From Paracoccaceae bacterium (GTDB taxonomy: Bacteria > Pseudomonadota > Alphaproteobacteria > Rhodobacterales > Rhodobacteraceae), in the NCBI GenBank assembly GCA_021775315.1, contig JAJFIC010000016.1:1-64000 (forward strand): a stretch of DNA of 64,000 bases, read 5' to 3'. Of the stretch, positions 1 to 64,000 are shown one piece after another. The notes under the pieces were generated by a model that was not told where the DNA came from, made no database searches, and worked only from the letters and a program-made list of their open reading frames with translations. Each line of letters begins with the position of its first letter. Positions within the stretch are counted from its first letter, which is position 1. The position numbers and the translations under genes are program-made.

Positions 1-363
1 GAGCATTACGGCCTGACCCGGAAATATCTGGGCGAGGGCAAGTATGAGCATGTAAAACCGCGCCATTCCTGGAACTCGGCCCATATGTTTTCAAACTGGA
101 TGCTGATCAACCTGCAACGGCATTCCGACCACCATTACAAACCCGACCGTCGCTTTCCGCTGCTTCAGAACCACGCCGTGGGCGAGGCCCCGCAACTGCC
201 GCATGGCTATCCGGTTATGACAGCGGTTGCGATGCTGCCACCCCTTTGGCGGCGCAAAATGAACCCGCGTGTGCGCAAATGGCGGGCCATGTATTACCCG
301 GATATTGTGGATTGGGAGGCATATAAAAAGGCCAGCAATCCGATGCCGAAAGGCGCTAGCTGA
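1..363 (+). CDS. alkB: AlkB-like membrane di-iron hydroxylase, C-terminal part (5' end outside window)
   Basis: The frame is open from the first base, so the start lies upstream of the window and only the last 120 residues are visible. Two histidine boxes of the alkane 1-monooxygenase family can be read: EHYGL-x-R at the very start and LQRHSDHH at fragment residues 39-45. These bind the di-iron centre in the integral-membrane hydroxylase/desaturase superfamily, which hydroxylates the terminal carbon of alkanes or similar chains using rubredoxin electrons. The tail (YYPDIVDW) is typical of AlkB C-termini. The substrate cannot be told from this fragment. A related hydroxylase such as xylene monooxygenase is possible but less likely. 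Confidence 0.85.
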   Translation, partial: EHYGLTRKYLGEGKYEHVKPRHSWNSAHMFSNWMLINLQRHSDHHYKPDRRFPLLQNHAVGEAPQLPHGYPVMTAVAMLPPLWRRKMNPRVRKWRAMYYPDIVDWEAYKKASNPMPKGAS

Positions 364-387
364 TTGCCTTTGGTTGGCTCGGCGAAA

Positions 388-415
388 CGAAAAAACCCCG
401 CCACAAGGGCGGGGT
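388..415 (-). terminator. Rho-independent terminator for ccrM
   Basis: CCCCGCC (396-402) pairs with GGCGGGG (408-414). On the minus strand the stem is followed by a run of T (the A run at 388-395). It ends the leftward methylase gene and may also stop transcripts arriving from the alkB-like gene. Confidence 0.85.
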
Positions 416-474
416 AAGTTAGGTTCCTTAAGCTTTTGCATTCGCAATGGCCGCAGGCACCAGCGGCATTTTCT

Positions 475-2294
<1,820 letters not shown>

Positions 2295-2346
2295 CGGGCT
2301 GGGTTTGTCAGGCCAGTGGCGGCAATGTCAACCGGCGGACAAGCAA

Positions 2347-2369
2347 AAGGGGCGGATGAACCGCCCCTT
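2347..2369 (-). terminator. Rho-independent terminator of the 2471-2854 gene
   Basis: AAGGGGCGG (2347-2355) pairs perfectly with CCGCCCCTT (2361-2369), and the minus strand continues as CCGCCCCTTTTG, a short U run. A second small hairpin (AAGAAGGT/ACCTTCTT, 2375-2393) precedes it on the transcript. Confidence 0.75.
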
Positions 2370-2470
2370 CGCCAAAGAAGGTTTTACCTTCTTCTGGGTG
2401 TTTCAGGTGATGTTCGCCGGACAGGAACTGAGGGAACTAGGGGAAAAGGCAACCACCACACTGAAACGCC

Positions 2471-2854
2471 TTACCGGTGAGCGTGACGCGCATTGTGCCA
2501 GCGACCGTTTTTCCGGTGCTTGTGCCAGCCAAAATCAGCCATGCAGCGTCTGTTGTAGAATTTCTTCCAGCCGTTATGCGTCCATTTCTGGCGCAGGCAT
2601 TGGCGTGGCTTGTGTCGTTGGTTGGCATTTGCATGACGACGTTTGTTTGGCTTGTGCGCCTTGTGGCCCCGGTTCGTTGAGACCGTCACATTCGTGTTGT
2701 GCTTGTTCGCCTCGTTAACAACGATCCCGAGGATGGCGGCACCAATCAGAAAGCGGGCCAGATCATCAGCCGGATCGGCCTGAACGGGTGCTGCGGTTAT
2801 GCCGGTCATTGCGATTGCGCCAGCGGTGACAAATGCGATCAATTTGGTTTTCAT
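2471..2854 (-). CDS. Small basic exported protein of unknown function
   Basis: The gene encodes 127 residues. The N-terminus (MKTKLIAFVTAGAIAMTG, then an Ala-rich stretch ending PVQADP) is a typical Sec signal peptide cleaved near residue 27. A short hydrophobic stretch follows (LARFLIGAAILGIVV), then a very His/Arg/Lys/Asn-rich C-terminal half with two cysteines (CLRQKW, RRCMADFGW). AAAGGA stands just before the ATG at 2854. It is monocistronic with its own terminator. The basic C-terminal half could bind nucleic acid, metal or envelope polymers, but the sequence does not settle this, and I do not recognise the family. Confidence 0.7.
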   Translation of the reverse strand: MKTKLIAFVTAGAIAMTGITAAPVQADPADDLARFLIGAAILGIVVNEANKHNTNVTVSTNRGHKAHKPNKRRHANANQRHKPRQCLRQKWTHNGWKKFYNRRCMADFGWHKHRKNGRWHNARHAHR

Positions 2855-2995
2855 GACGATTTTCCTTTTATTGTCGTACCAGTGTAAGGCCGTGTTGGCC
2901 GGTGTGTTGGCACGTTAGGGAAGTGTGTTTGCCCCCAGGGCGGTGCCGATAAGCCAAACTGGCCCGAGACCTGAAAGTTAGGCAATATCGGCGCA

Positions 2996-3012
2996 ATGTT
3001 ATCGGATAACAT
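2996..3012. promoter_or_regulatory. Perfect 17-bp palindrome in a divergent promoter region
   Basis: ATGTTATC-G-GATAACAT is a perfect 8-1-8 inverted repeat in the 215-bp gap between the divergent genes at 2471-2854 and 3070-3366. It ends 57 bp before the rightward ATG. Position and symmetry suggest a dimeric regulator operator. The cognate factor is unknown, though the neighbouring winged-helix protein (3338-4048) is a natural candidate. Confidence 0.5.
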
Positions 3013-3069
3013 CGCACCAAATCGTCGGCGTTATTGAATATCAGGCGCGTTTCCCCCTATGTTTTGGGC

Positions 3070-3366
3070 ATGATGAAAACTCTTGTACAAATACTTGCCC
3101 TCAGCCTTGGCCTCGCGTTAGCGGGCCAGGCGAGCGCCGCGTGTTACGCCGATTACAAGGCCAAGAAGTCGTCGCCACTGACGCTGCATTATGGCGTCAT
3201 TCAGGTGCCTGACGGTATCTGTGGCAATTCCGGCGCAATAAAGAAAAACATCGCCAAACGGATAAAGGTTGGCGGATGGAGCTTGCTTAATGTAGTGTCT
3301 GTGTTTGGGCCCGAAGGCTTGGCGCAAAGGCAAGGCAGTGCAGGAAATTACTACCTCAAATTCTAA
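3070..3366 (+). CDS. Small exported protein of unknown function
   Basis: The mature product is short. From the ATG at 3070 (with a second ATG at 3073) the protein is 98 aa, with a Sec signal peptide (MMKTLVQILALSLGLALAG, cleaved after QASA) and a mature part of about 75 residues. The mature part has two cysteines (ACYADY, GICGN) that could form one disulfide in the periplasm. The longer frame from 3034 would put a non-hydrophobic extension in front of the signal peptide and is less likely. The stop lies inside the next gene, so the two are translationally linked. No family was recognised. Its position suggests a periplasmic partner or ligand of the membrane regulator that follows. Confidence 0.65.
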   Translation: MMKTLVQILALSLGLALAGQASAACYADYKAKKSSPLTLHYGVIQVPDGICGNSGAIKKNIAKRIKVGGWSLLNVVSVFGPEGLAQRQGSAGNYYLKF

Positions 3367-4048
3367 ACGGCGGAAAATCCTGGGTGGAAATTCCACCCTG
3401 ACAATCGGTATTGCGGCAATCATCGGCATCCTGGTGGTTGCCGCAGTTGTTTTGTTTTACACGCTGCCGGACGCCAATGCGTTCAACAACCGGGTTGAAC
3501 AGATCTTTATCGAGAATGACAATCTGACATCGAACGCTGAAATTAAGCTGCTGGAAATCCTCGCCCAATCGGGCACTTCGTTTTCTGACACGCTGGCCTC
3601 GTATCGATTCGTTATTTTTGTGCTGTTGGTGTTTTCGACCGCCATCCTGATTTCTGCACTGGTATTTCTGGTCAATATCGCCAGCATGAATCGCCGCATG
3701 TCCGAGGTTGAGCGCGCAGGCATCCAGATCAACAGCCTGATCATCAGCCGGGACGAGCTGGTGGTCTATATCAACAACATGGAATTCACCCTGACCGAAG
3801 CCGCGTTCGAGGCATTGGCCGTGCTGTGCGAGGCCCGATTGGACGATGATTTCATTTCCGGCATTGATCTGGAAGCGATGATAACCGGCAAAGACCGGAC
3901 CGATTGCGAAGAGGCGGCAGGCGCCACCCGGATCAAACGCCTGCGCGACCATCTGGGCAATCAGATGGTTTCGGACCTATTGATAAAGACGATCAGCCGC
4001 AAAGGGTATATGCTGTCGATCGACAAAGACGTAATCAAGATGATTTGA
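3338..4048 (+). CDS. Membrane-anchored winged-helix regulator, DNA-binding domain at the C-terminus
   Basis: The GTG at 3338 follows AAGGCAAGGCA and gives 236 aa; a TTG at 3305 is the longest alternative. The protein has a short basic N-terminus, a membrane segment at about 21-43, a loop of about 47 residues, a second membrane segment at about 91-113, and a cytoplasmic domain from about 125. The last 100 residues resemble the OmpR/PhoB winged-helix fold: MEFTLTEAAFEALAVL (first helix), TRIKRLRDHL (recognition helix) and LLIKTISRKGYML (wing). ToxR and CadC carry this domain at the N-terminus, so the order here is reversed. The gene overlaps the exported-protein gene by 29 bp and is followed 8 bp later by the kinase-like gene. 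Homology is judged by motif only. Confidence 0.65.
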   Translation: MQEITTSNSKRRKILGGNSTLTIGIAAIIGILVVAAVVLFYTLPDANAFNNRVEQIFIENDNLTSNAEIKLLEILAQSGTSFSDTLASYRFVIFVLLVFSTAILISALVFLVNIASMNRRMSEVERAGIQINSLIISRDELVVYINNMEFTLTEAAFEALAVLCEARLDDDFISGIDLEAMITGKDRTDCEEAAGATRIKRLRDHLGNQMVSDLLIKTISRKGYMLSIDKDVIKMI

Positions 4049-4056
4049 GGCAAAGC

Positions 4057-4860
4057 TTGGACCAACAGGAAATCAAACAAAAACTGGCGGGTCTTAGTGA
4101 CCACATCGCAAACGCACTTGACCCCGATCACGGCGAAACCGCGTTCACGCTGGAAACCATTAAAACATCCGACAGATCAACCAGCACCAAGGTTATGCTG
4201 GGCGACAAAACCGGGTTTCTGAAACTGTTTGGTGACAGCGATGCGGCGATGGCGGCATTCGCGCGCGAACGCCGTGCGCTGGATATTTTGCACAGCGAAC
4301 CCGTGCCAAAGCTGTTGTTCGTGGCTGAAAAAGAACGCGCCATTCTGACCCGTTTTATCAATGGCACGCCATTGCTGGAAAAACTGTCGCCGGAAACCCT
4401 GAACCAGACGGCGGAACATCTGGGCCAATGGTTTGGACGGCTTGCCAATCACGCACCCGCCGAAGACATGGACACCAACTGGGGGGATTATCTTGCCAAA
4501 TATCCCACCGGATTCGCGGTTGAGATTCTGGAACACCAGCATCCGATCTTGAACCAGTCCAAGATTTCGCGCGCCTCACTGTCACATAACGATAACGCGC
4601 TGGGCAATTTCATCCTTGGCGCGGACAAGCGGCTTTATGCGGTTGATTTTGAAGACAGCCAGATGAAACCCGAAGGCTGGGATCTGGTGACTTCGGCGCG
4701 GGCATTGTTTGGCCAGATGCCGGACCAGTTGCCGGTGATCTCGGGCTCGTTGCTGCGGGGGTATCAGTTGACAGCTAAAGAATGCGGGTTGGCCGATAAT
4801 TTCGATCAGGTCATCAGCGCGATCGCTGTGGCCTCTGCCTTGGCGACTGCCGAAAAATAG
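4057..4860 (+). CDS. Aminoglycoside phosphotransferase/choline kinase-fold protein
   Basis: This 267-aa cytoplasmic protein has the catalytic loop LSHNDNALGNFI, equivalent to HGDLxxxN, followed by YAVDFEDS, the DxD/E metal-binding segment of APH-type kinases. The N-terminal lobe has a plausible nucleotide-binding lysine (KTGFLKLFGD). The start is placed at TTG 4057, with GAGGCAAAG just upstream, because the longer frame overlaps the preceding gene and lacks family resemblance there. It lies 8 bp after the membrane regulator and probably shares its operon. Likely substrates for the fold include small hydroxylated molecules, sugars or lipids. Resistance to antibiotics should not be assumed. Confidence 0.7.
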   Translation: MDQQEIKQKLAGLSDHIANALDPDHGETAFTLETIKTSDRSTSTKVMLGDKTGFLKLFGDSDAAMAAFARERRALDILHSEPVPKLLFVAEKERAILTRFINGTPLLEKLSPETLNQTAEHLGQWFGRLANHAPAEDMDTNWGDYLAKYPTGFAVEILEHQHPILNQSKISRASLSHNDNALGNFILGADKRLYAVDFEDSQMKPEGWDLVTSARALFGQMPDQLPVISGSLLRGYQLTAKECGLADNFDQVISAIAVASALATAEK

Positions 4861-4975
4861 CCTCAATCTTCTGACAATTTGTCTTAAAGGCGTCACGTTT
4901 TTGACGACTTCCCAATCTAGAACGATCCCCAGTTAGATTACTCTGGGTGGCGTAATTAGTTTGGGGGTTATACCC

Positions 4976-5968
4976 ATGTCCACCGAGACCCTGACCATTT
5001 CTTTGGAAAATGGTTGCATAAAAGGCTCCGACCATATCTCTGGCGATGTCGATGACACGCAATATGTGACATTAACCGACGATGATGATCTGAACTCTGT
5101 AACGTTTGCAAAATTCGGTACTGGCACGCCATCAGAATCGGGCGAAGGTTCGGGGGGTGACGACGAATATTATCTGGACCTCGAGGGTTTTGATGACGAC
5201 TTTACGATCAACGTCAAAAGTATGGACGAGGGTGACACCTTCTTCGTCAAAGGTGCGCTATCGTACACCAGCGACGGCGACGAATACACCATCAACTATA
5301 TCGGTTCTGACGGCCTTGTGCATGAATGTACGATCGACGTTGATTCAACCAACGGTACCGGTGTGGCCGGAATTTCGATCACATGCTTTGCCACGGGCAC
5401 TATGATCGACACGCCCAAGGGCCTTGTCGCAGTACAGGATCTTGGCCCCGGCGATCAGGTTCTTTGCGGCGACGGGCAGTCCCGCCCGATCATGTGGATG
5501 TCCCAGCGGTATGTGTCCAAGGCCGAAATGGCGCTCCAGCCGGAATTTCGCCCGATTCGCATCCGAAAAGATGCCTTTGGCGACAACGGCCCGCACACCG
5601 ATCTGATCGTTTCACCGCAGCACCGCGTTCTTCTTAGCGACTGGCGTGCTGAACTGCTGTTTGGCGAGGCCGAGGTTCTGGTGCCCGCCGTACATCTGAC
5701 CGACGACCGCAACATCACCCCCGACTATCAGGCAGACGACGTGACCTATTATCACTTTATGTTCGACAGCCATCAAACGGTCTGGTCGAACGGTCTGGAA
5801 ACCGAAAGCTTTTTCCCCGGTGACGAGGCGATTGAAGGGGTGCAGACGGAAGCCAAAGAAGAGCTTTATCAGCTTTTCCCTGAGCTTAAATCCAATCCGG
5901 TTTCCTATGGCAAGACTTGTCATTTAACGCTGAAAGCGCACGAGGCGATGTCGATGATGGGGGTCTGA
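4976..5968 (+). CDS. Hint-domain protein with acidic N-terminal region
   Basis: The 330-aa protein has two parts. The N-terminal 130 or so residues are very acidic, beta-rich and Gly/Asp/Ser-rich. From CFATGTMIDTPKGLV onward there is a Hint (hedgehog/intein) domain of the kind abundant in Rhodobacteraceae, with the catalytic Cys at the domain start and a later SPQHRVLL block with the conserved His. Such domains can self-cleave and are often found on secreted RTX-like proteins. Here no RTX repeats are present. The ATG at 4976 is preferred over a TTG at 4961; a GGGGG tract stands 9 bases upstream. No signal peptide is evident, so a type I route would be needed for export. Confidence 0.8.
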   Translation: MSTETLTISLENGCIKGSDHISGDVDDTQYVTLTDDDDLNSVTFAKFGTGTPSESGEGSGGDDEYYLDLEGFDDDFTINVKSMDEGDTFFVKGALSYTSDGDEYTINYIGSDGLVHECTIDVDSTNGTGVAGISITCFATGTMIDTPKGLVAVQDLGPGDQVLCGDGQSRPIMWMSQRYVSKAEMALQPEFRPIRIRKDAFGDNGPHTDLIVSPQHRVLLSDWRAELLFGEAEVLVPAVHLTDDRNITPDYQADDVTYYHFMFDSHQTVWSNGLETESFFPGDEAIEGVQTEAKEELYQLFPELKSNPVSYGKTCHLTLKAHEAMSMMGV

Positions 5969-6012
5969 GCGCCCCGGATCGTCCCGTTTTGCTATTTGCA
6001 CTTATCTTTCTT

Positions 6013-6047
6013 AAGCGCGCTACGCAGCTTGCAATTTCGCGCTTTTT
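6013..6047 (+). terminator. Candidate terminator after the Hint-domain gene
   Basis: AAGCGCG (6013-6019) pairs with CGCGCTT (6038-6044), followed by TTT. The loop is long (18 nt), so the call is tentative. It lies in the gap between the convergent Hint and AraC-family genes. Confidence 0.4.
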
Positions 6048-6070
6048 GGCCCGATTGCAATACCCGCAGT

Positions 6071-6943
6071 CTAAGGCCAGTCGGCATAACCCTCCAGCAC
6101 GTTGGATAGCTCTGGGTCAGAGCCTGCAACGGCTTTCCTGCGGTATTTTGCGGGCGGCAGTCCGGCGCGCGCACGGAAAAACCGGCTGAAGTAAGCAGAG
6201 TCGGCGAACCCAAGAACGCTGGCCAATTGTTCTACGGACAGGGTGGTATTTTCCAACATTGTGCTTGCTTCAAGCATGGTTCTTTCATGCAGCAATTGGC
6301 TGGGTGTTTTGCCCAGATTGCGCGAGCAGATATCATGCAATCTGTCGGGCGAAATGCCAATTTTGTCGGCGTATTTGGAAATCGGCCAATGATCGCGAAA
6401 ATGCGTTTCCACAAGCTGCCGATAATGTCGCAAGATTGATTGGGTCCGGCCAATCGACTTTGGTGCGGAATCCGGGCTGGACGTGTTGCGCCAAAGCGTC
6501 ACCAGAATCGCGCGCACCTGTGCTTCGATCATCGAGGTCGATCCGCTGCCCCGCGCGCCAAATTCCCTGAGGATCAGGTCAAATGCGTGCGAACAATCCA
6601 CCATCGCCGAGTTGTCCGGTTCAAATTGTACCGCAATCAACCGGTCCGTGATCAGGCGCAGTTCTGACGATTCGGCGTTGTGGCCAATTGCGTTGGACAA
6701 AGAGTTTCCAGACACAGTGAAATGCGCGCCAACGCTTCCGGCACCAATCCACAATGACATCTCAGAAGACCATGGGCTGCACACCAACGACGTCGCGCTG
6801 AACGACAACTCTTCATCCTCTGCGCGGATAATCCCTGACCCTGATGTCAGGAAAATACCGCGCCAACTTCTGACCTCGCGGTCGATGGGCAGCGTGAATA
6901 CCCTGTCATGCAGGGCACATCTTATACTCTGTGCTTGAATCAT
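6071..6943 (-). CDS. AraC-family transcriptional regulator
   Basis: This 290-aa protein has a C-terminal AraC/XylS double helix-turn-helix. The first HTH is around ISKYADKIGISPDRLHDI, and the second contains VEQLASVLGFADSAYFSRF and the GLPPAKYRR end signature. The N-terminal part resembles the AraC-binding-like (cupin) sensor domain of NorR/FeaR type regulators. ATG 6943 has GAGGTG 8 bases upstream and is preferred over ATG 6967. The gene diverges from the aldehyde dehydrogenase/ABC transporter operon, so it probably controls that operon in response to an imported aldehyde precursor or product. The inducer is unknown. Confidence 0.9.
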   Translation of the reverse strand: MIQAQSIRCALHDRVFTLPIDREVRSWRGIFLTSGSGIIRAEDEELSFSATSLVCSPWSSEMSLWIGAGSVGAHFTVSGNSLSNAIGHNAESSELRLITDRLIAVQFEPDNSAMVDCSHAFDLILREFGARGSGSTSMIEAQVRAILVTLWRNTSSPDSAPKSIGRTQSILRHYRQLVETHFRDHWPISKYADKIGISPDRLHDICSRNLGKTPSQLLHERTMLEASTMLENTTLSVEQLASVLGFADSAYFSRFFRARAGLPPAKYRRKAVAGSDPELSNVLEGYADWP

Positions 6944-7104
6944 GTTTGGACACCTCGACCATAACATTCGAAATCGCGCATATTTCCAGAATCATGCATT
7001 ATTTCGCCAGATTAGTCCATTAATATACGATTTCAGATATGCTTTGCTGTGGCTTCTACGGGGAAATCCAACAAAAAGGCTCGCTTCTGCTTGCGGGGAA
7101 ACCT

Positions 7105-8556
7105 TTGCTCAACGCAAAATTGATCATAAGGGGCGTCAAATCCGATGCCCGCGACGGTTCAACTTTTGAACGGCTTCAGCCGGTTTCAAAACAGGTTGTG
7201 ACGCGCGCTTCATCTGCCACAGTTGCGGACGCGATTGAGGCTGCGAATGTTGCGGCTTCGGCTTTTCCGGTCTGGTCAAAAACCCCGGATGACGAGCGCA
7301 GCAAAGTCCTGACGCGCGCCGCGGAATTGCTGCTGGAACGCGCCGACGATTTTGTTGTGGCGGTCGCGCAGGAAATTGGCGGGTCTGAAGCGTGGGCCCG
7401 TTTCAACTGCGCTATAGCTGCGGATATCTTTCGCCACGCCGCCGGATTGACCGGCTTTGAGCGTGAAACAAAACGCACGGGCCGCGATAAGCATGTGAAA
7501 TCAACCCTGGTGCGCCAACCGGTTGGCGTTGTTGTTGGGATCGCACCTTGGAACGCGCCGATTGTATTGGCCAGTCGCGCGGTTGCCATTCCGTTGGCTT
7601 GCGGAAACACCGTCGTTCTGAAAGCGTCCGAACTGTGCCCGAAAATCCACTCGATGATCATCGAAGTGTTGAACGATGCCGGGCTGCCCCCCGGGGCTGC
7701 AAACCTGATCACCAACGCAACGGATGACGCCAGCGATATCGTTGACGCCCTGATCGGCCATAGCGCCGTTCGACGAGTCAACTTCACCGGCTCGACCCGC
7801 GTTGGGCGGATGGTTGCACAGACTTGCGCGCGATATCTTAAGCCGATGGTTTTGGAGCTTAGCGGCAAAGCACCGATGATCGTCTGTGATGACGCGGATC
7901 TGGACGAGGCCGCGCAGGCCGCCGCTTTCGGGGCGTTTTTCAATCAGGGCCAGATCTGTATTTCGACCGAGCGATTGATTGTAGATGCGAAAGTGGCCGA
8001 CCAATTCGTCAAAAAACTTGCCCAGCGGACCAGCACACTTAAGGCTGGCGACCCCAGCAAGGGTAATTTCAGCCTTGGGTCGATGATATCATCGCAATCT
8101 GCCATTCGCGTTCAGCAACTGGTTGAAGATGCAGCAGAAAAAGGCGCGACAATTGCTGCGGGTGGGCAAATCAACAAGACATTCATGCAACCCACCGTAC
8201 TGGATCATGTAAACAGCGCGATGCGGATTTACCGCGAAGAAAGCTTTGGACCGGTCGCGGCCATCATCCGTGTGAACAGCGACGACGAGGCCGTCTCGAT
8301 CGCCAATGACACAAGTTACGGGCTGGCGTCGTCTGTGTTCAGCCGGGATATCGACCGGGCGCAATCCATCGCAATGCGACTGGAATCGGGTATTTGCCAT
8401 ATCAACGGAACAACGGTTTACGACGACCCGGCGATGCCGTTTGGCGGCGTCAAAGACAGCGGCTTTGGCAAGCTCGGCGGGCTGGAAGCCGTGGCTGAAT
8501 TTACAGAATTACGGTGGATCGCAATCCATGAACCACCGGGTGAGTACCCCATGTAA
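7105..8556 (+). CDS. NAD(P)-dependent aldehyde dehydrogenase (salicylaldehyde/vanillin type)
   Basis: From TTG 7105 the protein is 483 aa, the usual ALDH length. An in-frame ATG at 7039 would add 22 residues with no family match, and GGGGAA precedes the TTG. Catalytic residues are visible: C285 in NQGQICIS, E251 in LELSGKAP (the usual first Gly of the LELGGK motif is Ser) and N149 in PWNAP. The family oxidises aldehydes to acids. The N-terminal pattern (LIIRG...DGSTFERLQPVSKQVV) is closest in style to aromatic aldehyde dehydrogenases. It is the first gene of the rightward operon facing the AraC regulator and is followed by the transporter genes. Confidence 0.85.
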   Translation: MLNAKLIIRGVKSDARDGSTFERLQPVSKQVVTRASSATVADAIEAANVAASAFPVWSKTPDDERSKVLTRAAELLLERADDFVVAVAQEIGGSEAWARFNCAIAADIFRHAAGLTGFERETKRTGRDKHVKSTLVRQPVGVVVGIAPWNAPIVLASRAVAIPLACGNTVVLKASELCPKIHSMIIEVLNDAGLPPGAANLITNATDDASDIVDALIGHSAVRRVNFTGSTRVGRMVAQTCARYLKPMVLELSGKAPMIVCDDADLDEAAQAAAFGAFFNQGQICISTERLIVDAKVADQFVKKLAQRTSTLKAGDPSKGNFSLGSMISSQSAIRVQQLVEDAAEKGATIAAGGQINKTFMQPTVLDHVNSAMRIYREESFGPVAAIIRVNSDDEAVSIANDTSYGLASSVFSRDIDRAQSIAMRLESGICHINGTTVYDDPAMPFGGVKDSGFGKLGGLEAVAEFTELRWIAIHEPPGEYPM

Positions 8557-8633
8557 CTCACAATACTGACGGCGGGCATGCTTGCCGTCCAATAACAAAA
8601 ACACGTTAAAAAACAACAAAACGGAGGAAGAAA

Positions 8634-9839
8634 ATGAAACGTAGATCAACATTGAAACTGGCCGTAGGTGCGGCGCTGGCCGCAGGGCTGGCGTTCGGAA
8701 CTGCCGCACTTGGCGGCGAAACGATCAAAATCGGCGCGGTTGCCCCGAAATCCGGCCCCTTGGCGGGTGGTTCGACCGTGACCCACTGGCCGACCATCCA
8801 GCTTTGGGTCAGCGAAGTGAACGGGCGCGGCGGTCTGAACATCGACGGCACCCAGAAAATGATCGAACTGATCGAATATGATGACAAAACCAACCCCGGT
8901 GAACACATCAAAGCGGTCCAGCGACTGATTACACAGGACAAGGTTGACATGCTGCTGCCGCCCTATGGCACTGGCTTTCACATTGCAGCAGCGCCGATCT
9001 ATGCAAAGAACGGTTTCCCGCTGGTTTCCGTCACAGCGATTTCTGATCAGGTGGACAGCCTGACCACAAAGTTCCCGACCATGTTCTTTACGCTTGGCAC
9101 AACGTCGGCCTTTGTTGGCGGTGTGATCGAAATTCTGAACGACATGAAAGCCGCCGGAACCATCGGCAACCGTGTGGCAATGGTGAACGTCGCGGATGCG
9201 TTTGGTATTGAAATGGCCGATGCCGCCCGCCCCATGTTGGAAAACGCTGGCTATGAGGTGGTTTATGACAAATCCTATCCATTGGGCACGCCGGATCTGT
9301 CGCCTGTGATGAAGGGTGCCAAAGCCTCGAACCCGGATGCGTTCCTTGCTTGGTCCTATCCACCAGACACGTTCGGTCTGACCAAGGCAGCGATCACTGA
9401 AAACCTTGACGTCAAGGTGTTCTACACGGCCGTGGCCACCTCGTTCCCGGCTTATGGCGGTGCGTTTGGTCAGGCTGCAAATGGTGTGATCGGTGCCGGT
9501 GGTACAAACCCGGATGATCCGAAAATTGCGGCTTACCGCAAGGCACATATGGATGTGACGGGCCAACCGGCCGATTACTGGGCATCTGCCAACACCTATG
9601 TTGCCCTGCAAATTCTTGAGCAGGCAATGGAAGGCGTAGGGACAATCGACCGTCCTGCGATCACCCAATATATCAAAGACAACACGTTCGACACGATCAT
9701 GGGTGAGATCAGCTTTGACAAGCAGAACTCAGCCAAGTTCTGGAGCGTCGGCCAGTGGCAGGACGGTGTCTTTCGCGGTGTTAAAGGCTCGAATGTCGAC
9801 GGTGCCGTCGATGTTCAGGTCAAAAGCGGCTGGAAGTAA
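8634..9839 (+). CDS. Periplasmic substrate-binding protein of a Liv-type (HAAT) ABC importer
   Basis: The 401-aa protein has a signal peptide (MKRRSTLKLAVGAALAAG..., Ala-rich, cleaved near residue 27) followed by a type 1 periplasmic-binding fold that starts TIKIGAVAPKSGPLAGG, the usual opening of LivJ/AmiC-like proteins. It captures a small ligand and delivers it to the permeases encoded downstream. The RBS is strong (GGAGG before ATG 8634). The ligand may be an amino acid, amide or aromatic acid. Because the operon is rich in aldehyde dehydrogenases, a carbon compound degraded through an aldehyde is more likely than leucine. Confidence 0.9.
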   Translation: MKRRSTLKLAVGAALAAGLAFGTAALGGETIKIGAVAPKSGPLAGGSTVTHWPTIQLWVSEVNGRGGLNIDGTQKMIELIEYDDKTNPGEHIKAVQRLITQDKVDMLLPPYGTGFHIAAAPIYAKNGFPLVSVTAISDQVDSLTTKFPTMFFTLGTTSAFVGGVIEILNDMKAAGTIGNRVAMVNVADAFGIEMADAARPMLENAGYEVVYDKSYPLGTPDLSPVMKGAKASNPDAFLAWSYPPDTFGLTKAAITENLDVKVFYTAVATSFPAYGGAFGQAANGVIGAGGTNPDDPKIAAYRKAHMDVTGQPADYWASANTYVALQILEQAMEGVGTIDRPAITQYIKDNTFDTIMGEISFDKQNSAKFWSVGQWQDGVFRGVKGSNVDGAVDVQVKSGWK

Positions 9840-9851
9840 TTCCGCCTAACG

Positions 9852-9881
9852 ACTGCCCGGCGACTTCCTGCGCCGGGCAGT
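9852..9881 (+). other. Stable intercistronic hairpin after the binding-protein gene
   Basis: ACTGCCCGGCG (9852-9862) pairs perfectly with CGCCGGGCAGT (9871-9881), an 11-bp GC-rich stem with an 8-nt loop and no proper U run. In several ABC operons such a hairpin stabilises the upstream message, giving excess binding protein over permease. The same role is inferred here. Confidence 0.7.
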
Positions 9882-9907
9882 TATAACTGAAAACCGGTTA
9901 AACTACT

Positions 9908-10771
9908 ATGGATATACTCGTTTCAGGCCTGTTGCTTGCAGGAACCTATGCACTGGTTGCGATGGGGTTGAACCTGCAATACGGCGTTGCGCGCATTATG
10001 AACCTTGCCAATGGTGAATTGCTGGTGCTTGGCGCGCTTGCCTCGTTCTGGTTGTTCGTCAGCGCCGAGATGAGCCCCCTTCTGACGATATTTCTAGTCG
10101 CGCCAGTCGCGTTTGCCGGGAACTGGCTGATCTATCGCTTTTTGCTGCTACCGCTGGTGAAACGCGCCAAATCGCAAGGCCATCTTGAGGTCGACGCGAT
10201 CCTTGCTACCTTCGGGATGAGCTTCATAATGGTCGGATTGATGCTGTCGATCCACGGCGAATACTTTACCTATGAATTCCTGACCCAGCCGATCACGATC
10301 CTTGGCTCAATCGTGGCGCTGAACCGTTTCATCGCCTTTCTGATCGCGGTTGCGATTGGCGCGGGCCTTTACCTTTGGCTTAACCACACCCGTCCGGGTG
10401 CCGCCATGCGTGCCGTCGCCGTCAGCCCCGAAGCCGCCGGTCTGGTCGGCATCGACGTCGCCCGGATGTCGGCCTTTGCGTTTGCGACGGGTGGTGCCGT
10501 CACCGCAGTTGGCGGTGCGCTGATTTCCACCTTTATCACGCTCGATGCCTCGATCGGTGTTCTGTTTACCATGAAGGCCCTGATCATCGTTATCATGGGC
10601 GGGGTCGGCGACATTCGTGGCGCAATTCTTGCCGCGATCATCCTTGGCATCGTGGAAACCGCCGTGGCCACGCTGATCGATCCCGGTCTTACGTTAACCG
10701 CGGCCTATCTGATATTCCTTCTTATCCTGCTGTTCCGACCGCAGGGCCTGTTCGGAAGGCGCGCAACATGA
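9908..10771 (+). CDS. livH: Liv-type ABC transporter permease (LivH family)
   Basis: The 287-aa protein is very hydrophobic, with about eight membrane segments. It shows the LivH-family opening (GLLLAGTYALVAMGLNLQYG) and the conserved cytoplasmic loop containing MRAVAVSPEAAGLVGIDV that docks on the ATPase. It forms half of the membrane channel together with the next gene, whose ATG overlaps its stop codon (ATGA at 10768-10771). Length is normal for the family. Confidence 0.93.
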   Translation: MDILVSGLLLAGTYALVAMGLNLQYGVARIMNLANGELLVLGALASFWLFVSAEMSPLLTIFLVAPVAFAGNWLIYRFLLLPLVKRAKSQGHLEVDAILATFGMSFIMVGLMLSIHGEYFTYEFLTQPITILGSIVALNRFIAFLIAVAIGAGLYLWLNHTRPGAAMRAVAVSPEAAGLVGIDVARMSAFAFATGGAVTAVGGALISTFITLDASIGVLFTMKALIIVIMGGVGDIRGAILAAIILGIVETAVATLIDPGLTLTAAYLIFLLILLFRPQGLFGRRAT

Positions 10772-11703
10772 ACAGCACAAGCTGGAAAGAGCCAAGCATT
10801 GCAGCAATCGTCGCCATTCTGGCCGCATCGGTGCCGCTGGTTTTTGACGCCTATTGGCTTTCGGTTTCCGTCACCGCCATGATGTATATCGCGCTGTCGA
10901 CCAGTTGGGCGCTGTTTTCCGGGCCGACGCATTACATCTCGCTTGCCACGGGTGCGTTTTTCGGAATCGGTGGCTACCTCGTTGGCACGGGGATGAGCGA
11001 TTATAACCTCAGCTTTTGGCTGATGGCTGCCATCGCACCGATTGTCGCCACCATCCTTGCGGCCCTGATCGGGCTGGCAACCTTGCGCCTGTCCGGGGTC
11101 TATTTCGTGATTTTTACGCTTGGGCTGGCCGAAATGATACGCAACCTTGTCAGTTGGATTCAGAACAATTTCTTAGGCTCACGCGGCCTTTATGTCCTGA
11201 CTGATTTCACCGAGTCGCATATCTACTGGATGTTGCTGATCATCGCCTGTTGCGTCTACCTGCTTGGCTGGTTGGTGAACCGATCACGGCTTGGTTTTGC
11301 CCTCAGGATCATTGGCAATGACGAGTCTGTCGCCAAACATGTTGGCATCAATACCGCCATGTCCAAGGTGATCCTGTTCATGACCACCGGCTTTTTTGCA
11401 GCCCTTGTTGGGGCCGTGATTGCGCCGCGCTATACCTATATCGAACCCAATCAGGTGTTTTCCCCCGAACTCAGCTTTCTTGTCGTCATCATGGCACTGC
11501 TTGGCGGTGCCGGTCGGTTGTGGGGCCCGCTGGTCGGGGTGATCCCCTTTACCCTGATTTGGGAATTCGTGTCCATTCAGGCACCAAACTCGACCACATT
11601 ATTTCTTGGTCTGGTATTCCTGCTGATCGTCTATGTTCTGCCCCACGGGTTTGTCGGGCGAATTGACCAGATCAACAAGAAACTTAAGGAAAGGAGCCAT
11701 TGA
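10768..11703 (+). CDS. livM: Liv-type ABC transporter permease (LivM family)
   Basis: This 311-aa polytopic membrane protein shows the LivM-family pattern: IALSTSWALFSGPTHYISLATGAFFGIGGY near the start, and the coupling loop FALRIIGNDESVAKHVGI facing the ATPases. It pairs with the LivH-type permease. Its start overlaps the stop of that gene, and its stop overlaps the ATG of the following ATPase gene (TGATG), so the products are made in step. Confidence 0.93.
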   Translation: MNSTSWKEPSIAAIVAILAASVPLVFDAYWLSVSVTAMMYIALSTSWALFSGPTHYISLATGAFFGIGGYLVGTGMSDYNLSFWLMAAIAPIVATILAALIGLATLRLSGVYFVIFTLGLAEMIRNLVSWIQNNFLGSRGLYVLTDFTESHIYWMLLIIACCVYLLGWLVNRSRLGFALRIIGNDESVAKHVGINTAMSKVILFMTTGFFAALVGAVIAPRYTYIEPNQVFSPELSFLVVIMALLGGAGRLWGPLVGVIPFTLIWEFVSIQAPNSTTLFLGLVFLLIVYVLPHGFVGRIDQINKKLKERSH

Positions 11704-12440
11704 TGCGGCAAACCGGTTCCGTCCTTTCGGTTAATGGGGTGACCAAACGTTTCGGCGGTCTTGTGGCCGTTGATAACCTGTCCTTTGATGTGGCTGAACA
11801 CGAGGTGATGGGCATCATCGGCCCTAATGGGTCCGGCAAGACGACGATGATGAATATGATCTCAGGATCGTTCAAACCCACCGCTGGTGCGATTTCGATG
11901 AAGGGCGCGCGGATTTCTGATCTGCCCGCACAGGAAATCGCCCGGCGCGGTGTCGGGCGGACCTTTCAACTGGTGCGGCTTTTGCCGTCGCTCAGCGTGT
12001 TGGAAAACGTGGTCGCAGGCGCGGTTTTCGGCCACCGCAAACGCTGGGGTCGCGATGCCGAAGATCAGGCGCACCGGATGCTGGAACGTGTGGGGCTTGA
12101 GGCGATGGCCTATGCCCCCATTTCCGCGCTGACATATATCGACCAAAAGCGGCTGGAACTGGCGCGGGTTCTGGCCGGGGAACCTGAAATTCTGCTGCTG
12201 GATGAATGGCTGGCTGGCCTCAATCCAACCGAAATGGAAACCGGGATCGAGCTGATCCACGATCTGCGCCGCGAGGGGCGCACGATCATTCTGGTGGAAC
12301 ATGTGATGGACGCGATCCGCTCACTTTGTGACCGCTGTGTGGTGATGTCCTCGGGCGCGAAAATCGCCGAAGGAACGCCCGAAGATGTGCTGTCTGACCG
12401 CGAAGTGATCCGCGCCTATCTGGGGGATGACGATGCTTGA
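11703..12440 (+). CDS. livG: Liv-type ABC transporter ATPase (LivG family)
   Basis: The 245-aa ATPase has a Walker A (GPNGSGKTT), the LivG-type GRTFQLVRLL Q-loop segment, and a Walker B (ILLLDEWLAGLNP). The usual LSGG signature is replaced by ALTYIDQKRLELAR, as in many LivG/LptB-like proteins, where the signature is variable. LIPV-type residues give way to EHVMDAI, with the switch His in VEHV. AAGGAG precedes ATG 11703; the TTG at 11700 is rejected because its spacing is poorer. Confidence 0.92.
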   Translation: MRQTGSVLSVNGVTKRFGGLVAVDNLSFDVAEHEVMGIIGPNGSGKTTMMNMISGSFKPTAGAISMKGARISDLPAQEIARRGVGRTFQLVRLLPSLSVLENVVAGAVFGHRKRWGRDAEDQAHRMLERVGLEAMAYAPISALTYIDQKRLELARVLAGEPEILLLDEWLAGLNPTEMETGIELIHDLRREGRTIILVEHVMDAIRSLCDRCVVMSSGAKIAEGTPEDVLSDREVIRAYLGDDDA

Positions 12441-13641
12441 GGTCCGCAATCTTTCCGTAAGCTACGGCCAGCACCGCGCGCTGGAAGATGCCTCGGTACG
12501 TGTTGAACCCGGCGAGATTGTCGTGATCCTTGGTGCAAACGGGGCGGGCAAAAGCACGCTATTGCGCGCGATCACAGGTATTTGCGAAGGCCAGCCCAGC
12601 GGTATCGTGGAAATGGACGGCCATCCAATTTTGGGCCTGTCATCTGACAAGATCGTGGATCGTGGCATTTCGCTTGTGCCTGAAGGGCGCGGGATATTCG
12701 GTGACCTAAGCGTGGCTGAAAACCTGCGCCTTGGGGCCTATGCCGAACGGGCGCGGGAAGACGAGGCGGCGAATTTCGACCGCGTTCTGTCCCTGTTTCC
12801 AAAGCTGGCGGAACGAAAAGGCCAGATTGCGCGCACCATGTCAGGAGGTGAGCAGCAGATGGTCGCCATTGGTCGCGCCATGATGTCGAGCCCGAAAATC
12901 CTGATGCTGGATGAGCCGTCGCTGGGCCTGTCGCCGCTGCTGTGTAAAGAGCTGTTTGCCAATCTTAAAGAGGTGCGAAAATCTGGCATTGGCATCCTTT
13001 TGGTTGAACAAAACGCCAAGCAAAGCCTTGCGATTGCCGATCGTGGATACCTGCTGGAAAACGCCCATATCGTGCACGAAGATGATGCCGCCAGCCTGAT
13101 GACCGATCCGGCGGTGCAAAGGGCGTATCTTGGGGCAGGTGCGGTCAAAGTTGCTCCAGCCGTTGCGCCAACTGCCGCGCCACCAACCACTCCAGCGGCC
13201 AGTTCAGGCCCGTCGTTGAACGACATCGCGGCGCAGGCGATCGCATCGCTGAACAAAGAACCACCCACGGCAGCACCCGTAGCAAAGCCGGTGATGCCGC
13301 CGCAAAAACCAGTTTCCATTGGTGGTCTGCCACCAAGGCGCAGCGCCGATGATCTGGCAGGAATTTCAATCGACGCGCTTGTTGGCCATGCCAGCAAACA
13401 GGCCAGCCGCTCGCCCGAGCCAGCCAAAGATACATCGCGCAAAAGTCGCCTTAAAACCTATGCGCCGCCGCCGCTGGCCCCGTCATCGCCCGCAAAACCG
13501 CCAAGGGTTAAACCGTTGCGCCAGACCACACCCACACCCACGCACCAAAGTCACGACGAGCGTTTGCGGGCAGCCCTTGATGAAATCGAACGCGCCGCCG
13601 AACAGGCCAGAAACAGCGCCCGCCCCAGATCGCGGCGCTAA
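12433..13641 (+). CDS. livF: Liv-type ABC transporter ATPase (LivF family) with a long Pro/Ala-rich C-terminal tail
   Basis: Residues 1-235 are an ordinary LivF ATPase: Walker A GANGAGKST, signature MSGGEQQM, Walker B ILMLDEPSLGLSP, and the switch His region VEQN. A further 165 or so residues follow that LivF proteins (about 235 aa) normally lack. The tail is rich in Pro, Ala, Ser and Lys/Arg and carries two possible short helices (SLNDIAAQAIASLN; DERLRAALDEIERAAEQAR). It looks disordered with end-of-chain binding motifs, perhaps linking the importer to another protein such as the flotillin encoded in the same operon. The reading frame is continuous, with no sign of a frameshift. Confidence 0.9.
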   Translation: MLEVRNLSVSYGQHRALEDASVRVEPGEIVVILGANGAGKSTLLRAITGICEGQPSGIVEMDGHPILGLSSDKIVDRGISLVPEGRGIFGDLSVAENLRLGAYAERAREDEAANFDRVLSLFPKLAERKGQIARTMSGGEQQMVAIGRAMMSSPKILMLDEPSLGLSPLLCKELFANLKEVRKSGIGILLVEQNAKQSLAIADRGYLLENAHIVHEDDAASLMTDPAVQRAYLGAGAVKVAPAVAPTAAPPTTPAASSGPSLNDIAAQAIASLNKEPPTAAPVAKPVMPPQKPVSIGGLPPRRSADDLAGISIDALVGHASKQASRSPEPAKDTSRKSRLKTYAPPPLAPSSPAKPPRVKPLRQTTPTPTHQSHDERLRAALDEIERAAEQARNSARPRSRR

Positions 13642-13664
13642 GAAACAGCAAAAGGAGGACAGCA

Positions 13665-15140
13665 ATGTTGGACAAAGTCACGACCGCGCCTCAGATCAAA
13701 GGCATGTATATCGGGGGTCGCTGGACAGCCGGTTCCGGCACATTTGCCGATGTGAACCCGTCCACCGGCGCGAATTGGGCCACCATACCCGATGCCGGAC
13801 GCGCCGAAACCCGGGCCGCGATTGACGCCGCACAAGCGGCCTTTGCCGAATGGTCCGAAATGCCGTTCACCCACCGCGCCCGGCTTATGTTGCAGGTCGC
13901 GGACATCTGGGAACGCCGCATCCCTGATTTCGTGGCCGCCATGCAGGCCGAAGGCGGCGGCTGGTTTGGAAAAGGCATGTTCGAAGGCGGCTATGTGACC
14001 GAAGTATTCCGCGCGGCCGCCGCTGCAACTTATGACGCAATCGGCGAGGTTCTGCCCTCAGAACACGGCAAATTCTCAACCGCCGTTCGCTCGCCGATGG
14101 GCGTCGTCGCCGTTATCAGCCCGTGGAACTTCCCGGCGATCCTGTCGTCGCGCGGCTTTGCTTTCCCAATGGCCGCAGGCAATACCATCGTGCTGAAACC
14201 ATCCGAAGACACGCCCTATACCGGCGGCCTGTTCTTTGCCGAAGTGATGGAAGAGGCCGGGATTCCAGCCGGTGTGTTCAACGTCGTCACCGCATCGCGC
14301 GACCGGGTGCAGGATGTTGGGGACGAGTTGATCGAAAACCAACTGATCAAAGGCGTGTCCTTCACCGGGTCCACCCCAGTTGGCCGCTCCATCGCCGCGA
14401 AATGCGGCGCGCATCTGAAAAAATGTTGCGTCGAACTTGGTGGCAAAGACAGCCTGATCATCCGCGCTGATGCGGATATGGAACGGGCCACGCAAGCCGC
14501 CAATTTCGGCAGTTTCATGCATCAGGGCCAGATTTGCATGTCGGTGGAAAAGATACTGGTGCATGAAAATATCTTTGATGATTTCCTGCAAAAATTCGTG
14601 GCCCGCGCGGCGAAACTGACCGTGGGTGACACGGCCCAGCAAAGCAACATTATCGGCCCGTTAATCAACGACCGGCAAGTGGACCGCGTGCGGGGCCAAC
14701 TGGAAGATGCCATCGCCAAAGGCGCCAGCGTCGCCCTTGGCGGCAAGGTCGAAGGACGGTTCGTTCACCCGACCATCCTGACCGGCGTGACATCAGACAT
14801 GGCGGTGTATCGCGACGAAACCTTTGGCCCCGTGGTGCCCGTCATCCCGTTTCGCAGCGACGAAGAAGCCATCGCAATTGCCAATGACACAGAATACGGC
14901 CTGTCCTCGGGCATCATCACACGCGACGAAGAATGCGCCCTGCAAATGGCGCAGAAACTGGAAACCGGCATGTGCCACGTCAATTGTTCATCCGTGAACG
15001 ACGAACCGAACGCGCCGTTTGGCGGCACCAAAGCCAGCGGCCTTGGCAAGCATGGCGGGCGATGGTCGATGGAGACATTCACCAACACAAGATGGATCAC
15101 ATTAGAGCGCGGCGGGCGACATTTCCCGCCGATGTTCTGA
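13665..15140 (+). CDS. Aldehyde dehydrogenase, paralogue A flanking the flotillin gene
   Basis: This is a 491-aa NAD(P)-dependent aldehyde dehydrogenase with catalytic C291 (HQGQICMS), E257 (VELGGKD) and N155 (PWNFP). AAAGGAGG stands right before ATG 13665. It is strikingly similar to the protein at 16735-18207: both begin KGMYIGG(R/Q)W, share the block LPSEHGKFSTAVR and end ERGGRHFPP(M/V)F. They are therefore recent paralogues placed either side of the flotillin gene. The exact aldehyde is not known; benzaldehyde/vanillin dehydrogenases have similar C-terminal signatures (CHVNCSS). Confidence 0.88.
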   Translation: MLDKVTTAPQIKGMYIGGRWTAGSGTFADVNPSTGANWATIPDAGRAETRAAIDAAQAAFAEWSEMPFTHRARLMLQVADIWERRIPDFVAAMQAEGGGWFGKGMFEGGYVTEVFRAAAAATYDAIGEVLPSEHGKFSTAVRSPMGVVAVISPWNFPAILSSRGFAFPMAAGNTIVLKPSEDTPYTGGLFFAEVMEEAGIPAGVFNVVTASRDRVQDVGDELIENQLIKGVSFTGSTPVGRSIAAKCGAHLKKCCVELGGKDSLIIRADADMERATQAANFGSFMHQGQICMSVEKILVHENIFDDFLQKFVARAAKLTVGDTAQQSNIIGPLINDRQVDRVRGQLEDAIAKGASVALGGKVEGRFVHPTILTGVTSDMAVYRDETFGPVVPVIPFRSDEEAIAIANDTEYGLSSGIITRDEECALQMAQKLETGMCHVNCSSVNDEPNAPFGGTKASGLGKHGGRWSMETFTNTRWITLERGGRHFPPMF

Positions 15141-15171
15141 AAAATGAATTTATAACCGAAAGGACCGGGAT

Positions 15172-16713
15172 ATGAGCGTATTGGCCTGGATTATCGTCGT
15201 TTTGATCGCATTGGCGGTCATCATTGCGCTGCTGGCGTGGCTCTATGAACGCGCCACAAGTGAAACAAGCCTCGTGCGCACCGGCATCGGCGGGCGCAAG
15301 GTGGTTATGGCGGGGGGCACGATATCAGTCCCCTATTTCCACGAAATCAGCCGGGTCAATATGCAGACCCTTCGACTTGATGTGCAGCGAAAAGGTGACA
15401 GTTCGCTGATCACCAAAGACCGGATGCGTGTCGATGTCGGCGCGGAATTCTACGTCTCGGTTTCCCCAACGGCCGAGGCGATAACCCGCGCCTCGCAGAC
15501 GCTGGGCAAACGGACCTTTCAGTCGGATCAACTGCGCGAACTGGTGGACGGCATGATGGTCGACGCCCTGCGTTCGGTCGCCGCAAGGATGAGCATGGAC
15601 GAACTGCACGAAAACCGCTCGACCTTTGTGACCGAAGTGCGCGACAGCCTGAAAGATGTGCTTTCCCGATATGGTCTGCAACTGGACAGCGTATCGCTTA
15701 CCGCCCTTGATCAGACGCCGTTTTCCGCACTCGACGAAAACAACGCGTTCAACGCGGTTGGCATGCGTAAACTGGCCGAGGTGATTGCCGATAGCAAGAA
15801 GCAGCGGGCTGAAATCGACGCGGATGCCGAAGTATCGGTGCGCCGTGCCGCGATGGAAGCCTCGCGCCTGACGATGGAAATCGACCTTGATGAACGGCGC
15901 GCACAAATTGCACAGCAACAGGAAATAGAAACCCTTTCCTCGGCCCAAATCGCCCAGATCGCCCAACGCAAAGTCGAAAGCGAACTCAGCACCGCCGAAG
16001 CAAGGATCGAGATGGAGCGGCGCATTCAATCCGCTGAAATCGAACGCGAGCGGTCGTTGGAAATCGCAGAACAGGAACGGATGATTTCCGTGGCCGCCAA
16101 AAGTCAGGAAGAAAGCCGCGCCGAAGCCCAGGCAGATGCCGCCCGCGCCGAGGCGGTTGTGGCCTTTGAAGCGGTAAACACAGTCCGCGCCAAGGCCGAA
16201 GCTGACCGTCGCAAAGCCGTCGCCCTGATTGCGGCCGAGGGCGATGCACAAGCCGCCGCCGCCCGCGCCACAATCGCGTCAGAGACTGAAAAAGAGACGG
16301 CCAGGCATCAGGCCGCCGCCCGCAACGAAACCACCGAAGCCGACAAAACCGCAAAACTGGCCGAGGCCGAAACCACCCGCGCCCGGATTGATGCGGAAAA
16401 CACCCGTTCGGATGCGCTGATCGCAATGGAACTGGAAAAAGCCCGACTTGAAGCCTTGCCAAAGATCGTTAGCGAGATGGTGAAGCCGGCTGAAAAAATC
16501 AACAGTATCAACATCAACCACCTGTCTGGCGGCGGCTTTGGCGCAAGTGCTGGTGGTGATGCCGCCAATAAACCAGTGGTCAATCAGGCGTTGGATTCGA
16601 TCATGGAAATGGCCGTGCAATTGCCGGTCCTGAAAAAGATCGGTGAAAGCGTTGGCATAGATTTTGAAAACGGCCTGTCGGGTGTGACGGACACAAAAAA
16701 GCCCGACAAATGA
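15172..16713 (+). CDS. Flotillin/SPFH-domain membrane scaffold protein
   Basis: The 513-aa protein has a single N-terminal membrane segment (residues 2-26), a Band 7/SPFH domain (about 35-210, with RTGIGGRKVVMAGG and SYGLQLDSVSLTALDQT-like segments), a long Ala/Glu-rich coiled coil (about 215-440) typical of flotillins, and a Gly-rich C-terminal part with the segment KINSININHLSGGG. Such proteins oligomerise on the inner membrane and organise lipid domains and partner complexes. It lies between two paralogous aldehyde dehydrogenases in the transporter operon, which suggests that it scaffolds these enzymes or the importer. No NfeD-type partner is visible nearby. Confidence 0.9.
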   Translation: MSVLAWIIVVLIALAVIIALLAWLYERATSETSLVRTGIGGRKVVMAGGTISVPYFHEISRVNMQTLRLDVQRKGDSSLITKDRMRVDVGAEFYVSVSPTAEAITRASQTLGKRTFQSDQLRELVDGMMVDALRSVAARMSMDELHENRSTFVTEVRDSLKDVLSRYGLQLDSVSLTALDQTPFSALDENNAFNAVGMRKLAEVIADSKKQRAEIDADAEVSVRRAAMEASRLTMEIDLDERRAQIAQQQEIETLSSAQIAQIAQRKVESELSTAEARIEMERRIQSAEIERERSLEIAEQERMISVAAKSQEESRAEAQADAARAEAVVAFEAVNTVRAKAEADRRKAVALIAAEGDAQAAAARATIASETEKETARHQAAARNETTEADKTAKLAEAETTRARIDAENTRSDALIAMELEKARLEALPKIVSEMVKPAEKINSININHLSGGGFGASAGGDAANKPVVNQALDSIMEMAVQLPVLKKIGESVGIDFENGLSGVTDTKKPDK

Positions 16714-16734
16714 GCGCCAAGAAAGAGAGGGACC

Positions 16735-18207
16735 ATGCGTGATATGACCGAACATGCCTCGATGAAGGGGATGTATATTGGCGGCCAGTGGGTGCCGGGG
16801 CGTGGAACATTTCCCGACATCAATCCCTGTGACGGTTCGATTTGGGCTGACGTGCCAGACGGTGGCCGGGCCGAAGCCGCGCGCGCCATTCAGGCAGCCC
16901 ATGCCGCTTTTGAAGGTTGGGCCGACCTGCCGTTTACGGAACGCGCGCGTTACATGCTAAGGGCCGCAGATGTTTGGGAAAAACGCGCCCCTGATTTCGC
17001 CGCCGCCATGCAGGGCGAAGGTGGCGGAACCTTTGGCAAAGGCATGTTTGAAAACACATATGTGCCCGAGGTGCTGCGCGCCGCCGCCGCTGTTTGTTAT
17101 CAGTCTCTGGGCGAGGTTTTGCCGTCAGAACACGGCAAGTTTTCAACCGCTGTTCGCCGCCCGATAGGGGTGGTTGTCACGCTGTCGCCATGGAACTTTC
17201 CGGCCATTCTGGCCTCGCGCCAATTCGCCAATCCGCTGGCCATCGGCAACACCATCGTTATGAAACCGTCCGAAGATACACCCTATACCGGCGGACTTTT
17301 CATAGCTGAAGTGATGGAAGAGGCCGGATTGCCGCCCGGTGTTTTCAACGTCGTCACCTGTTCGCGTGACAATGTCGGGGAAATGGGTGACGAGTTGATC
17401 GAAAACCCCATGGTCAAAGGCGTGACATTCACCGGCTCGTCCGCTGTTGGTCGCTATATTGCCGCGAAATGCGGCGCGCATCTGAAAAAATGCTGCATCG
17501 AACTTGGCGGCAATGACGCGATGATCGTGCTGGAAGACGCCGACATCGAACGCGCCGCACAGGCGGCCAATTTCGGCAGCTTCATGCATCAGGGTCAGGT
17601 CTGTATGAGTGTTGAGCGGATATTGGTGCACGAAAACATTTTCGACGCATTCCTTAAGCGGTTCAAAGAACGCACGGCCAACTTGCCGATGGGCGACACA
17701 CGCGACAAGAACAACGTGATCGGCCCGATGATCAACCAAAAACAGGCGGATCGGGTGATGGTGCATCTGGAAGACGCCATCGCTAAGGGTGCGAAGGTGG
17801 AACTGGGCGGTGGGTCAAACGGCTGTTTTATTGAGCCAACGATTGTGACCAACACGACGCCCGAAATGCTGATTATGCGCGATGAAACCTTTGGCCCGGT
17901 CGTGCCGGTGATCCCGTTTCGCACGGATGACGAGGCTATCGCGATCAGCAATGACACCGAATACGGGTTGTCCGCCGGTGTGTTCACCCAGAACGAAGAA
18001 CGCGCACTGGCCATCGCTCGCCGGCTGGAAACCGGCATGTGCCACGTCAACTGCTCGTCGATAAACGACGAACCTCACGTGCCTTTCGGCGGGGCGAAAT
18101 CGTCCGGCCTTGGGCGCAATGGCGGGCGTTGGTCGGTCGAAACCTTCTCAGAAACCCGCTGGATCACACTGGAACGCGGGGGCCGCCACTTCCCGCCGGT
18201 GTTTTGA
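16735..18207 (+). CDS. Aldehyde dehydrogenase, paralogue B flanking the flotillin gene
   Basis: This 490-aa aldehyde dehydrogenase has catalytic C290 (HQGQVCMS), E256 (IELGGND) and N154 (PWNFP). The LELGGK lysine is replaced by Asn (GGNDAM), the main visible difference from paralogue A (GGKD), and this may alter cofactor or substrate fit. It is the last gene of the operon and ends 15 bp before the palindromic element that separates it from cysG. GAGAGGG precedes the ATG. Confidence 0.88.
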   Translation: MRDMTEHASMKGMYIGGQWVPGRGTFPDINPCDGSIWADVPDGGRAEAARAIQAAHAAFEGWADLPFTERARYMLRAADVWEKRAPDFAAAMQGEGGGTFGKGMFENTYVPEVLRAAAAVCYQSLGEVLPSEHGKFSTAVRRPIGVVVTLSPWNFPAILASRQFANPLAIGNTIVMKPSEDTPYTGGLFIAEVMEEAGLPPGVFNVVTCSRDNVGEMGDELIENPMVKGVTFTGSSAVGRYIAAKCGAHLKKCCIELGGNDAMIVLEDADIERAAQAANFGSFMHQGQVCMSVERILVHENIFDAFLKRFKERTANLPMGDTRDKNNVIGPMINQKQADRVMVHLEDAIAKGAKVELGGGSNGCFIEPTIVTNTTPEMLIMRDETFGPVVPVIPFRTDDEAIAISNDTEYGLSAGVFTQNEERALAIARRLETGMCHVNCSSINDEPHVPFGGAKSSGLGRNGGRWSVETFSETRWITLERGGRHFPPVF

Positions 18208-18222
18208 CGGCCAACGCCCTAA

Positions 18223-18426
18223 GGACCCTCTGACTAGAAAAACCTTTAGGCATTTTGAAATAATGTCAGCCCCCGACCGCTTCATGGCGGGGGCTTTTGC
18301 AACGGTGCATCTGATTGATTTGGTTCGTATTTCAGGAGATGCGGTAAGATTGGCTGTCGTGGCGTACGCCCCCGCCCGGTCGGGGGCTGACAATATTTCA
18401 AAATCACCGCTTCAATCAGAGGTTCC
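18223..18426. repeat. 204-bp palindromic intergenic element, copy 1
   Basis: Two nested inverted repeats are visible. The outer pair is GGACCCTCTGA (18223-18233) and TCAGAGGTTCC (18416-18426). The inner pair is a 28-bp stem (18252-18279 with 18377-18404, one mismatch). The left inner arm can alternatively pair with CGGGGGC just downstream and is then followed by TTTT, an ordinary rightward terminator. The element fills the gap between convergent genes and abuts the TAG stop codon of cysG. A second copy of almost equal length lies at 58361-58563 in the same orientation. It has no coding capacity. Confidence 0.85.
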
Positions 18427-19866
18427 CTACAGCGTGCCCTGAGGTTGCAGGCTCATCCGATAATGCGATTCTTCGCGTTTGGCAAACCACGCCAGTTTTT
18501 CATGCAATGTGACAACCGAGCCGATCACGATAATCGACGGGCCTTTCAGGTCTGCACCTTCGACCTTTTGCGCCAGATCGCCGATTGTGCCGATCACAAC
18601 GGTCTGGTTTTCCCGCGTACCGTTGTCGATCACCGCCGCAGGCATGTCCGGGCTGACCCCGCGTTTGGCGATTTCGTCGGTCAAGTATTTCAGATTGGAC
18701 AGGCCCATATAAACCGCGACGGTCTGTTTCGGGCGGATCAGAACCTCCCAATCCAATCCCAGCACACCGTCCCTGCCATGGGCCGTGACGAACATGCACG
18801 ATTGCGCGTGGTCCCTGTGGGTCAAGGGGATACCGGCATAGGCAGCACAACCCGCAGCCGCCGTTACACCCGGCACCACCTGAAACGGAATATCGTTTTG
18901 CGCCAGTTTTTCGATCTCTTCGCCGCCACGGCCAAAGATGAACGGATCGCCACCTTTCAGGCGCAGCACGCGTTTGCCTTCCAGCGCCAGATCTACCAGC
19001 AATTGGCTGATATCTTCTTGCTGCATTGTGTGTTGCTGCGGCAGTTTACCGACGTAAATCCGTTCGGCATCGCGCCGCATCAGGGTCAGAATGTCATCGC
19101 CAACCAGACGGTCATAGACAACCACATCGGCCCGTTGCATCAGGCGCAATGCGCGGAATGTCAGCAGGTCAGGGTCGCCCGGCCCGGCACCGACCAGATA
19201 AACCTCGCCAATCTTTTTGCCGGGGTTGTCTTTGGTCGCCGCGTCAAGTTCAGCCAGCAAATGTTTCTCGGCCGAGGCCGTGGCCCCCGCCAAAAACAAA
19301 TCGCCAACCGGGCCTTCCAACGCGCTTTCCCAGAACCGTCGCCGATCAAGGGTCTTTTTGAGCGTGTCGGACACCTTGTCGCGAAACTGGCCAACGAATT
19401 CCGCTAATCGGCCATAAGCGGGCGGCAGCAGGCTTTCGATCCGGGCGCGCAGGATACGCGCGATAACAGGCGCCGTCCCGCCGGACGAGATCGCAACCAC
19501 CAAAGGCGAGCGGTCAACCACCGACGGGGTTATGAAATCGCAATATTCCGCCACATCCGCCACATTGGCCAAAACGCAATAAGACTTGGCTGACGCTGAC
19601 AAAACCGCGTCGCGCGCAGGATCATCCGACGCGCCATAAGCCACCGCTGCACCGGGGAAATCGCTGTCTTGCAAAGGGCGCGTGTGATGGATCAGGTTGG
19701 CGTGGCCGATAAGATCGCGGAACTCATCGCTTAGCGCGTCATTGAAAACCTCGACAGTTGCACCGGCCGACAAGGCGCGTTCAACCCGGCGGGCGGCGAT
19801 GGTTTCACCGCCATCCACAATGACCCGACGGCCACGAATATCCAGAAATATTGGCAGGTAATCCAT
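18427..19866 (-). CDS. cysG: Sirohaem synthase (uroporphyrinogen-III methyltransferase / precorrin-2 dehydrogenase / ferrochelatase)
   Basis: The 479-aa protein has the CysG order. An N-terminal NAD-dependent dehydrogenase/ferrochelatase domain carries ASDD and the phosphoserine loop SSGGTAP. A C-terminal methyltransferase domain carries VYLVGAGPGDPDLLT and LKGGDPFIFGRGGEE. It makes sirohaem for DsrAB. The dinucleotide-binding loop reads IVDGGETIAARR instead of the usual VVGGGxVAxRK, so one glycine is altered and the loop is one residue longer. ATG 19866 (MDYLPIFLDIRG) fits the family start; the longer frame begins inside the upstream small gene. It is the last gene of the leftward operon that diverges from dsrA. 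Confidence 0.94.
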   Translation of the reverse strand: MDYLPIFLDIRGRRVIVDGGETIAARRVERALSAGATVEVFNDALSDEFRDLIGHANLIHHTRPLQDSDFPGAAVAYGASDDPARDAVLSASAKSYCVLANVADVAEYCDFITPSVVDRSPLVVAISSGGTAPVIARILRARIESLLPPAYGRLAEFVGQFRDKVSDTLKKTLDRRRFWESALEGPVGDLFLAGATASAEKHLLAELDAATKDNPGKKIGEVYLVGAGPGDPDLLTFRALRLMQRADVVVYDRLVGDDILTLMRRDAERIYVGKLPQQHTMQQEDISQLLVDLALEGKRVLRLKGGDPFIFGRGGEEIEKLAQNDIPFQVVPGVTAAAGCAAYAGIPLTHRDHAQSCMFVTAHGRDGVLGLDWEVLIRPKQTVAVYMGLSNLKYLTDEIAKRGVSPDMPAAVIDNGTRENQTVVIGTIGDLAQKVEGADLKGPSIIVIGSVVTLHEKLAWFAKREESHYRMSLQPQGTL

Positions 19867-19870
19867 GTGT

Positions 19871-20113
19871 TCAGCTTTCGTTATCCGGGGTGTTTTGTTT
19901 TGCCCAAGCCACAAGGTCAGCACCCAATTGCGCTGCCGAGTCCGCATCAATGTCAACTTGCGTGATGCGTTTGCCTTCGCGCCAGATCAGCCGCATCATG
20001 TTCAACCCATTGTGGTAATCAATATTCAGCAACCGCACACGCCGCCCAAATGGCAGGATATGTTCCGCCAGTTCGCTTAGGGTCTCGCTGCTGTCATCCA
20101 TGTCGTCAGTCAT
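19871..20113 (-). CDS. Small acidic protein in the sirohaem operon, unknown function
   Basis: This 80-aa cytoplasmic protein contains ILPFGRRVRLLNIDYHNG and MMRLIWREGKRITQVDID, a predicted beta-rich fold. It starts inside the end of the upstream 65-aa gene (8-bp overlap) and stops 4 bp before cysG, so it is translated in step with both. No enzyme motif or metal-binding cysteines are seen. Co-expression with sirohaem synthase and closeness to dsr suggest a role in sulfur oxidation or sirohaem delivery. I do not recognise the family with certainty. Confidence 0.7.
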   Translation of the reverse strand: MTDDMDDSSETLSELAEHILPFGRRVRLLNIDYHNGLNMMRLIWREGKRITQVDIDADSAAQLGADLVAWAKQNTPDNES

Positions 20114-20303
20114 ACCGTGTTCCGCGCGTAAACGCGGCCTCTAGCCGCCATTCCCATTTCCTTGGCGTGTCCCTGTAATCGGGTTTCAGGTCAAACTCCA
20201 GAAACATCTGGCCGGATTCACCCGCATTGGCGACCAGCCTTTCAAGTTCGTCAAATGTTTTGACGTCCGGGTGCTGGATAATCAGATCACTTAGCTTTGC
20301 CAT
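20106..20303 (-). CDS. Small protein in the sirohaem operon, unknown function
   Basis: The gene encodes 65 aa: an N-terminal helix (MAKLSDLIIQHPDVKTFDELERLVANAG in outline) and a beta-rich C-terminal part with two aromatic/Arg segments (FDLKPDYRD, WEWRLEAAF). It starts 3 bp after the dioxygenase stop codon and overlaps the next gene by 8 bp. The tight packing is the main evidence that it is real. No family was recognised. Confidence 0.65.
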   Translation of the reverse strand: MAKLSDLIIQHPDVKTFDELERLVANAGESGQMFLEFDLKPDYRDTPRKWEWRLEAAFTRGTRYD

Positions 20304-20306
20304 GGG

Positions 20307-21239
20307 TTAACTTCCTTTAACGCGATTGTGGAACCGGATACGGAAAACCAGCCGGTCGCTTTTGAGTTCATCATCCGGGTCAAACCCGGTTCGGTTGTGC
20401 AAAACATTGTTGCACAGCATGCCCTGACCCGGCGCAAACCGCAGGCTTTGGATCAGCGGATCATCCCCTTGCAGGATTTCAGCCAGTACTGCAACCGCGC
20501 GGCGCGTCATGTCGTCGTCGCGCCAACTAATTGAACGCGTGCGCGCGGTATACCGCATCGCCAGATGGCCGTCGGCACCGACTGAAAACACCGGGCCAAT
20601 GCTGACGGGGCGCACAGTGCCGTTGGCTTCGCGGTTTTCCGGAATACTCATGGCCTTTGGATGCATCAACGCCGTGATATAGTCGGGGTTCAGATCGCGC
20701 AGCCGGATAAAGGCGATTTCCGGGTCAAAAACCTGATTTGCACCACCATCGCCCGCCGGGGTGACGCAATGCAGAACCATAGCGCGGATCTGGTCATCGG
20801 GTCCGTTATAATACCCGTCTGTGTGCCAGTTCATCGGCTTGCGTGAATACGGGATATAGCCGCGTTGGCTGGTTGCGTCGGTAACGGTCAACGCAACAAT
20901 CCCCAGTTCCCCGGCCGAGCGATGCCGCTCTGCGATTTTCAACCCAAGTGCATCGGAAAAACCGCGCAAATCCGCGCGCACACGGTCCGGATCTGCGGCC
21001 AAAGGGATGGTTTCGTATATTGCCAGATTCGTTTTTTGGCATCTTTTGGCCAATTCCGCACGCTCAGATTCGCTGGGGTTCGCCAGATCTTTCAGGCGGA
21101 TTGGCGGGGCTGTAATGGCCTGTTCATACCCGTCCAGTTTTTGCGCACGCCAGGCTGAATACCCCGCGTCATCTGCCAGCGACCAAGGGGAAACCCCTTG
21201 AAAATGCGTTGTTTTAGCCGATGTTGTCGCCGCGCTCAT
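20307..21239 (-). CDS. TauD/TfdA-family Fe(II)/2-oxoglutarate-dependent dioxygenase
   Basis: From ATG 21239 the protein is 310 aa; an upstream ATG at 21284 lacks a ribosome-binding site. The iron-binding facial triad is visible: H139 and D141 in NWHTDGYY, and the distal H281 in VLHNRTGF, with the following Arg in place to bind 2-oxoglutarate. The family hydroxylates small acids and sulfonates, often releasing sulfite from taurine-like compounds. It is the first gene of the operon that ends in cysG and diverges from dsrA. Its substrate is unknown; an organosulfur compound feeding the pathway is an attractive but untested idea. Confidence 0.85.
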   Translation of the reverse strand: MSAATTSAKTTHFQGVSPWSLADDAGYSAWRAQKLDGYEQAITAPPIRLKDLANPSESERAELAKRCQKTNLAIYETIPLAADPDRVRADLRGFSDALGLKIAERHRSAGELGIVALTVTDATSQRGYIPYSRKPMNWHTDGYYNGPDDQIRAMVLHCVTPAGDGGANQVFDPEIAFIRLRDLNPDYITALMHPKAMSIPENREANGTVRPVSIGPVFSVGADGHLAMRYTARTRSISWRDDDMTRRAVAVLAEILQGDDPLIQSLRFAPGQGMLCNNVLHNRTGFDPDDELKSDRLVFRIRFHNRVKGS

Positions 21240-21326
21240 TTTGCCGTGTTCCGCCTTTGACTGCCTTGGAATTCCATCACCCATCGACCAGAATTGCCGC
21301 AGGGGTGTTTTTGATCCACGTTTCTC

Positions 21327-21354
21327 TTTACATTCACATATACTAATATATAAA
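21327..21354 (+). promoter_or_regulatory. Inferred dsr promoter with an embedded SqrR-like operator
   Basis: TTTACA (21327-21332) and TATAAA (21349-21354) are 16 bp apart and look like a sigma-70 promoter for dsrA. The spacer is almost fully occupied by ATTC-ACATATAC-TAAT (21332-21347), a near match to the ATTC-N8-GAAT operator remembered for SqrR-type persulfide repressors. A repressor there would block RNA polymerase. The leader would be about 150 nt. The divergent cysG operon may share the site. Confidence 0.55.
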
Positions 21355-21511
21355 AGTCCCAGAGGAAATAACCATTTGGTTTGAATGCCGGGTGTATCTA
21401 AATAACCGGGTTCAGGGCACTATTACCTCAGGGGTATTGGGTTTCAAGACCCCTTGAATTTGAGCGAGATTCCGCAAGGCCGCGACCGATGACACAAGAG
21501 GGAGACTTGTT

Positions 21512-22810
21512 ATGAAAGACGGTGATACAGCAGATAAGAAAGCGCCGGTTGGCCAGCATCCGACGCCGATGCTTGACCAACTCGAAGACGGCCCCTGGCC
21601 CAGCTTTGTAACCGGCCTAAAGCGGCTGCGTGACAGCAAAGGCGAACGTTATGCGCCGATGGTCAATGACCTTCTTGGCCAGTTGAACCATTCCTACGAA
21701 GAACGGCTTGGTTTCTGGAAAGGTGGCACCGTTTCGGTTTTCGGCTATGGCGGCGGGATTATCCCACGCTTTTCCGAAGTGGCTGAAAAATTCCCTGAAT
21801 CCAAAGAATTCCACACGCTGCGCGTTATGCCGCCTCCGGGTTTTCACTATACAACCGATTTGCTGCGCAAAATGTGTGACATCTGGGAACGCCACGGTTC
21901 CGGCCTGATCGCGTTTCACGGCCAGTCTGGCGACATCATGTTTCAGGGCTGCACGTCCGAGGCAACCCAGCCAGCATTTGATGAACTGAACGAGCTTGGT
22001 TTTGACCTTGGCGGCGCAGGACCCGCCCTTAGGACGGCCATGAGCTGCGTCGGGCAAGCACGGTGTGAACAGTCGTGCTTTAACGAGGCCAAGGCCCATC
22101 GCGGCATCATCAACCGTTTTCTGGACGAAATGCACCGCCCAGCACTGCCTTATAAGTTCAAATTCAAGTTCTCAGGTTGCGGCAACGATTGCGTAAACGC
22201 CATCCACCGCGCCGATTTCGCCGTCATTGGTACATGGCGCGACGACATCAAGATCAATCAGGAAAAGGTCAAGGAACACGTTGCGGAAAAAGGTCGGAAA
22301 TACACGATCGACACCGTTGTTTCCATGTGCCCGACCCGTGCGATTTCGCTGAACGATGACGACACCATCGAGATTGATAACAAATCCTGCGTGCGTTGCA
22401 TGCATTGCATCAACGTTATGACCAAGGCGCTTAGCCCCGGTGACGACAAAGGTGCATCGGTTCTGATCGGCGGTAAGCGGTCGCTTAAAGTTGGCGATAT
22501 GATGGGCATCATGGTGAAACCTTTCATCAAGCTTGATACCGAAGAAGATTATGAAGAGCTGGAAGAATTCGCAGAAGCCTGCATTGAATTCTTTGCCGAC
22601 AACGCGCTTGAGCATGAACGCATCGGTGAAACCATCGACCGCGTCAGCCTGCCAACCTTCCTCGAAGCTGTTGGCGTCGAAGCAGATCCGAACATGGTCA
22701 ACCACCCGCGGACATCGTCCTATGTGCGGACGGATGATTTTGACGAAGAAGCTGCCAAGTGGTTCGAACGCAAAGCGTTAGATGCCGGCATGACGGTCGC
22801 CTCGGAATAA
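21512..22810 (+). CDS. dsrA: Reverse dissimilatory sulfite reductase, alpha subunit
   Basis: The 432-aa subunit shows the sirohaem/[4Fe-4S] ligand pairs C-x5-C (CVGQARC) and C-x3-C (CGNDC), and an inserted ferredoxin domain (CPTRAISL, CVRCMHC). With DsrB it forms the cytoplasmic enzyme that oxidises sulfur carried by DsrC to sulfite in sulfur oxidisers. GAGGGAG precedes ATG 21512. The oxidative direction is inferred from dsrEFH and dsrL in the same operon, which reducers mostly lack as a set. Length fits DsrA (about 415-440 aa). Confidence 0.97.
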   Translation: MKDGDTADKKAPVGQHPTPMLDQLEDGPWPSFVTGLKRLRDSKGERYAPMVNDLLGQLNHSYEERLGFWKGGTVSVFGYGGGIIPRFSEVAEKFPESKEFHTLRVMPPPGFHYTTDLLRKMCDIWERHGSGLIAFHGQSGDIMFQGCTSEATQPAFDELNELGFDLGGAGPALRTAMSCVGQARCEQSCFNEAKAHRGIINRFLDEMHRPALPYKFKFKFSGCGNDCVNAIHRADFAVIGTWRDDIKINQEKVKEHVAEKGRKYTIDTVVSMCPTRAISLNDDDTIEIDNKSCVRCMHCINVMTKALSPGDDKGASVLIGGKRSLKVGDMMGIMVKPFIKLDTEEDYEELEEFAEACIEFFADNALEHERIGETIDRVSLPTFLEAVGVEADPNMVNHPRTSSYVRTDDFDEEAAKWFERKALDAGMTVASE

Positions 22811-22866
22811 GAACACCAGTATTTTGGGCCTTCCCGGTGGGGAAGGTTCCCAAAGGGAGAAAAAGA

Positions 22867-23955
22867 ATGAGCGAAGCTGAAGTAAAAGCCAAACCAAGAA
22901 CCCCGGTCGAAACCGGAGTGCCGGATCACATCCAGTATATGCACCCGATGATGGTCGAAAATCAGGCCAATTGGGATTTCCACGACCGTCCACGCGCGGG
23001 CGTTCTGCGCCACGTCACCAAAGACGGCAAAGAACTGTTCACCGTGCGCGCCGGAACGCAACGCCAGATGGATGTCTATACGATCCGCAAACTTTGCGAC
23101 ATCGGCGACAATTTCGCAGATGGCCATGTGCGGTTCACCACCCGGTCAAACATTGAATACATGGTCGAAGACGAAGCAAAAGTCGCGCCTATGATCGAAG
23201 AACTGGAATCCAACGGGTTTCCCGTTGGCGGCACCGGAGCGTCGGTTTCCATGATCTCCCATACACAGGGCTGGTTGCACTGTGATATTCCGGGAACCGA
23301 TGCGTCCGGGGTTGTTAAATCTCTGATGGATTATCTGCATAAAGAGTTCATTCAGGAAAAGATGCCGAACCGGGTTCGCATCACGACATCCTGTTGCCAG
23401 ATCAATTGCGGCGGGCAGGGCGATATTGCGATCAACGTGCAATACACCAAGCCTCCGAAAATCAACCACGATCTGGTTGCCAATGTGTGCGAACGCCCGG
23501 CAGTTGTTGCGCGTTGCCCGGTGGCTGCGATCCGGCCTGCAATGGTCAACGGCAAGCCGTCGCTGGAAGTGGACGAAAAGAAATGTATTTGCTGCGGGGC
23601 CTGTTATCCGCCCTGCCCACCGATGCAGATCAACGGTGCCGAAAGCACCAAAATCGCAATCTGGGTCGGCGGCAAACATTCCAACGCCCGCACCAAGCCG
23701 ACATTCCACAAACTTGCGGTCGCCAACCTGCCGAACAATCCACCTCATTGGCCTGAAGTCGCCGCTGTGGTGCGCAAAATCGTTGAAGCTTACAAAACGG
23801 ACGCGAAACATTGGGAACGCATGGGCGAATGGATCGACCGCATCGGTTGGACCCGTTTCTTTGAACTGACCGATCTGGCGTTTACCAAGCACCATCTGGA
23901 TACCTGGACCGGGGCGCGGAAAACCATGAACTCTTCTGCCCATATCCATTTCTAA
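22867..23955 (+). CDS. dsrB: Reverse dissimilatory sulfite reductase, beta subunit
   Basis: The 362-aa partner of DsrA begins at ATG 22867 after AAAGGGAG. The longer open frame from 22759 overlaps the end of dsrA and lacks resemblance there. It carries the cysteine cluster CCQINCGGQ and a ferredoxin domain (CICCGACYPPCPPMQI). In DsrAB the alpha and beta subunits form an alpha2-beta2 enzyme. It directly follows dsrA with a 56-bp gap. Confidence 0.97.
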   Translation: MSEAEVKAKPRTPVETGVPDHIQYMHPMMVENQANWDFHDRPRAGVLRHVTKDGKELFTVRAGTQRQMDVYTIRKLCDIGDNFADGHVRFTTRSNIEYMVEDEAKVAPMIEELESNGFPVGGTGASVSMISHTQGWLHCDIPGTDASGVVKSLMDYLHKEFIQEKMPNRVRITTSCCQINCGGQGDIAINVQYTKPPKINHDLVANVCERPAVVARCPVAAIRPAMVNGKPSLEVDEKKCICCGACYPPCPPMQINGAESTKIAIWVGGKHSNARTKPTFHKLAVANLPNNPPHWPEVAAVVRKIVEAYKTDAKHWERMGEWIDRIGWTRFFELTDLAFTKHHLDTWTGARKTMNSSAHIHF

Positions 23956-23966
23956 GGAGTGATGAC

Positions 23967-24359
23967 GTGAAATTCGGAGTAGTTGTCAGCGAAGGGCCAT
24001 ATACCCATCAGGCATCGGATTCGGCGTATAATTTCGTCAAAGCCGCACTTGAAAATGGGCACGAGGTTCCGCGCGTGTTTTTCTATCACGATGGGGTCAA
24101 TGTCGGCACGCGCCTGTCGATCCCACCGCAGGATGAACGCAATATTCAGAAAAACTGGACGGCACTGGCCGCGGAACATGATTTGGATCTGGTGATCTGC
24201 ATCGCCGCTGCCCAACGTCGTGGCCTGCTGGATGAAAACGAGGCTTCGCGCCAAGGTAAAGACGCGAATAATATCTCCGAAGGCTTTCGGATTTCCGGCC
24301 TTGGCCAGTTGATTGAAATGGGCATTCAGACCGACCGTCTGATGACCTTTGGGGATTGA
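23967..24359 (+). CDS. dsrE: Sulfur-carrier protein DsrE
   Basis: The 130-aa protein (GTG start at 23967, after AAGGAG) belongs to the DsrE/TusD family. The sulfur-binding cysteine is in LVICIAAAQRRGLL, the position of the persulfide-carrying residue in Allochromatium DsrE. With DsrF and DsrH it forms a heterohexamer that receives sulfur and hands it to DsrC. The following gene starts 2 bp after the stop. Confidence 0.95.
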   Translation: MKFGVVVSEGPYTHQASDSAYNFVKAALENGHEVPRVFFYHDGVNVGTRLSIPPQDERNIQKNWTALAAEHDLDLVICIAAAQRRGLLDENEASRQGKDANNISEGFRISGLGQLIEMGIQTDRLMTFGD

Positions 24360-24361
24360 TC

Positions 24362-24772
24362 ATGGACGAGAAAATCAAAAAGTTCCTCTATGTGAACCGC
24401 AAGGCGCCTTACGGCACAATCTACGCGCTTGAAGCGCTCGAGGTGGTGCTGATCGGTGCGGCTTTTGATCAGGATGTCAGTCTGGCCTTTCTGGATGACG
24501 GCGTGTTTCAGTTGGTCAAGAACCAGAAAACCGACGGTATCGGGGTCAAGAATTTCTCGCCGACTTTCCGCGCTTTGGGGGATTACGACGTCACCAAGTT
24601 GTTCGTTGAGCAGGAATCGCTGGATGAACGCGGCCTGACGGCGGATGACCTTCAGGATATCATTTACGAGGATGAAGATGACGATTGGGCCGAAAAACCC
24701 TCAATCCGCATCGTCAGCCGGGCGGAAATGGCAGATGTCATGGCCGACCAAGATGTCGTGCTAAGCTTTTAA
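24362..24772 (+). CDS. dsrF: DsrEFH complex subunit DsrF
   Basis: This 136-aa TusC/DsrF-family protein opens KKFLYVNRKAPYGTIYALEALEV, the usual family start. ATG 24362 is preferred over TTG 24356, which overlaps the dsrE stop. It has a structural role in the DsrEFH hexamer. No cysteine is visible in the sequence, which is compatible with a non-catalytic subunit. Confidence 0.93.
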   Translation: MDEKIKKFLYVNRKAPYGTIYALEALEVVLIGAAFDQDVSLAFLDDGVFQLVKNQKTDGIGVKNFSPTFRALGDYDVTKLFVEQESLDERGLTADDLQDIIYEDEDDDWAEKPSIRIVSRAEMADVMADQDVVLSF

Positions 24773-24784
24773 GGGGGATGAAAA

Positions 24785-25093
24785 ATGTCAACGCTCCACA
24801 CAGTTAACAAATCGCCCTTTGCCACCGGTTCGCTGCAAAGCTGCCTGAGCCACGCCAAAGACGGCGATGCGATCCTGATGTTTGAGGATGGCGTTTATGG
24901 TGCCACCAAAGGCACCACGCTGGCCGATGCAGTTGCTGCAAAAGGCGGCTCTGTTACACTTTATGTATTGCAGGGCGACGCTGATGCGCGTGGCATTGCC
25001 GCGGCCCGTCTTATTGAAGGCGTAACACCTGTTGATTACGTAGGGTTTGTCCGGCTCGCGGCCGATCACGACCGCACACACGCCTGGCTTTAG
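24785..25093 (+). CDS. dsrH: DsrEFH complex subunit DsrH
   Basis: The 102-aa TusB/DsrH-family protein starts MSTLHTVNKSPFATGSLQSC and has the family segment GDAILMFEDGVYGAT. It completes the DsrEFH hexamer. GGGGGATG-like purines precede the start at 24785. The single Cys (about residue 20, SLQSCLSHA) is at the position of the conserved DsrH cysteine. Confidence 0.93.
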   Translation: MSTLHTVNKSPFATGSLQSCLSHAKDGDAILMFEDGVYGATKGTTLADAVAAKGGSVTLYVLQGDADARGIAAARLIEGVTPVDYVGFVRLAADHDRTHAWL

Positions 25094-25141
25094 AAATTAC
25101 CAAAGATCCGTGGGGGATCAAAACACCGAAAGGAAATGACA

Positions 25142-25474
25142 ATGTCATATGACGTAAACGGCACGAGTGTCGAACATGACGAAGAAGGCTACATCACCAA
25201 TCTGGCTGATTGGACTGAAGATTTGGCAAACGTAATCGCCAAAGCTGAAGAAGTGGACATGAACGAAGAGCATTGGGAAGTCGTCAACTTCCTACGCAGC
25301 TACTACGAAGAATACCAGATCGCACCAGCGGTTCGTGTTCTGATCAAAGCGGTCAAGAAAACCATGGGCCCTGAAAAAGGCAACAACAAGTACATGTACG
25401 AATTGTTCCCATACGGCCCGGCAAAACAAGCCTGTAAAATTGCAGGTCTGCCAAAGCCAACTGGCTGCGTCTAA
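25142..25474 (+). CDS. dsrC: DsrC sulfur-carrier protein
   Basis: The 110-aa protein retains both redox cysteines of true DsrC: C98 and penultimate C109 in the C-terminal arm (ACKIAGLPKPTGCV). This separates it from TusE-like proteins, which keep only the last one. It is the substrate-carrying partner of DsrAB and DsrK. ATG 25142 has AGGA 9 bases upstream; the ATG at 25136 is less well placed. A small hairpin (CCTGAA 25488-25493 with TTCAGG 25508-25513) follows the gene and may favour a stable dsrC message. Confidence 0.96.
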   Translation: MSYDVNGTSVEHDEEGYITNLADWTEDLANVIAKAEEVDMNEEHWEVVNFLRSYYEEYQIAPAVRVLIKAVKKTMGPEKGNNKYMYELFPYGPAKQACKIAGLPKPTGCV

Positions 25475-25537
25475 GAACATTTAAGTTCCTGAAATAACAC
25501 AAGAATATTCAGGTACTGATTTCGGGAGGAGTTGAAA

Positions 25538-26260
25538 GTGTTGTCAACGCTTTATGCGCTGCTGTTCTATACTGCGTCTGTTCTGATGGTTGTCGGACTG
25601 GCGTTGAAGATCAGGAAATATGCGCGCACTCCGGCCCCGTTGAAAATTCCCACCACCCCCGCACCCACCACTCGTGGGGGGGTCGTTTTGCGCATGGCGC
25701 GCGAAGTTGTATTCTTTGAAAGCCTGTTCAAATCCAACAAGTGGATCTGGTTGTTTGGCTATCTGTTTCACGTCGGCCTGTTGTTGGTTTTGTTGCGGCA
25801 TTTCCGCTATTTCACCAACCCGGTATGGTGGTGGGTCGAACTGATCCAGCCGTTTGGCGTCTATGCCTCTTTCGCAATGGTGGCAGGCCTTGCCGGACTT
25901 TGGGCGCGGCGGTTTCTGGTGGAACGTATCCGCTATATCTCAAGCCCGTCTGACCATCTGATGCTGGCCCTTTTGCTGGCCATCGGCCTCAGCGGCATGA
26001 CAATGAAATTCGCCGCCCAAACCGACATCGTGGCGGTAAAGGTCTTTTTCCTTGGCCTGATGCGGTTTCAGATCAACGAATTGCCGATGCACCTGCCTTT
26101 GCTGGTCCACCTTGGGCTGGTCGCGATCCTGATGATCATTTTCCCGATTTCCAAATTGCTGCATGTGCCGGGCCTGTTCTTCAGCCCATCACGCAATCAG
26201 GTTGATAATTCACGCGACAAACGTCACCTCGCCCCCTGGGCGGCTGAGCTAGAGAAATAG
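25538..26260 (+). CDS. dsrM: DsrM membrane cytochrome b subunit
   Basis: This 240-aa NarI-like membrane protein has five predicted membrane segments and histidines placed within them (for example LFHVGLLLVLLRHF in outline and PLLVHLGLV) that can hold haem b. It anchors DsrK and passes electrons to or from quinone. GTG 25538 stands 8 nt after GGGAGGA; the TTG at 25532 would be too close to that site. Confidence 0.94.
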   Translation: MLSTLYALLFYTASVLMVVGLALKIRKYARTPAPLKIPTTPAPTTRGGVVLRMAREVVFFESLFKSNKWIWLFGYLFHVGLLLVLLRHFRYFTNPVWWWVELIQPFGVYASFAMVAGLAGLWARRFLVERIRYISSPSDHLMLALLLAIGLSGMTMKFAAQTDIVAVKVFFLGLMRFQINELPMHLPLLVHLGLVAILMIIFPISKLLHVPGLFFSPSRNQVDNSRDKRHLAPWAAELEK

Positions 26261-26270
26261 AGGCGAACAC

Positions 26271-27815
26271 ATGGTACCTCTCGATGACGACAGCAAAAAG
26301 AACGACGTTCGCGGACCAACCGGCCACCCGCTGGAAATTCCACGCCTCGCTTGCGGTGCGATGGCCGATCTGGAAAGCTACCACGCCAAACCTGCCCATA
26401 ACGAACCGCTGGGTTTCCCGGGCGAACTGATTGACGACTGGAAAGAGGTCGCAATCGCCAAAATCGGCGAATTGGCGTCAAAAAACCGGGCTTTTCAGGT
26501 CTATCTTGACGCCTGCGTAAAATGCGGTGCCTGCACGGATAAATGTCACTATTTCCTTGGCACCGGTGACCCCAAAAACATGCCGGTCGCGCGACAGGAT
26601 TTGCTGCGCAGCGTTTACCGCCGGTATTATACATTTGCCGGCAAAAATTTCCCTTGGCTGGTCGGCGCACGCGATCTAACGCGCGAAGTTCTGGACGAAT
26701 GGTACAACTATTACCATCAATGTTCACAATGCCGCCGCTGCTCGGTCTTTTGCCCTTACGGCATTGATACCGCAGAAATTTCCATGGCCGCGCGTGAAAT
26801 CCTCGATACCGTCGGGCAGGGCCAGAAGTACTGCAACGAGATTATCGCCAAGGTCAAAGATGTCGGCAACAATCTGGGCCTGAACCCAAAAGCATTGCGC
26901 GCCACACTTGAAGATCTGGAAGAGGATCTTGAAGAAGAAACCGGCATCTCCGTCCGCCTGCCACTCGATGAAAAAGGCGCTGATATCCTGCTGATCACAC
27001 CCTCGGCGGATTTCTTTGCTGAACCGCATATCGAAGGGCTGCTTGGCTACGCAAAAGTTTTCCATGCCGCCGGTGTCAGTTGGACCATCAGTTCTTACGC
27101 CTCTGAGGCTGCGAATTTCGGCATGTTCATCGGCTCGTATGAAAACATGCGCGAGGTCAGCCTGCGCATCCGCAAAGCCGCGCAAGATCTGGGCGTCAAG
27201 CGCATCGTCTTTGGCGAATGTGGTCATGCATGGCGGGTCGCCTACAGCTTTTTGAACACACTGGCCGGACCGTTTGATTTCCTTGACCAGAATTACCCGA
27301 TCCCTCAGCACATTCTGGAATTCACCCATGCTGAGATCGAAAAAGGTACGCTGAATTTCGACAAATCAAGAAACGATGAATACCGCATGACCTATCACGA
27401 CAGCTGCAATGTGGCGCGTGGGTCAAGGATGGGCGACAAACCCGGCGGACAGTTTGAAATCCCGCGCGCGGTGCTCAAGGCCGTGTGCAACAATTATTTC
27501 GACATGGACCGCGACACGATCAAGGAAAGCACGGTTTGTTGCGGCGGCGGCGGTGGCCTGCTGACCGACGAACTGATGGACCTCAGAACCAAAGGCGCAA
27601 GCCCGCGGATGAAGGCCCTGCAACAAGTAACCGAGGATCACGGCGTTACCCACATGGCCGCGATCTGCGCAATTTGCAAAACCCAATTCTCAAAAGTCAT
27701 GCCGAAATTCGGCTACGAGATGGATTCAGTCCTGTCCGTACACCAATTGGTGTCAAACGCCATCATTCTGGACGGACAACAAACAGCTGACGATACGTCA
27801 GAGGCGGAGGAATAA
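26271..27815 (+). CDS. dsrK: DsrK iron-sulfur protein (HdrD-like)
   Basis: The 514-aa cytoplasmic subunit has two ferredoxin-type [4Fe-4S] motifs (CVKCGACTDKCHYF and CSQCRRCSVFCPYG) and later CCG-type cysteine motifs (CGHAW; CCGGGGG; CAICKTQF), which form the noncubane cluster site in HdrB/HdrD relatives. It is thought to reduce or oxidise the DsrC trisulfide/disulfide and exchange electrons with DsrM. The gene begins 10 bp after dsrM. Confidence 0.95.
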   Translation: MVPLDDDSKKNDVRGPTGHPLEIPRLACGAMADLESYHAKPAHNEPLGFPGELIDDWKEVAIAKIGELASKNRAFQVYLDACVKCGACTDKCHYFLGTGDPKNMPVARQDLLRSVYRRYYTFAGKNFPWLVGARDLTREVLDEWYNYYHQCSQCRRCSVFCPYGIDTAEISMAAREILDTVGQGQKYCNEIIAKVKDVGNNLGLNPKALRATLEDLEEDLEEETGISVRLPLDEKGADILLITPSADFFAEPHIEGLLGYAKVFHAAGVSWTISSYASEAANFGMFIGSYENMREVSLRIRKAAQDLGVKRIVFGECGHAWRVAYSFLNTLAGPFDFLDQNYPIPQHILEFTHAEIEKGTLNFDKSRNDEYRMTYHDSCNVARGSRMGDKPGGQFEIPRAVLKAVCNNYFDMDRDTIKESTVCCGGGGGLLTDELMDLRTKGASPRMKALQQVTEDHGVTHMAAICAICKTQFSKVMPKFGYEMDSVLSVHQLVSNAIILDGQQTADDTSEAEE

Positions 27816-27819
27816 TATC

Positions 27820-29757
27820 ATGAACACACCGGCACCAACGTTCCGACGCTTTGAAGAAGGCGAAACACCCAGCGATTGGGATCTGGAAGAGAAAATCTTT
27901 TCTCAGGACAAGTCACATAAATGTCCGACCTACATCCACAAAACCCCGCCGTGCCAAGGCGCGTGCCCATCGGGCCACGAAATTCGCGGCTGGTTGTCGA
28001 TTGCACGCGGTATGGACAAGCCGCCGGTTGAAGGCATGGCATGGCAGGAATATGCGTTCCAGCGCATGATCGACGCCAACCCGTTCCCGGCCACAATGGG
28101 CCGCGTCTGTCCCGCCCCTTGCGAAGCAGGCTGTAACCGCAACGAAGTCGATGATTACGTCGGCATCAACGCGGTTGAACAATATGTCGGCGACTGGGCC
28201 AACGAAAACAACATCAAAGGCGCCGAAGTGGGCGCTGACACGGGCCGCAAAATCGCGGTAATCGGCGGCGGCCCTGCTGGCCTGTCAGCCGCATTCTTTT
28301 TGCGCCGCGCCGGTCACGCCGTCAGCCTGTTTGAATCCCACAGCGAACTTGGCGGCATGATGCGCTTTGGTATTCCGGGCTACCGGACACCGCGCGACAT
28401 GCTGGATACCGAGATTGGCCGCATCACCGATATGGGCGTGGATGTACACACCAACACCCGCGTCGGCACCGATATTTCCATCGAAAAGCTGGATGCCTCG
28501 TTCGACGCGATCTTTTGGGCGCTGGGCGCGCAAAGCGGTCGGCCCCTGCCGGTTCCCGGTTGGGAAGGCACCGAAAACTGCATCAACGGCATCGAATTTC
28601 TTGACGCCTTTAACCAAGGCTATGTTCTTGGCACGGCGCAAAAGGTTGTGGTCGTTGGCGGCGGTGATACGTCGATCGACGTGGCCTCGGTTGCGCGACG
28701 TTTGGGGCATATCACCCATGTTGCCGACAGCGATCATTCCGACGGCACTCTGATTGATTTCACAGCACAGGACGTCGCGGGCAGCCTGCGCCGCGAAGGC
28801 ATGCAGGCAACCCTGACATCGCTGTTCCCGATTGAACAGATGACAGCCGCCGAACACGAACGTGAAGACGCCAAACGCGAAGGCGTTGACCTTAAGGGCG
28901 GTGTTATGCCGCTTGAAGTCATCAAAAACGCCGAAGGCCGCGCCATCGCGCTTAAGGTTTGTGAATGCGACATGAAGGGCATGACCCCGATTCCGCGCGA
29001 GGGCACAGAATACGAAATCGAATGCGACATTATCATTTCAGCCATCGGTCAGGCCGGTGATTTGTCGGGCGTCGAAGAAATGGACAATGGCCGCGGCTTT
29101 ATCGACATCGAAGGCGGCTACAAGGTCAAAGGCCGTGACAAGCATTTCGCCGGTGGCGACATCATCAAGCCTCACCTGCTGACCACCGCAATCGGGCAAG
29201 GCCGCATCGCCGCTGAAACCATCAGCGACTATCTGGACGATGGCGATATCGAAAAGCGCCCCAAGGTTGACGTGCATCACTTTAACCTGATGGATGAATT
29301 GCACCAGCGCGGCCAGGATCCCGAAGCCTACGACCACGGCCAGACCCGTGGTACTGATGGTTCAGATTTTGCCGTGCACAATTACGAAGACCGCTCGGCC
29401 ACGCAGATCATCAAGCATACCGAATTGTTCAAAGGTCATTTCAATTACGTTGAACGCGAACGGCGCGGCGAGGTTCAGATCCAGGGCGATGACGTTCTCG
29501 GTAACTTCGAGGAACGCATCATCGCATTGTCCGAAGAACAGGCCCAGAAAGAGGGCGAGCGTTGCATGTCCTGCGGCATGTGCTTTGAATGCGACAATTG
29601 CGTGATCTACTGCCCGCAAGATGCCGTGTTCAGGGTCAAGAAATCCGACCGCACCGTTGGGCGTTACGTCGACACGGATTACACCAAATGCATCGGCTGT
29701 CATATCTGCGCTGACGTCTGCCCGACCGGGTATATCAAGATGGGTCTTGGGGAGTAA
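27820..29757 (+). CDS. dsrL: DsrL NAD(P)H-linked iron-sulfur flavoprotein
   Basis: The 645-aa protein is related to the small subunit of glutamate synthase. An N-terminal cysteine-rich region (CPSGHEIRGW, CPAPCEAGCNR) precedes an FAD-binding motif (IAVIGGGPAGLSAAFFLRRA) and an NAD(P)-binding motif (VVVVGGGDTSIDVA). At the C-terminus are two [4Fe-4S] motifs (CMSCGMCFECDNC; CIGCHICADVCPTG). It couples DsrAB with pyridine nucleotides and is essential for sulfur oxidation in Allochromatium. It starts 4 bp after dsrK. Confidence 0.95.
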   Translation: MNTPAPTFRRFEEGETPSDWDLEEKIFSQDKSHKCPTYIHKTPPCQGACPSGHEIRGWLSIARGMDKPPVEGMAWQEYAFQRMIDANPFPATMGRVCPAPCEAGCNRNEVDDYVGINAVEQYVGDWANENNIKGAEVGADTGRKIAVIGGGPAGLSAAFFLRRAGHAVSLFESHSELGGMMRFGIPGYRTPRDMLDTEIGRITDMGVDVHTNTRVGTDISIEKLDASFDAIFWALGAQSGRPLPVPGWEGTENCINGIEFLDAFNQGYVLGTAQKVVVVGGGDTSIDVASVARRLGHITHVADSDHSDGTLIDFTAQDVAGSLRREGMQATLTSLFPIEQMTAAEHEREDAKREGVDLKGGVMPLEVIKNAEGRAIALKVCECDMKGMTPIPREGTEYEIECDIIISAIGQAGDLSGVEEMDNGRGFIDIEGGYKVKGRDKHFAGGDIIKPHLLTTAIGQGRIAAETISDYLDDGDIEKRPKVDVHHFNLMDELHQRGQDPEAYDHGQTRGTDGSDFAVHNYEDRSATQIIKHTELFKGHFNYVERERRGEVQIQGDDVLGNFEERIIALSEEQAQKEGERCMSCGMCFECDNCVIYCPQDAVFRVKKSDRTVGRYVDTDYTKCIGCHICADVCPTGYIKMGLGE

Positions 29758-29759
29758 TC

Positions 29760-30194
29760 ATGAAACGCCTGCTGGTTTTGGTTGCATTGTTAGTCGGTTT
29801 TCTGGGCACGCCTGTCTTGGCAGATGGCCTTGGCCCGGTCATCCCAAAGGCCACCGGCGAGGCGCATCCCGAGGGTAATTTGTTCATGCGGATCAACCAC
29901 ATGAACCTGATGAAACATGACCGCGACGAAACCGTGCTTAAGGGCGACCGCGAGATTTCGCATAGCCTCAAGGCCTGCATTGACTGCCACGTCGTCAACG
30001 GCGACGATGGCGAACCTGTCAGTGTGAAAAGCGAAAAGCATTTCTGCGTGGTCTGCCATGAGTTCGCAGCCGTCAAAGTCGACTGTTTCCAGTGTCACAA
30101 TTCCAAGCCGCAAATCACGACCGAGGCATTGTTGAAACCTGAACTTGCAGATGCCAACGACATCGCCACCTATCTGAAGGAGGCAGAGGAATGA
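29760..30194 (+). CDS. dsrJ: DsrJ triheme cytochrome c
   Basis: The 144-aa protein has a Sec signal peptide (cleaved near PVLADG, residue 21) and three haem c motifs: CIDCH (73-77), CVVCH (96-100) and CFQCH (109-113). It is the periplasmic electron carrier of the DsrMKJOP complex. The start at 29760 is 2 bp after the dsrL stop, and the dsrO start overlaps its end. Confidence 0.95.
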   Translation: MKRLLVLVALLVGFLGTPVLADGLGPVIPKATGEAHPEGNLFMRINHMNLMKHDRDETVLKGDREISHSLKACIDCHVVNGDDGEPVSVKSEKHFCVVCHEFAAVKVDCFQCHNSKPQITTEALLKPELADANDIATYLKEAEE

Positions 30195-30946
30195 ACCTGC
30201 CTGCGCTAAAATTCTCCAAAAAACCGGGCGAAATGTCCCGGCGTGACCTCTTGAAAAGCGGCGGCGCACTGGCAACAGTGACCTTGGCACCGGGGGTTAC
30301 TTTGATGGCCTTCGGCGGCGAAGCCACAGCCGCAGCCGATCCCGGCAAACGCTGGGGCCTGCTGATTGACGTCAACAAATGCGACAAAGGCTGCACCGAA
30401 TGCGTGACGGCTTGCTCGAAAGAAAACGGCTGGAAAGACACCGGCCACCCGGAAACCGATGCGCAATGGATACGCAAGGTTGACCTGAAAGACATGGCTA
30501 CAGGGCGCGAAATTTCAGCGCCCGTCATGTGCCAGCATTGCGAAGATGCCCCCTGCATCGACGTTTGCCCAACCTCCGCGTCGTTCAAGCGGCCCGACGG
30601 CATTGTGCTGGTCGACAAACACGCCTGCATCGGGTGCCGCTATTGCATGATGGCCTGCCCTTACAAGGCACGCTCGTTCATCCATGAAGATCTGGAAGAT
30701 CAAAAAGCCCACGCCCCACGCGGCAAAGGCACCGTCGAAAGCTGTACCTTATGCGTGCATCGCGTCGATGCTGGCGGCACCCCCGCCTGTGTTGAGGCCT
30801 GCAACACAACCGGCCACGGTGCGATGATGTTTGGCGATCTGAACGACCCCGAAAGCGAGATTGCCAAAGCCTTGGCAAGCTACCCCTCTGTGGCCTTGCG
30901 CGACGACCTGCGGTTAAATCCGGGCGTGCGCTATTCAAACCTGTAA
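30191..30946 (+). CDS. dsrO: DsrO periplasmic iron-sulfur protein, Tat-exported
   Basis: The 251-aa protein begins with a twin-arginine signal (SRRDLLKSG, then a hydrophobic stretch) for folded export. It has several ferredoxin-type motifs, including CDKGCTECVTAC, CQHCEDAPCIDVCP, CIGCRYCMMACP and CTLCVHRVDAGGTPAC, enough for four clusters. It relays electrons between DsrJ and DsrP at the periplasmic face. The ATG overlaps the dsrJ stop by 4 bp. Confidence 0.95.
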   Translation: MNLPALKFSKKPGEMSRRDLLKSGGALATVTLAPGVTLMAFGGEATAAADPGKRWGLLIDVNKCDKGCTECVTACSKENGWKDTGHPETDAQWIRKVDLKDMATGREISAPVMCQHCEDAPCIDVCPTSASFKRPDGIVLVDKHACIGCRYCMMACPYKARSFIHEDLEDQKAHAPRGKGTVESCTLCVHRVDAGGTPACVEACNTTGHGAMMFGDLNDPESEIAKALASYPSVALRDDLRLNPGVRYSNL

Positions 30947-30958
30947 GGGCGAGCCGAT

Positions 30959-32173
30959 ATGGAACGGATTATTTATCGCGAGATCAAGCCGAACACGCCT
31001 TTCTGGGGCCTGCTCGCCATCCTTGGCGCCTTCCTTTTGGCGGCGGCGGCCTCGGTTCTGTATATCGAGCATCACGGCCATATCGTCACCGGGATGACCA
31101 ACCAGATCGTCTGGGGCGTGCCGCATGTCTTTGCGATTTTCCTGATCGTCGCCGCCTCGGGGGCGCTGAATGTGTCTTCCATCGGGTCAGTTTTCGGCAA
31201 AACCGCCTATAAACCCACGGCGCGACTGTCTGGCCTTTTGGCGATGTCCCTGCTGATGGGCGGGCTGGCCGTTCTGGTGCTGGACCTAGGGCGACCTGAC
31301 CGCCTGATCATCGCCATGACCACCTATAATTTCAAATCCATCTTCGCCTGGAACGTGCTGCTTTACACCGGCTTTCTGGGTGTGGTCGCGATTTACCTTT
31401 ATGCCCAGATGGCGCGCGGTATTCACAGCCACCTGTTGAAAACTGTCGGCCTGACCGCGTTCTTGTGGCGGCTGGCGCTAACCACGGGCACCGGCTCGAT
31501 CTTTGGCTGGCTGGTGGCGCGCCCCGGCTATGACGCCGCAATCATGGCACCGATGTTCATCGCCATGTCCTTTTCCTTTGGGCTGGCGATTTTCATGCTG
31601 GTGATGATCGGAACCTGCACCATGACGGGCCGCAAATACGGCGTCAAACTGCGCACCCGCCAAGCCCGCCTGTTGGGCCTGTTCGTGGCGGTGGTCCTTT
31701 ACTTTGCCGCAGTTCAGCACCTGTCGAACCTCTATGTCGCCGAACATGCCGGGGTTGAGCGGTTCATTCTGTTTGATGGCGGAATTTATACCGCCTTGTT
31801 CTGGGGCGGTCAGGTGATTTTGGGTGGCCTTGTGCCGCTGGCCCTGCTGTTCCACCCGAAACTCGACACCAAGAAAAGTCTGGTCGTGCTTGCCGCAATT
31901 CTGGTCGTGCTTGGCGGTCTGGTGCAGCTTTATATCATCGTCGTCGGCGGACAGGCCTATCCGATGGAGATTTTTCCCGGCTATCAGGCCAGCAGCAGCT
32001 TTTTTGACGGTGCGGTCAGCACCTACACACCAACCTATCTGGAATTCCTGCTGGGCTTTGGCGGCATCGCACTGGCCTTGACTATCACCACATTGGGGAT
32101 GAAATTTCTGCGCATCCTGCCAAACAACTTGTCGGATGCCAACGTAGATCCTAAAGGTCTTGAAGAAGACTAA
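30959..32173 (+). CDS. dsrP: DsrP NrfD-like membrane subunit
   Basis: The 404-aa protein has about ten membrane segments and belongs to the NrfD/PsrC family, starting MERIIYREIKPNTPFWGLL. In the DsrMKJOP complex it is the quinone-interacting membrane subunit that works with DsrO and DsrJ. It lies 12 bp after dsrO. Confidence 0.94.
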   Translation: MERIIYREIKPNTPFWGLLAILGAFLLAAAASVLYIEHHGHIVTGMTNQIVWGVPHVFAIFLIVAASGALNVSSIGSVFGKTAYKPTARLSGLLAMSLLMGGLAVLVLDLGRPDRLIIAMTTYNFKSIFAWNVLLYTGFLGVVAIYLYAQMARGIHSHLLKTVGLTAFLWRLALTTGTGSIFGWLVARPGYDAAIMAPMFIAMSFSFGLAIFMLVMIGTCTMTGRKYGVKLRTRQARLLGLFVAVVLYFAAVQHLSNLYVAEHAGVERFILFDGGIYTALFWGGQVILGGLVPLALLFHPKLDTKKSLVVLAAILVVLGGLVQLYIIVVGGQAYPMEIFPGYQASSSFFDGAVSTYTPTYLEFLLGFGGIALALTITTLGMKFLRILPNNLSDANVDPKGLEED

Positions 32174-32234
32174 CCCGATCACTGCGCAGATGCCCAGCAG
32201 GATCGCAAGGTTCTGCCGCTGAAATAGGTGCAAG

Positions 32235-33602
32235 ATGTCCCGCTTCCTAATTGCCGCTGCGCATAAATCATCGGGCAAAACCGTCATTTCAACCGGGTTG
32301 GCGGCAGCCCTGACCGATACCGGGCAGCGCGTCCAGACCTTCAAAAAAGGCCCCGATTATATCGACCCGATGTGGCTGTCCGCCGCCAGCGGCCGCCCCT
32401 GCTACAACCTTGATTTCAACATTTCACGCCCGGTGGAACTGCGGGATTTCTTTGCAACCCAAGGCTCCGCCGCCGACCTGTCACTGATCGAAACCAACAA
32501 AGGCCTGTTTGACGGCATGGACACTCTGGGCAGCGATTCCAACGCCGCACTGGCCAAATTGCTGCAAACCCCGGTGGTTCTGGTCGTCGACACAAACGGC
32601 ATGACGCGCGGCATTGCCCCCTTGCTGCAAGGCTATCTGGCCTTTGATCCCGACGTTAACATTGCCGGCGTGATCCTGAACAAAGTCGGCGGCGCGCGCC
32701 ATCAGGCCAAACTCTGCGCCGCGATCAAAGCTTATACCGACCTGCCTGTGCTGGGCGCAGTCTGGCGCAACGCAGACCTTGAGATCGGCGAACGCCATCT
32801 TGGCCTGACCACCCCGGCGGAATCCGGTGAACTTGCACAAATGATCGCCAATTTCGGCCGCATCGCGGCGGACTCAATCGACCTGACGCAACTCCAAACC
32901 ATCGCCAACACAGCCCCAAAACTGCCGCCCGCACCGGCGATCACCCCAGCGCCCAGCGCCAAGCCTGTTCGAATCGGCATCGCCAAAGACACCGCCTTTG
33001 GGTTTTACTACGCCGACGACCTTGATGCCTTTGCCGCCCGTGGCGCTGAATTGATCGAGATTGATACGCTGCACGACCAAACCCTGCCAGATATCGACGG
33101 ATTGTTCATCGGCGGCGGCTTCCCTGAAACCCAAATGGCAGCCCTTGCCGATAACAAAGCCCTGCGCGGCGCGATCAAAACCGCGATCGGTGCGGGTCTG
33201 CCCACTTATGCCGAATGTGGTGGTCTGATGTATCTGTGCGAAAGCCTGACTTGGCAGGGTCAGCGTTTTGAAATGGTCGGCGCCGTCCCCGGCGACGCCG
33301 TCATGCACACGCGCCCACAAGGCCGCGGATACGCGCAATTCACCCAAACCGCCGACCATCCGTGGCCCCATTCCCAAACGCAGGTCCAGGCCCATGAATT
33401 CCACTATGCCAGCATCGAAAACCTGCCCACCGACCTGACATTCGCCCGCGATATCAAGCGCGGCACCGGTATCAATGGCCAACAGGACGCAATTGTCATC
33501 AAAAACCTGGTCGCAGGCTTTTGCCACCTGCGATCAAACCCGTCTAATCCCTGGGTCGAAAACTTTGTCCGCTTCGTACGCGCCAAATCCCATAAACTCT
33601 AA
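32235..33602 (+). CDS. dsrN: DsrN sirohaem amidase (CobB/CbiA-like)
   Basis: The 455-aa cytoplasmic protein has an N-terminal P-loop (HKSSGKTVIS, with GPDYIDPMW following) and a C-terminal glutaminase domain with nucleophile Cys in YAECGGLMYL. It is in the cobyrinate a,c-diamide synthase family. In dsr operons it amidates sirohaem to siroamide for DsrAB. Without this context it could be cobB. Last gene of the dsr operon; a hairpin module and a terminator follow. Confidence 0.93.
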   Translation: MSRFLIAAAHKSSGKTVISTGLAAALTDTGQRVQTFKKGPDYIDPMWLSAASGRPCYNLDFNISRPVELRDFFATQGSAADLSLIETNKGLFDGMDTLGSDSNAALAKLLQTPVVLVVDTNGMTRGIAPLLQGYLAFDPDVNIAGVILNKVGGARHQAKLCAAIKAYTDLPVLGAVWRNADLEIGERHLGLTTPAESGELAQMIANFGRIAADSIDLTQLQTIANTAPKLPPAPAITPAPSAKPVRIGIAKDTAFGFYYADDLDAFAARGAELIEIDTLHDQTLPDIDGLFIGGGFPETQMAALADNKALRGAIKTAIGAGLPTYAECGGLMYLCESLTWQGQRFEMVGAVPGDAVMHTRPQGRGYAQFTQTADHPWPHSQTQVQAHEFHYASIENLPTDLTFARDIKRGTGINGQQDAIVIKNLVAGFCHLRSNPSNPWVENFVRFVRAKSHKL

Positions 33603-33681
33603 GCTTCTTCTTTTTGAAAATATCCTCGGGGGGAGGCGCGATTGCCATTGGCAATTCGCCGTGGGGGGCAGACAGCCCCCC
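33603..33681 (-). repeat. Multi-hairpin intergenic module, copy A (minus orientation)
   Basis: Read on the minus strand, the stretch forms GGGGGGC/GCCCCCC (33663-33669 with 33675-33681), then ATTGCC/GGCAAT (33641-33646 with 33650-33655, 3-nt loop), then a C-rich part, then GAGGATATTTTCAAAAAG (33608-33625 on the plus strand in complement). It resembles copies B (53328) and C (61872): several short hairpins followed by GAG(GA)TATTT. Confidence 0.55.
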
Positions 33682-33718
33682 TTGCTGGCCCAAAAACAGT
33701 CACACCGTTCAGCCAATA

Positions 33719-33746
33719 AAAAACCCCGCCAAAGGACGGGGTTTTT
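33719..33746. terminator. Bidirectional Rho-independent terminator between dsrN and tusA
   Basis: AAAAACCCCG (33719-33728) pairs perfectly with CGGGGTTTTT (33737-33746). The A and T tracts work as U runs for both the rightward dsr operon and the leftward tusA transcript. Confidence 0.85.
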
Positions 33747-33766
33747 CAATTCAACGCAATCAAGGA

Positions 33767-33991
33767 TCAGGAGCGCTTGATCTCAAACTTATAGATATTG
33801 CCCTCAGTCGACGAACTGATCAACTCGTTACCCGTCTGATTGCAAAACGCCGCAAAATCGGCAACCGAACCGGGATCGGTCGAACGAACCAACAGGATTT
33901 CGCCCTGTGGAACAGATTTCAGCGCCTTTTTGGCCTTCAGGATGGGCAGCGGGCAATTCAAACCCTCTGCATTCAAAACGTGTTCAGTCAT
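33767..33991 (-). CDS. tusA: TusA sulfur-carrier protein
   Basis: The 74-aa protein has the CPxP motif of TusA (GLNCPLPILKAKKAL), whose Cys carries persulfide sulfur. In sulfur oxidisers TusA passes sulfur from DsrE2 or rhodanese to DsrEFH. It is read away from the dsr operon, just downstream of dsrE2 on the same strand. No rhodanese gene is present in the window, although the set rhd-tusA-dsrE2 is common. Confidence 0.93.
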   Translation of the reverse strand: MTEHVLNAEGLNCPLPILKAKKALKSVPQGEILLVRSTDPGSVADFAAFCNQTGNELISSSTEGNIYKFEIKRS

Positions 33992-34037
33992 TCGTCAATT
34001 CCCTTTCGCAACGAAGTGTGACAGCAAAATCAGCTGA

Positions 34038-34550
34038 TCAGATATAAAGATTGATGTCGGATTTGACCGCAGTTTCCATATAGGTCGCCGCACCGCCGAT
34101 TTCGATACCTTCGATCATGTCCTTATGATCGAACTCAAAAAGGTCCATCGTCATCTGACAGCCAATCATCCGAACATCCAGATCAACCGCTGCATCACGC
34201 AGCTCAGGGATCGACGCGACACCCTTTTTCTTGATCAGGTTCTTCATCATTGTTGTCGTCAGCCGGTCAACACCGGGGATCATTGGCGCAATATTTGGCA
34301 TGGCCATATGCATACCCATCATCGGCATTTTCATCGCCGGGTTGCCCAATGTCGAGATTTTCAAATCCAGGTTTTTGTTCAACAGCGGCAAGCCATAAAA
34401 CGTAAAGAACATGGTGACGTTGATGTCCATTGCAGCAGCGGTTGTTGCCAGAATAAACGGTGGGTAGGCCCAGTCGAGCGTGCCTTTGGTAACGATGATC
34501 GACATGCTCTTTGCATTTTCGAGGTTACCTTGAGAATCATTGTCCAGCAT
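34038..34550 (-). CDS. dsrE2: DsrE2-type membrane-associated sulfur transferase
   Basis: The 170-aa protein belongs to the DsrE/DsrF/DrsH-like superfamily, with a predicted hydrophobic segment (WAYPPFILATTAAAMDINV) and the conserved cysteine in MIGCQMTMDLFEF. It is believed to receive sulfane sulfur at the membrane and hand it to TusA, encoded 46 bp downstream. The promoter region carries an ATTA-N8-GAAT box shared with sqrR. Confidence 0.9.
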   Translation of the reverse strand: MLDNDSQGNLENAKSMSIIVTKGTLDWAYPPFILATTAAAMDINVTMFFTFYGLPLLNKNLDLKISTLGNPAMKMPMMGMHMAMPNIAPMIPGVDRLTTTMMKNLIKKKGVASIPELRDAAVDLDVRMIGCQMTMDLFEFDHKDMIEGIEIGGAATYMETAVKSDINLYI

Positions 34551-34599
34551 GTCATTTCCCTCCGGACTGCTGTTGCGTTATATCTTTTTAGTTTAGCAT

Positions 34600-34615
34600 A
34601 TTAGAAAGAGTGAAT
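34600..34615. promoter_or_regulatory. SqrR-like operator between dsrE2 and sqrR
   Basis: ATTA-GAAAGAGT-GAAT is one mismatch from ATTC-N8-GAAT. Read on the other strand it is ATTC-N8-TAAT, the same form as the dsr site. A separate perfect inverted repeat surrounds it: TTTTTAGT (34585-34592) and ACTAAAAA (34616-34623). It lies 50 bp before dsrE2 (minus strand) and 156 bp before sqrR. Confidence 0.5.
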
Positions 34616-34770
34616 ACTAAAAATGCCACCAAAGGTCAAGGAAACTGCAACCGAATTGCCGCAGATGTGAACGGGTTGCCTTGTTTTCCTTCTCACCGCT
34701 ATGGTCTAAGCTGGCATCCACATGTAAATACGCCGTAAAATTCGGTGTTTCCGCGAGACGGGGAAAAGAA

Positions 34771-35073
34771 ATGGACCTTTCAGAACTGAAAGACAACGCG
34801 TCCAAAGCCAGCGAGTTGCTCAAAGTCATGGCCAGCCAATCGCGGTTGATGATTCTGTGCAACCTTCTGGAAGGCGAAAAATCCGTTCAGGAATTGCAGG
34901 GTCATGTCGGGCTAAGCCAGTCTGCACTGTCCCAACAACTCGCCATCTTGCGCGGTCAGGAATTGGTCAGCACACGGCGCGCGGCGCAATCCGTATTCTA
35001 CTCGCTGTCCAGCGACGAGGCGAAAACGCTGATCGGCACATTATACGATATCTACTGCAAACCAGAGCAGTGA
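34771..35073 (+). CDS. sqrR: ArsR-family persulfide-responsive repressor (SqrR/BigR type)
   Basis: The 100-aa winged-helix protein has the DNA-recognition helix LSQSALSQQLAIL. Its two cysteines are C30 (RLMILCNLL) and C96 (DIYCKPEQ), 66 residues apart. This is the same spacing as C41 and C107 of Rhodobacter capsulatus SqrR, which form a di- or tetrasulfide bridge when reactive sulfur appears and release DNA. No metal-binding site of the ArsR type is obvious. ATG 34771 stands after GGGGAAAAG; the longer frame is upstream of the family start. Its place among sulfur-oxidation genes makes it their likely regulator. Confidence 0.88.
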   Translation: MDLSELKDNASKASELLKVMASQSRLMILCNLLEGEKSVQELQGHVGLSQSALSQQLAILRGQELVSTRRAAQSVFYSLSSDEAKTLIGTLYDIYCKPEQ

Positions 35074-35164
35074 TTCCCCGCTAATCACCCCCCAAATCGA
35101 CCCCGGCGCACCTGTTTGCTGCGAAAAAATGCCGCTGCGGCAAATTCTAACCATGTTCAGACGC

Positions 35165-35180
35165 AATCTCATATGCTAAT
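35165..35180. promoter_or_regulatory. SqrR-like operator upstream of the YeeE/YedE gene
   Basis: AATC-TCATATGC-TAAT differs at two positions from ATTC-N8-GAAT but keeps the spacing. It lies 78 bp upstream of the yeeE-like ATG. The CATATGCTAAT core resembles CATATACTAAT in the dsr promoter site, which supports the call. Confidence 0.4.
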
Positions 35181-35258
35181 GTTTGAAGATGTTATGCAGT
35201 CTTTAACGAATTGCAGACAGAAAAATTGCGGTTTTGCGGCTGACAGGGGTTATCGCGC

Positions 35259-36353
35259 ATGCTTGAGACATTAAAGGAATTCGTAGTTGAATCGCCCGGG
35301 TTTTACATTGGCTGGGGCGGCTTGCTGATCGGTGTGGTTTTCGGCTTCATCGTGCATCGAACCAATTTTTGCACGATGGGATCAATCTCTGATATCCTGT
35401 CCTTTGGCGATTTCAGCCGCTTTCGCGCATGGCTTTTGGCCGCGGCTGTGGCGCTGATCGGCGTGGCATTCTTGCAAGGCGCAGGCGTCATGAACGCCGC
35501 TGACAGCATCTATCTGACCCCAAGTTTCGGTTGGTTGGCCAACGTGGTCGGCGGTTTGATGTTCGGCTTTGGCATGGTCTATTCCGGCGGTTGCATCAGC
35601 CGAAATCTGGTCCGCGCAGGCGGCGGTGATTTGCGTTCGGTCGTGGTTCTGATGACCACGGGGATTTTTGGTTTCATGACAATCGGGGGCCTGCTTGGCC
35701 CGCTCAGGGTATCGCTGTTTGCGCCCGGAACAACCGATCTGACCGAATATGGCCTTGAAACCCAAGGTGTAGGCGAAATGCTGGCCAAAACGTCCGGGCT
35801 GACGCTTGAAACCTCAAATCTAAGCATGACCATTCTGATCGCCGGGGCGATTCTGGTCTATTGCTTCATGGATCGGCAATTTCGCAGCTCGGCCCGCAAT
35901 ATCATTGCCGGGGTCGGGATCGGCCTGTGCGTTGTGGCGGGTTGGATGTTGACCGGTCTGGCGCAGGACGAGTTTGCCGACATTCCGGTTTTGCTGACCT
36001 CGCTGACCTATGTGCGCCCCATGGGTGACACGCTTGATTACCTGATGCGTTTTACCGCATTTTCCTGGCCCAGCTTTGGCGTCGTAACCACCGCAGGCGC
36101 GTTGCTGGGCGGCTTTCTGGGCGCATTATCTGTCGGTCGGTTAAGCCTGACAACTTTCGCCGATCAGGGCGACACCGTGCGCAACCTGTTTGGTGCGGCG
36201 CTGATGGGCATCGGCGGTGTGTTGGCGCTGGGCTGCACTGTTGGCCAAGCCCTGACCGGGTTTTCAACATTGGCCATGGGCTCCATCATCACCTTTGTGT
36301 TTATCGTCATCGGTGGTGTGGTTGGCATGAAAGCGATGGAACGTTTCGCCTGA
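35259..36353 (+). CDS. YeeE/YedE-family sulfur-compound transporter
   Basis: The 364-aa polytopic membrane protein shows the family motifs with conserved cysteines: TNFCTMGSI, SGGCISRNLVRAGGGD and GCTVGQALTGFS. YeeE imports thiosulfate in E. coli; other members are linked to sulfur trafficking and often sit next to dsrE2, tusA or ArsR-type regulators. The full-length single chain holds both repeat halves. It has its own promoter region with a SqrR-like box and ends at a strong terminator. Confidence 0.88.
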   Translation: MLETLKEFVVESPGFYIGWGGLLIGVVFGFIVHRTNFCTMGSISDILSFGDFSRFRAWLLAAAVALIGVAFLQGAGVMNAADSIYLTPSFGWLANVVGGLMFGFGMVYSGGCISRNLVRAGGGDLRSVVVLMTTGIFGFMTIGGLLGPLRVSLFAPGTTDLTEYGLETQGVGEMLAKTSGLTLETSNLSMTILIAGAILVYCFMDRQFRSSARNIIAGVGIGLCVVAGWMLTGLAQDEFADIPVLLTSLTYVRPMGDTLDYLMRFTAFSWPSFGVVTTAGALLGGFLGALSVGRLSLTTFADQGDTVRNLFGAALMGIGGVLALGCTVGQALTGFSTLAMGSIITFVFIVIGGVVGMKAMERFA

Positions 36354-36398
36354 CAAAAAAGGCGACCCACCGGGCCGCCCTTTGATAATTCTGAAAAG

Positions 36399-36424
36399 CC
36401 CCGCCCAAATCCGGCGGGGTTTTT
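36399..36424 (+). terminator. Rho-independent terminator of the YeeE/YedE gene
   Basis: CCCCGCC (36399-36405) pairs with GGCGGGG (36413-36419), followed by TTTTT. The A-rich left side also lets it work on leftward mrp transcripts, whose stop codon overlaps it at 36423. Confidence 0.85.
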
Positions 36425-37520
36425 ATTCGTCTTCTTCCGGCATCAACTGCGCGGCAACCTTCAGCGCAATCGCCTTATAGATCGCGGCATGTGGCCCGTC
36501 AGGTTCGGACATCACAATCGGCGTGCCTGCGTCTGAATGCAGACGGATATCCATATGCAGCGGCACCGCGCCCAGAAATGGAACACCCAGCTTTTGCGCC
36601 TCGGCCTCGGCCCCGCCATGGCCGAAAATGTCCGAGTTTTTGCCGCAATGGGGGCAAATAAAACTGCTCATGTTTTCAACGATACCCAAGATCGGCACGT
36701 CGACATTTTCAAACATTTTCAGACCCTTGCGCGCATCAATCAGCGCCAGATCCTGCGGGGTCGAAACGATAACTGACCCGGTCAGCGGCACTTGTTGCGC
36801 CATGGTCAACTGCGAATCCCCCGTGCCCGGTGGCATATCCAGAACCAAAACATCCAGTTCGCCCCAATTGACTTCGCGCACCATCTGCATCAGGGCCGAA
36901 ACCACCATCGGCCCACGCCAGATCACGGGCGATTCCTCATCCTGCAAAAATCCCATCGACATCACCTTGATGCCGTATTGTTCCATCGGATTGATACGGT
37001 CATCCACGATATCAGGTCGCCCGGTCATCCCCAAAAGCCGGGGCATCGACGGGCCGTAAATATCTGCGTCAAGCAACCCGACCTTCATCCCCAATGCGGC
37101 AAATGCCAGCGCCAGATTGACCGAAGTTGTCGACTTGCCAACCCCGCCTTTGCCCGAGGCCACGGCCAGAATGGTACGCACACCCGGAATTGAGCCCGGC
37201 GCCGGGCGCATATCAGCGCCAACGCCACGATCCTTTTCGCGCGTCAGTTTCGGTGGCTGTTGCGTCGGGTCAAACTGTTCGGCCCGATCAGCGGTCAGGG
37301 CCACCAGAACGCTGGCAACGCCTTCAATCCCTGCCACGGCCTGTTCAGCCTTTTCGCGCAGCGGTCCCAACTCGCCACCAAAACCATTTGGCACGGTGAT
37401 CGAAAAAATCACCTTACCGTCATTCACCACGATATCCGACACAAGCCCCAGCGAAACGATATCGCCGTCCAGCCCGTCGCCCGACACGGTTTTCAGTTGT
37501 TCAAGTATCTTGTCTTTCAT
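36423..37520 (-). CDS. apbC: Mrp/ApbC-type iron-sulfur cluster carrier ATPase
   Basis: The 365-aa protein has an N-terminal MIP18-like domain (residues 1-80), a P-loop (SGKGGVGKST), and the CxxC (CPHC) that binds a bridging [4Fe-4S] cluster in the dimer. It delivers clusters to apo-proteins, and the many Fe-S proteins of the Dsr system are obvious clients. A perfect ATTC-N8-GAAT box lies 39 bp upstream of its ATG, suggesting control with the sulfur genes. Confidence 0.93.
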   Translation of the reverse strand: MKDKILEQLKTVSGDGLDGDIVSLGLVSDIVVNDGKVIFSITVPNGFGGELGPLREKAEQAVAGIEGVASVLVALTADRAEQFDPTQQPPKLTREKDRGVGADMRPAPGSIPGVRTILAVASGKGGVGKSTTSVNLALAFAALGMKVGLLDADIYGPSMPRLLGMTGRPDIVDDRINPMEQYGIKVMSMGFLQDEESPVIWRGPMVVSALMQMVREVNWGELDVLVLDMPPGTGDSQLTMAQQVPLTGSVIVSTPQDLALIDARKGLKMFENVDVPILGIVENMSSFICPHCGKNSDIFGHGGAEAEAQKLGVPFLGAVPLHMDIRLHSDAGTPIVMSEPDGPHAAIYKAIALKVAAQLMPEEDE

Positions 37521-37558
37521 CCGGGTTCCCCAATCCTGTTCTAAATGGGTCCATAATC

Positions 37559-37574
37559 ATTCACAAATTAGAAT
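37559..37574. promoter_or_regulatory. Perfect SqrR-like operator upstream of apbC
   Basis: ATTC-ACAAATTA-GAAT matches ATTC-N8-GAAT exactly. On the minus strand a TTGCGG and a TACATT 16 bp apart could form a promoter whose -10 region touches this site. The gene controlled would be apbC. Confidence 0.6.
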
Positions 37575-37617
37575 GTATATAAGTAACCATTGCCCGCAAG
37601 GGCAAGTCTTATCAACC

Positions 37618-38547
37618 TTAACCCGGAATATGTGGCAAATAACTGCCCTTTTGGTCCACAATAAAGCGGCGGAATTTTTCGGTCACAGCGGTAAGAGGCA
37701 TGTCGCGGCGATGCATCAAAAACCACTGCCGGATGATCGGCACGCCGGGGGCTTTGATCTGCACCAGACGACCATCGGCCAATTCATTGGCGACCGTGTG
37801 ACCGGAAATAAGCGCAATGCCCAAATCAGCAATCACCGCCTGCTTGATCGTCTCATTCGTGCCCATACTGACCGTCTTATAAGGCCGCCCTTCGCCCAAA
37901 CGATCCAGCAGTCGCTCCATTAAGATCCGCGTGCCTGATCCTCGTTCGCGCACCAGAAAAGTTTCCTCCAGCAGGGCCTCGGGCGAAACGTCGCATCCTG
38001 TGGCCAGTGGATGGCCTTTGGGGGCGATGAAAATATGCGGATGCGGTCCCAAAATCTCGGCTGTGGCGACCGGGGCACGTGGCGGGCGACCCATGATAGC
38101 CACGTCAACGGCACCTTCCATCACCAGCGAAATGATGTCCTCGCGGTTGCCGATCCTAAGGCCGACCTGAATATCCGGATTGCTTTTCTGAAAGGCCGAA
38201 ACAAGCTGCGGGGCAAAGTATTTTCCGGTGCTGACAACGCCAATTGCCAGATAGCCAAACTTGCCCATGCGTATGGATTTAACCCTTTCATAACAATTTG
38301 TTAGCGACGCATCAATTTGTTTGGTGGTACGCAAAACCTCTTGCCCGGCCGATGTCAGGCTGGTCTTGCCGTCATTGCCCCGCATCATCAGGCGGGTGCC
38401 CAGGTTTTCTTCCAACAACTTAAGTTGCGTTGACACCGCCGGAGGCGTCAGCCCCAGCATTTCTGCCGCCGCCGTCAGCGACCCGTTTTCGGTGATTGCG
38501 ACCAGCGCGCGGAGCTGTTTCAATGATATTGCGGATTCGTTAATCAT
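37618..38547 (-). CDS. cbbR: CbbR, LysR-type regulator of the CBB operon
   Basis: The 309-aa LysR-family protein has an N-terminal winged HTH ([21 protein letters not shown], in outline) and an effector-binding domain containing [17 protein letters not shown], typical of CbbR. It diverges from cbbF, the classic arrangement, and activates the CBB genes according to metabolites that report cell redox and carbon status. The length is normal (about 300 aa). Confidence 0.94.
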
Positions 38548-38559
38548 AAATTTTATTTA
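38547..38559. promoter_or_regulatory. T-N11-A palindrome in the cbbR-cbbF intergenic region
   Basis: TAAAT-TTT-ATTTA is a 13-bp inverted repeat with the T-N11-A form of LysR-type sites. It overlaps the first base of the cbbR start codon and lies 88 bp before cbbF. It is a candidate CbbR site for autoregulation and cbb activation; other half-sites in the AT-rich gap are possible. Confidence 0.45.
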
Positions 38560-38646
38560 ACACGGATGAGATTTTTTTCAATTTCCTTTTTGTGCCAGAC
38601 CCTTCAAAAGACCCCTGACAACGGACGAATATCAGGGAATCAACAG

Positions 38647-39666
38647 ATGACCAAACCCGTGGACCTTGCCACCTGGCTGGCAAAAAACGCTGACATCCCC
38701 AATGATCTGGGCGACGTCGTTCTGGCCATGTGCGACGTGGGCAAAGATTTATCACGCAAGATCGCCCGAGGCGCCCTAGAAGGTGCAATGGGTGCGGCAG
38801 TTGGCGACAATACCGATGGCGACGTGCAAAAGGCGCTCGATATCATCGCTGACGAACATTTCTTTGCCAAACTGCAAAACAGCGCCGTGCGTTGGTATGC
38901 TTCAGAAGAGCGTGAAGACGTGATCGAGGCCAATCCGAGCGGTCATCTGGCACTGGCAACCGACCCGCTGGACGGCTCTTCAAATATCGACGTTAATGTG
39001 TCCATCGGCACGATCTTTTCGATTTACCACGCCAAACCGGACCCAAACGAAAGCTTTCTGCGCCCCGGCACGGATCAAATCGTGGCGGGTTACATCATTT
39101 ACGGGCCGCAAACTGGCCTGATGGTGACCTTTGGCAAAGGTACAATTTCCTTTCTGCTGGACCCTGATCGTCAGGAGTTTGTGCTGATGAATGATGCTGT
39201 GCGTGTGCCCGAAGCCTCGTCCGAATTCGCGGTCAACGCCTCGAACTACCGCCATTGGTCCAAACCTGTGCGCGCCTATATCGACGACTGCCTTGCAGGT
39301 GAAACCGGCCCGCGCGGCAAGAATTTCAACATGCGCTGGGTCGCCTCTCTGGTAGCCGAAGCACACCGGATTATCACGCGAGGCGGTATTTTCCTGTACC
39401 CGTCGGATGCCCGCAAAGGTTACGAAAACGGCCGACTGCGCATGGTCTATGAATGTGCACCCATCGCCATGCTGGTCGAACAGGCCGGCGGCGAGGCAAC
39501 AGATGGCTCCGACCGGTTGTTAGAACAATCGGTAAAAACCCTGCACGCCCGCACCCCCTTGGTTTTTGGCACCCCCGACAAAGTGGGCCGCGTCGCCACC
39601 TATCACGACCTGCCGGAAAACGAGACATCGGCCTTGTTCCGCGAACGCGGCCTTTTCAGAGACTAA
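38647..39666 (+). CDS. cbbF: Fructose-1,6-bisphosphatase, class I (CBB)
   Basis: The 339-aa enzyme has the metal-binding [10 protein letters not shown] motif and GTIFSIY of class I FBPases, and [15 protein letters not shown] at the substrate site. It hydrolyses fructose-1,6- (and sedoheptulose-1,7-) bisphosphate in the Calvin cycle. ATG 38647 follows AGGGAA. The longer frame runs into the cbbR-cbbF regulatory region and is rejected. First gene of the CBB operon. Confidence 0.94.
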
Positions 39667-39676
39667 GGATCAGATC

Positions 39677-40549
39677 ATGAGCAAGAAACACCCAATCATC
39701 TCGGTTACCGGCTCATCTGGTGCGGGCACATCGACGGTCAAAAACACCTTCGATCAGATTTTTCGCCGCGAAAACGTGAATTCCGTTTCAATCGAAGGCG
39801 ACGCTTTCCACCGCTTTAACCGGCAGCAAATGAAGGCCGAACTGGAAGGCCGCCTTGCCGCTGGTGATCATTCTTTCAGCCATTTCAGCTATGAAGCCAA
39901 TGAACTGGCCGAACTTGAAAACGTGTTCAAAACCTTTGGTTCAACCGGCAACGGACGCACACGCACCTATGTCCACAATGCCGAAGAATCCGCCGAACAT
40001 AACACCCCACCCGGTGAATTCACCAACTGGCGCGATTTTGCCGAAGACCGCGATATCCTGTTTTACGAAGGCCTGCACGGCGCGGTTCGCACCGACGACA
40101 TCAAAATCGCAGACCATGCCGATCTGAAAATCGGCGTCGTGCCGGTGATTAATCTGGAATGGATCCAGAAAATTCACCGCGACGGGTCTGAACGCGGCTA
40201 TACCACCGAAGCCACGACTGACGTTATCCTGCGCCGGATGGATGCCTATGTGAAATGCATCGTGCCGCAGTTTTCCAACACCGATATCAATTTTCAGCGC
40301 GTGCCCGTGGTTGATACCTCCAACCCGTTCATTTCGCGCTCCATCCCGACCCCGGACGAAAGTCTGGTGGTTATCCGCTTTGCCAACCCGCGTGGCATTG
40401 ACTTCCCCTATCTGACCACGATGATCCAAGGCAGTTGGATGAGCCGCGCAAATTCTATCGTGATCCCCGGCAACCGAATGGACCTGGCGATGCAGTTAAT
40501 CCTGACACCGCTGATTTTCCGCCTGACTGACAACGCCCGTCGCGCCTAA
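39677..40549 (+). CDS. cbbP: Phosphoribulokinase
   Basis: The 290-aa enzyme has a P-loop (GSSGAGTSTV), the catalytic Asp region (EGDAFHRFNR) and FYEGLHG. It is the proteobacterial class I form, which phosphorylates ribulose-5-phosphate to RuBP and is specific to the Calvin cycle. ATG 39677 is 10 bp after the cbbF stop. The longer frame upstream overlaps cbbF and is ignored. Confidence 0.96.
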   Translation: MSKKHPIISVTGSSGAGTSTVKNTFDQIFRRENVNSVSIEGDAFHRFNRQQMKAELEGRLAAGDHSFSHFSYEANELAELENVFKTFGSTGNGRTRTYVHNAEESAEHNTPPGEFTNWRDFAEDRDILFYEGLHGAVRTDDIKIADHADLKIGVVPVINLEWIQKIHRDGSERGYTTEATTDVILRRMDAYVKCIVPQFSNTDINFQRVPVVDTSNPFISRSIPTPDESLVVIRFANPRGIDFPYLTTMIQGSWMSRANSIVIPGNRMDLAMQLILTPLIFRLTDNARRA

Positions 40550-40561
40550 AGGAAGACCCAA

Positions 40562-42535
40562 ATGACCCAAGCAAACGAAAAAATGATGGCCAACGCGATC
40601 CGCGCCCTTGCCATGGACGCGATCCAAAAGGCCAATTCAGGCCATCCCGGTATGCCAATGGGCATGGCAGACGTGGCCAGCGTGCTGTTCAACCGCTTTA
40701 TCAATGTCGATCCAACCGCCCCGAAATGGGCCAATCGCGACCGGTTTGTGCTGTCGGCGGGTCACGGCTCGATGCTGCTATATTCCATCCATCATCTGCT
40801 CGGGTACGCCGATATGGATATGGATCAGATCAGAAATTTCCGCCAGATGGGTTCACGCACGGCGGGTCATCCTGAATACGGCCACGCGGATGGGATTGAG
40901 ACAACCACCGGCCCATTGGGGCAAGGGGTTGCAACCGCCGTTGGCATGGCCCTGGGCGAGCGGATGCAAAACGCGCGTTTTGGCGATGATCTGGTCAATC
41001 ACTGGACCTATGTGATCGCAGGCGACGGTTGCCTGATGGAAGGCATCAGCCACGAGGCGATTGATCTGGCTGGCCATCTGGGCCTTGGCCGTCTGATCGT
41101 GTTGTGGGACGACAACGATATCACCATCGACGGCAGCACCAATATTTCAACCTCAACCGATCAACTGGCCCGCTTTACCGCGGCTGGCTGGCATGCCGCG
41201 CGGGTTGACGGCCATGATGCCGATGCTGTCGCCGCCGCAATCACCGCCGCCCGCGCTGACGGTCGGCCATCGCTGATCGCGTGCAAAACCATCATCGGTT
41301 TTGGCGCGCCCAACAAACAAGGCACCTCGGCCACTCACGGCGCGCCACTTGGCGACGCTGAAATCGCCGCCGCGCGTGACGTTCTGGGCTGGGATGCCGC
41401 CCCGTTTGACGTGCCCGCAGCCGTTTACACCGACTGGCACGCCGCCGCCGCACGCGGCAACGCTGCGCGCACCGATTGGGACGCCACATTGGCCGCCTCG
41501 GACAAAGCCGCCGCATTTTCCGCCGCCCTTGACGGCAGTGACCGCGCCGCGTTGGCCGCTGCAATGGCCGATTACAAAGCTGGCCTTGTTGCTGACAAGC
41601 CCAAGGTTGCAACGCGCAAATCCTCGGAAATGGCGCTTGAAATCGTCAATGGCGCGATTTCCAGCATGGTTGGCGGCTCGGCTGATCTGACGGGTTCCAA
41701 CAACACCCGGACATCCGGCATGACCGCTGTCAGCAAAGAAAACTACGCTGGCGATTACATCAATTACGGCGTGCGTGAATTTGAAATGGCCGCAGCCATG
41801 AACGGCCTCAGCCTTTACGGCGGCTTGCGCCCCTACGGCGGCACGTTTCTGGTATTTGCCGATTATTGCCGCCCGGCAATCCGCCTGTCCGCCCTGATGG
41901 GCAAGCCTGTCACCTATGTTATGACCCACGATTCCATCGGTCTTGGCGAAGACGGCCCAACCCACCAGCCGGTCGAAACCATCGCCAGCCTGCGCTGCAT
42001 GCCCAACGTCGCCGTGGTTCGCCCCGCCGACGCGGTTGAAACCGCCGAAGCATGGGAACTGGCCATCGCTTCAGATACCACGCCTTATGTTTTGTGCCTG
42101 TCCCGTCAGGGCCTGCCAACGGTGCGCAATGATGCGACAACCAACCAGACCGCGCTTGGTGCCTATGTGCTGCGTGAAACCAAAGGCGCGCGCGACATAA
42201 CCCTGATCGCCACCGGTTCCGAGGTTGAACTGGCCCTCAACGCCGCCGACGCCTTAGCCGCCGACGGTATCAGCGCCGCCGTGGTTTCCGCCCCGTGTCT
42301 TGAGCTGTTTGACGCCCAATCCGCCGATTACCGCGCTGCCGTTCTGGGCACAGCACCCCGCATCGCGATCGAGGCTGGGGTTCAGCAGGGTTGGGACAAA
42401 TACCTTGGCGAAAACAGCGCCTTTATCGGCATGAACAGCTTTGGGGCCTCTGCACCAGCGGGCGAATTGTTTGAACATTTTGGCATCACTGCCGCCGCGA
42501 CTGTCGCTGCTGCCAAATCACTATTGCAGGAATAA
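40562..42535 (+). CDS. cbbT: Transketolase (CBB)
   Basis: The 657-aa enzyme shows thiamine-diphosphate binding GDGCLMEG...NDITIDG (residues about 155-190), the substrate His cluster GHPGMPMG and [18 protein letters not shown] near residue 460. It moves two-carbon units in the regenerative part of the cycle. It starts 12 bp after cbbP. The length is normal (about 660). Confidence 0.95.
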
Positions 42536-42549
42536 GGACAGACAGAACC

Positions 42550-43551
42550 ATGACATTGAAAGTAGCCATAAACGGATTTGGTCGTATCGGCCGCAGCGCC
42601 ATGCGGATGATTGTGGAAAGCTATCAGGGCCAGATCGAGATTGTCGCGCTCAACGCCTCAGGCGGGGCCGAGGCCAACGCCCATCTGCTCAAATACGACA
42701 GCGTGCATGGCCGGTTCAGCGGCACCGTCGCCCCGGTCGGTGAAAACCTGATGGTCAATGGCAGTTCCGTCCGCTTGTCGGCTGAACGCGATCCCGCGCG
42801 GCTGGATTGGGACGGCATTGATCTGGTGCTGGAATGTACCGGTGCGTTCAACAACAAAGACGCAGCGATGGCGCATATCAATCGCGGTGCCAAACGGGTT
42901 CTGTGCTCGGCCCCTGCGAAAAATGCTGACAAAACAGTTGTTTATGGCGTCAATCACGGCGTCATCGACAGCAAGGACCGGATCATCTCCGCCGCCAGTT
43001 GCACAACCAACTGTCTGGCCCCCGTGGCCATGGTTCTGAACAACGCCATGGGCATCGACAAAGGTTTTATGTCGACCATCCATTCCTACACCGGCGACCA
43101 GCCGACGCTTGATCGTCGCCACAAAGACCCATACCGGGGCCGGGCCGCCGCGATGTCGATCATCCCGACCACGACCGGAGCCGCCAAGGCCGTTGGTCTG
43201 GTGCTGCCTGAATTGCTGGGCAAGCTTGACGGTGGCGCGATCCGGGTGCCGACACCAAACGTGTCCGTGGTTGATCTGAACTTTAACCCGATGCGCAAAA
43301 CTTCAGTCGAAGAAATCAATGCCGTGATGCGCGAAGCCGCCGAAGGCCCGCTGGCCGGCGTTCTGGCCTATGACGAAGAAGAAACCGTTTCGGTTGACTA
43401 CAACCACACCAACACCGCATCGAACTTTGCCGGGCTGCAAACCCGCGTCATGGGCGGCGATCTGGCCCGCGTGTTCAGCTGGTACGACAACGAATGGGGT
43501 TTCACCAACCAGATGCTGAAAACCGCGTTGGTCATCGGGGAAACCATCTGA
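42550..43551 (+). CDS. cbbG: Glyceraldehyde-3-phosphate dehydrogenase (CBB)
   Basis: The 333-aa enzyme has the Rossmann motif INGFGRIGR and the catalytic Cys in SAASCTTNCLAP. Glu/Asp residues at the nucleotide site cannot be judged by eye, so cofactor preference is open. ATG 42550 follows the cbbT stop by 14 bp. Its stop codon overlaps the pgk start (TGATG). Confidence 0.95.
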   Translation: MTLKVAINGFGRIGRSAMRMIVESYQGQIEIVALNASGGAEANAHLLKYDSVHGRFSGTVAPVGENLMVNGSSVRLSAERDPARLDWDGIDLVLECTGAFNNKDAAMAHINRGAKRVLCSAPAKNADKTVVYGVNHGVIDSKDRIISAASCTTNCLAPVAMVLNNAMGIDKGFMSTIHSYTGDQPTLDRRHKDPYRGRAAAMSIIPTTTGAAKAVGLVLPELLGKLDGGAIRVPTPNVSVVDLNFNPMRKTSVEEINAVMREAAEGPLAGVLAYDEEETVSVDYNHTNTASNFAGLQTRVMGGDLARVFSWYDNEWGFTNQMLKTALVIGETI

Positions 43552-44753
43552 TGACCATCACTTCGATCAAGGATGTGGAGGTCAAAGGGCGCAGGCTGGT
43601 CATCCGGGCCGACCTCAACGCGCCCTGCAAAGACGGCGTTGTCACCGACGCGACCCGGATCGAACGATTTGCCGCTGGCCTGAAGCCTTTGCTGGCATCA
43701 GGTGCCCGCGCCGTCGTTCAGTCGCATTTTGGTCGCCCCAAAGGCGCGCGAGTCGCTGAAATGTCGCTGGCCCCGATTGCGCCTGCACTGGCCAGCGCGC
43801 TTGGCTCTGATGTTACATTCGTTGATGATTGCGTCGGCGCAGAGGCGGAAACCGCCGCCGCTGCCTTGCAAGACGGTCAAGTGATCCTGTGTGAAAACCT
43901 GCGCTTTCATCCCGGAGAAGAGGCAAACGACCCAGCCTTTGCCGCCCAGCTTGCCCGCCTTGGCGACCTTTACGTCAATGACGCATTTTCCTGCGCCCAC
44001 CGCGCCCATGCCTCAACCGCAGCAATCGCGGCCCTTTTGCCAGCTTTCAGCGGCCCGTTGATGGACGAAGAAACCAGCGCATTGGCCGCGGCGTTAGAAG
44101 ACCCAAAACACCCTGCCGTCGCACTGGTTGGCGGTGCCAAAGTGTCCAGCAAAATCGCGGTGCTCAAGAACCTCGTCAACAAAGTCGACTCCGTTATCAT
44201 CGGCGGCGGCATGGCCAACACCTTCTTTTTTGCCAACGGATACCAAATCGGCAAATCCCTGTGCGAAGAAGACCAAGTCGAAACCGTGCGCGAAATTCAG
44301 GCTCTGGCTAAGGCCGCGAATTGCGAATTGGTCCTGCCAAGCGACATCGTTTACGCCTTCAAATTCGCCGATTCCGCCCGCAGTTTTATCACCGACGTGT
44401 CGGAATGTCCGGCTGACGGCATCATCCTTGACGCCGGGCCAAAATCGGTCGTGCGGTTTCGCAGCGTGCTGTCACGCGCCCAAACGATCCTGTGGAACGG
44501 CCCGCTTGGCGCCTTTGAAATGCGCCCGTTTGAACAGGCCACCAAACAAGTCGCGCTTGAGGCCGCCGAACTGACCCGCAGTGGTCTTGTGACCTCGGTT
44601 GCGGGTGGCGGTGACACGGTTGCCGCCCTGAACATGGCCGGTGTGGCCGAGGATTTTACCTATGTTTCCAGCGCCGGTGGTGCATTTCTGGAATGGCTTG
44701 AAGGTAAAGAATTGCCGGGCATTGCTGCCCTCGACCGCGACCAAGCGGCTTAA
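43551..44753 (+). CDS. cbbK: Phosphoglycerate kinase (CBB)
   Basis: The 400-aa kinase has the substrate segment VIRADLNAPCKDG (residues 17-29), SHFGRPKG, and the C-terminal nucleotide signature SVAGGGDTVAAL. ATG 43551 overlaps the cbbG stop by one base. It phosphorylates 3-phosphoglycerate from RuBisCO with ATP. The longer frame from 43494 lies inside cbbG. Confidence 0.95.
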   Translation: MTITSIKDVEVKGRRLVIRADLNAPCKDGVVTDATRIERFAAGLKPLLASGARAVVQSHFGRPKGARVAEMSLAPIAPALASALGSDVTFVDDCVGAEAETAAAALQDGQVILCENLRFHPGEEANDPAFAAQLARLGDLYVNDAFSCAHRAHASTAAIAALLPAFSGPLMDEETSALAAALEDPKHPAVALVGGAKVSSKIAVLKNLVNKVDSVIIGGGMANTFFFANGYQIGKSLCEEDQVETVREIQALAKAANCELVLPSDIVYAFKFADSARSFITDVSECPADGIILDAGPKSVVRFRSVLSRAQTILWNGPLGAFEMRPFEQATKQVALEAAELTRSGLVTSVAGGGDTVAALNMAGVAEDFTYVSSAGGAFLEWLEGKELPGIAALDRDQAA

Positions 44754-44765
44754 CGGAGATTAAAG

Positions 44766-45830
44766 ATGGCACTCATAACACTCAGACAACTGTTGGATCA
44801 CGCCGCCGAATATTCCTACGGCGTGCCCGCATTTAACATCAATAACATGGAACAGGGGCTGGCGATTATGCGCGCCGCCGCCAGCGTTGACGCACCGGTC
44901 ATTATTCAGGCCAGTCGCGGTGCCCGGTCCTATGCCGGTGACATCATGTTGCGCAATATGATCCAGGCTCTGGCCGAAATGTTCCCCGATACGCCGCTGT
45001 GTATGCATCAGGATCACGGCAATGACGAGGCAACGTGCCTGTCCGCAATCCGCCACGGTTTCACATCCGTGATGATGGATGGCTCCCTTGAGGCCGACAT
45101 GAAAACCCCGGCATCTTACGACTATAACCTTACCATCACCGAACGGGTTTCGCGCATGGCGCATTGGGTTGGTGCCAGCGTCGAAGGCGAACTTGGCGTG
45201 CTTGGCAGCCTAGAAACCGGCGAGGCCGCGAAAGAGGATGGCTCGGGTGCCGAAGGCAAACTTGAAATGGACGCGCTGTTGACCGACCCGGATCAGGCCG
45301 TTGATTTCGTTCAGAAAACCAAGGTCGACGCGCTGGCCATCGCTTGTGGCACCAGCCACGGCGCCTATAAATTCAGTCGCAAACCAACCGGTGACATTCT
45401 GGCAATGGACCAGATCGAAGCGATCCACGCCAAGCTGCCAAACACCCATCTGGTGATGCATGGTTCCTCCAGCGTGCCGCAGGAATTGCAGGACATCATT
45501 AATGAATTCGGCGGCGACATGCCCCAGACTTACGGTGTGCCCGTGGCCGAGATTGAACGCGGCATCCGCTCGGGTGTGCGCAAAGTCAATATCGACACCG
45601 ATTGCCGAATGGCGATGACCGGACAGTTCCGCAAAATGGCGACGCAGTCACCATCGCAGTTCGACCCACGCAAGTTCCTGATCCCGGCCACCGACGCGAT
45701 GGAGGCCCTGTGCAAAGATCGTCTGGAACGGTTTGGCACAGCGGGCAACGGCGCAAAACTAAAGGCCATCCCTCTGGATGATATGGCCAAACGCTATGCT
45801 GATGGCAGTCTCGACCCTGCGACCAGTTAA
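44766..45830 (+). CDS. cbbA: Fructose-bisphosphate aldolase, class II
   Basis: The 354-aa metal-dependent aldolase shows zinc ligands in CMHQDHGN and in the segment [13 protein letters not shown], and [16 protein letters not shown]. It makes fructose- and sedoheptulose-bisphosphates in the cycle. It starts 12 bp after cbbK, with GGAGATTAAAG before the ATG. The 75-bp gap before cbbM holds a hairpin. Confidence 0.95.
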
Positions 45831-45849
45831 TACTGAAGGAAAAGTAAAA

Positions 45850-45879
45850 GCCGGCGGCGATCTCGACCCCGCCACCGGC
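45850..45879 (+). other. Hairpin in the cbbA-cbbM gap
   Basis: GCCGG-c-GGC (45850-45858) pairs with GCC-a-CCGGC (45871-45879), a nine-position stem with one internal mismatch and a 12-nt loop. It ends 26 nt before the cbbM ATG and may protect the 5' end of a processed cbbM message. Confidence 0.55.
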
Positions 45880-45905
45880 CAAGTCCAACACGAAGGAGTT
45901 TCATT

Positions 45906-47294
45906 ATGGACCAATCTAACCGTTATGCACGTCTCGACCTGGAAGAGAAAGACCTGATCGCCCAAGGCCGCCATGTTCTGGTCGCCTATATCATGAAACC
46001 CAAGGCGGGTTTTGGTGGATATCTGGAAACTGCGGCGCATTTTGCTGCGGAATCCTCGACCGGCACCAATGTTGATGTTTCCACGACCGATGATTTCACC
46101 CGTGGCGTTGATGCGCTGGTCTATGAAATCGACGAGGCCGCCAATCTGATGAAAATCGCCTATCCGGTTGACCTGTTTGATCGCAACATCATCGACGGGC
46201 GGGCCATGCTGGCCTCGTTCCTGACGCTGTGCATCGGCAACAATCAGGGCATGGGCGATGTCGAACACGCCAAGATCCACGATTTTTACGTCCCACCGGC
46301 CTATCTGCGCCTGTTTGACGGCCCGTCAACCACGATCAAAGACCTGTGGAACGTGCTGGACCGGCCCCATGTCGATGGCGGCTTTATCGTCGGCACGATC
46401 ATCAAACCAAAACTCGGCCTGCGCCCGCAACCTTTTGCCAATGCCTGTTACGATTTCTGGCTGGGTGGCGATTTCATCAAGAATGATGAGCCACAAGGCA
46501 ATCAGGTTTTTGCCCCGCTCAAGGAAACCATTCCGCTGGTGGCAGATGCGATGAAACGCGCGCAGGACAAAACCGGCGAGGCGAAATTGTTCTCGGCCAA
46601 TATCACCGCTGACGACCACTATGAAATGTTGGCGCGCGGTGAATTTATTCTGGAAACCTTCGGCGAAAACGCCAACCACGTGGCGTTTCTGGTGGATGGC
46701 TATGTCACAGGTCCTGCCGCGATTACAACAGCACGTCGGTCCTTTCCAAATCAGTACCTGCATTACCACCGGGCAGGCCACGGCGCCGTAACCAGCCCCA
46801 GCGCGATGCGCGGATACACGGCCTTTGTGCTTAGCAAAATGGCCCGCATGCAGGGCGCATCAGGCATCCACACCGGCACCATGGGTTTCGGCAAGATGGA
46901 GGGCGAGGCCGCCGACAAGCTGATGGCCTATATGATCACCGATGACAGCGCCGATGGGCCGTATTTCCATCAGGAATGGGCTGGCATGGGGCCAACGACG
47001 CCGATCATTTCAGGCGGGATGAACGCGCTTAGGATGCCGGGTTTCTTTGAAAACCTCGGCCACAGCAACCTGATCCTGACCGCCGGTGGCGGCGCGTTTG
47101 GCCATATTGACGGGGCCGCCGAAGGCGCGACCTCATTGCGTCAGGCTGAACAATGCTGGAAACAGGGCGCAGACCCGATTGAGTTCGCAAAAGACCACAA
47201 GCAATTCGCCCGTGCCTTTGAAAGCTTCCCCGGCGACGCCGACCAGATCTACCCCGGCTGGCGTGAAAAACTGCGGATCAATTCTGCCGCATAA
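45906..47294 (+). CDS. cbbM: Ribulose-1,5-bisphosphate carboxylase/oxygenase, form II
   Basis: The 462-aa chain starts [18 protein letters not shown], the form II opening, and has the active-site segments [10 protein letters not shown] and [14 protein letters not shown] (carbamylated lysine). Form II enzymes need no small subunit and suit high CO2 and low O2. No cbbS or cbbL is present in the window. GAAGGAG precedes the ATG. Hairpins lie on both sides (45850-45879 and 47313-47335), which suggests a separately stabilised message. Confidence 0.97.
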
Positions 47295-47312
47295 CCAAGC
47301 TGCAAAAAGACC

Positions 47313-47335
47313 TGGGCGGGGACACACCCCGCCCA
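47313..47335 (+). other. Strong hairpin after cbbM
   Basis: TGGGCGGGG (47313-47321) pairs perfectly with CCCCGCCCA (47327-47335) around ACACA. No U run follows, so it is not a good terminator. Protection of the cbbM 3' end, or partial attenuation before cbbE, is inferred. Confidence 0.65.
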
Positions 47336-47372
47336 ATCACAGACAGACCAGCCTTCAACAAAGGATATCCTC

Positions 47373-48059
47373 ATGGACCGTTCGATCAAAATTGCGCCTT
47401 CTATCCTCGCGTCTGACTTCGCCAATTTTGGCGCCGAATGTCAGGCGATCGAGGCGCAGGGTTGCGACTGGGTGCATGTGGATGTGATGGACGGGCATTT
47501 CGTGCCTGCCCTGACCTTTGGCCCGGCAACCTGCGCTGCCATCCGCCCGCATATCAAAACGGTGATGGACGTGCATTTGATGATCTCGCCGGTTGATGCC
47601 TATTTGCAGGAATTTGCCGAAGCGGGTGCCGACATCCTGACCGTCCATGCCGAGGCTGGCCCGCATCTGCACCGCTCACTGCAACATGTGCGCGCGCTTG
47701 GCTGCAAGGCCGGGGTCGCGCTGAACCCGGCAACCCCGGCATCGGCCCTTGAATATGTGCTGGATCTGGTCGATCTGGTCTGCGTGATGACGGTAAACCC
47801 CGGTTTTGGCGGGCAAAAATTCATCCATTCGCAAGTCGCCAAGACGGCTGAAATTCGCGAAATGATCGGTGACCGCCCGATCCACATCGAAATCGACGGC
47901 GGAATAACGCCCCAAACCGCGCCCCTGATGACGGCGGCAGGGGCCGACGTGCTGGTCGCTGGATCGGCTGTGTTCAAAGGTGGCTCGGTCAGTGATCCGG
48001 CCCCATATGGTGAAAACATCCGCGCCATTCGCGCCGCGGCTGAGGCGGCGCGGGGCTAA
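47373..48059 (+). CDS. cbbE: Ribulose-phosphate 3-epimerase
   Basis: The 228-aa TIM-barrel enzyme has [25 protein letters not shown] and [10 protein letters not shown], with metal ligands in MDVHLM and IEIDGGI. It interconverts xylulose- and ribulose-5-phosphate in the cycle. AAGGA precedes the ATG. It follows the cbbM hairpin; cbbY starts 2 bp after its stop. Confidence 0.95.
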
Positions 48060-48061
48060 TC

Positions 48062-48760
48062 ATGACCCCCAAAGCCCTGATATTCGACGTCGACGGCACC
48101 CTTGCCGAAACGGAAGAGGCCCATCGCCACGCTTTCAACGATACCTTTGCCGAGTTTGCCATAGACTGGCATTGGGATCGCGACCTTTACCGCGAGTTGC
48201 TAAAAACCACTGGCGGCAAGGAACGCATGCGCGCCTATGCGGCCAATCACAAACATCTCGACCCCGCACAAATCCCGGTGGTCGAAATTCACAAACGCAA
48301 AACCGAACTTTACGGCGACCTGATCGCCAAAGGCACGGTTCCGCTGCGCCCCGGCATTGCTGCGCTGATAAAAGACGCCCAAAACAACGGCTGTCGTCTG
48401 GCGGTGGCAACGACCACCAACCTGCCGAATGTTGACCGCCTGATACGCGCCACGATGGGCCTGCCCGCCGCAGAGGTGTTTGAAGTGATCGCCGCCGGTG
48501 ACATGGTCAAAGCCAAGAAACCGGCACCGGATGTTTACGCGCTGGCGCTTACGGGCCTCGGTTTGCCCGCGCAGGATTGTCTGGCGTTAGAGGATTCGCG
48601 CAACGGTCTGGCCTCGGCCCAAGCCGCTGAAATCCCCTGTGTAATCTGCCCCAGCGCCTATACGGATCGCGATGATTTCACTGGTGCAATCGGCGTTCTG
48701 GACAGTTTTGAACAAATTTCCCAATGCGCCGTTCTGGCCGCGTTGTTCGCCCCCGCCTGA
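48062..48760 (+). CDS. cbbY: CbbY, HAD-family sugar-bisphosphatase
   Basis: The 232-aa HAD protein has the nucleophile motif FDVDGTLAETEEAHRHAFN, the cap segment LKTTGGKERM, motif II TTT and the motif with ALEDSRNGL. This pattern fits CbbY, which removes xylulose-1,5-bisphosphate, a RuBisCO inhibitor formed by misprotonation. It differs from the phosphoglycolate phosphatase encoded two genes downstream. Confidence 0.92.
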   Translation: MTPKALIFDVDGTLAETEEAHRHAFNDTFAEFAIDWHWDRDLYRELLKTTGGKERMRAYAANHKHLDPAQIPVVEIHKRKTELYGDLIAKGTVPLRPGIAALIKDAQNNGCRLAVATTTNLPNVDRLIRATMGLPAAEVFEVIAAGDMVKAKKPAPDVYALALTGLGLPAQDCLALEDSRNGLASAQAAEIPCVICPSAYTDRDDFTGAIGVLDSFEQISQCAVLAALFAPA

Positions 48761-48772
48761 AAGGATCACGTT

Positions 48773-49327
48773 ATGGCTGCCATTCCTCCTGTCTGCGATT
48801 TTGGCTGGAAATCCCCGGATTTCATCCTGCCCGCCACTGACGGCAAAACCTACAGCCTTGCTGATATCAGCGGCGAGGCCGGCACCCTGATCATGTTCAT
48901 CTGCAACCATTGCCCTTACGTGCTGGCAGTGCTTGACCGGATCGTACGCGATGGCCGCGAATTGGCAAGCCTTGGCATAGGCGTCGCCGCCATCAGCGCC
49001 AATGACGTGTCGGCCTACCCGCAGGATAGTTTTGAAAACATGGGCAAGCTGGCCGCCCAGTACGGCTTTACCTTTCCTTATCTTTACGACGAAGACCAAT
49101 CGGTCGCGCGGGCTTACGATGCCGCCTGCACACCGGATTTCTTTGGCTTTAACGACCGCGGCGAACTGCAATATCGCGGTCGCCTTGATGCATCGCGCAG
49201 TGAAGCCGGCCCAACCGATCTACGTCGGGATTTGTTTGAAGGCATGAAACAGGTGGCCCAAACCGGGCAAGGCCCAACGGATCAAATCGCCTCGATGGGG
49301 TGCTCAATCAAATGGAAAGCCGCATGA
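48773..49327 (+). CDS. Thioredoxin-fold protein, AhpC/TSA-like
   Basis: The 184-aa cytoplasmic protein (no signal peptide) has the thioredoxin-like motif ICNHCPYV with C44 and C47, followed by an AhpC/TlpA-like fold (FTFPYLYDEDQSVARAYDAACTPDFF). It may reduce disulfides or scavenge peroxide. Its place between cbbY and cbbZ is not standard for cbb operons and suggests redox control of CBB enzymes or protection during sulfur oxidation. The stop overlaps the cbbZ start (ATGA). Confidence 0.8.
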   Translation: MAAIPPVCDFGWKSPDFILPATDGKTYSLADISGEAGTLIMFICNHCPYVLAVLDRIVRDGRELASLGIGVAAISANDVSAYPQDSFENMGKLAAQYGFTFPYLYDEDQSVARAYDAACTPDFFGFNDRGELQYRGRLDASRSEAGPTDLRRDLFEGMKQVAQTGQGPTDQIASMGCSIKWKAA

Positions 49328-50007
49328 AATCTGTCATATTCGACCTTGATGGCACGCTGGTTGACAGCGCGCCCGACATCGCCGCCGCCGCCAACGCCTT
49401 GTTGCGCGCCATGGGGTATCAACCGCTGCCACTGGAAACCATCGTGTCCTTCATCGGCAACGGTATTCCGAAACTGGTCGAGCGTGTGATGCGCGCCAGT
49501 CATATCGAATTCACCACGGATCGCCACGCGGCCCTGACCGACCAGTTCACCCAGCTTTATGCACAAAAACCGGCGGAAAAGACCGTGCTATACCCCGGCG
49601 TGTCTGAACTTTTGCAGCATCTAAGCGCACAGGGTTATGCGCTGGGCGTTTGCACCAACAAGGCCCATGGCCTGACCATGCAAGTCCTGCAAGGTGTTGG
49701 TATTGCCGAATTTTTCACCTCAATCGTCGGCGGTGACAGTCTGCCGGTACGTAAACCAGACCCCACACCGTTGCTTGAAAGCCTGCGCCAGTTGGGTGGC
49801 CCTGACGCGATCAATAACGCGATTTATGTCGGCGACAGCGAGGTGGACGCCGCAACCGCCAGCGCCGCCGGTCTGCCCTTTGGCCTGTTCACCGAAGGCT
49901 ACTGCCACACACCGTTTGAGGATCTCGAACACGACTTTGCGTTTTCCCGGTTCTCAGACCTCGCCGATCATCTTGAAACGCTTTTTCAAAAAGACACGGC
50001 GGCCTGA
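49324..50007 (+). CDS. cbbZ: Phosphoglycolate phosphatase
   Basis: The 227-aa HAD-family enzyme begins KSVIFDLDGTLVDSAPDIAA, which is the gph/CbbZ pattern, and has CTNKAH and GDSEVDAATASAAG as motifs II and IV. It removes 2-phosphoglycolate formed by RuBisCO oxygenation. ATG 49324 overlaps the previous stop; the frame's upstream TTG/ATG codons lie within that gene. It is the last gene of the CBB operon, and the next gene is convergent. Confidence 0.92.
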   Translation: MKSVIFDLDGTLVDSAPDIAAAANALLRAMGYQPLPLETIVSFIGNGIPKLVERVMRASHIEFTTDRHAALTDQFTQLYAQKPAEKTVLYPGVSELLQHLSAQGYALGVCTNKAHGLTMQVLQGVGIAEFFTSIVGGDSLPVRKPDPTPLLESLRQLGGPDAINNAIYVGDSEVDAATASAAGLPFGLFTEGYCHTPFEDLEHDFAFSRFSDLADHLETLFQKDTAA

Positions 50008-50026
50008 TTGCAGGCCGACCAGACCG

Positions 50027-50755
50027 TCACCCGCAGTTGAAAACCGTCTTGGCGAATTTCGGATAAGGATCGGCGATTTTGGCCGCGATTGTCCCGCGCA
50101 GCAGCGTCAGACGCTCAGGCTCGGGCGGTGGTGTGGTGTCGGGATTGGCGTCATAATCAAAGGCAAATCCGGTGTTGTCCAGAATTTCCTCAAGACTATG
50201 ACCGGGATGAACGCTGACCAGCCGAAACCGTGCCAGCGCCCGATCAAAGCTGAACAGACCCAGATTTGTCACCAACGCATAAGGCCCGCCGGGGCGATAC
50301 ACGCCGGGCGCGCTGACACCGGGGGCCGAAATGAAATCGACCGTTTCCACCATCGTGCGCCTTGTATGTTCATCGCGAAACAAAATGACGCGCGGCACCA
50401 CGAAATACAAAAACGCCGATCCGAACGAGCCTGACCACCGCACCGTTTGCTGCGGGTACTCACCAATGCCAACCAGATTGATATTGGCCTGCCCGTCGAT
50501 CTGCCCGCCACTTAGGAAAAACGCACCAATCCGGCCCTGTGCCGCGCGGTCAAACAAATCCCCCGCGCCGTCGTTCAGCGTTTGCAGGTTCTTGCTGTTC
50601 AGCACCGTAACCCGCGCCTGTCCGTTCGACAAAGCCTGATGCAGCAAAGCGGCAGAACCGGGGATCGGCGACGACACCCCAACGGCCACATGTTCAACAC
50701 CCTCCAGCAGCCGGGTAATGACCGCGATCAGCAGTTCTTCAGGCAGATAATCCAT
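50027..50755 (-). CDS. CoA-transferase family I, beta subunit-like
   Basis: The 242-aa protein resembles the beta subunit of glutaconate-type CoA-transferases and of IpdB (hydrolase of ring-opened steroid CoA esters): SGGQIDGQANINLVGIG and an FDRALARFRLVSVHPG tail. The position of the catalytic Glu of true transferases appears to hold Asn/Ser (VTVLNSKN), as in IpdB, so a hydrolase role is possible. It is translated right after the alpha subunit on the minus strand. Confidence 0.75.
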   Translation of the reverse strand: MDYLPEELLIAVITRLLEGVEHVAVGVSSPIPGSAALLHQALSNGQARVTVLNSKNLQTLNDGAGDLFDRAAQGRIGAFFLSGGQIDGQANINLVGIGEYPQQTVRWSGSFGSAFLYFVVPRVILFRDEHTRRTMVETVDFISAPGVSAPGVYRPGGPYALVTNLGLFSFDRALARFRLVSVHPGHSLEEILDNTGFAFDYDANPDTTPPPEPERLTLLRGTIAAKIADPYPKFAKTVFNCG

Positions 50756-51568
50756 CTATTGTGCAGCCTTAGCAGGGGCTTGCGCCATATAAGCCGAAAA
50801 ACCCTGATCACTGCGCGCGGCATTGGCATAATCGGCCAGTGCTTGTGCGTCCGCCTCGTAACAGCCGTCCAACCCCAACGGCCATGCGCCGTTTTTGGCC
50901 TTGGCCACGTTGGTGATAAACATCTCAGGTATAGTGGCCGGGGCGCGCAGCTCGTCTTCCATCAGATTGCCATCGACGATCTGTTCCACCGTCACCAGCG
51001 TTTGTTTTGCGGCATGTGCCATGGTCATCAATTCGCGCATTTTGCCGATCCAGACATTGCCGAACTTATCCGCCATTGGTGCATGAAACAGCGCGATATC
51101 CGGCACGATGGCTGGAACCAAAACGATCGGATCGCCCGAGGCGGCCATCGGATTGTCAATAACCCGGTAATCAGAACGGTTGACCAACAGGTCCGATCCG
51201 ATCAGGCCACGGATTGGCAGAAACGGCACACCCTTTTCACCGGCTTGCAGACCAGACACAATTGCCGGGCAAGTGCTGTCCATCAGCCGGATTTCCCCGG
51301 CCTTGACAGCGGCGACAAACCGCCCGGCCTGACCAAATTCGTCAAGCGTAATGCCAGCGGTTTCCGCCACCGCGACACAGCCCGTCCCGATCAGCATATC
51401 CGCCTGAATACCGGCGGTTGGAATGGTCACCAGATGCAAATCACGCACACCCCTGTCGATCAGGGCACGGCTGGCGGCCATCGCCACACCGCTGCGCGAT
51501 GTCGGCACGGCAATACGTGCGCCGTTTGGTATATCGGCAATCAGGCGCTCGATGGAAATTTCAGACAT
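50756..51568 (-). CDS. CoA-transferase family I, alpha subunit-like
   Basis: The 270-aa alpha subunit starts at ATG 51568 (AAGG 8 nt upstream); the longer frame from 51643 has no family match. It shows the segments GIQADMLIGTG and ADKFGNVWIG, similar in style to IpdA/GctA. Its stop is directly adjacent to the beta-subunit start. The pair acts on an acyl-CoA of unknown structure. Confidence 0.78.
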   Translation of the reverse strand: MSEISIERLIADIPNGARIAVPTSRSGVAMAASRALIDRGVRDLHLVTIPTAGIQADMLIGTGCVAVAETAGITLDEFGQAGRFVAAVKAGEIRLMDSTCPAIVSGLQAGEKGVPFLPIRGLIGSDLLVNRSDYRVIDNPMAASGDPIVLVPAIVPDIALFHAPMADKFGNVWIGKMRELMTMAHAAKQTLVTVEQIVDGNLMEDELRAPATIPEMFITNVAKAKNGAWPLGLDGCYEADAQALADYANAARSDQGFSAYMAQAPAKAAQ

Positions 51569-51618
51569 GTGCAACCTTCCAAACCTTTCCCGGTGCCATA
51601 TCCGGGCACCCTCAAATG

Positions 51619-52191
51619 TTAACGATTGGCCCCCGGCACCCATAAAACGTCATCTTTGCCACTGTCATTGGCCATGCGTGCCGCAACAAAGAACCAATCA
51701 CTCAGCCGGTTCAGGTATTTGACCGTCACCGGGTTTACAGTGTCAACACCACTGAGTTCGACCACCAGCCGCTCAGCCCGGCGCGACACCGTTCGGCACA
51801 TATGCAAATGCGCCGCTAAGGCCGAGCCTCCGGGCAGGATAAAGCTGCGCAGCGGCGTCAGGGCCTCGTTCATGTGGTCAATCTCAGCCTCCAGCCGGTC
51901 CACTTGGGCGGCAACCATGCGCAGCGGTGGATATTCAGCCTCGGCATCATTTTCCATTTCCGGGCGGCACAAATCGGCCCCCAGATCAAACAGATCGTTC
52001 TGGATCATCGCCAGCTTGCCATCCAGATCACCATCCGCATTCAGGCGGGCCAGCCCAACGACGGCGTTGGTTTCGTCAACCGTGCCATAAGACGACACCC
52101 TGAGCGAATGTTTCGCCACCCGTTCGCCATTTCCAAGCGCGGTTTGTCCGGCGTCGCCCGTGCGGGTATAGATTTTGTTAAGAACAACCAT
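51619..52191 (-). CDS. PduO/MMAB-type ATP:cob(I)alamin adenosyltransferase
   Basis: The 190-aa enzyme starts VLNKIYTRTGDAGQTALGNG, the ATP-binding opening of the PduO family, and has the signature SFILPGGS and CRTVSRRAERL. It makes adenosylcobalamin. It is encoded upstream of the CoA-transferase pair with a 50-bp gap, and its start overlaps the stop of the small membrane-protein gene by one base. Confidence 0.93.
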   Translation of the reverse strand: MVVLNKIYTRTGDAGQTALGNGERVAKHSLRVSSYGTVDETNAVVGLARLNADGDLDGKLAMIQNDLFDLGADLCRPEMENDAEAEYPPLRMVAAQVDRLEAEIDHMNEALTPLRSFILPGGSALAAHLHMCRTVSRRAERLVVELSGVDTVNPVTVKYLNRLSDWFFVAARMANDSGKDDVLWVPGANR

Positions 52192-52397
52192 TACGTCCCC
52201 CGGCCCCGCAAATAGACATAGGCCACGATCAGCGCAACGGCGATGGCTTGTGCGATAATGCGGGCGCGCATGATCTTGTTGGCGTATTTTCGGTTAAATT
52301 CACCGCCTTTGGTGAACCCGATAAGCCCGCTCATCAGAATTGCGACCACCACCAGAACGGCGGCGACGATGATATAGAAAAGTGGATCATTGGCCAT
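52191..52397 (-). CDS. HIG1-like twin-membrane-segment protein
   Basis: The 68-aa protein has two membrane segments (about 8-26 and 47-64) separated by a basic loop (GGEFNRKYANKIMRARI), which matches the HIG1/twin-TM family common in Rhodobacteraceae. In mitochondria this family attaches to respiratory supercomplexes. The bacterial role is not settled. It is co-transcribed with the adenosyltransferase. Confidence 0.8.
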   Translation of the reverse strand: MANDPLFYIIVAAVLVVVAILMSGLIGFTKGGEFNRKYANKIMRARIIAQAIAVALIVAYVYLRGRGT

Positions 52398-52410
52398 GCG
52401 AATACCCCTG

Positions 52411-53244
52411 TTAATCCCAGCTTAAGATCATGTCTGACAGCCGGGTTGGCAAGACCCTGCGGATCAGATTGGCAATATAGGTCGGTGTGGTGACAAAGTA
52501 GCGCGGCTTTGGTCGGCGTGCGGTGATCGCATGGATCAGCTTTTTGGTCACCGCTGAGGGGGGCAATTCAAACGCGTCTTTGGTCTCGCCCGCCTCGTAA
52601 AGGCGTTTCAGCAACCGGGATTTGTATAGATCGACCAGTTGCGAATTTTCCCAGTTGATCCAGCGTTCAAACTGCGCCCGGGCGTTAGCGCGAAAGGCGG
52701 TTTTGATCGGGCCGGGCTCAATTAACACCACGTCAATGCCGCTGTCCTTTAGTTCCATACGCAGGGTATCGGTCAAACCTTCCGTGGCGTATTTGGTGGC
52801 CACATAGGCCCCGCGCCATTTCATCGCGATCAGGCCAAGCACGGACGAACAATTAACGATCCGCCCGTGGCCTTGTGCGCGCATCACCGGGATGACCTGA
52901 TTTGTCAGGTCCTGCCAGCCGAAAACATTGGCCTCGAATATGGCGCGCATGGCATCGCGCGGAACATCCTCGATCGCGCCGGGGATGGCGTAGGCACCAT
53001 TGTTGAACAAGACATCCAATGTGCCACCGCTTTGCGCCAGAACCGTGTTGAGGGCGTCTGTGATCGACGCCTCGTCAGTATAATCAAGCCGCATTGAATT
53101 CAGGCCTTCGTCGCGCAAACGCACACAGTCAACCTCGCTGCGGCACGAGGCGAAAACCTGCCAGCCCAACTGGTGCAGCTTATGGGCCGCATCATAGCCG
53201 ATGCCGGATGAACACCCGGTGATTAGGATAGACCCTGTACGCAA
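52411..53244 (-). CDS. Short-chain dehydrogenase/reductase
   Basis: The 277-aa classical SDR has the nucleotide-binding motif ITGCSSGIGYDAA, NNGAYA, and active-site S...Y-x-x-x-K (NCSSVLG; YVATKYA). It uses NAD(P)H to act on alcohols or ketones that cannot be named from sequence. A membrane association has been suggested for similar proteins with long C-terminal ends. It reads away from parC; a hairpin module lies between them. Confidence 0.85.
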   Translation of the reverse strand: MRTGSILITGCSSGIGYDAAHKLHQLGWQVFASCRSEVDCVRLRDEGLNSMRLDYTDEASITDALNTVLAQSGGTLDVLFNNGAYAIPGAIEDVPRDAMRAIFEANVFGWQDLTNQVIPVMRAQGHGRIVNCSSVLGLIAMKWRGAYVATKYATEGLTDTLRMELKDSGIDVVLIEPGPIKTAFRANARAQFERWINWENSQLVDLYKSRLLKRLYEAGETKDAFELPPSAVTKKLIHAITARRPKPRYFVTTPTYIANLIRRVLPTRLSDMILSWD

Positions 53245-53327
53245 TTTCTGCCCGCCGTTTCATGCCCGTTTTGCGGCTGTTCTAACCGGGCAATGTACCC
53301 ACAGCAAGAACGCAACAAATCAATGGA

Positions 53328-53400
53328 GGCCCTGCGGGCCATTACATAGAGCCCCTTTGGGGCGATCCGCGCTGCGCGGAGTATTTTTGCAACGATGAAA
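53328..53400 (+). repeat. Multi-hairpin intergenic module, copy B
   Basis: Consecutive hairpins are visible: GGCCC-TGC-GGGCC (53328-53340), GCCCC-TTT-GGGGC (53351-53363) and CCGCG-CTG-CGCGG (53367-53379), followed by AGTATTTTTGCAACGATGAA. Copy C at 61872 has the same order with a different but compensated first stem. It fills most of the gap between the divergent SDR and parC genes. Confidence 0.65.
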
Positions 53401-53458
53401 GCCGGATTTGGGCGAAACGGCACTGGACGTTGATCGGGGCCAAATGTATCACCGCGTC

Positions 53459-55735
53459 ATGGCTGATGAAACGGACGACATTAAGGATGACGAGGGCGGC
53501 GTGACCGTTTCTGAACCTTTGCGTCGGGCCATTGGCGAACGCTATCTGCAATATGCCCTGTCGACCATCATGCACCGCGCCCTGCCGGATGCGCGTGACG
53601 GGCTGAAACCGGTGCATCGGCGTATTCTTTATGCCATGCGCGAATTGAAACTGGCCAGCAATGGTGGCTTTCGCAAATCGGCCAAGATTTCCGGCGATGT
53701 GATGGGCAATTATCATCCGCATGGCGATCAGGCGATTTATGATGCCATGGCGCGGTTGGCGCAGGATTTCAACGTGCGCTATCCGCTGGTTGATGGGCAG
53801 GGAAATTTCGGCAATATCGACGGCGATAACCCGGCTGCTGCGCGCTATACAGAGGCCCGGATGACCGCCGCCGCCGAGGCGTTGCTTGAAGGTCTGGCCG
53901 AAGACGCGGTTGATTTTCGCGACAATTACGATGGTTCCTTGCGTGAACCTGTTGTGCTGCCCGCAGCGTTTCCCAACCTGTTGGCCAATGGTTCGTCCGG
54001 GATTGCGGTTGGCATGGCGACCAATATTCCACCGCATAATATCGGCGAGCTATGCGACGCGGCGCTGCATCTGATCAAGGCGCCGAATGCGCGTGATGAG
54101 ACTTTGCTGGAACATGTGCCTGCGCCGGATTTCCCCACCGGTGGGGTGATTGTTGAGCCGCGCGAAAGCATTCTGAACACATATCGCACCGGGCGCGGTT
54201 CAATCCGGTTGCGCGCCCGTTGGCAGATCGAAGAATTGCCGCGCGGCCAGTGGCAGGTCGTGGTCACCGAAATCCCGTATTCGGTGCAGAAGTCCAAACT
54301 GATCGAAAAGATCGCCGAGCTGATCCAGCTTAAGAAAATTCCGATCCTGGCAGACGTCCGCGACGAAAGTGCCGAAGATATCCGTCTGGTGCTGGAACCT
54401 CGGGCCAAAACCGTCGACAGCAATGTTCTGATGGAAACCCTGTTTCGCCAATCTGATCTGGAAACCCGGTTTTCGGTCAATATGAACGTGTTGATTGATG
54501 GGCTGACCCCCAAAGTTTGCTCGTTAAAAGAGATTTTGCGCGCCTTTCTGGATCACCGCCGGGATGTTTTGCGCCGCCGCAGCCAGCACCGTCTGGAAAA
54601 GATCGACCACCGGCTTGAGGTGCTCGAAGGCTATATCATTGCGTTCCTCAACCTTGACCGGGTGATCGCGATTATCCGCAATGAAGACGCGCCAAAACCG
54701 ATCATGATGGCCGAGTTTGATCTGACGGATGTTCAGGCCGAGGCGATCCTTAATATGCGTCTGCGCAGCCTGCGCCGGCTTGAGGAAATGGAGCTGAAGG
54801 CAGAACACGAGGCGCTGTTGATCGAGCGTGCGGAACTTGAGGATTTGTTGGCGGATGAGGGCCTGCAATGGGGCCGCATTTCCGATCAGTTGCGCGATAT
54901 CCGCAAGCAATTCGGCAAATCCGCACCGGGTGGCGCACGTCGCACCGAACTGGCAGATGCGCCCGATTTTGAAGAAGTACCGCTTGAGGCGATGATCGAA
55001 AAGGAACCGATCACCGTGGTCTGTTCCGCGATGGGTTGGATCCGCGCGATGAAAGGCCATATCGCGCTTGATACCGAGCTAAAGTTCAAAGATGGCGACG
55101 AAACCCGGTTTGTGTTTCACGCCCAGACCACGGACAAGCTGGTTTTGTTTGGCAGCAACGGGCGGTTCTACACGCTTGGGGCGGCGGCGTTGCCCGGCGG
55201 GCGCGGCATGGGCGAACCTTTACGCCTAATGGTGGATTTGCCGAACGAGGCGGCGATTGTCGATTTATTCCTGCATCAGCCGGGCCGCAAATTGCTGGTT
55301 GCCTCGACCGCAGGCGATGGTTTTGTCATCCCGGAAATCGACGTGATTGCCCAGACCCGTTCCGGCCGTCAGGTGCTGAACGTCAAGGACAAGGCCGTTG
55401 CCAAGATTTGCAAGGCCGTTGTCGGCGATCATGTGGCTGTGGTCAGTGAAAATGGCAAGCTGCTGGTTTTCCCGCTGACGGACTTGCCCGAAATGAACCG
55501 CGGCAAGGGGGTTCGTTTGCAGAAATACAAAATGGCCCGCAGCGCCCAAGGTTCGCTTGATCTTGATGGTGGGCTGTCTGACATTACCACGTTCAATCTG
55601 GCGAGCGGTCTAAGCTGGCCAATGGGTGGCGGCAAAACCCGCACCGAAACGGATATGAGCGACTGGATCGGTAAACGTGCAGGGGCGGGCAAAAGGCCGC
55701 CTTATGGGTTCCCCAAGAATAATCGCTTTGGCTGA
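53459..55735 (+). CDS. parC: DNA topoisomerase IV subunit A
   Basis: The 758-aa protein has the catalytic Tyr130 in AARYTEARM and the segments [17 protein letters not shown] and [19 protein letters not shown] of the quinolone-target region. It cuts and rejoins DNA to separate daughter chromosomes. C-terminal beta-propeller repeats are short, as expected for ParC rather than GyrA. ATG 53459 (MADETDDIK) fits roseobacter ParC; ATG 53444 or TTG 53408 are alternatives. Confidence 0.93.
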
Positions 55736-55801
55736 ATTGAAGGCGAAGCAACAGGATTGAGTTTCGCAAAACTCATCTACCGTGAAACCCGTAGTATTTT
55801 A

Positions 55802-55816
55802 TTAACAAACGATTAA
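55802..55816. promoter_or_regulatory. CtrA-type box TTAA-N7-TTAA
   Basis: TTAA-CAAACGA-TTAA is a perfect match to the CtrA consensus of alphaproteobacteria, and another TTAACC follows at once (55818-55823). It lies 195 bp upstream of the DUF898 gene in a 275-bp noncoding gap. Confidence 0.5.
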
Positions 55817-55830
55817 ATTAACCTTTATGG

Positions 55831-55866
55831 GGTATCAGGATACCAGAAATGTTTCGCACGCGAAAC
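55831..55866. promoter_or_regulatory. Two adjacent perfect palindromes upstream of the DUF898 gene
   Basis: GGTATC-AG-GATACC (55831-55844) and GTTTCGC-AC-GCGAAAC (55851-55866) are close to each other, and GAGTTT-CGCA-AAACTC (55759-55774) lies a little upstream. Short dyads like these could bind dimeric regulators. No U run follows them. Confidence 0.35.
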
Positions 55867-56010
55867 AAATCTCGGCCAAGTGGTTGATTCCCCGTCGGCG
55901 TTTTGACCCGTTTGGCTGTGCGGATTAACACCTTTGTTCCGGTAATGGGCTGGCGTTTTTATCGCTGCGCGTTATCCTGCCCGGAATACATTTGGCAAAA
56001 GACCGGAACA

Positions 56011-57207
56011 ATGGAAATTCAGACTCTTCAAACCGACTACGCCGGGCGGCGCTGGGCCTTGTTTTGGCTGGCGTTGAAATCGAGCATCCTGACGGTTCTG
56101 ACGCTTGGGTTCTACCGTTTCTGGATGAAAACCCGGTTGCGCCGGTTTTACTGGTCCGCCATCCGCCCCGGTGGTGTGCCGCTGGAATATACCGGCACCG
56201 GGGTTGAAAAACTGATGGGGTTTCTGATCGCGGTGGTGTTCATGGCGTTTTACATCGGAATTTTTAATCTGCTGCTGATGTATGTCTCGTTTTCCTTGCT
56301 GAACGACAATTTTGCCGCCTATGCGATGTCCTTTATCGGCATCATTCCGATCTATTTTTACGCGCAATATCGCGCCCGGCGCTATATCCTTGCCCGCACG
56401 CGCTGGCGTGGGTTGCGGTTTGGCATTGATCCGGCGGCGTGGGCTTATGCGTGGCGCGCGTTGCTGCATTGGCTGGGGACTATCCTGACGCTGGGGATAT
56501 TGTATCCGCGCCAGATTTTCTGGCTGGAAAAGTTTCGCATCGACCGGACGTGGTTTGGCCGCGAGCGGTTTGTGCAGGAAGGTGGCTGGACAACACTGCT
56601 GCCCGCAGCGACCCACCTTTATATCGGTATTGGACTTAGCATTTTGGCGGGCGTGATCGGCTGGTTCAACCCTGTCGGCTTTGCGCTGCTGGGTCTTAGC
56701 GTGCCGTGGTTGGTGATCGGCCTTGTGCATTTTAAAGTGCAGTCGTTTCGTATCCTCACCGCCAACAAACGGTTGGGGGGCGCGATCAGGTTTCACGCCG
56801 CCCCACGCACCGGGCGGGTGTTTGGCATTTATCTGCTGGGCAATTTTATCGCCAGCATGATCCTGTGGCTCGGCCTGATGGCGCTGGTCGTTGGCATCGT
56901 AGTTTTCCTGGCGATGTTTTCGCAACTTGATGTCTTCAGCGAAGATTTCGACGCTTTGTTGGATTCAGGCGATGCGATAGTTCAATTCGGCCTGATTGGC
57001 GTGCTCGCGCTGTTGTATTTCTCGGTGTTCGTGTTTTGGGGGGTGCTTAATCAGGTGTTTGTCACCATGCCACTGCTGCGCCACTACGCCGAGACAACCT
57101 CTATCGCCAACAGCCACCAACTGGTCTTAATTTCACAGCGTCCGCGCGATGAGTTTTCCGAGGCCGAAGGCTTTGCCGAGGCGTTGGATATTGGGGCGGC
57201 GATATGA
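56011..57207 (+). CDS. DUF898 (YjgN-like) membrane protein
   Basis: The 398-aa protein has about eight membrane segments in a repeated layout, with an aromatic/basic first segment (LTLGFYRFWMKTRLRRFYW) repeated later as LTLGILYPRQIFWLEKFRI. This is the DUF898/YjgN family of unknown function. ATG 56011 follows CCGGAAC; the longer frame from 55903 lacks resemblance. It overlaps the M48 peptidase start (ATGA), so the two are expressed together. Confidence 0.82.
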   Translation: MEIQTLQTDYAGRRWALFWLALKSSILTVLTLGFYRFWMKTRLRRFYWSAIRPGGVPLEYTGTGVEKLMGFLIAVVFMAFYIGIFNLLLMYVSFSLLNDNFAAYAMSFIGIIPIYFYAQYRARRYILARTRWRGLRFGIDPAAWAYAWRALLHWLGTILTLGILYPRQIFWLEKFRIDRTWFGRERFVQEGGWTTLLPAATHLYIGIGLSILAGVIGWFNPVGFALLGLSVPWLVIGLVHFKVQSFRILTANKRLGGAIRFHAAPRTGRVFGIYLLGNFIASMILWLGLMALVVGIVVFLAMFSQLDVFSEDFDALLDSGDAIVQFGLIGVLALLYFSVFVFWGVLNQVFVTMPLLRHYAETTSIANSHQLVLISQRPRDEFSEAEGFAEALDIGAAI

Positions 57208-58346
57208 GCATGACAGATCAACCACCCCTGACGCCCAGCTTTGCCGATTATATGGACGGAGAAACCGCGCGGGTGCAGCGTGTGCAACTGGAAATCATCG
57301 AACATGCGGACCGAAGCGTTCTGCGCATCACGCTGCCCGATGGCGGTGTGCCGATCGACTGGCCGTTGGCCGACCTCAGACTGATCCCCGATCAGGCCGA
57401 CAAAAAGGCAGCGGTGCTGGGGCAGGCGGGTGATAATCCGGCCCGTGTGGTGGTGTCTGACACCGATCTTGCGGCGCGGTTGACCGCTGTTTGCCCCAAT
57501 CTGAAACGCCGCCACAAAGACCCAAATGTGCTGAAACGGCTGGCCGTTTTGTCAGCGGGCGCTGTGGCCTCGGTCGCGTTGATCATTTTTGTGCTGGTGC
57601 CAGTGATGGCGGATCAACTGGCGTTGATGTTGCCCGCACGGGGTGAAAAGGCGCTGGGGGATACGACGTTTGAACAAATCCGCCAGGCCCTGACCGAAAA
57701 TACCGAATATGGCCTGCCATTGTGTGATGCCCCTGACGGGTTGGTCGCCCTTAACAAGATGCTGGACAGGCTTAACCCCGGCACCGATTTTCCGTATGAG
57801 ATCAACCTGCATGTGCTGGATCACGAGATGGTCAATGCGTTCGCCTTGCCGGGCGGGCATATCGTGCTGTTTCGCGGCCTTCTGAAAGACGCCACAAGCC
57901 CGGAAGAGGTCGCAGGCGTCCTTGGCCATGAAATGGGCCATGTCGATCACCGCGACCCGACAAGGCTTGCGTTGCGTTCTGCCGGATCGGTCGGGGTTCT
58001 GGGCTTGTTGCTGGGTGATTTTGCCGGTGGGGCGGCGGTTCTGTTTCTGACGGAAAGGCTGATACAGGCGCAATATTCCCGTGGGGCCGAGGCTGATTCA
58101 GATACCTATGCCCATGCTTTACTGGGGCAGGTCGGGTTGCCCACAGCGCCGATGGGCGATTTCTTTTTGCGTCTGGGCGGCGACAACACGGACGAAGACA
58201 CCAGCCTGTTGTCCCACCTTGCCAGCCACCCCGATCTGAAAGGCCGCGCCCAAGCCGCCGTTGATGCAGATCAGGTCGGCGAGGTTTACACCCCGGTTCT
58301 GAGCGTCACTGAATGGCGGGATTTGCAGAATATCTGTGACAGTTAA
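57204..58346 (+). CDS. M48-family membrane metallopeptidase
   Basis: The 380-aa protein has a soluble N-terminal part (1-110), one membrane segment (about 114-134) and a peptidase domain with the zinc motif HEMGH (242-246) and the downstream third ligand in RGAEADSDTYA. It probably degrades damaged membrane or periplasmic proteins. A DUF898 plus M48 pairing is seen in other proteobacteria. It ends 14 bp before the second palindromic element. Confidence 0.85.
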   Translation: MSMTDQPPLTPSFADYMDGETARVQRVQLEIIEHADRSVLRITLPDGGVPIDWPLADLRLIPDQADKKAAVLGQAGDNPARVVVSDTDLAARLTAVCPNLKRRHKDPNVLKRLAVLSAGAVASVALIIFVLVPVMADQLALMLPARGEKALGDTTFEQIRQALTENTEYGLPLCDAPDGLVALNKMLDRLNPGTDFPYEINLHVLDHEMVNAFALPGGHIVLFRGLLKDATSPEEVAGVLGHEMGHVDHRDPTRLALRSAGSVGVLGLLLGDFAGGAAVLFLTERLIQAQYSRGAEADSDTYAHALLGQVGLPTAPMGDFFLRLGGDNTDEDTSLLSHLASHPDLKGRAQAAVDADQVGEVYTPVLSVTEWRDLQNICDS

Positions 58347-58360
58347 GCTGGCAAAACTAG

Positions 58361-58563
58361 GGAGCTCTGATCAAGTAGGCATTTCGCAGAAATGTCAGCC
58401 CCCGACCGCCCCATGGCGGGGGCTTTTGTAACGTTTCATTCTATTGAAAAGGCACGCGTATTTGCAATTGTGGTTGCAGACAATCCGCGTGCACTTCGCC
58501 CCCACCCGGTCGGGGGCTGACATTTCTGCGAAATGCCGAAGGCGGACATTGTTCAGAGGTTCC
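58361..58563. repeat. 203-bp palindromic intergenic element, copy 2
   Basis: Outer arms GGAGCTCTGA (58361-58370) and TCAGAGGTTCC (58553-58563) flank a perfect 31-bp inner inverted repeat (58378-58408 with 58507-58537). The centre shares CATGGCGGGGGCTTTTG with copy 1 at 18223-18426. Compared with copy 1, both arms changed together (TTCGCAGAAATG on the left, matched on the right), so pairing was kept. It fills the gap between convergent genes and overlaps the TAG stop of the P450 gene. Confidence 0.85.
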
Positions 58564-59924
58564 TAAACGGTTTCCACATTCAGCCAAATGCCATTTTCAG
58601 GCCGCAACGTCAGCAGCAATTGCGGTTTCGGCACTTTGCCGTCGACCAGCGAAAACTTGAACCGTGACACGACGGTGGACAGCAGAATAACCGCCTCGGT
58701 CATGGCGAATTGCGCGCCGATACATTTGCGCGGCCCATCCAGAAACGGCAGAAACGCATAGCGGTCGATCTTGTTGCCGGGGGCAAAACGTTCGGGGTCA
58801 AACTCGTCCGGTCGGTCCCACAGCAGATGATTTCGGTGCAAGGCGTAAATCGGCAGCACCACATTGTCGCCGGGCAGAATATCGCGGCCACATAAGGTGT
58901 CTTTTTTCAACGCCACACGCGACAGAAAAGCGGTGGGCGTATATAGCCGCAAAGCCTCGTTCACCACCTGTTGGGTGTAGGGCAGGGCGGCGTAATCCTG
59001 CGCCGTGGCCACCCGCCCGTTCAGAACCGAACTGGCCTCGGCGCGCAGTCTTTCCTGCACCGTTGGGTCAAACGCCAGCAGGTACAACGCCCAGCACATC
59101 GCCAGCGCCGTCGTCTCGTGTCCGGCGACAACGAATGTCAGCAGGTTGTCGCGCAACTCAATCGGGGTCATGCGACGTTTGGTTTCAGGGTCTTCAGCGG
59201 CAATCATGCGGTCGATCAGATCGGCGTTCTCGCGAGGGCCATCGGCACGGCGTTTCGCCAAAGCCTTGTCCGCAGCGTGCTTTAGTTGTCTGAGCTTTCG
59301 TGGCTTAAACATCCGCCCCGGCCGTGGAATCCAATGCGGCGCGCCAAACATATCCAGCACGGACACCTTGGCCGAACCGGCCAGATAATCATTGACTGCG
59401 CCCTGAACCTCGTCCTGTCCGATGGCACCACTGCCGGAAAACGTCACGTCCGAAATCACCTGAAACGCTGCCGTCATCATTTCCTGAAACACATCAACCT
59501 GCCCGCCCGCACCGCGCGCCAGACGATCAGACGATGCGCTGGCAGCGGCGGTCATGAACGGCGACAGGTCCTGAATGTTTCGCGGCGAAAAAACCGGCGC
59601 CATGGCCCGTCTTTGCCAACGCCAATGGGCCCCTTCGGCCACAAAAAGACCGCCCCCGATGGCAGGTTCCAGAACATTGCTGACAACCTTGGATTTCGGG
59701 TAATTTTCAAACCTATCATTCAGCACATGCTTCAGACCGTCGGGATCCATCAGCAGATGCCACCGCACGCCAGTGCGGCCGGACAGGATCGGTACAAAAG
59801 TGGCCTCGCGCGGGACCACCTCTAACAGGTTTCGCCGCGCTGTCTGAAGCACCCGGAACATATTCATCGGTTCGCGCATCAGAGATATCTGAACCGGCAC
59901 CGGAATTTCATTCGCATCAAGCAT
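58563..59924 (-). CDS. Cytochrome P450
   Basis: The 453-aa soluble P450 has the I-helix AGHETTA, the ExxR motif in EALRLYTP, and the haem-binding motif FLDGPRKCIGA with the thiolate ligand C401. A similar order of motifs is found in bacterial fatty-acid and terpene hydroxylases. Redox partners are not present next to it. ATG 59924 is preferred over the longer frame starting 59978. The gene stops in the palindromic element. Confidence 0.92.
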   Translation of the reverse strand: MLDANEIPVPVQISLMREPMNMFRVLQTARRNLLEVVPREATFVPILSGRTGVRWHLLMDPDGLKHVLNDRFENYPKSKVVSNVLEPAIGGGLFVAEGAHWRWQRRAMAPVFSPRNIQDLSPFMTAAASASSDRLARGAGGQVDVFQEMMTAAFQVISDVTFSGSGAIGQDEVQGAVNDYLAGSAKVSVLDMFGAPHWIPRPGRMFKPRKLRQLKHAADKALAKRRADGPRENADLIDRMIAAEDPETKRRMTPIELRDNLLTFVVAGHETTALAMCWALYLLAFDPTVQERLRAEASSVLNGRVATAQDYAALPYTQQVVNEALRLYTPTAFLSRVALKKDTLCGRDILPGDNVVLPIYALHRNHLLWDRPDEFDPERFAPGNKIDRYAFLPFLDGPRKCIGAQFAMTEAVILLSTVVSRFKFSLVDGKVPKPQLLLTLRPENGIWLNVETV

Positions 59925-60024
59925 CCTAATTTTAATAGGCCGAACATCGCGCGGGCACAATCGAACAGGTTGCGGCAATTCACAGGTTGAGGTAAATCAG
60001 TCACCAATCATAGGGAGACGCTGA

Positions 60025-60615
60025 ATGATACGATCAATCAACGGGATAAAAAGGGCGCTGACCGCCAGTATGGCCATTGTGATGGCCGTGGTGCTGGTGT
60101 CCTGCGCCGATGTCCCGCCAGCCAGCGTTGCTGCCGTTGAACCTTTGGGTGATTTCAAGCTTGGCCATGCCATTGCCGTTGCCAAAAATGCGGAACAAGG
60201 CCCGATGTCACGTGATGCCACCACGATCGAGTTGGAAACAGCCATCAAATCCGAGGTCGAGCGGGTGTTTGGTGTCTATCAGGGCGACAAATTTTATAAC
60301 ATCGTGATTTCCGTTGACGCTTATGTTTTGGCCCAGCCGGGCATCCCGTTGGTGTTTTCGCCAAAATCAGCGCTTGTTGTGTCTCTGAACGTTTGGGACG
60401 ACAAAAAGGGCGAGCGGATTACTGAGGAACACAAGCAATTTACCATTCTTGAAAAAATCACCGGTGGCTCGTTGCTGCTGGGCTCGGGACTGACGCAAAG
60501 CCGGGAAGAGCAATTGGCCGCATTGGTGCAGACTGCCGTTTTTGAGGCGCATAAATGGCTGCGTGAAAACAAGCATGTGTTCGGGGACGCGGCACCAACC
60601 ACGACCGAGGAATAA
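60025..60615 (+). CDS. Putative lipoprotein of unknown function
   Basis: The 196-aa protein has an N-terminal signal ending in a lipobox-like VLVSC (residues 23-27), so it is probably lipid-anchored. The mature part is a mixed alpha/beta domain with no recognised motif. GGGAG precedes the ATG. It may be co-transcribed with the polytopic membrane protein 96 bp downstream, and it diverges from the P450 gene. Confidence 0.75.
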   Translation: MIRSINGIKRALTASMAIVMAVVLVSCADVPPASVAAVEPLGDFKLGHAIAVAKNAEQGPMSRDATTIELETAIKSEVERVFGVYQGDKFYNIVISVDAYVLAQPGIPLVFSPKSALVVSLNVWDDKKGERITEEHKQFTILEKITGGSLLLGSGLTQSREEQLAALVQTAVFEAHKWLRENKHVFGDAAPTTTEE

Positions 60616-60711
60616 ACGCGACTGCGGCACCCACGGCACCACCACCGCAGGAAAGTGTTGCCATGTAATCGCTGAACCCGCCATAAAAGACAAAAACGGC
60701 GGAGCAGTCAG

Positions 60712-61863
60712 ATGAGCGATCCCAGAAAATTGCAGATGTTGCAACTGGCGACCCTGGTGTCGCTGTTGCTGGCTTTGGTGAACCACCTGCTGCCGCCCAA
60801 AGCCTTTTCCGCCACGCAAATGCTGTTTGATTATGAATTCGGCCTCACCCGGCGCGGTCTGTTCGGCGAGGTGTTCAGTTGGATCACCGGCACAAGCGTT
60901 TCGGTTTCTGAGGTTTACGCAGCGGCGGCGGTGCTGGCGCTGATCGGGGCTTTGGCGTTTTATTTGTTTTTGTCGCGCCAATTGCCCCAGCAAGTTTCAA
61001 GCTATCTGTTGTTGATACTGGGGCTGAACAGTTTCGCATTTGCCAGTTTTGTCGGCAATACCGGCTATCTGGATGCGCTGTTGTTGGCAGTCACCCTGCT
61101 GGCACTGGCCAGCGACGGGCGCAGCACGGTTGGTCTTTCGCTCAGGCTTGGGCTGGTTGTGATCGGGGTAATGATCCACGAAAACATGCTGCCCTATTTT
61201 ACGGTCCTGATCGGGTTTGATTTGTGGCTGGCACGGCGGGATACGCGGCTGGGCTGGCTGGTTGCACTGTCACCGGTTCTGGTTGGCGGGCTGACCATCG
61301 CGGCGTTGGCTGGATTGGGTACGTTTTCGACCCAACAGGCGGCGGATTACGCGCAATATTTGCAGTCTCGGGCCGATTTCAAGCTGGACCCGAATTCCAC
61401 CGATGTGGCGGGCCGAACGATTGGTCAGAATTTCGCGTTGATGGCCGAGCTGCGTGGCACAACGAAATATTGGGCCTGGGTGCTGTTTGACGGCATTCCG
61501 CTACTGGCGATGAGCCTGTGGCTGTCGTGGCTGGCCGCGCGCTTGCTGGGTGCGGTGGATGTGGCGGGTAAGGTGATGATGGTGGGTGCGGTTCTGGCAC
61601 CGATCAGCCTGAATTTTATCGCCTTTGATGTGGTGCGCTTTGGGGCCGCGTCTGTGCTGTGCGGGTTTTTGGTGCTGGTGCTTTTGGTGCGGCATTTGCC
61701 CGACGCGGCGCAACGGCTAGAACAGAGTTTAAGCTGGCCAGTTTTTGTGGTGCTTTTGGTGCTGAACGCCAATATGTTCACGATTGAAGTGAATGTCGGG
61801 GCTGGCCATGTCAGCCAGTTCCCGTGGGTTTTGCTGACGCAGCTTCAGTGGTTTGGCAATTGA
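60712..61863 (+). CDS. Polytopic membrane protein of unknown function
   Basis: The 383-aa protein has about ten hydrophobic segments and small charged loops. The loops contain DYEFGLTRRGLFGEVF and GVMIHENMLPYF, a pattern also known in poorly described membrane proteins related to glycan or polymer synthesis. I cannot assign a function. GGAG precedes the ATG. A multi-hairpin module follows the stop. Confidence 0.75.
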   Translation: MSDPRKLQMLQLATLVSLLLALVNHLLPPKAFSATQMLFDYEFGLTRRGLFGEVFSWITGTSVSVSEVYAAAAVLALIGALAFYLFLSRQLPQQVSSYLLLILGLNSFAFASFVGNTGYLDALLLAVTLLALASDGRSTVGLSLRLGLVVIGVMIHENMLPYFTVLIGFDLWLARRDTRLGWLVALSPVLVGGLTIAALAGLGTFSTQQAADYAQYLQSRADFKLDPNSTDVAGRTIGQNFALMAELRGTTKYWAWVLFDGIPLLAMSLWLSWLAARLLGAVDVAGKVMMVGAVLAPISLNFIAFDVVRFGAASVLCGFLVLVLLVRHLPDAAQRLEQSLSWPVFVVLLVLNANMFTIEVNVGAGHVSQFPWVLLTQLQWFGN

Positions 61864-61871
61864 ATTAATGG

Positions 61872-61957
61872 AGACCGCTTTGCGGTCATTACCTTATCTC
61901 GCCCCTGCCGGGGCTCGGCCGCGCGTCGCGCGAGAGTATTTGACGAACAATGATGAG
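61872..61957 (+). repeat. Multi-hairpin intergenic module, copy C
   Basis: Stems GACCGC-TTT-GCGGTC (61873-61887), GCCCC-TGCC-GGGGC (61901-61914) and CGCGC-GTC-GCGCG (61920-61932) are followed by AGAGTATTTGACGAACAATG. The order matches copy B at 53328. The stretch from 61864 to the tRNA contains nothing else that I can support. Confidence 0.65.
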
Positions 61958-62074
61958 GGCAGGGCTGTTGCACGGTTATGTGTGTGCCAGTGGCCCAAGG
62001 GGGTCGTATGCAGATAAAGGTTCATTCTGGCTTGCATAACCGGCGCTGCTTTTATATGTCAGCTATCACACTGA

Positions 62075-62150
62075 AGGGGTTTAGCTCAGTTGGTAGAGCG
62101 ACGGTCTCCAAAACCGTAGGTCGTGGGTTCGAGCCCCCCAACCCCTGCCA
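62075..62150 (+). tRNA. tRNA-Trp (CCA anticodon)
   Basis: The 76-nt sequence folds as a standard cloverleaf. Acceptor AGGGGTT pairs with AACCCCT, the anticodon stem ACGGT/ACCGT encloses CTCCAAA with anticodon CCA, and the T arm has GTTCGAG. The encoded 3' end is GCCA. In many alphaproteobacteria secE and nusG follow tRNA-Trp; here the next gene is an autotransporter on the other strand. Confidence 0.95.
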
Positions 62151-62284
62151 GTGTCTTTCGATCTTGCTGAGTTGACTGTGAGCGCCCGATCATCGCGTTT
62201 GTTGCGCCGCCGCGCCCAGGCGTGCGGTTGATTGCGGTCTAGCTTACTTTCAACAGTGGAGCGCCCGGGGTTTTAGCGACTTCT

Positions 62285-64000
62285 TTAGAACTTAATGTCA
62301 GCCGTAATCGTACCACCGAAAGACCGGTAATTGTTGATGCCGATACCATCGTAAAAGCCGCTGGCTGACCAATTCCAACCGTTGTTCGTCGTGGTTGAAA
62401 CACCGGCATCAAGCCGACCGCGAACCGCGCCATTGCCCAGCGGAAAGGCTTGTGAACCGCTGGAGCTGGAGATCGCGAAATTGGTAACTGCGGACACCCC
62501 GAAGGTGCCATGCATTATGTTACCGCTGGCAGCGTTGTAATCCCTGCTGAAACTTGGGCCCAGTTTAATTTCGCCAAGGGTTGTGGTCTGGGATGGTATT
62601 AAGGCGGCCAGAGTGTCCACATAGGCCGCCTGTGTTTGGCTGAAATAAGACAGGCTGGCGTTTGGCGAGATGGTCCAGGCTCCTCTGTTAAAGCTACCCG
62701 CAACTTTGCCCATAACCATCCAGCGTTCGGTGCTGTAATTGTCGGTGTAGGTTCCGATGGGTGTTATGTTGTTATAAGACCGCCCCCAGGTTGCGGCCCC
62801 TTCAAACTCCATATTCGTGTTAGCGATTTTACCGGCCATGTACGGCCCAACCATAAAGCCCCGGCCTGACGCCGATGAGCCGACAACGCTTTCGCTGGCA
62901 GAGCTGTAATCGACCTGCGCCATTGCGCCGATTAAGAAATTTTCATTCACAAACCGGTGTGTGCCGAGGTAGCCAACGAAGAAGTCGCTGCTTGAAGTGC
63001 CGGCATCTGAATGTACGGCTAAAACTTTTGCCCAGATATCGTATTTGCCGGCGTAGTTTTTGGAAGACTGACCCAAGAGACTGCCTTCAAAATTCAGGTT
63101 GAAATTCCCGTCGGTGGCATAAAGGTTATAACTGCGTGTGGAAAGGCCACCACCGCCACCCAGAAATCCACCGAAACTTGGCATCGTGTTCATAATGTTA
63201 TTGGCTTGAGTCTGAGCCGCATCCGCAATTTGGCCTTGGGTTGCAGCGACCGTTGCGTGCAATGGGCCGGTGACAATATCCACGCTGTCCGCTGTTGAAC
63301 TTGCCCCACCGTCATCGGTGACCACCAAATCAAAAGTGATCGTGACATCCGGATCGCCGGGATTAACGGTAGGCGCGGTAAAGGTCGGCATTGCTGCCGT
63401 TGCATCACTAAGTGTCACACCCGTGCTTGTCGTCTCGGTCCAGGCATAAGATGCAATGGAGCCGTCGCTATCGCTAGAGCCGGAACCGTCCAACGTCACC
63501 GTGGCCCCTGAGGCAATACCCGGCTGATCAGGCCCAGCATCGGCTGTTGGGCCAGCGTTAGCCGGTGGATTGACCGTAATCGTAACCGTGTCGGCGGTCG
63601 AGCTTGCCCCGCCATCATCGGTCACCACCAGCGAGAAGATATGCGTCACTGCGGCATCAATCGAAATCAGCGTATCCGCCGTGAAGGTCGGCTTTTGGGC
63701 TGTGGAACTGCTTAACGCAATGCTTCCACCAGTGCCGCCGGTGCGGGTCCAGGCATAAGATGAAACGCTGCCGTCGCTATCGCTAGAGCCGGAACCGTCA
63801 AGGGTCACCGTGGCCCCTGAGGCAACACTCGGCTGATCAGGCCCTGCATCCGCAGTTGGGCTTACGTTGGCGACGACCACTTCAGTTCTTGTGGACGTTA
63901 AAACAGCTACTGCATTCGCTGCGCCGGAAATACGTATTACATAATCATAAGTCTTGCCGTCAGCAGTTTCGGTTGCCTGTACGACAAGTTCCATGAGGGT
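62285..64000 (-). CDS. PKD-repeat autotransporter, C-terminal part (5' end outside window)
   Basis: At least 570 residues are visible; the frame stays open at the right edge, so the ATG at 63994 is probably not the start. Two PKD/Ig-like repeats of about 103 residues (ADAGPDQP...DGSGSSDSDGS...) lead into a C-terminal beta-barrel domain of about 280 residues that ends in ADIKF, with the terminal aromatic residue expected of autotransporter barrels. A Gly-rich linker (GGFLGGGGGL) sits between. Such proteins expose their repeats on the outer membrane for adhesion. The N-terminal passenger and the signal peptide lie outside the window. Confidence 0.85.
   Translation of the reverse strand, partial: TLMELVVQATETADGKTYDYVIRISGAANAVAVLTSTRTEVVVANVSPTADAGPDQPSVASGATVTLDGSGSSDSDGSVSSYAWTRTGGTGGSIALSSSTAQKPTFTADTLISIDAAVTHIFSLVVTDDGGASSTADTVTITVNPPANAGPTADAGPDQPGIASGATVTLDGSGSSDSDGSIASYAWTETTSTGVTLSDATAAMPTFTAPTVNPGDPDVTITFDLVVTDDGGASSTADSVDIVTGPLHATVAATQGQIADAAQTQANNIMNTMPSFGGFLGGGGGLSTRSYNLYATDGNFNLNFEGSLLGQSSKNYAGKYDIWAKVLAVHSDAGTSSSDFFVGYLGTHRFVNENFLIGAMAQVDYSSASESVVGSSASGRGFMVGPYMAGKIANTNMEFEGAATWGRSYNNITPIGTYTDNYSTERWMVMGKVAGSFNRGAWTISPNASLSYFSQTQAAYVDTLAALIPSQTTTLGEIKLGPSFSRDYNAASGNIMHGTFGVSAVTNFAISSSSGSQAFPLGNGAVRGRLDAGVSTTTNNGWNWSASGFYDGIGINNYRSFGGTITADIKF
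63440..63551 (-). repeat. PKD-coding DNA repeat, unit 1
   Basis: This 112-bp stretch is about 89% identical (12 differences counted by eye) to 63749-63860, 309 bp away. It encodes the ADAGPDQP-VASGATVTLDGSGSSDSDGS block, and both units have equal length and reading frame. Confidence 0.8.
63749..63860 (-). repeat. PKD-coding DNA repeat, unit 2
   Basis: This is the second unit of the 309-bp-period repeat described for 63440-63551. The near identity at the DNA level implies recent duplication or gene conversion, and further units may lie beyond the right edge. Confidence 0.8.

Follow-up and report, generated by a model that had tools for sequence, protein, structure and literature searches.

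A conserved gene pair and its phased dyad array in Rhodobacteraceae: a candidate kinase-free switch for the cell envelope

The window analysed here is a stretch of 64,000 nucleotides on the contig labelled C19 of a 3.69-Mb genome, which is assigned to the family Rhodobacteraceae from the titles of its relatives. Genomes are numbered with G (that of the window is G000) and loci with L. An earlier note on this DNA described a compact unit of three genes, for a small exported protein, a membrane-bound winged-helix regulator of reversed topology and a protein of the APH fold, with a perfect palindrome upstream. Re-checking the open reading frames returned the same coordinates, including the 29-bp overlap of the first two genes, here named g1 and g2, and the 8-bp gap between g2 and the APH-like frame; the palindrome at 2996–3012, upstream of g1, is indeed perfect. 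The start codon of g1 is predicted to be ATG 3073 or 3070 (97–98 codons), and its stop codon ends at 3366. All upstream of g1 and on the minus strand lie g127 and two genes that we take, from the translations of the window's reading frames, to be rnhB and ccrM. The features of the locus are:

2471 to 2854, minus strand: g127 (127 residues), divergent, predicted exported; by its position only, a candidate second target of the array
2977 to 2989, plus strand: dyad D1, GTTAGGCAATATC, one mismatch to GTTAT-N3-ATAWC
2998 to 3010, plus strand: dyad D2, GTTATCGGATAAC, the middle of three dyads and the core of the palindrome 2996–3012
3030 to 3042, plus strand: dyad D3, GTTATTGAATATC, including TTGAAT, the likely −35 element of g1
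3058 to 3063, plus strand: TATGTT, the likely −10 element of g1, close to the start codon
3073 to 3366, plus strand: g1, predicted exported small protein of 97 residues from ATG 3073, with invariant C24 and C50
3338 to 4048, plus strand: g2, predicted GTG start, predicted membrane-anchored winged-helix regulator
4057 to 4860, plus strand: APH-fold protein (PF01636), predicted TTG start, a neighbour outside the conserved unit
4961 to 5968, plus strand: Hint-domain (PF13403) protein, downstream of the APH-like frame

Hydropathy gives two hydrophobic segments in g2, in agreement with the two membrane segments described before, and the loop between them has 48 residues. Taking hydropathy together with the helices of a structural model, the protein can be divided as follows:

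3395 to 3463, plus strand: first membrane helix, residues 20–42 by hydropathy (edges approximate; helix 18–42 in the model)
3464 to 3607, plus strand: loop, residues 43–90, very conserved, predicted periplasmic (membrane side from charges)
3608 to 3676, plus strand: second membrane helix, residues 91–113 by hydropathy and model (edges approximate)
3728 to 4030, plus strand: OmpR/PhoB-type winged helix, residues 131–231, by profile and fold

Charges are distributed unevenly over these parts, with 4 K/R and 1 D/E at the N-terminus, 3 K/R and 2 D/E after the second helix, and 3 K/R and 7 D/E in the loop. Since the N-terminus and the stretch behind the second helix are more positive than the loop, both ends of the protein should be cytoplasmic. 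The loop is also the least divergent part of g2 over 31 loci (mean 0.24), with the winged helix intermediate (0.29) and the membrane parts differing most (0.44).

The C-terminal domain matches the profile Trans_reg_C (PF00486) at E 5.1e-5 in the window, where its 23.7 bits lie below the gathering score of 26.2; across the g2 family, 47 of 47 members, the window included, match this profile at E-values up to 1 (best 1.9e-6). An AlphaFold2 model of g2, of middling confidence (pLDDT 68.5), folds residues 131–231 as an OmpR-type winged helix. For this domain Foldseek returned a best E-value of 3.3e-4, and VIA-align gave Z-scores of 9.9–12.4 among the 50 matches listed, which include PhoB, CovR, VanR, CadC and ToxR. 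Profile and fold comparison thus bear out the winged helix that had been proposed, and its place after both membrane helices confirms the reversal of domain order relative to ToxR and CadC.

What kind of regulator is g2? A response regulator of the OmpR/PhoB class would carry a receiver domain with a phosphorylatable aspartate. No receiver-domain family appears among the Pfam matches of g2 up to E 10, and the NCBIfam response-regulator matches cover residues 99–227 only, the N-terminal half being made up of the membrane helices; this assignment was rejected. So was a ToxR/CadC-like one, which asks for an N-terminal winged helix and a periplasmic C-terminal domain, an arrangement that g2 does not have. 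Two traits of the transmembrane transcription regulators (TTRs) are present, in that one protein carries both a DNA-binding domain and one or more transmembrane regions. Because the domain order of ToxR/CadC was looked for and not found, we place g2 as a variant of the TTRs and not as a ToxR/CadC member.

The product of g1 has one N-terminal hydrophobic segment by hydropathy, which fits the earlier description as a small protein with predicted export. About 74 residues follow, in which C24, the motif YKAK (28–31) and C50 are invariant in 45 members; the two cysteines would form a disulphide. The model is confident (pLDDT 87.6), with the order E-E-H-E-H following the signal region. The window protein matched 0 families in each of Pfam and NCBIfam, and the 45 members together gave 16 weak, scattered Pfam families; the DUF4177 profile gave a weak match in 1 of the 45 (E 0.27). 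Searches by fold returned a best Foldseek E-value of only 0.55, with no convincing relative, and a best VIA-align Z-score of only 5.3, to unrelated ribosomal and RNA polymerase proteins. On the profile searches, a place for g1 in a named family was rejected; the fold comparison excludes no particular family.

Do g1 and the loop of g2 change together? Distances among g1 proteins from 31 loci track the loop no more than the rest of g2, with partial r of 0.30 for the loop, 0.28 for the winged helix and 0.45 for the membrane parts. Four loci (L044, L047, L053 and L075) carry a C-terminally shortened g1 that retains both cysteines. Two of them, L047 and L053, share the replacement Q77L in the g2 loop, which is absent from all other of the 73 distinct g2 sequences; in L075 the loop is altered at many places, and in L044 it is ordinary. 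These loop changes alongside a shortened g1 may be taken as a lead, noticed afterwards, and not as a test.

The pair is widespread in its family, and cultured carriers of g2 include Planktotalea frisia and Maritimibacter alkaliphilus HTCC2654. Among 295 Rhodobacteraceae genomes, g2 is present in 233 and g1 in 233, and the two tables, whose equal tallies were compared by hand, read as the same 233 genomes with both genes and 62 without both. A wider search at class level found alignment matches to g2 in 5 of 385 genomes, all Rhodobacteraceae; the 20 genomes listed from the 380 without a match all belong to other families. By locus, a single-sequence search found a relative of g1 at 75 of 77 loci, with none seen in L038 and L040; the window (L001) is one of the 77, and certain genomes contribute two loci each (L002/L033, L003/L037 and L005/L043 are examples), as is also true of the 74 loci considered below. 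When presence of the pair is traced on a tree of RNase HII with 69 rows, 39 with the pair and 30 without (G028 among the latter), parsimony requires 12 changes (bootstrap 9–13), of which at least 3 are forced by well-supported branches. Such repeated changes fit several losses of the whole pair. Among the listed rows we noticed four genomes, G040, G103, G168 and G184, in which both genes are kept and stand apart. An adjacent partner gene that is kept with its regulator, as in co-component systems of the ToxRS kind, is thus what g1–g2 present.

The third gene has a different history. A relative of the APH gene occurs at 6 of the 74 loci with enough DNA (3 further loci were too short), the window and one genome counted twice among them, and the other 68 have none. 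Gene order is therefore conserved in part: the order g1–g2 is widely kept and the two genes are present or absent together, and the APH gene does not share in this. We rejected it as a member of the unit, which, as judged from sequence comparison, is the two genes g1–g2 and not the three of the earlier note. Its product does score as a member of the phosphotransferase family (38.5 bits, with a Pfam gathering cut-off of 23.2), and the gene also follows g2 in L002/L033 (one genome), L031, L032 and L075. At these same loci the APH-like and Hint-domain genes (4057–5968 in the window) co-occur behind g2; L047 has a more distant Hint match without the APH gene. These two genes could constitute a separate small pair.

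We now turn to the DNA in front of g1. A pattern made from the palindrome 2996–3012, with up to 3 mismatches, has 1 match in the window where 0.08 are expected, and 7 of 100 shuffles contain at least one; GTTAT-N3-ATAWC with up to 1 mismatch has 6 strand matches where 2.33 are expected, a number reached by 5 of 100 shuffles. In G000 the exact single dyad GTTATNNNATAWC shows no enrichment (6+4 strand matches, as against 4+3 for the reversed control), and its 7 places in the 3.69-Mb genome include 2 at the g1 locus. Since the reversed control turns up at a similar rate (7 strand matches vs 10), a lone dyad means little. What goes beyond chance is the three-dyad array conserved in the relatives.

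The arrays were collected with a finder that allowed 16–35 bp between D1 and D2 and 16–44 bp between D2 and D3, and that gave a small bonus to the D3 centres TGA, TGC and TGT. After removal of identical stretches, 72 distinct upstream regions remained, a denominator that retains L009 and L058, which have no real array, and L054, in which D1 and D2 are 32 bp apart. The D1–D2 spacing is 21 bp in 69 of the 72. The D2–D3 spacing falls into three classes in 70 of the 72, namely 22 bp (8 regions), 31–33 bp (51) and 42–44 bp (11), with 2 outside, and these classes correspond to 2, 3 and 4 turns of the helix. Phasing as good as this arose for seven random lengths in about 1 of 10,000 draws, in a test that ignores shared ancestry. 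In 69 promoters, TTGAAT is followed 17 nt further on (18 nt in the window) by a conserved CANNNT, with C in 92%, A in 85% and T in 81%. As TTGAAT lies in D3 and CANNNT follows near the start codon, D3 appears to overlap the −35 element of g1, and the g1 transcript would be leaderless.

Genomes with separated genes give a view of where the array belongs. In G184 (L137), where g2 is relocated, a D1–D2 element of its own precedes g2 (2927–2954), and the g1 promoter (6969–7055) carries four phased dyads (21, 22 and 31 bp); the separate element before g2 fits autoregulation. In the other three of the four separated genomes, G040, G103 and G168, the array is found with g1 only. On the far side of the array, between it and rnhB, lies g127, which has no Pfam family and whose relatives, found at many loci, show little conservation; the array could control g127 as a second target.

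Are there such arrays elsewhere in these genomes? A sequence-only model of D1–D2 (R1), built from 69 g1 promoters, was searched against two sets of 62 genomes, one with the pair and one without. Matches of at least 22 bits away from g1 occur in 13 of the 62 genomes with the pair and in 0 of the 62 without (Fisher p 1.2e-4), and matches of at least 19 bits in 17 and 3 (p 0.001), where both cut-offs were chosen after the scores had been seen and both tests ignore kinship. The 13 genomes are G000, G002, G003, G010, G011, G034, G040, G051, G063, G103, G104, G121 and G169. Model searches on more than 40 genomes used stricter filters, by which weak matches were lost; in G020, G024 and G031 the strong match could not be placed relative to g1 and was counted as the g1 array. 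Of 26 array loci checked, that of G066 alone contains g1, and it was left out of the count.

Genomes without the pair do contain weaker matches: some R1 match at E up to 1 is seen in 40 of the 62, the top ones being in G096 (20.2 bits) and in G028 (20.0 bits, before a peptidoglycan-binding gene). Completeness is 86% for the assembly of G028, whose contig breaks off 326 bp upstream of rnhB, at the expected place of g1–g2; for that of G096 it is 77%, and no rnhB was seen there. Given these incomplete assemblies, the pair may be missing from the assemblies only. The partial match in G146 (19.5 bits), also a genome without the pair, looks like chance. A simple pattern with up to 2 mismatches points the same way. 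In 50 genomes with the pair, 46 of which match, it gave 83 matches (21 exact) against 8 for the reversed control, in totals that include the g1 arrays and were summed by hand; the 62 genomes without the pair gave 64 matches, none exact, against 51 for the control, with 27 of the 62 matching.

The neighbours of the strong arrays are mostly exported proteins. A gene for a signal-peptide protein lies on one side of the array in 11 of the 13 genomes, a raw figure for which signal peptides were called by eye and either side was counted. Five of the 11 belong to one exported peptidoglycan-binding family (PF01471 in the one scanned), three are exported proteins without a Pfam family (G000, G103, G169), and the remaining three are a DUF2799 lipoprotein (G063), a curlin-repeat protein (G040) and a family-less small exported protein (G002). 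The other side of the array holds, in G000 and G169, what is presumably a CoA-transferase-like gene. Beside the arrays of G003 and G011 stand genes for proteins that are not exported, MeaB and a hemerythrin-domain protein, respectively. Further sites, at chance level or slightly higher, precede genes for OmpA/glycine-zipper proteins (G003, 19.3 bits; G036, 13.4 bits), LolA (G067, 17.8 bits), an SH3-domain protein (G127, 21.7 bits) and a curlin-repeat protein (G126, 20.9 bits); the LolA site and the OmpA site of G036 are no better than the best match in genomes without the pair (20.2 bits).

Seen from the protein side, the exported family with a C-terminal peptidoglycan-binding domain has a D1–D2 array upstream in 8 of 8 full-length cases (L121, L127, L132, L211, L212, L219, L223 and L237), 6 of which served as query rows and had come to light by way of that array. 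Searching with the proteins contributed two more, in G051 and G028; each has an array, and full-length members lacking one did not turn up. The remaining protein hits (5 + 1) are segments of longer reading frames. The arrays of this family score from 18.5 (G077) to 34.0 bits (G034), so that not all pass 22. Only 1 full-length member occurs in the 62 genomes without the pair, and because these genomes thus mostly lack the family as well, loss of the array and loss of its target are inseparable. The small array-linked exported proteins resemble g127 by eye only; tblastn of g127 against the 26 loci gave nothing better than E 0.032, and that one match (L221) is a g1 locus.

Taken together, we consider it probable that g1 and g2 form a two-gene transmembrane module of the Rhodobacteraceae, in which g2 binds the arrays and controls g1–g2 as well as envelope genes, with g1 as its periplasmic partner. 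In this mechanism, g2 would remain in the inner membrane and bind the array through its winged helix. D1 and D2 would constitute an upstream activator site on the polymerase-facing side of the DNA, and D3 would overlap the −35 element; the position of D1–D2 on that side points to activation. From there g2 would drive g1–g2 and a small envelope regulon, whose best supported member is the peptidoglycan-binding exported family and which may also include the curlin-repeat, DUF2799 and unnamed exported proteins. Expressed from the same promoter, g1 would be exported to the periplasm and there report on or damp the g2 loop as a feedback partner, presumably by contact with g2. The signal may be envelope or peptidoglycan stress, which is a guess, and every step from DNA binding onward is one that we infer.

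Is g2 really the protein that binds the array? It is the most economical candidate, because the locus encodes it, its domain is of a suitable kind, and g2 was present wherever strong arrays turned up. The main rival is a Fur-family regulator such as Zur, or an unknown factor, of which g1–g2 would be one target, with g2 binding elsewhere; we hold this to be unlikely. In its favour, the half-sites GTTAT/ATAAC are identical to those in GTTATACAATAAC, at 26334–26346 of contig C110 of G000 (L089). This sequence lies between znuA and a zur-like gene of the Fur family and is a likely Zur site; the Zur box of E. coli has such half-sites. That the array stays with g1, and not with g2, in three of the four separated genomes also speaks for another binder. 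However, strong arrays are confined to genomes with g1–g2 in the comparison of 62 with 62, the genes beside them include no obvious zinc genes, and three phased dyads stand against a single site at znuA/zur, so that the two share their half-sites and differ in number, phasing and centre. Another known factor, CenR, was considered as owner of the array and rejected, as its published Rhodobacter sphaeroides motif TGA-N8-TGA (PMC9275681) differs by eye from the consensus of 69 promoters.

If g2 does bind the array, it could act mainly as a repressor that blocks RNA polymerase at D3 and the −35 element, with release brought about by a periplasmic signal or by g1. The presence of TTGAAT within D3, 17 nt ahead of the conserved CANNNT, is what such a protein would exploit, but the helical phasing of D1–D2 relative to D3 is a requirement of an upstream activator, and the second arrays were found as D1–D2, a clear D3 being absent from the stretches examined; we regard repression as rather improbable. 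Least credible of all is a module of all three genes, where the APH-like kinase would modify either the signal or g2. The 8-bp gap in the window, the same arrangement in a few relatives and a score above the gathering cut-off lend it a little substance, against which stand the 68 loci without the gene and the presence of a Hint-domain gene wherever the APH gene is found, with which the latter may go.

How does the pair compare with known systems? Membrane-bound transcription regulators are common according to the TTR survey (PMC10269533), and g2 shares with them the DNA-binding domain and membrane helices in one protein without a kinase step; g1–g2 differs in joining the regulator to a conserved, exported partner and in its array of phased operator sites, and the parts of that survey consulted do not name this lineage. 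The CenKR system of Rhodobacter sphaeroides (PMC9275681) has in common with g2 an OmpR-type winged helix, an envelope-rich regulon and a related host, but it works through a histidine kinase and a receiver domain at TGA-N8-TGA, whereas the array in front of g1 consists of GTTAT-N3-ATAWC dyads. With ToxR/CadC and ToxRS the pair shares an OmpR-type winged helix on a membrane protein and an adjacent partner gene. In g2, however, the membrane helices come first and the winged helix last, the opposite of ToxR/CadC, and a short loop between two helices takes the place of their folded periplasmic domain; the ToxRS partner acts in the periplasm, and g1, unlike it, is predicted to be soluble. Closest to the proposed feedback role of g1 is CpxP, a small periplasmic protein under control of the regulator that it would tune, with the histidine kinase CpxA as sensor; g1 itself matched no named family. 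Reversed domain order, a soluble partner, family-wide conservation and a phased operator are what is distinctive here.

Titles and abstracts found in a literature search, which took in few subscription papers, include none that describes the g1–g2 pair, and the motif strings tried matched two unrelated papers only. The envelope control that we found described for Rhodobacteraceae is the two-component system CenKR (PMC9275681). On balance, and by a small margin of confidence, we lean towards an undescribed, family-wide and kinase-free envelope switch, in which a tethered winged helix of reversed domain order and its disulphide-bearing partner would act on dyad arrays spaced by whole helical turns to control their own genes as well as envelope genes. 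Rhodobacteraceae are abundant in the sea. If true, this family would possess a conserved kinase-free alternative to CenKR, directly testable through an operator code that can be read and through its candidate targets, and its phased array would offer a clean system for understanding how a membrane-bound regulator reaches its DNA.
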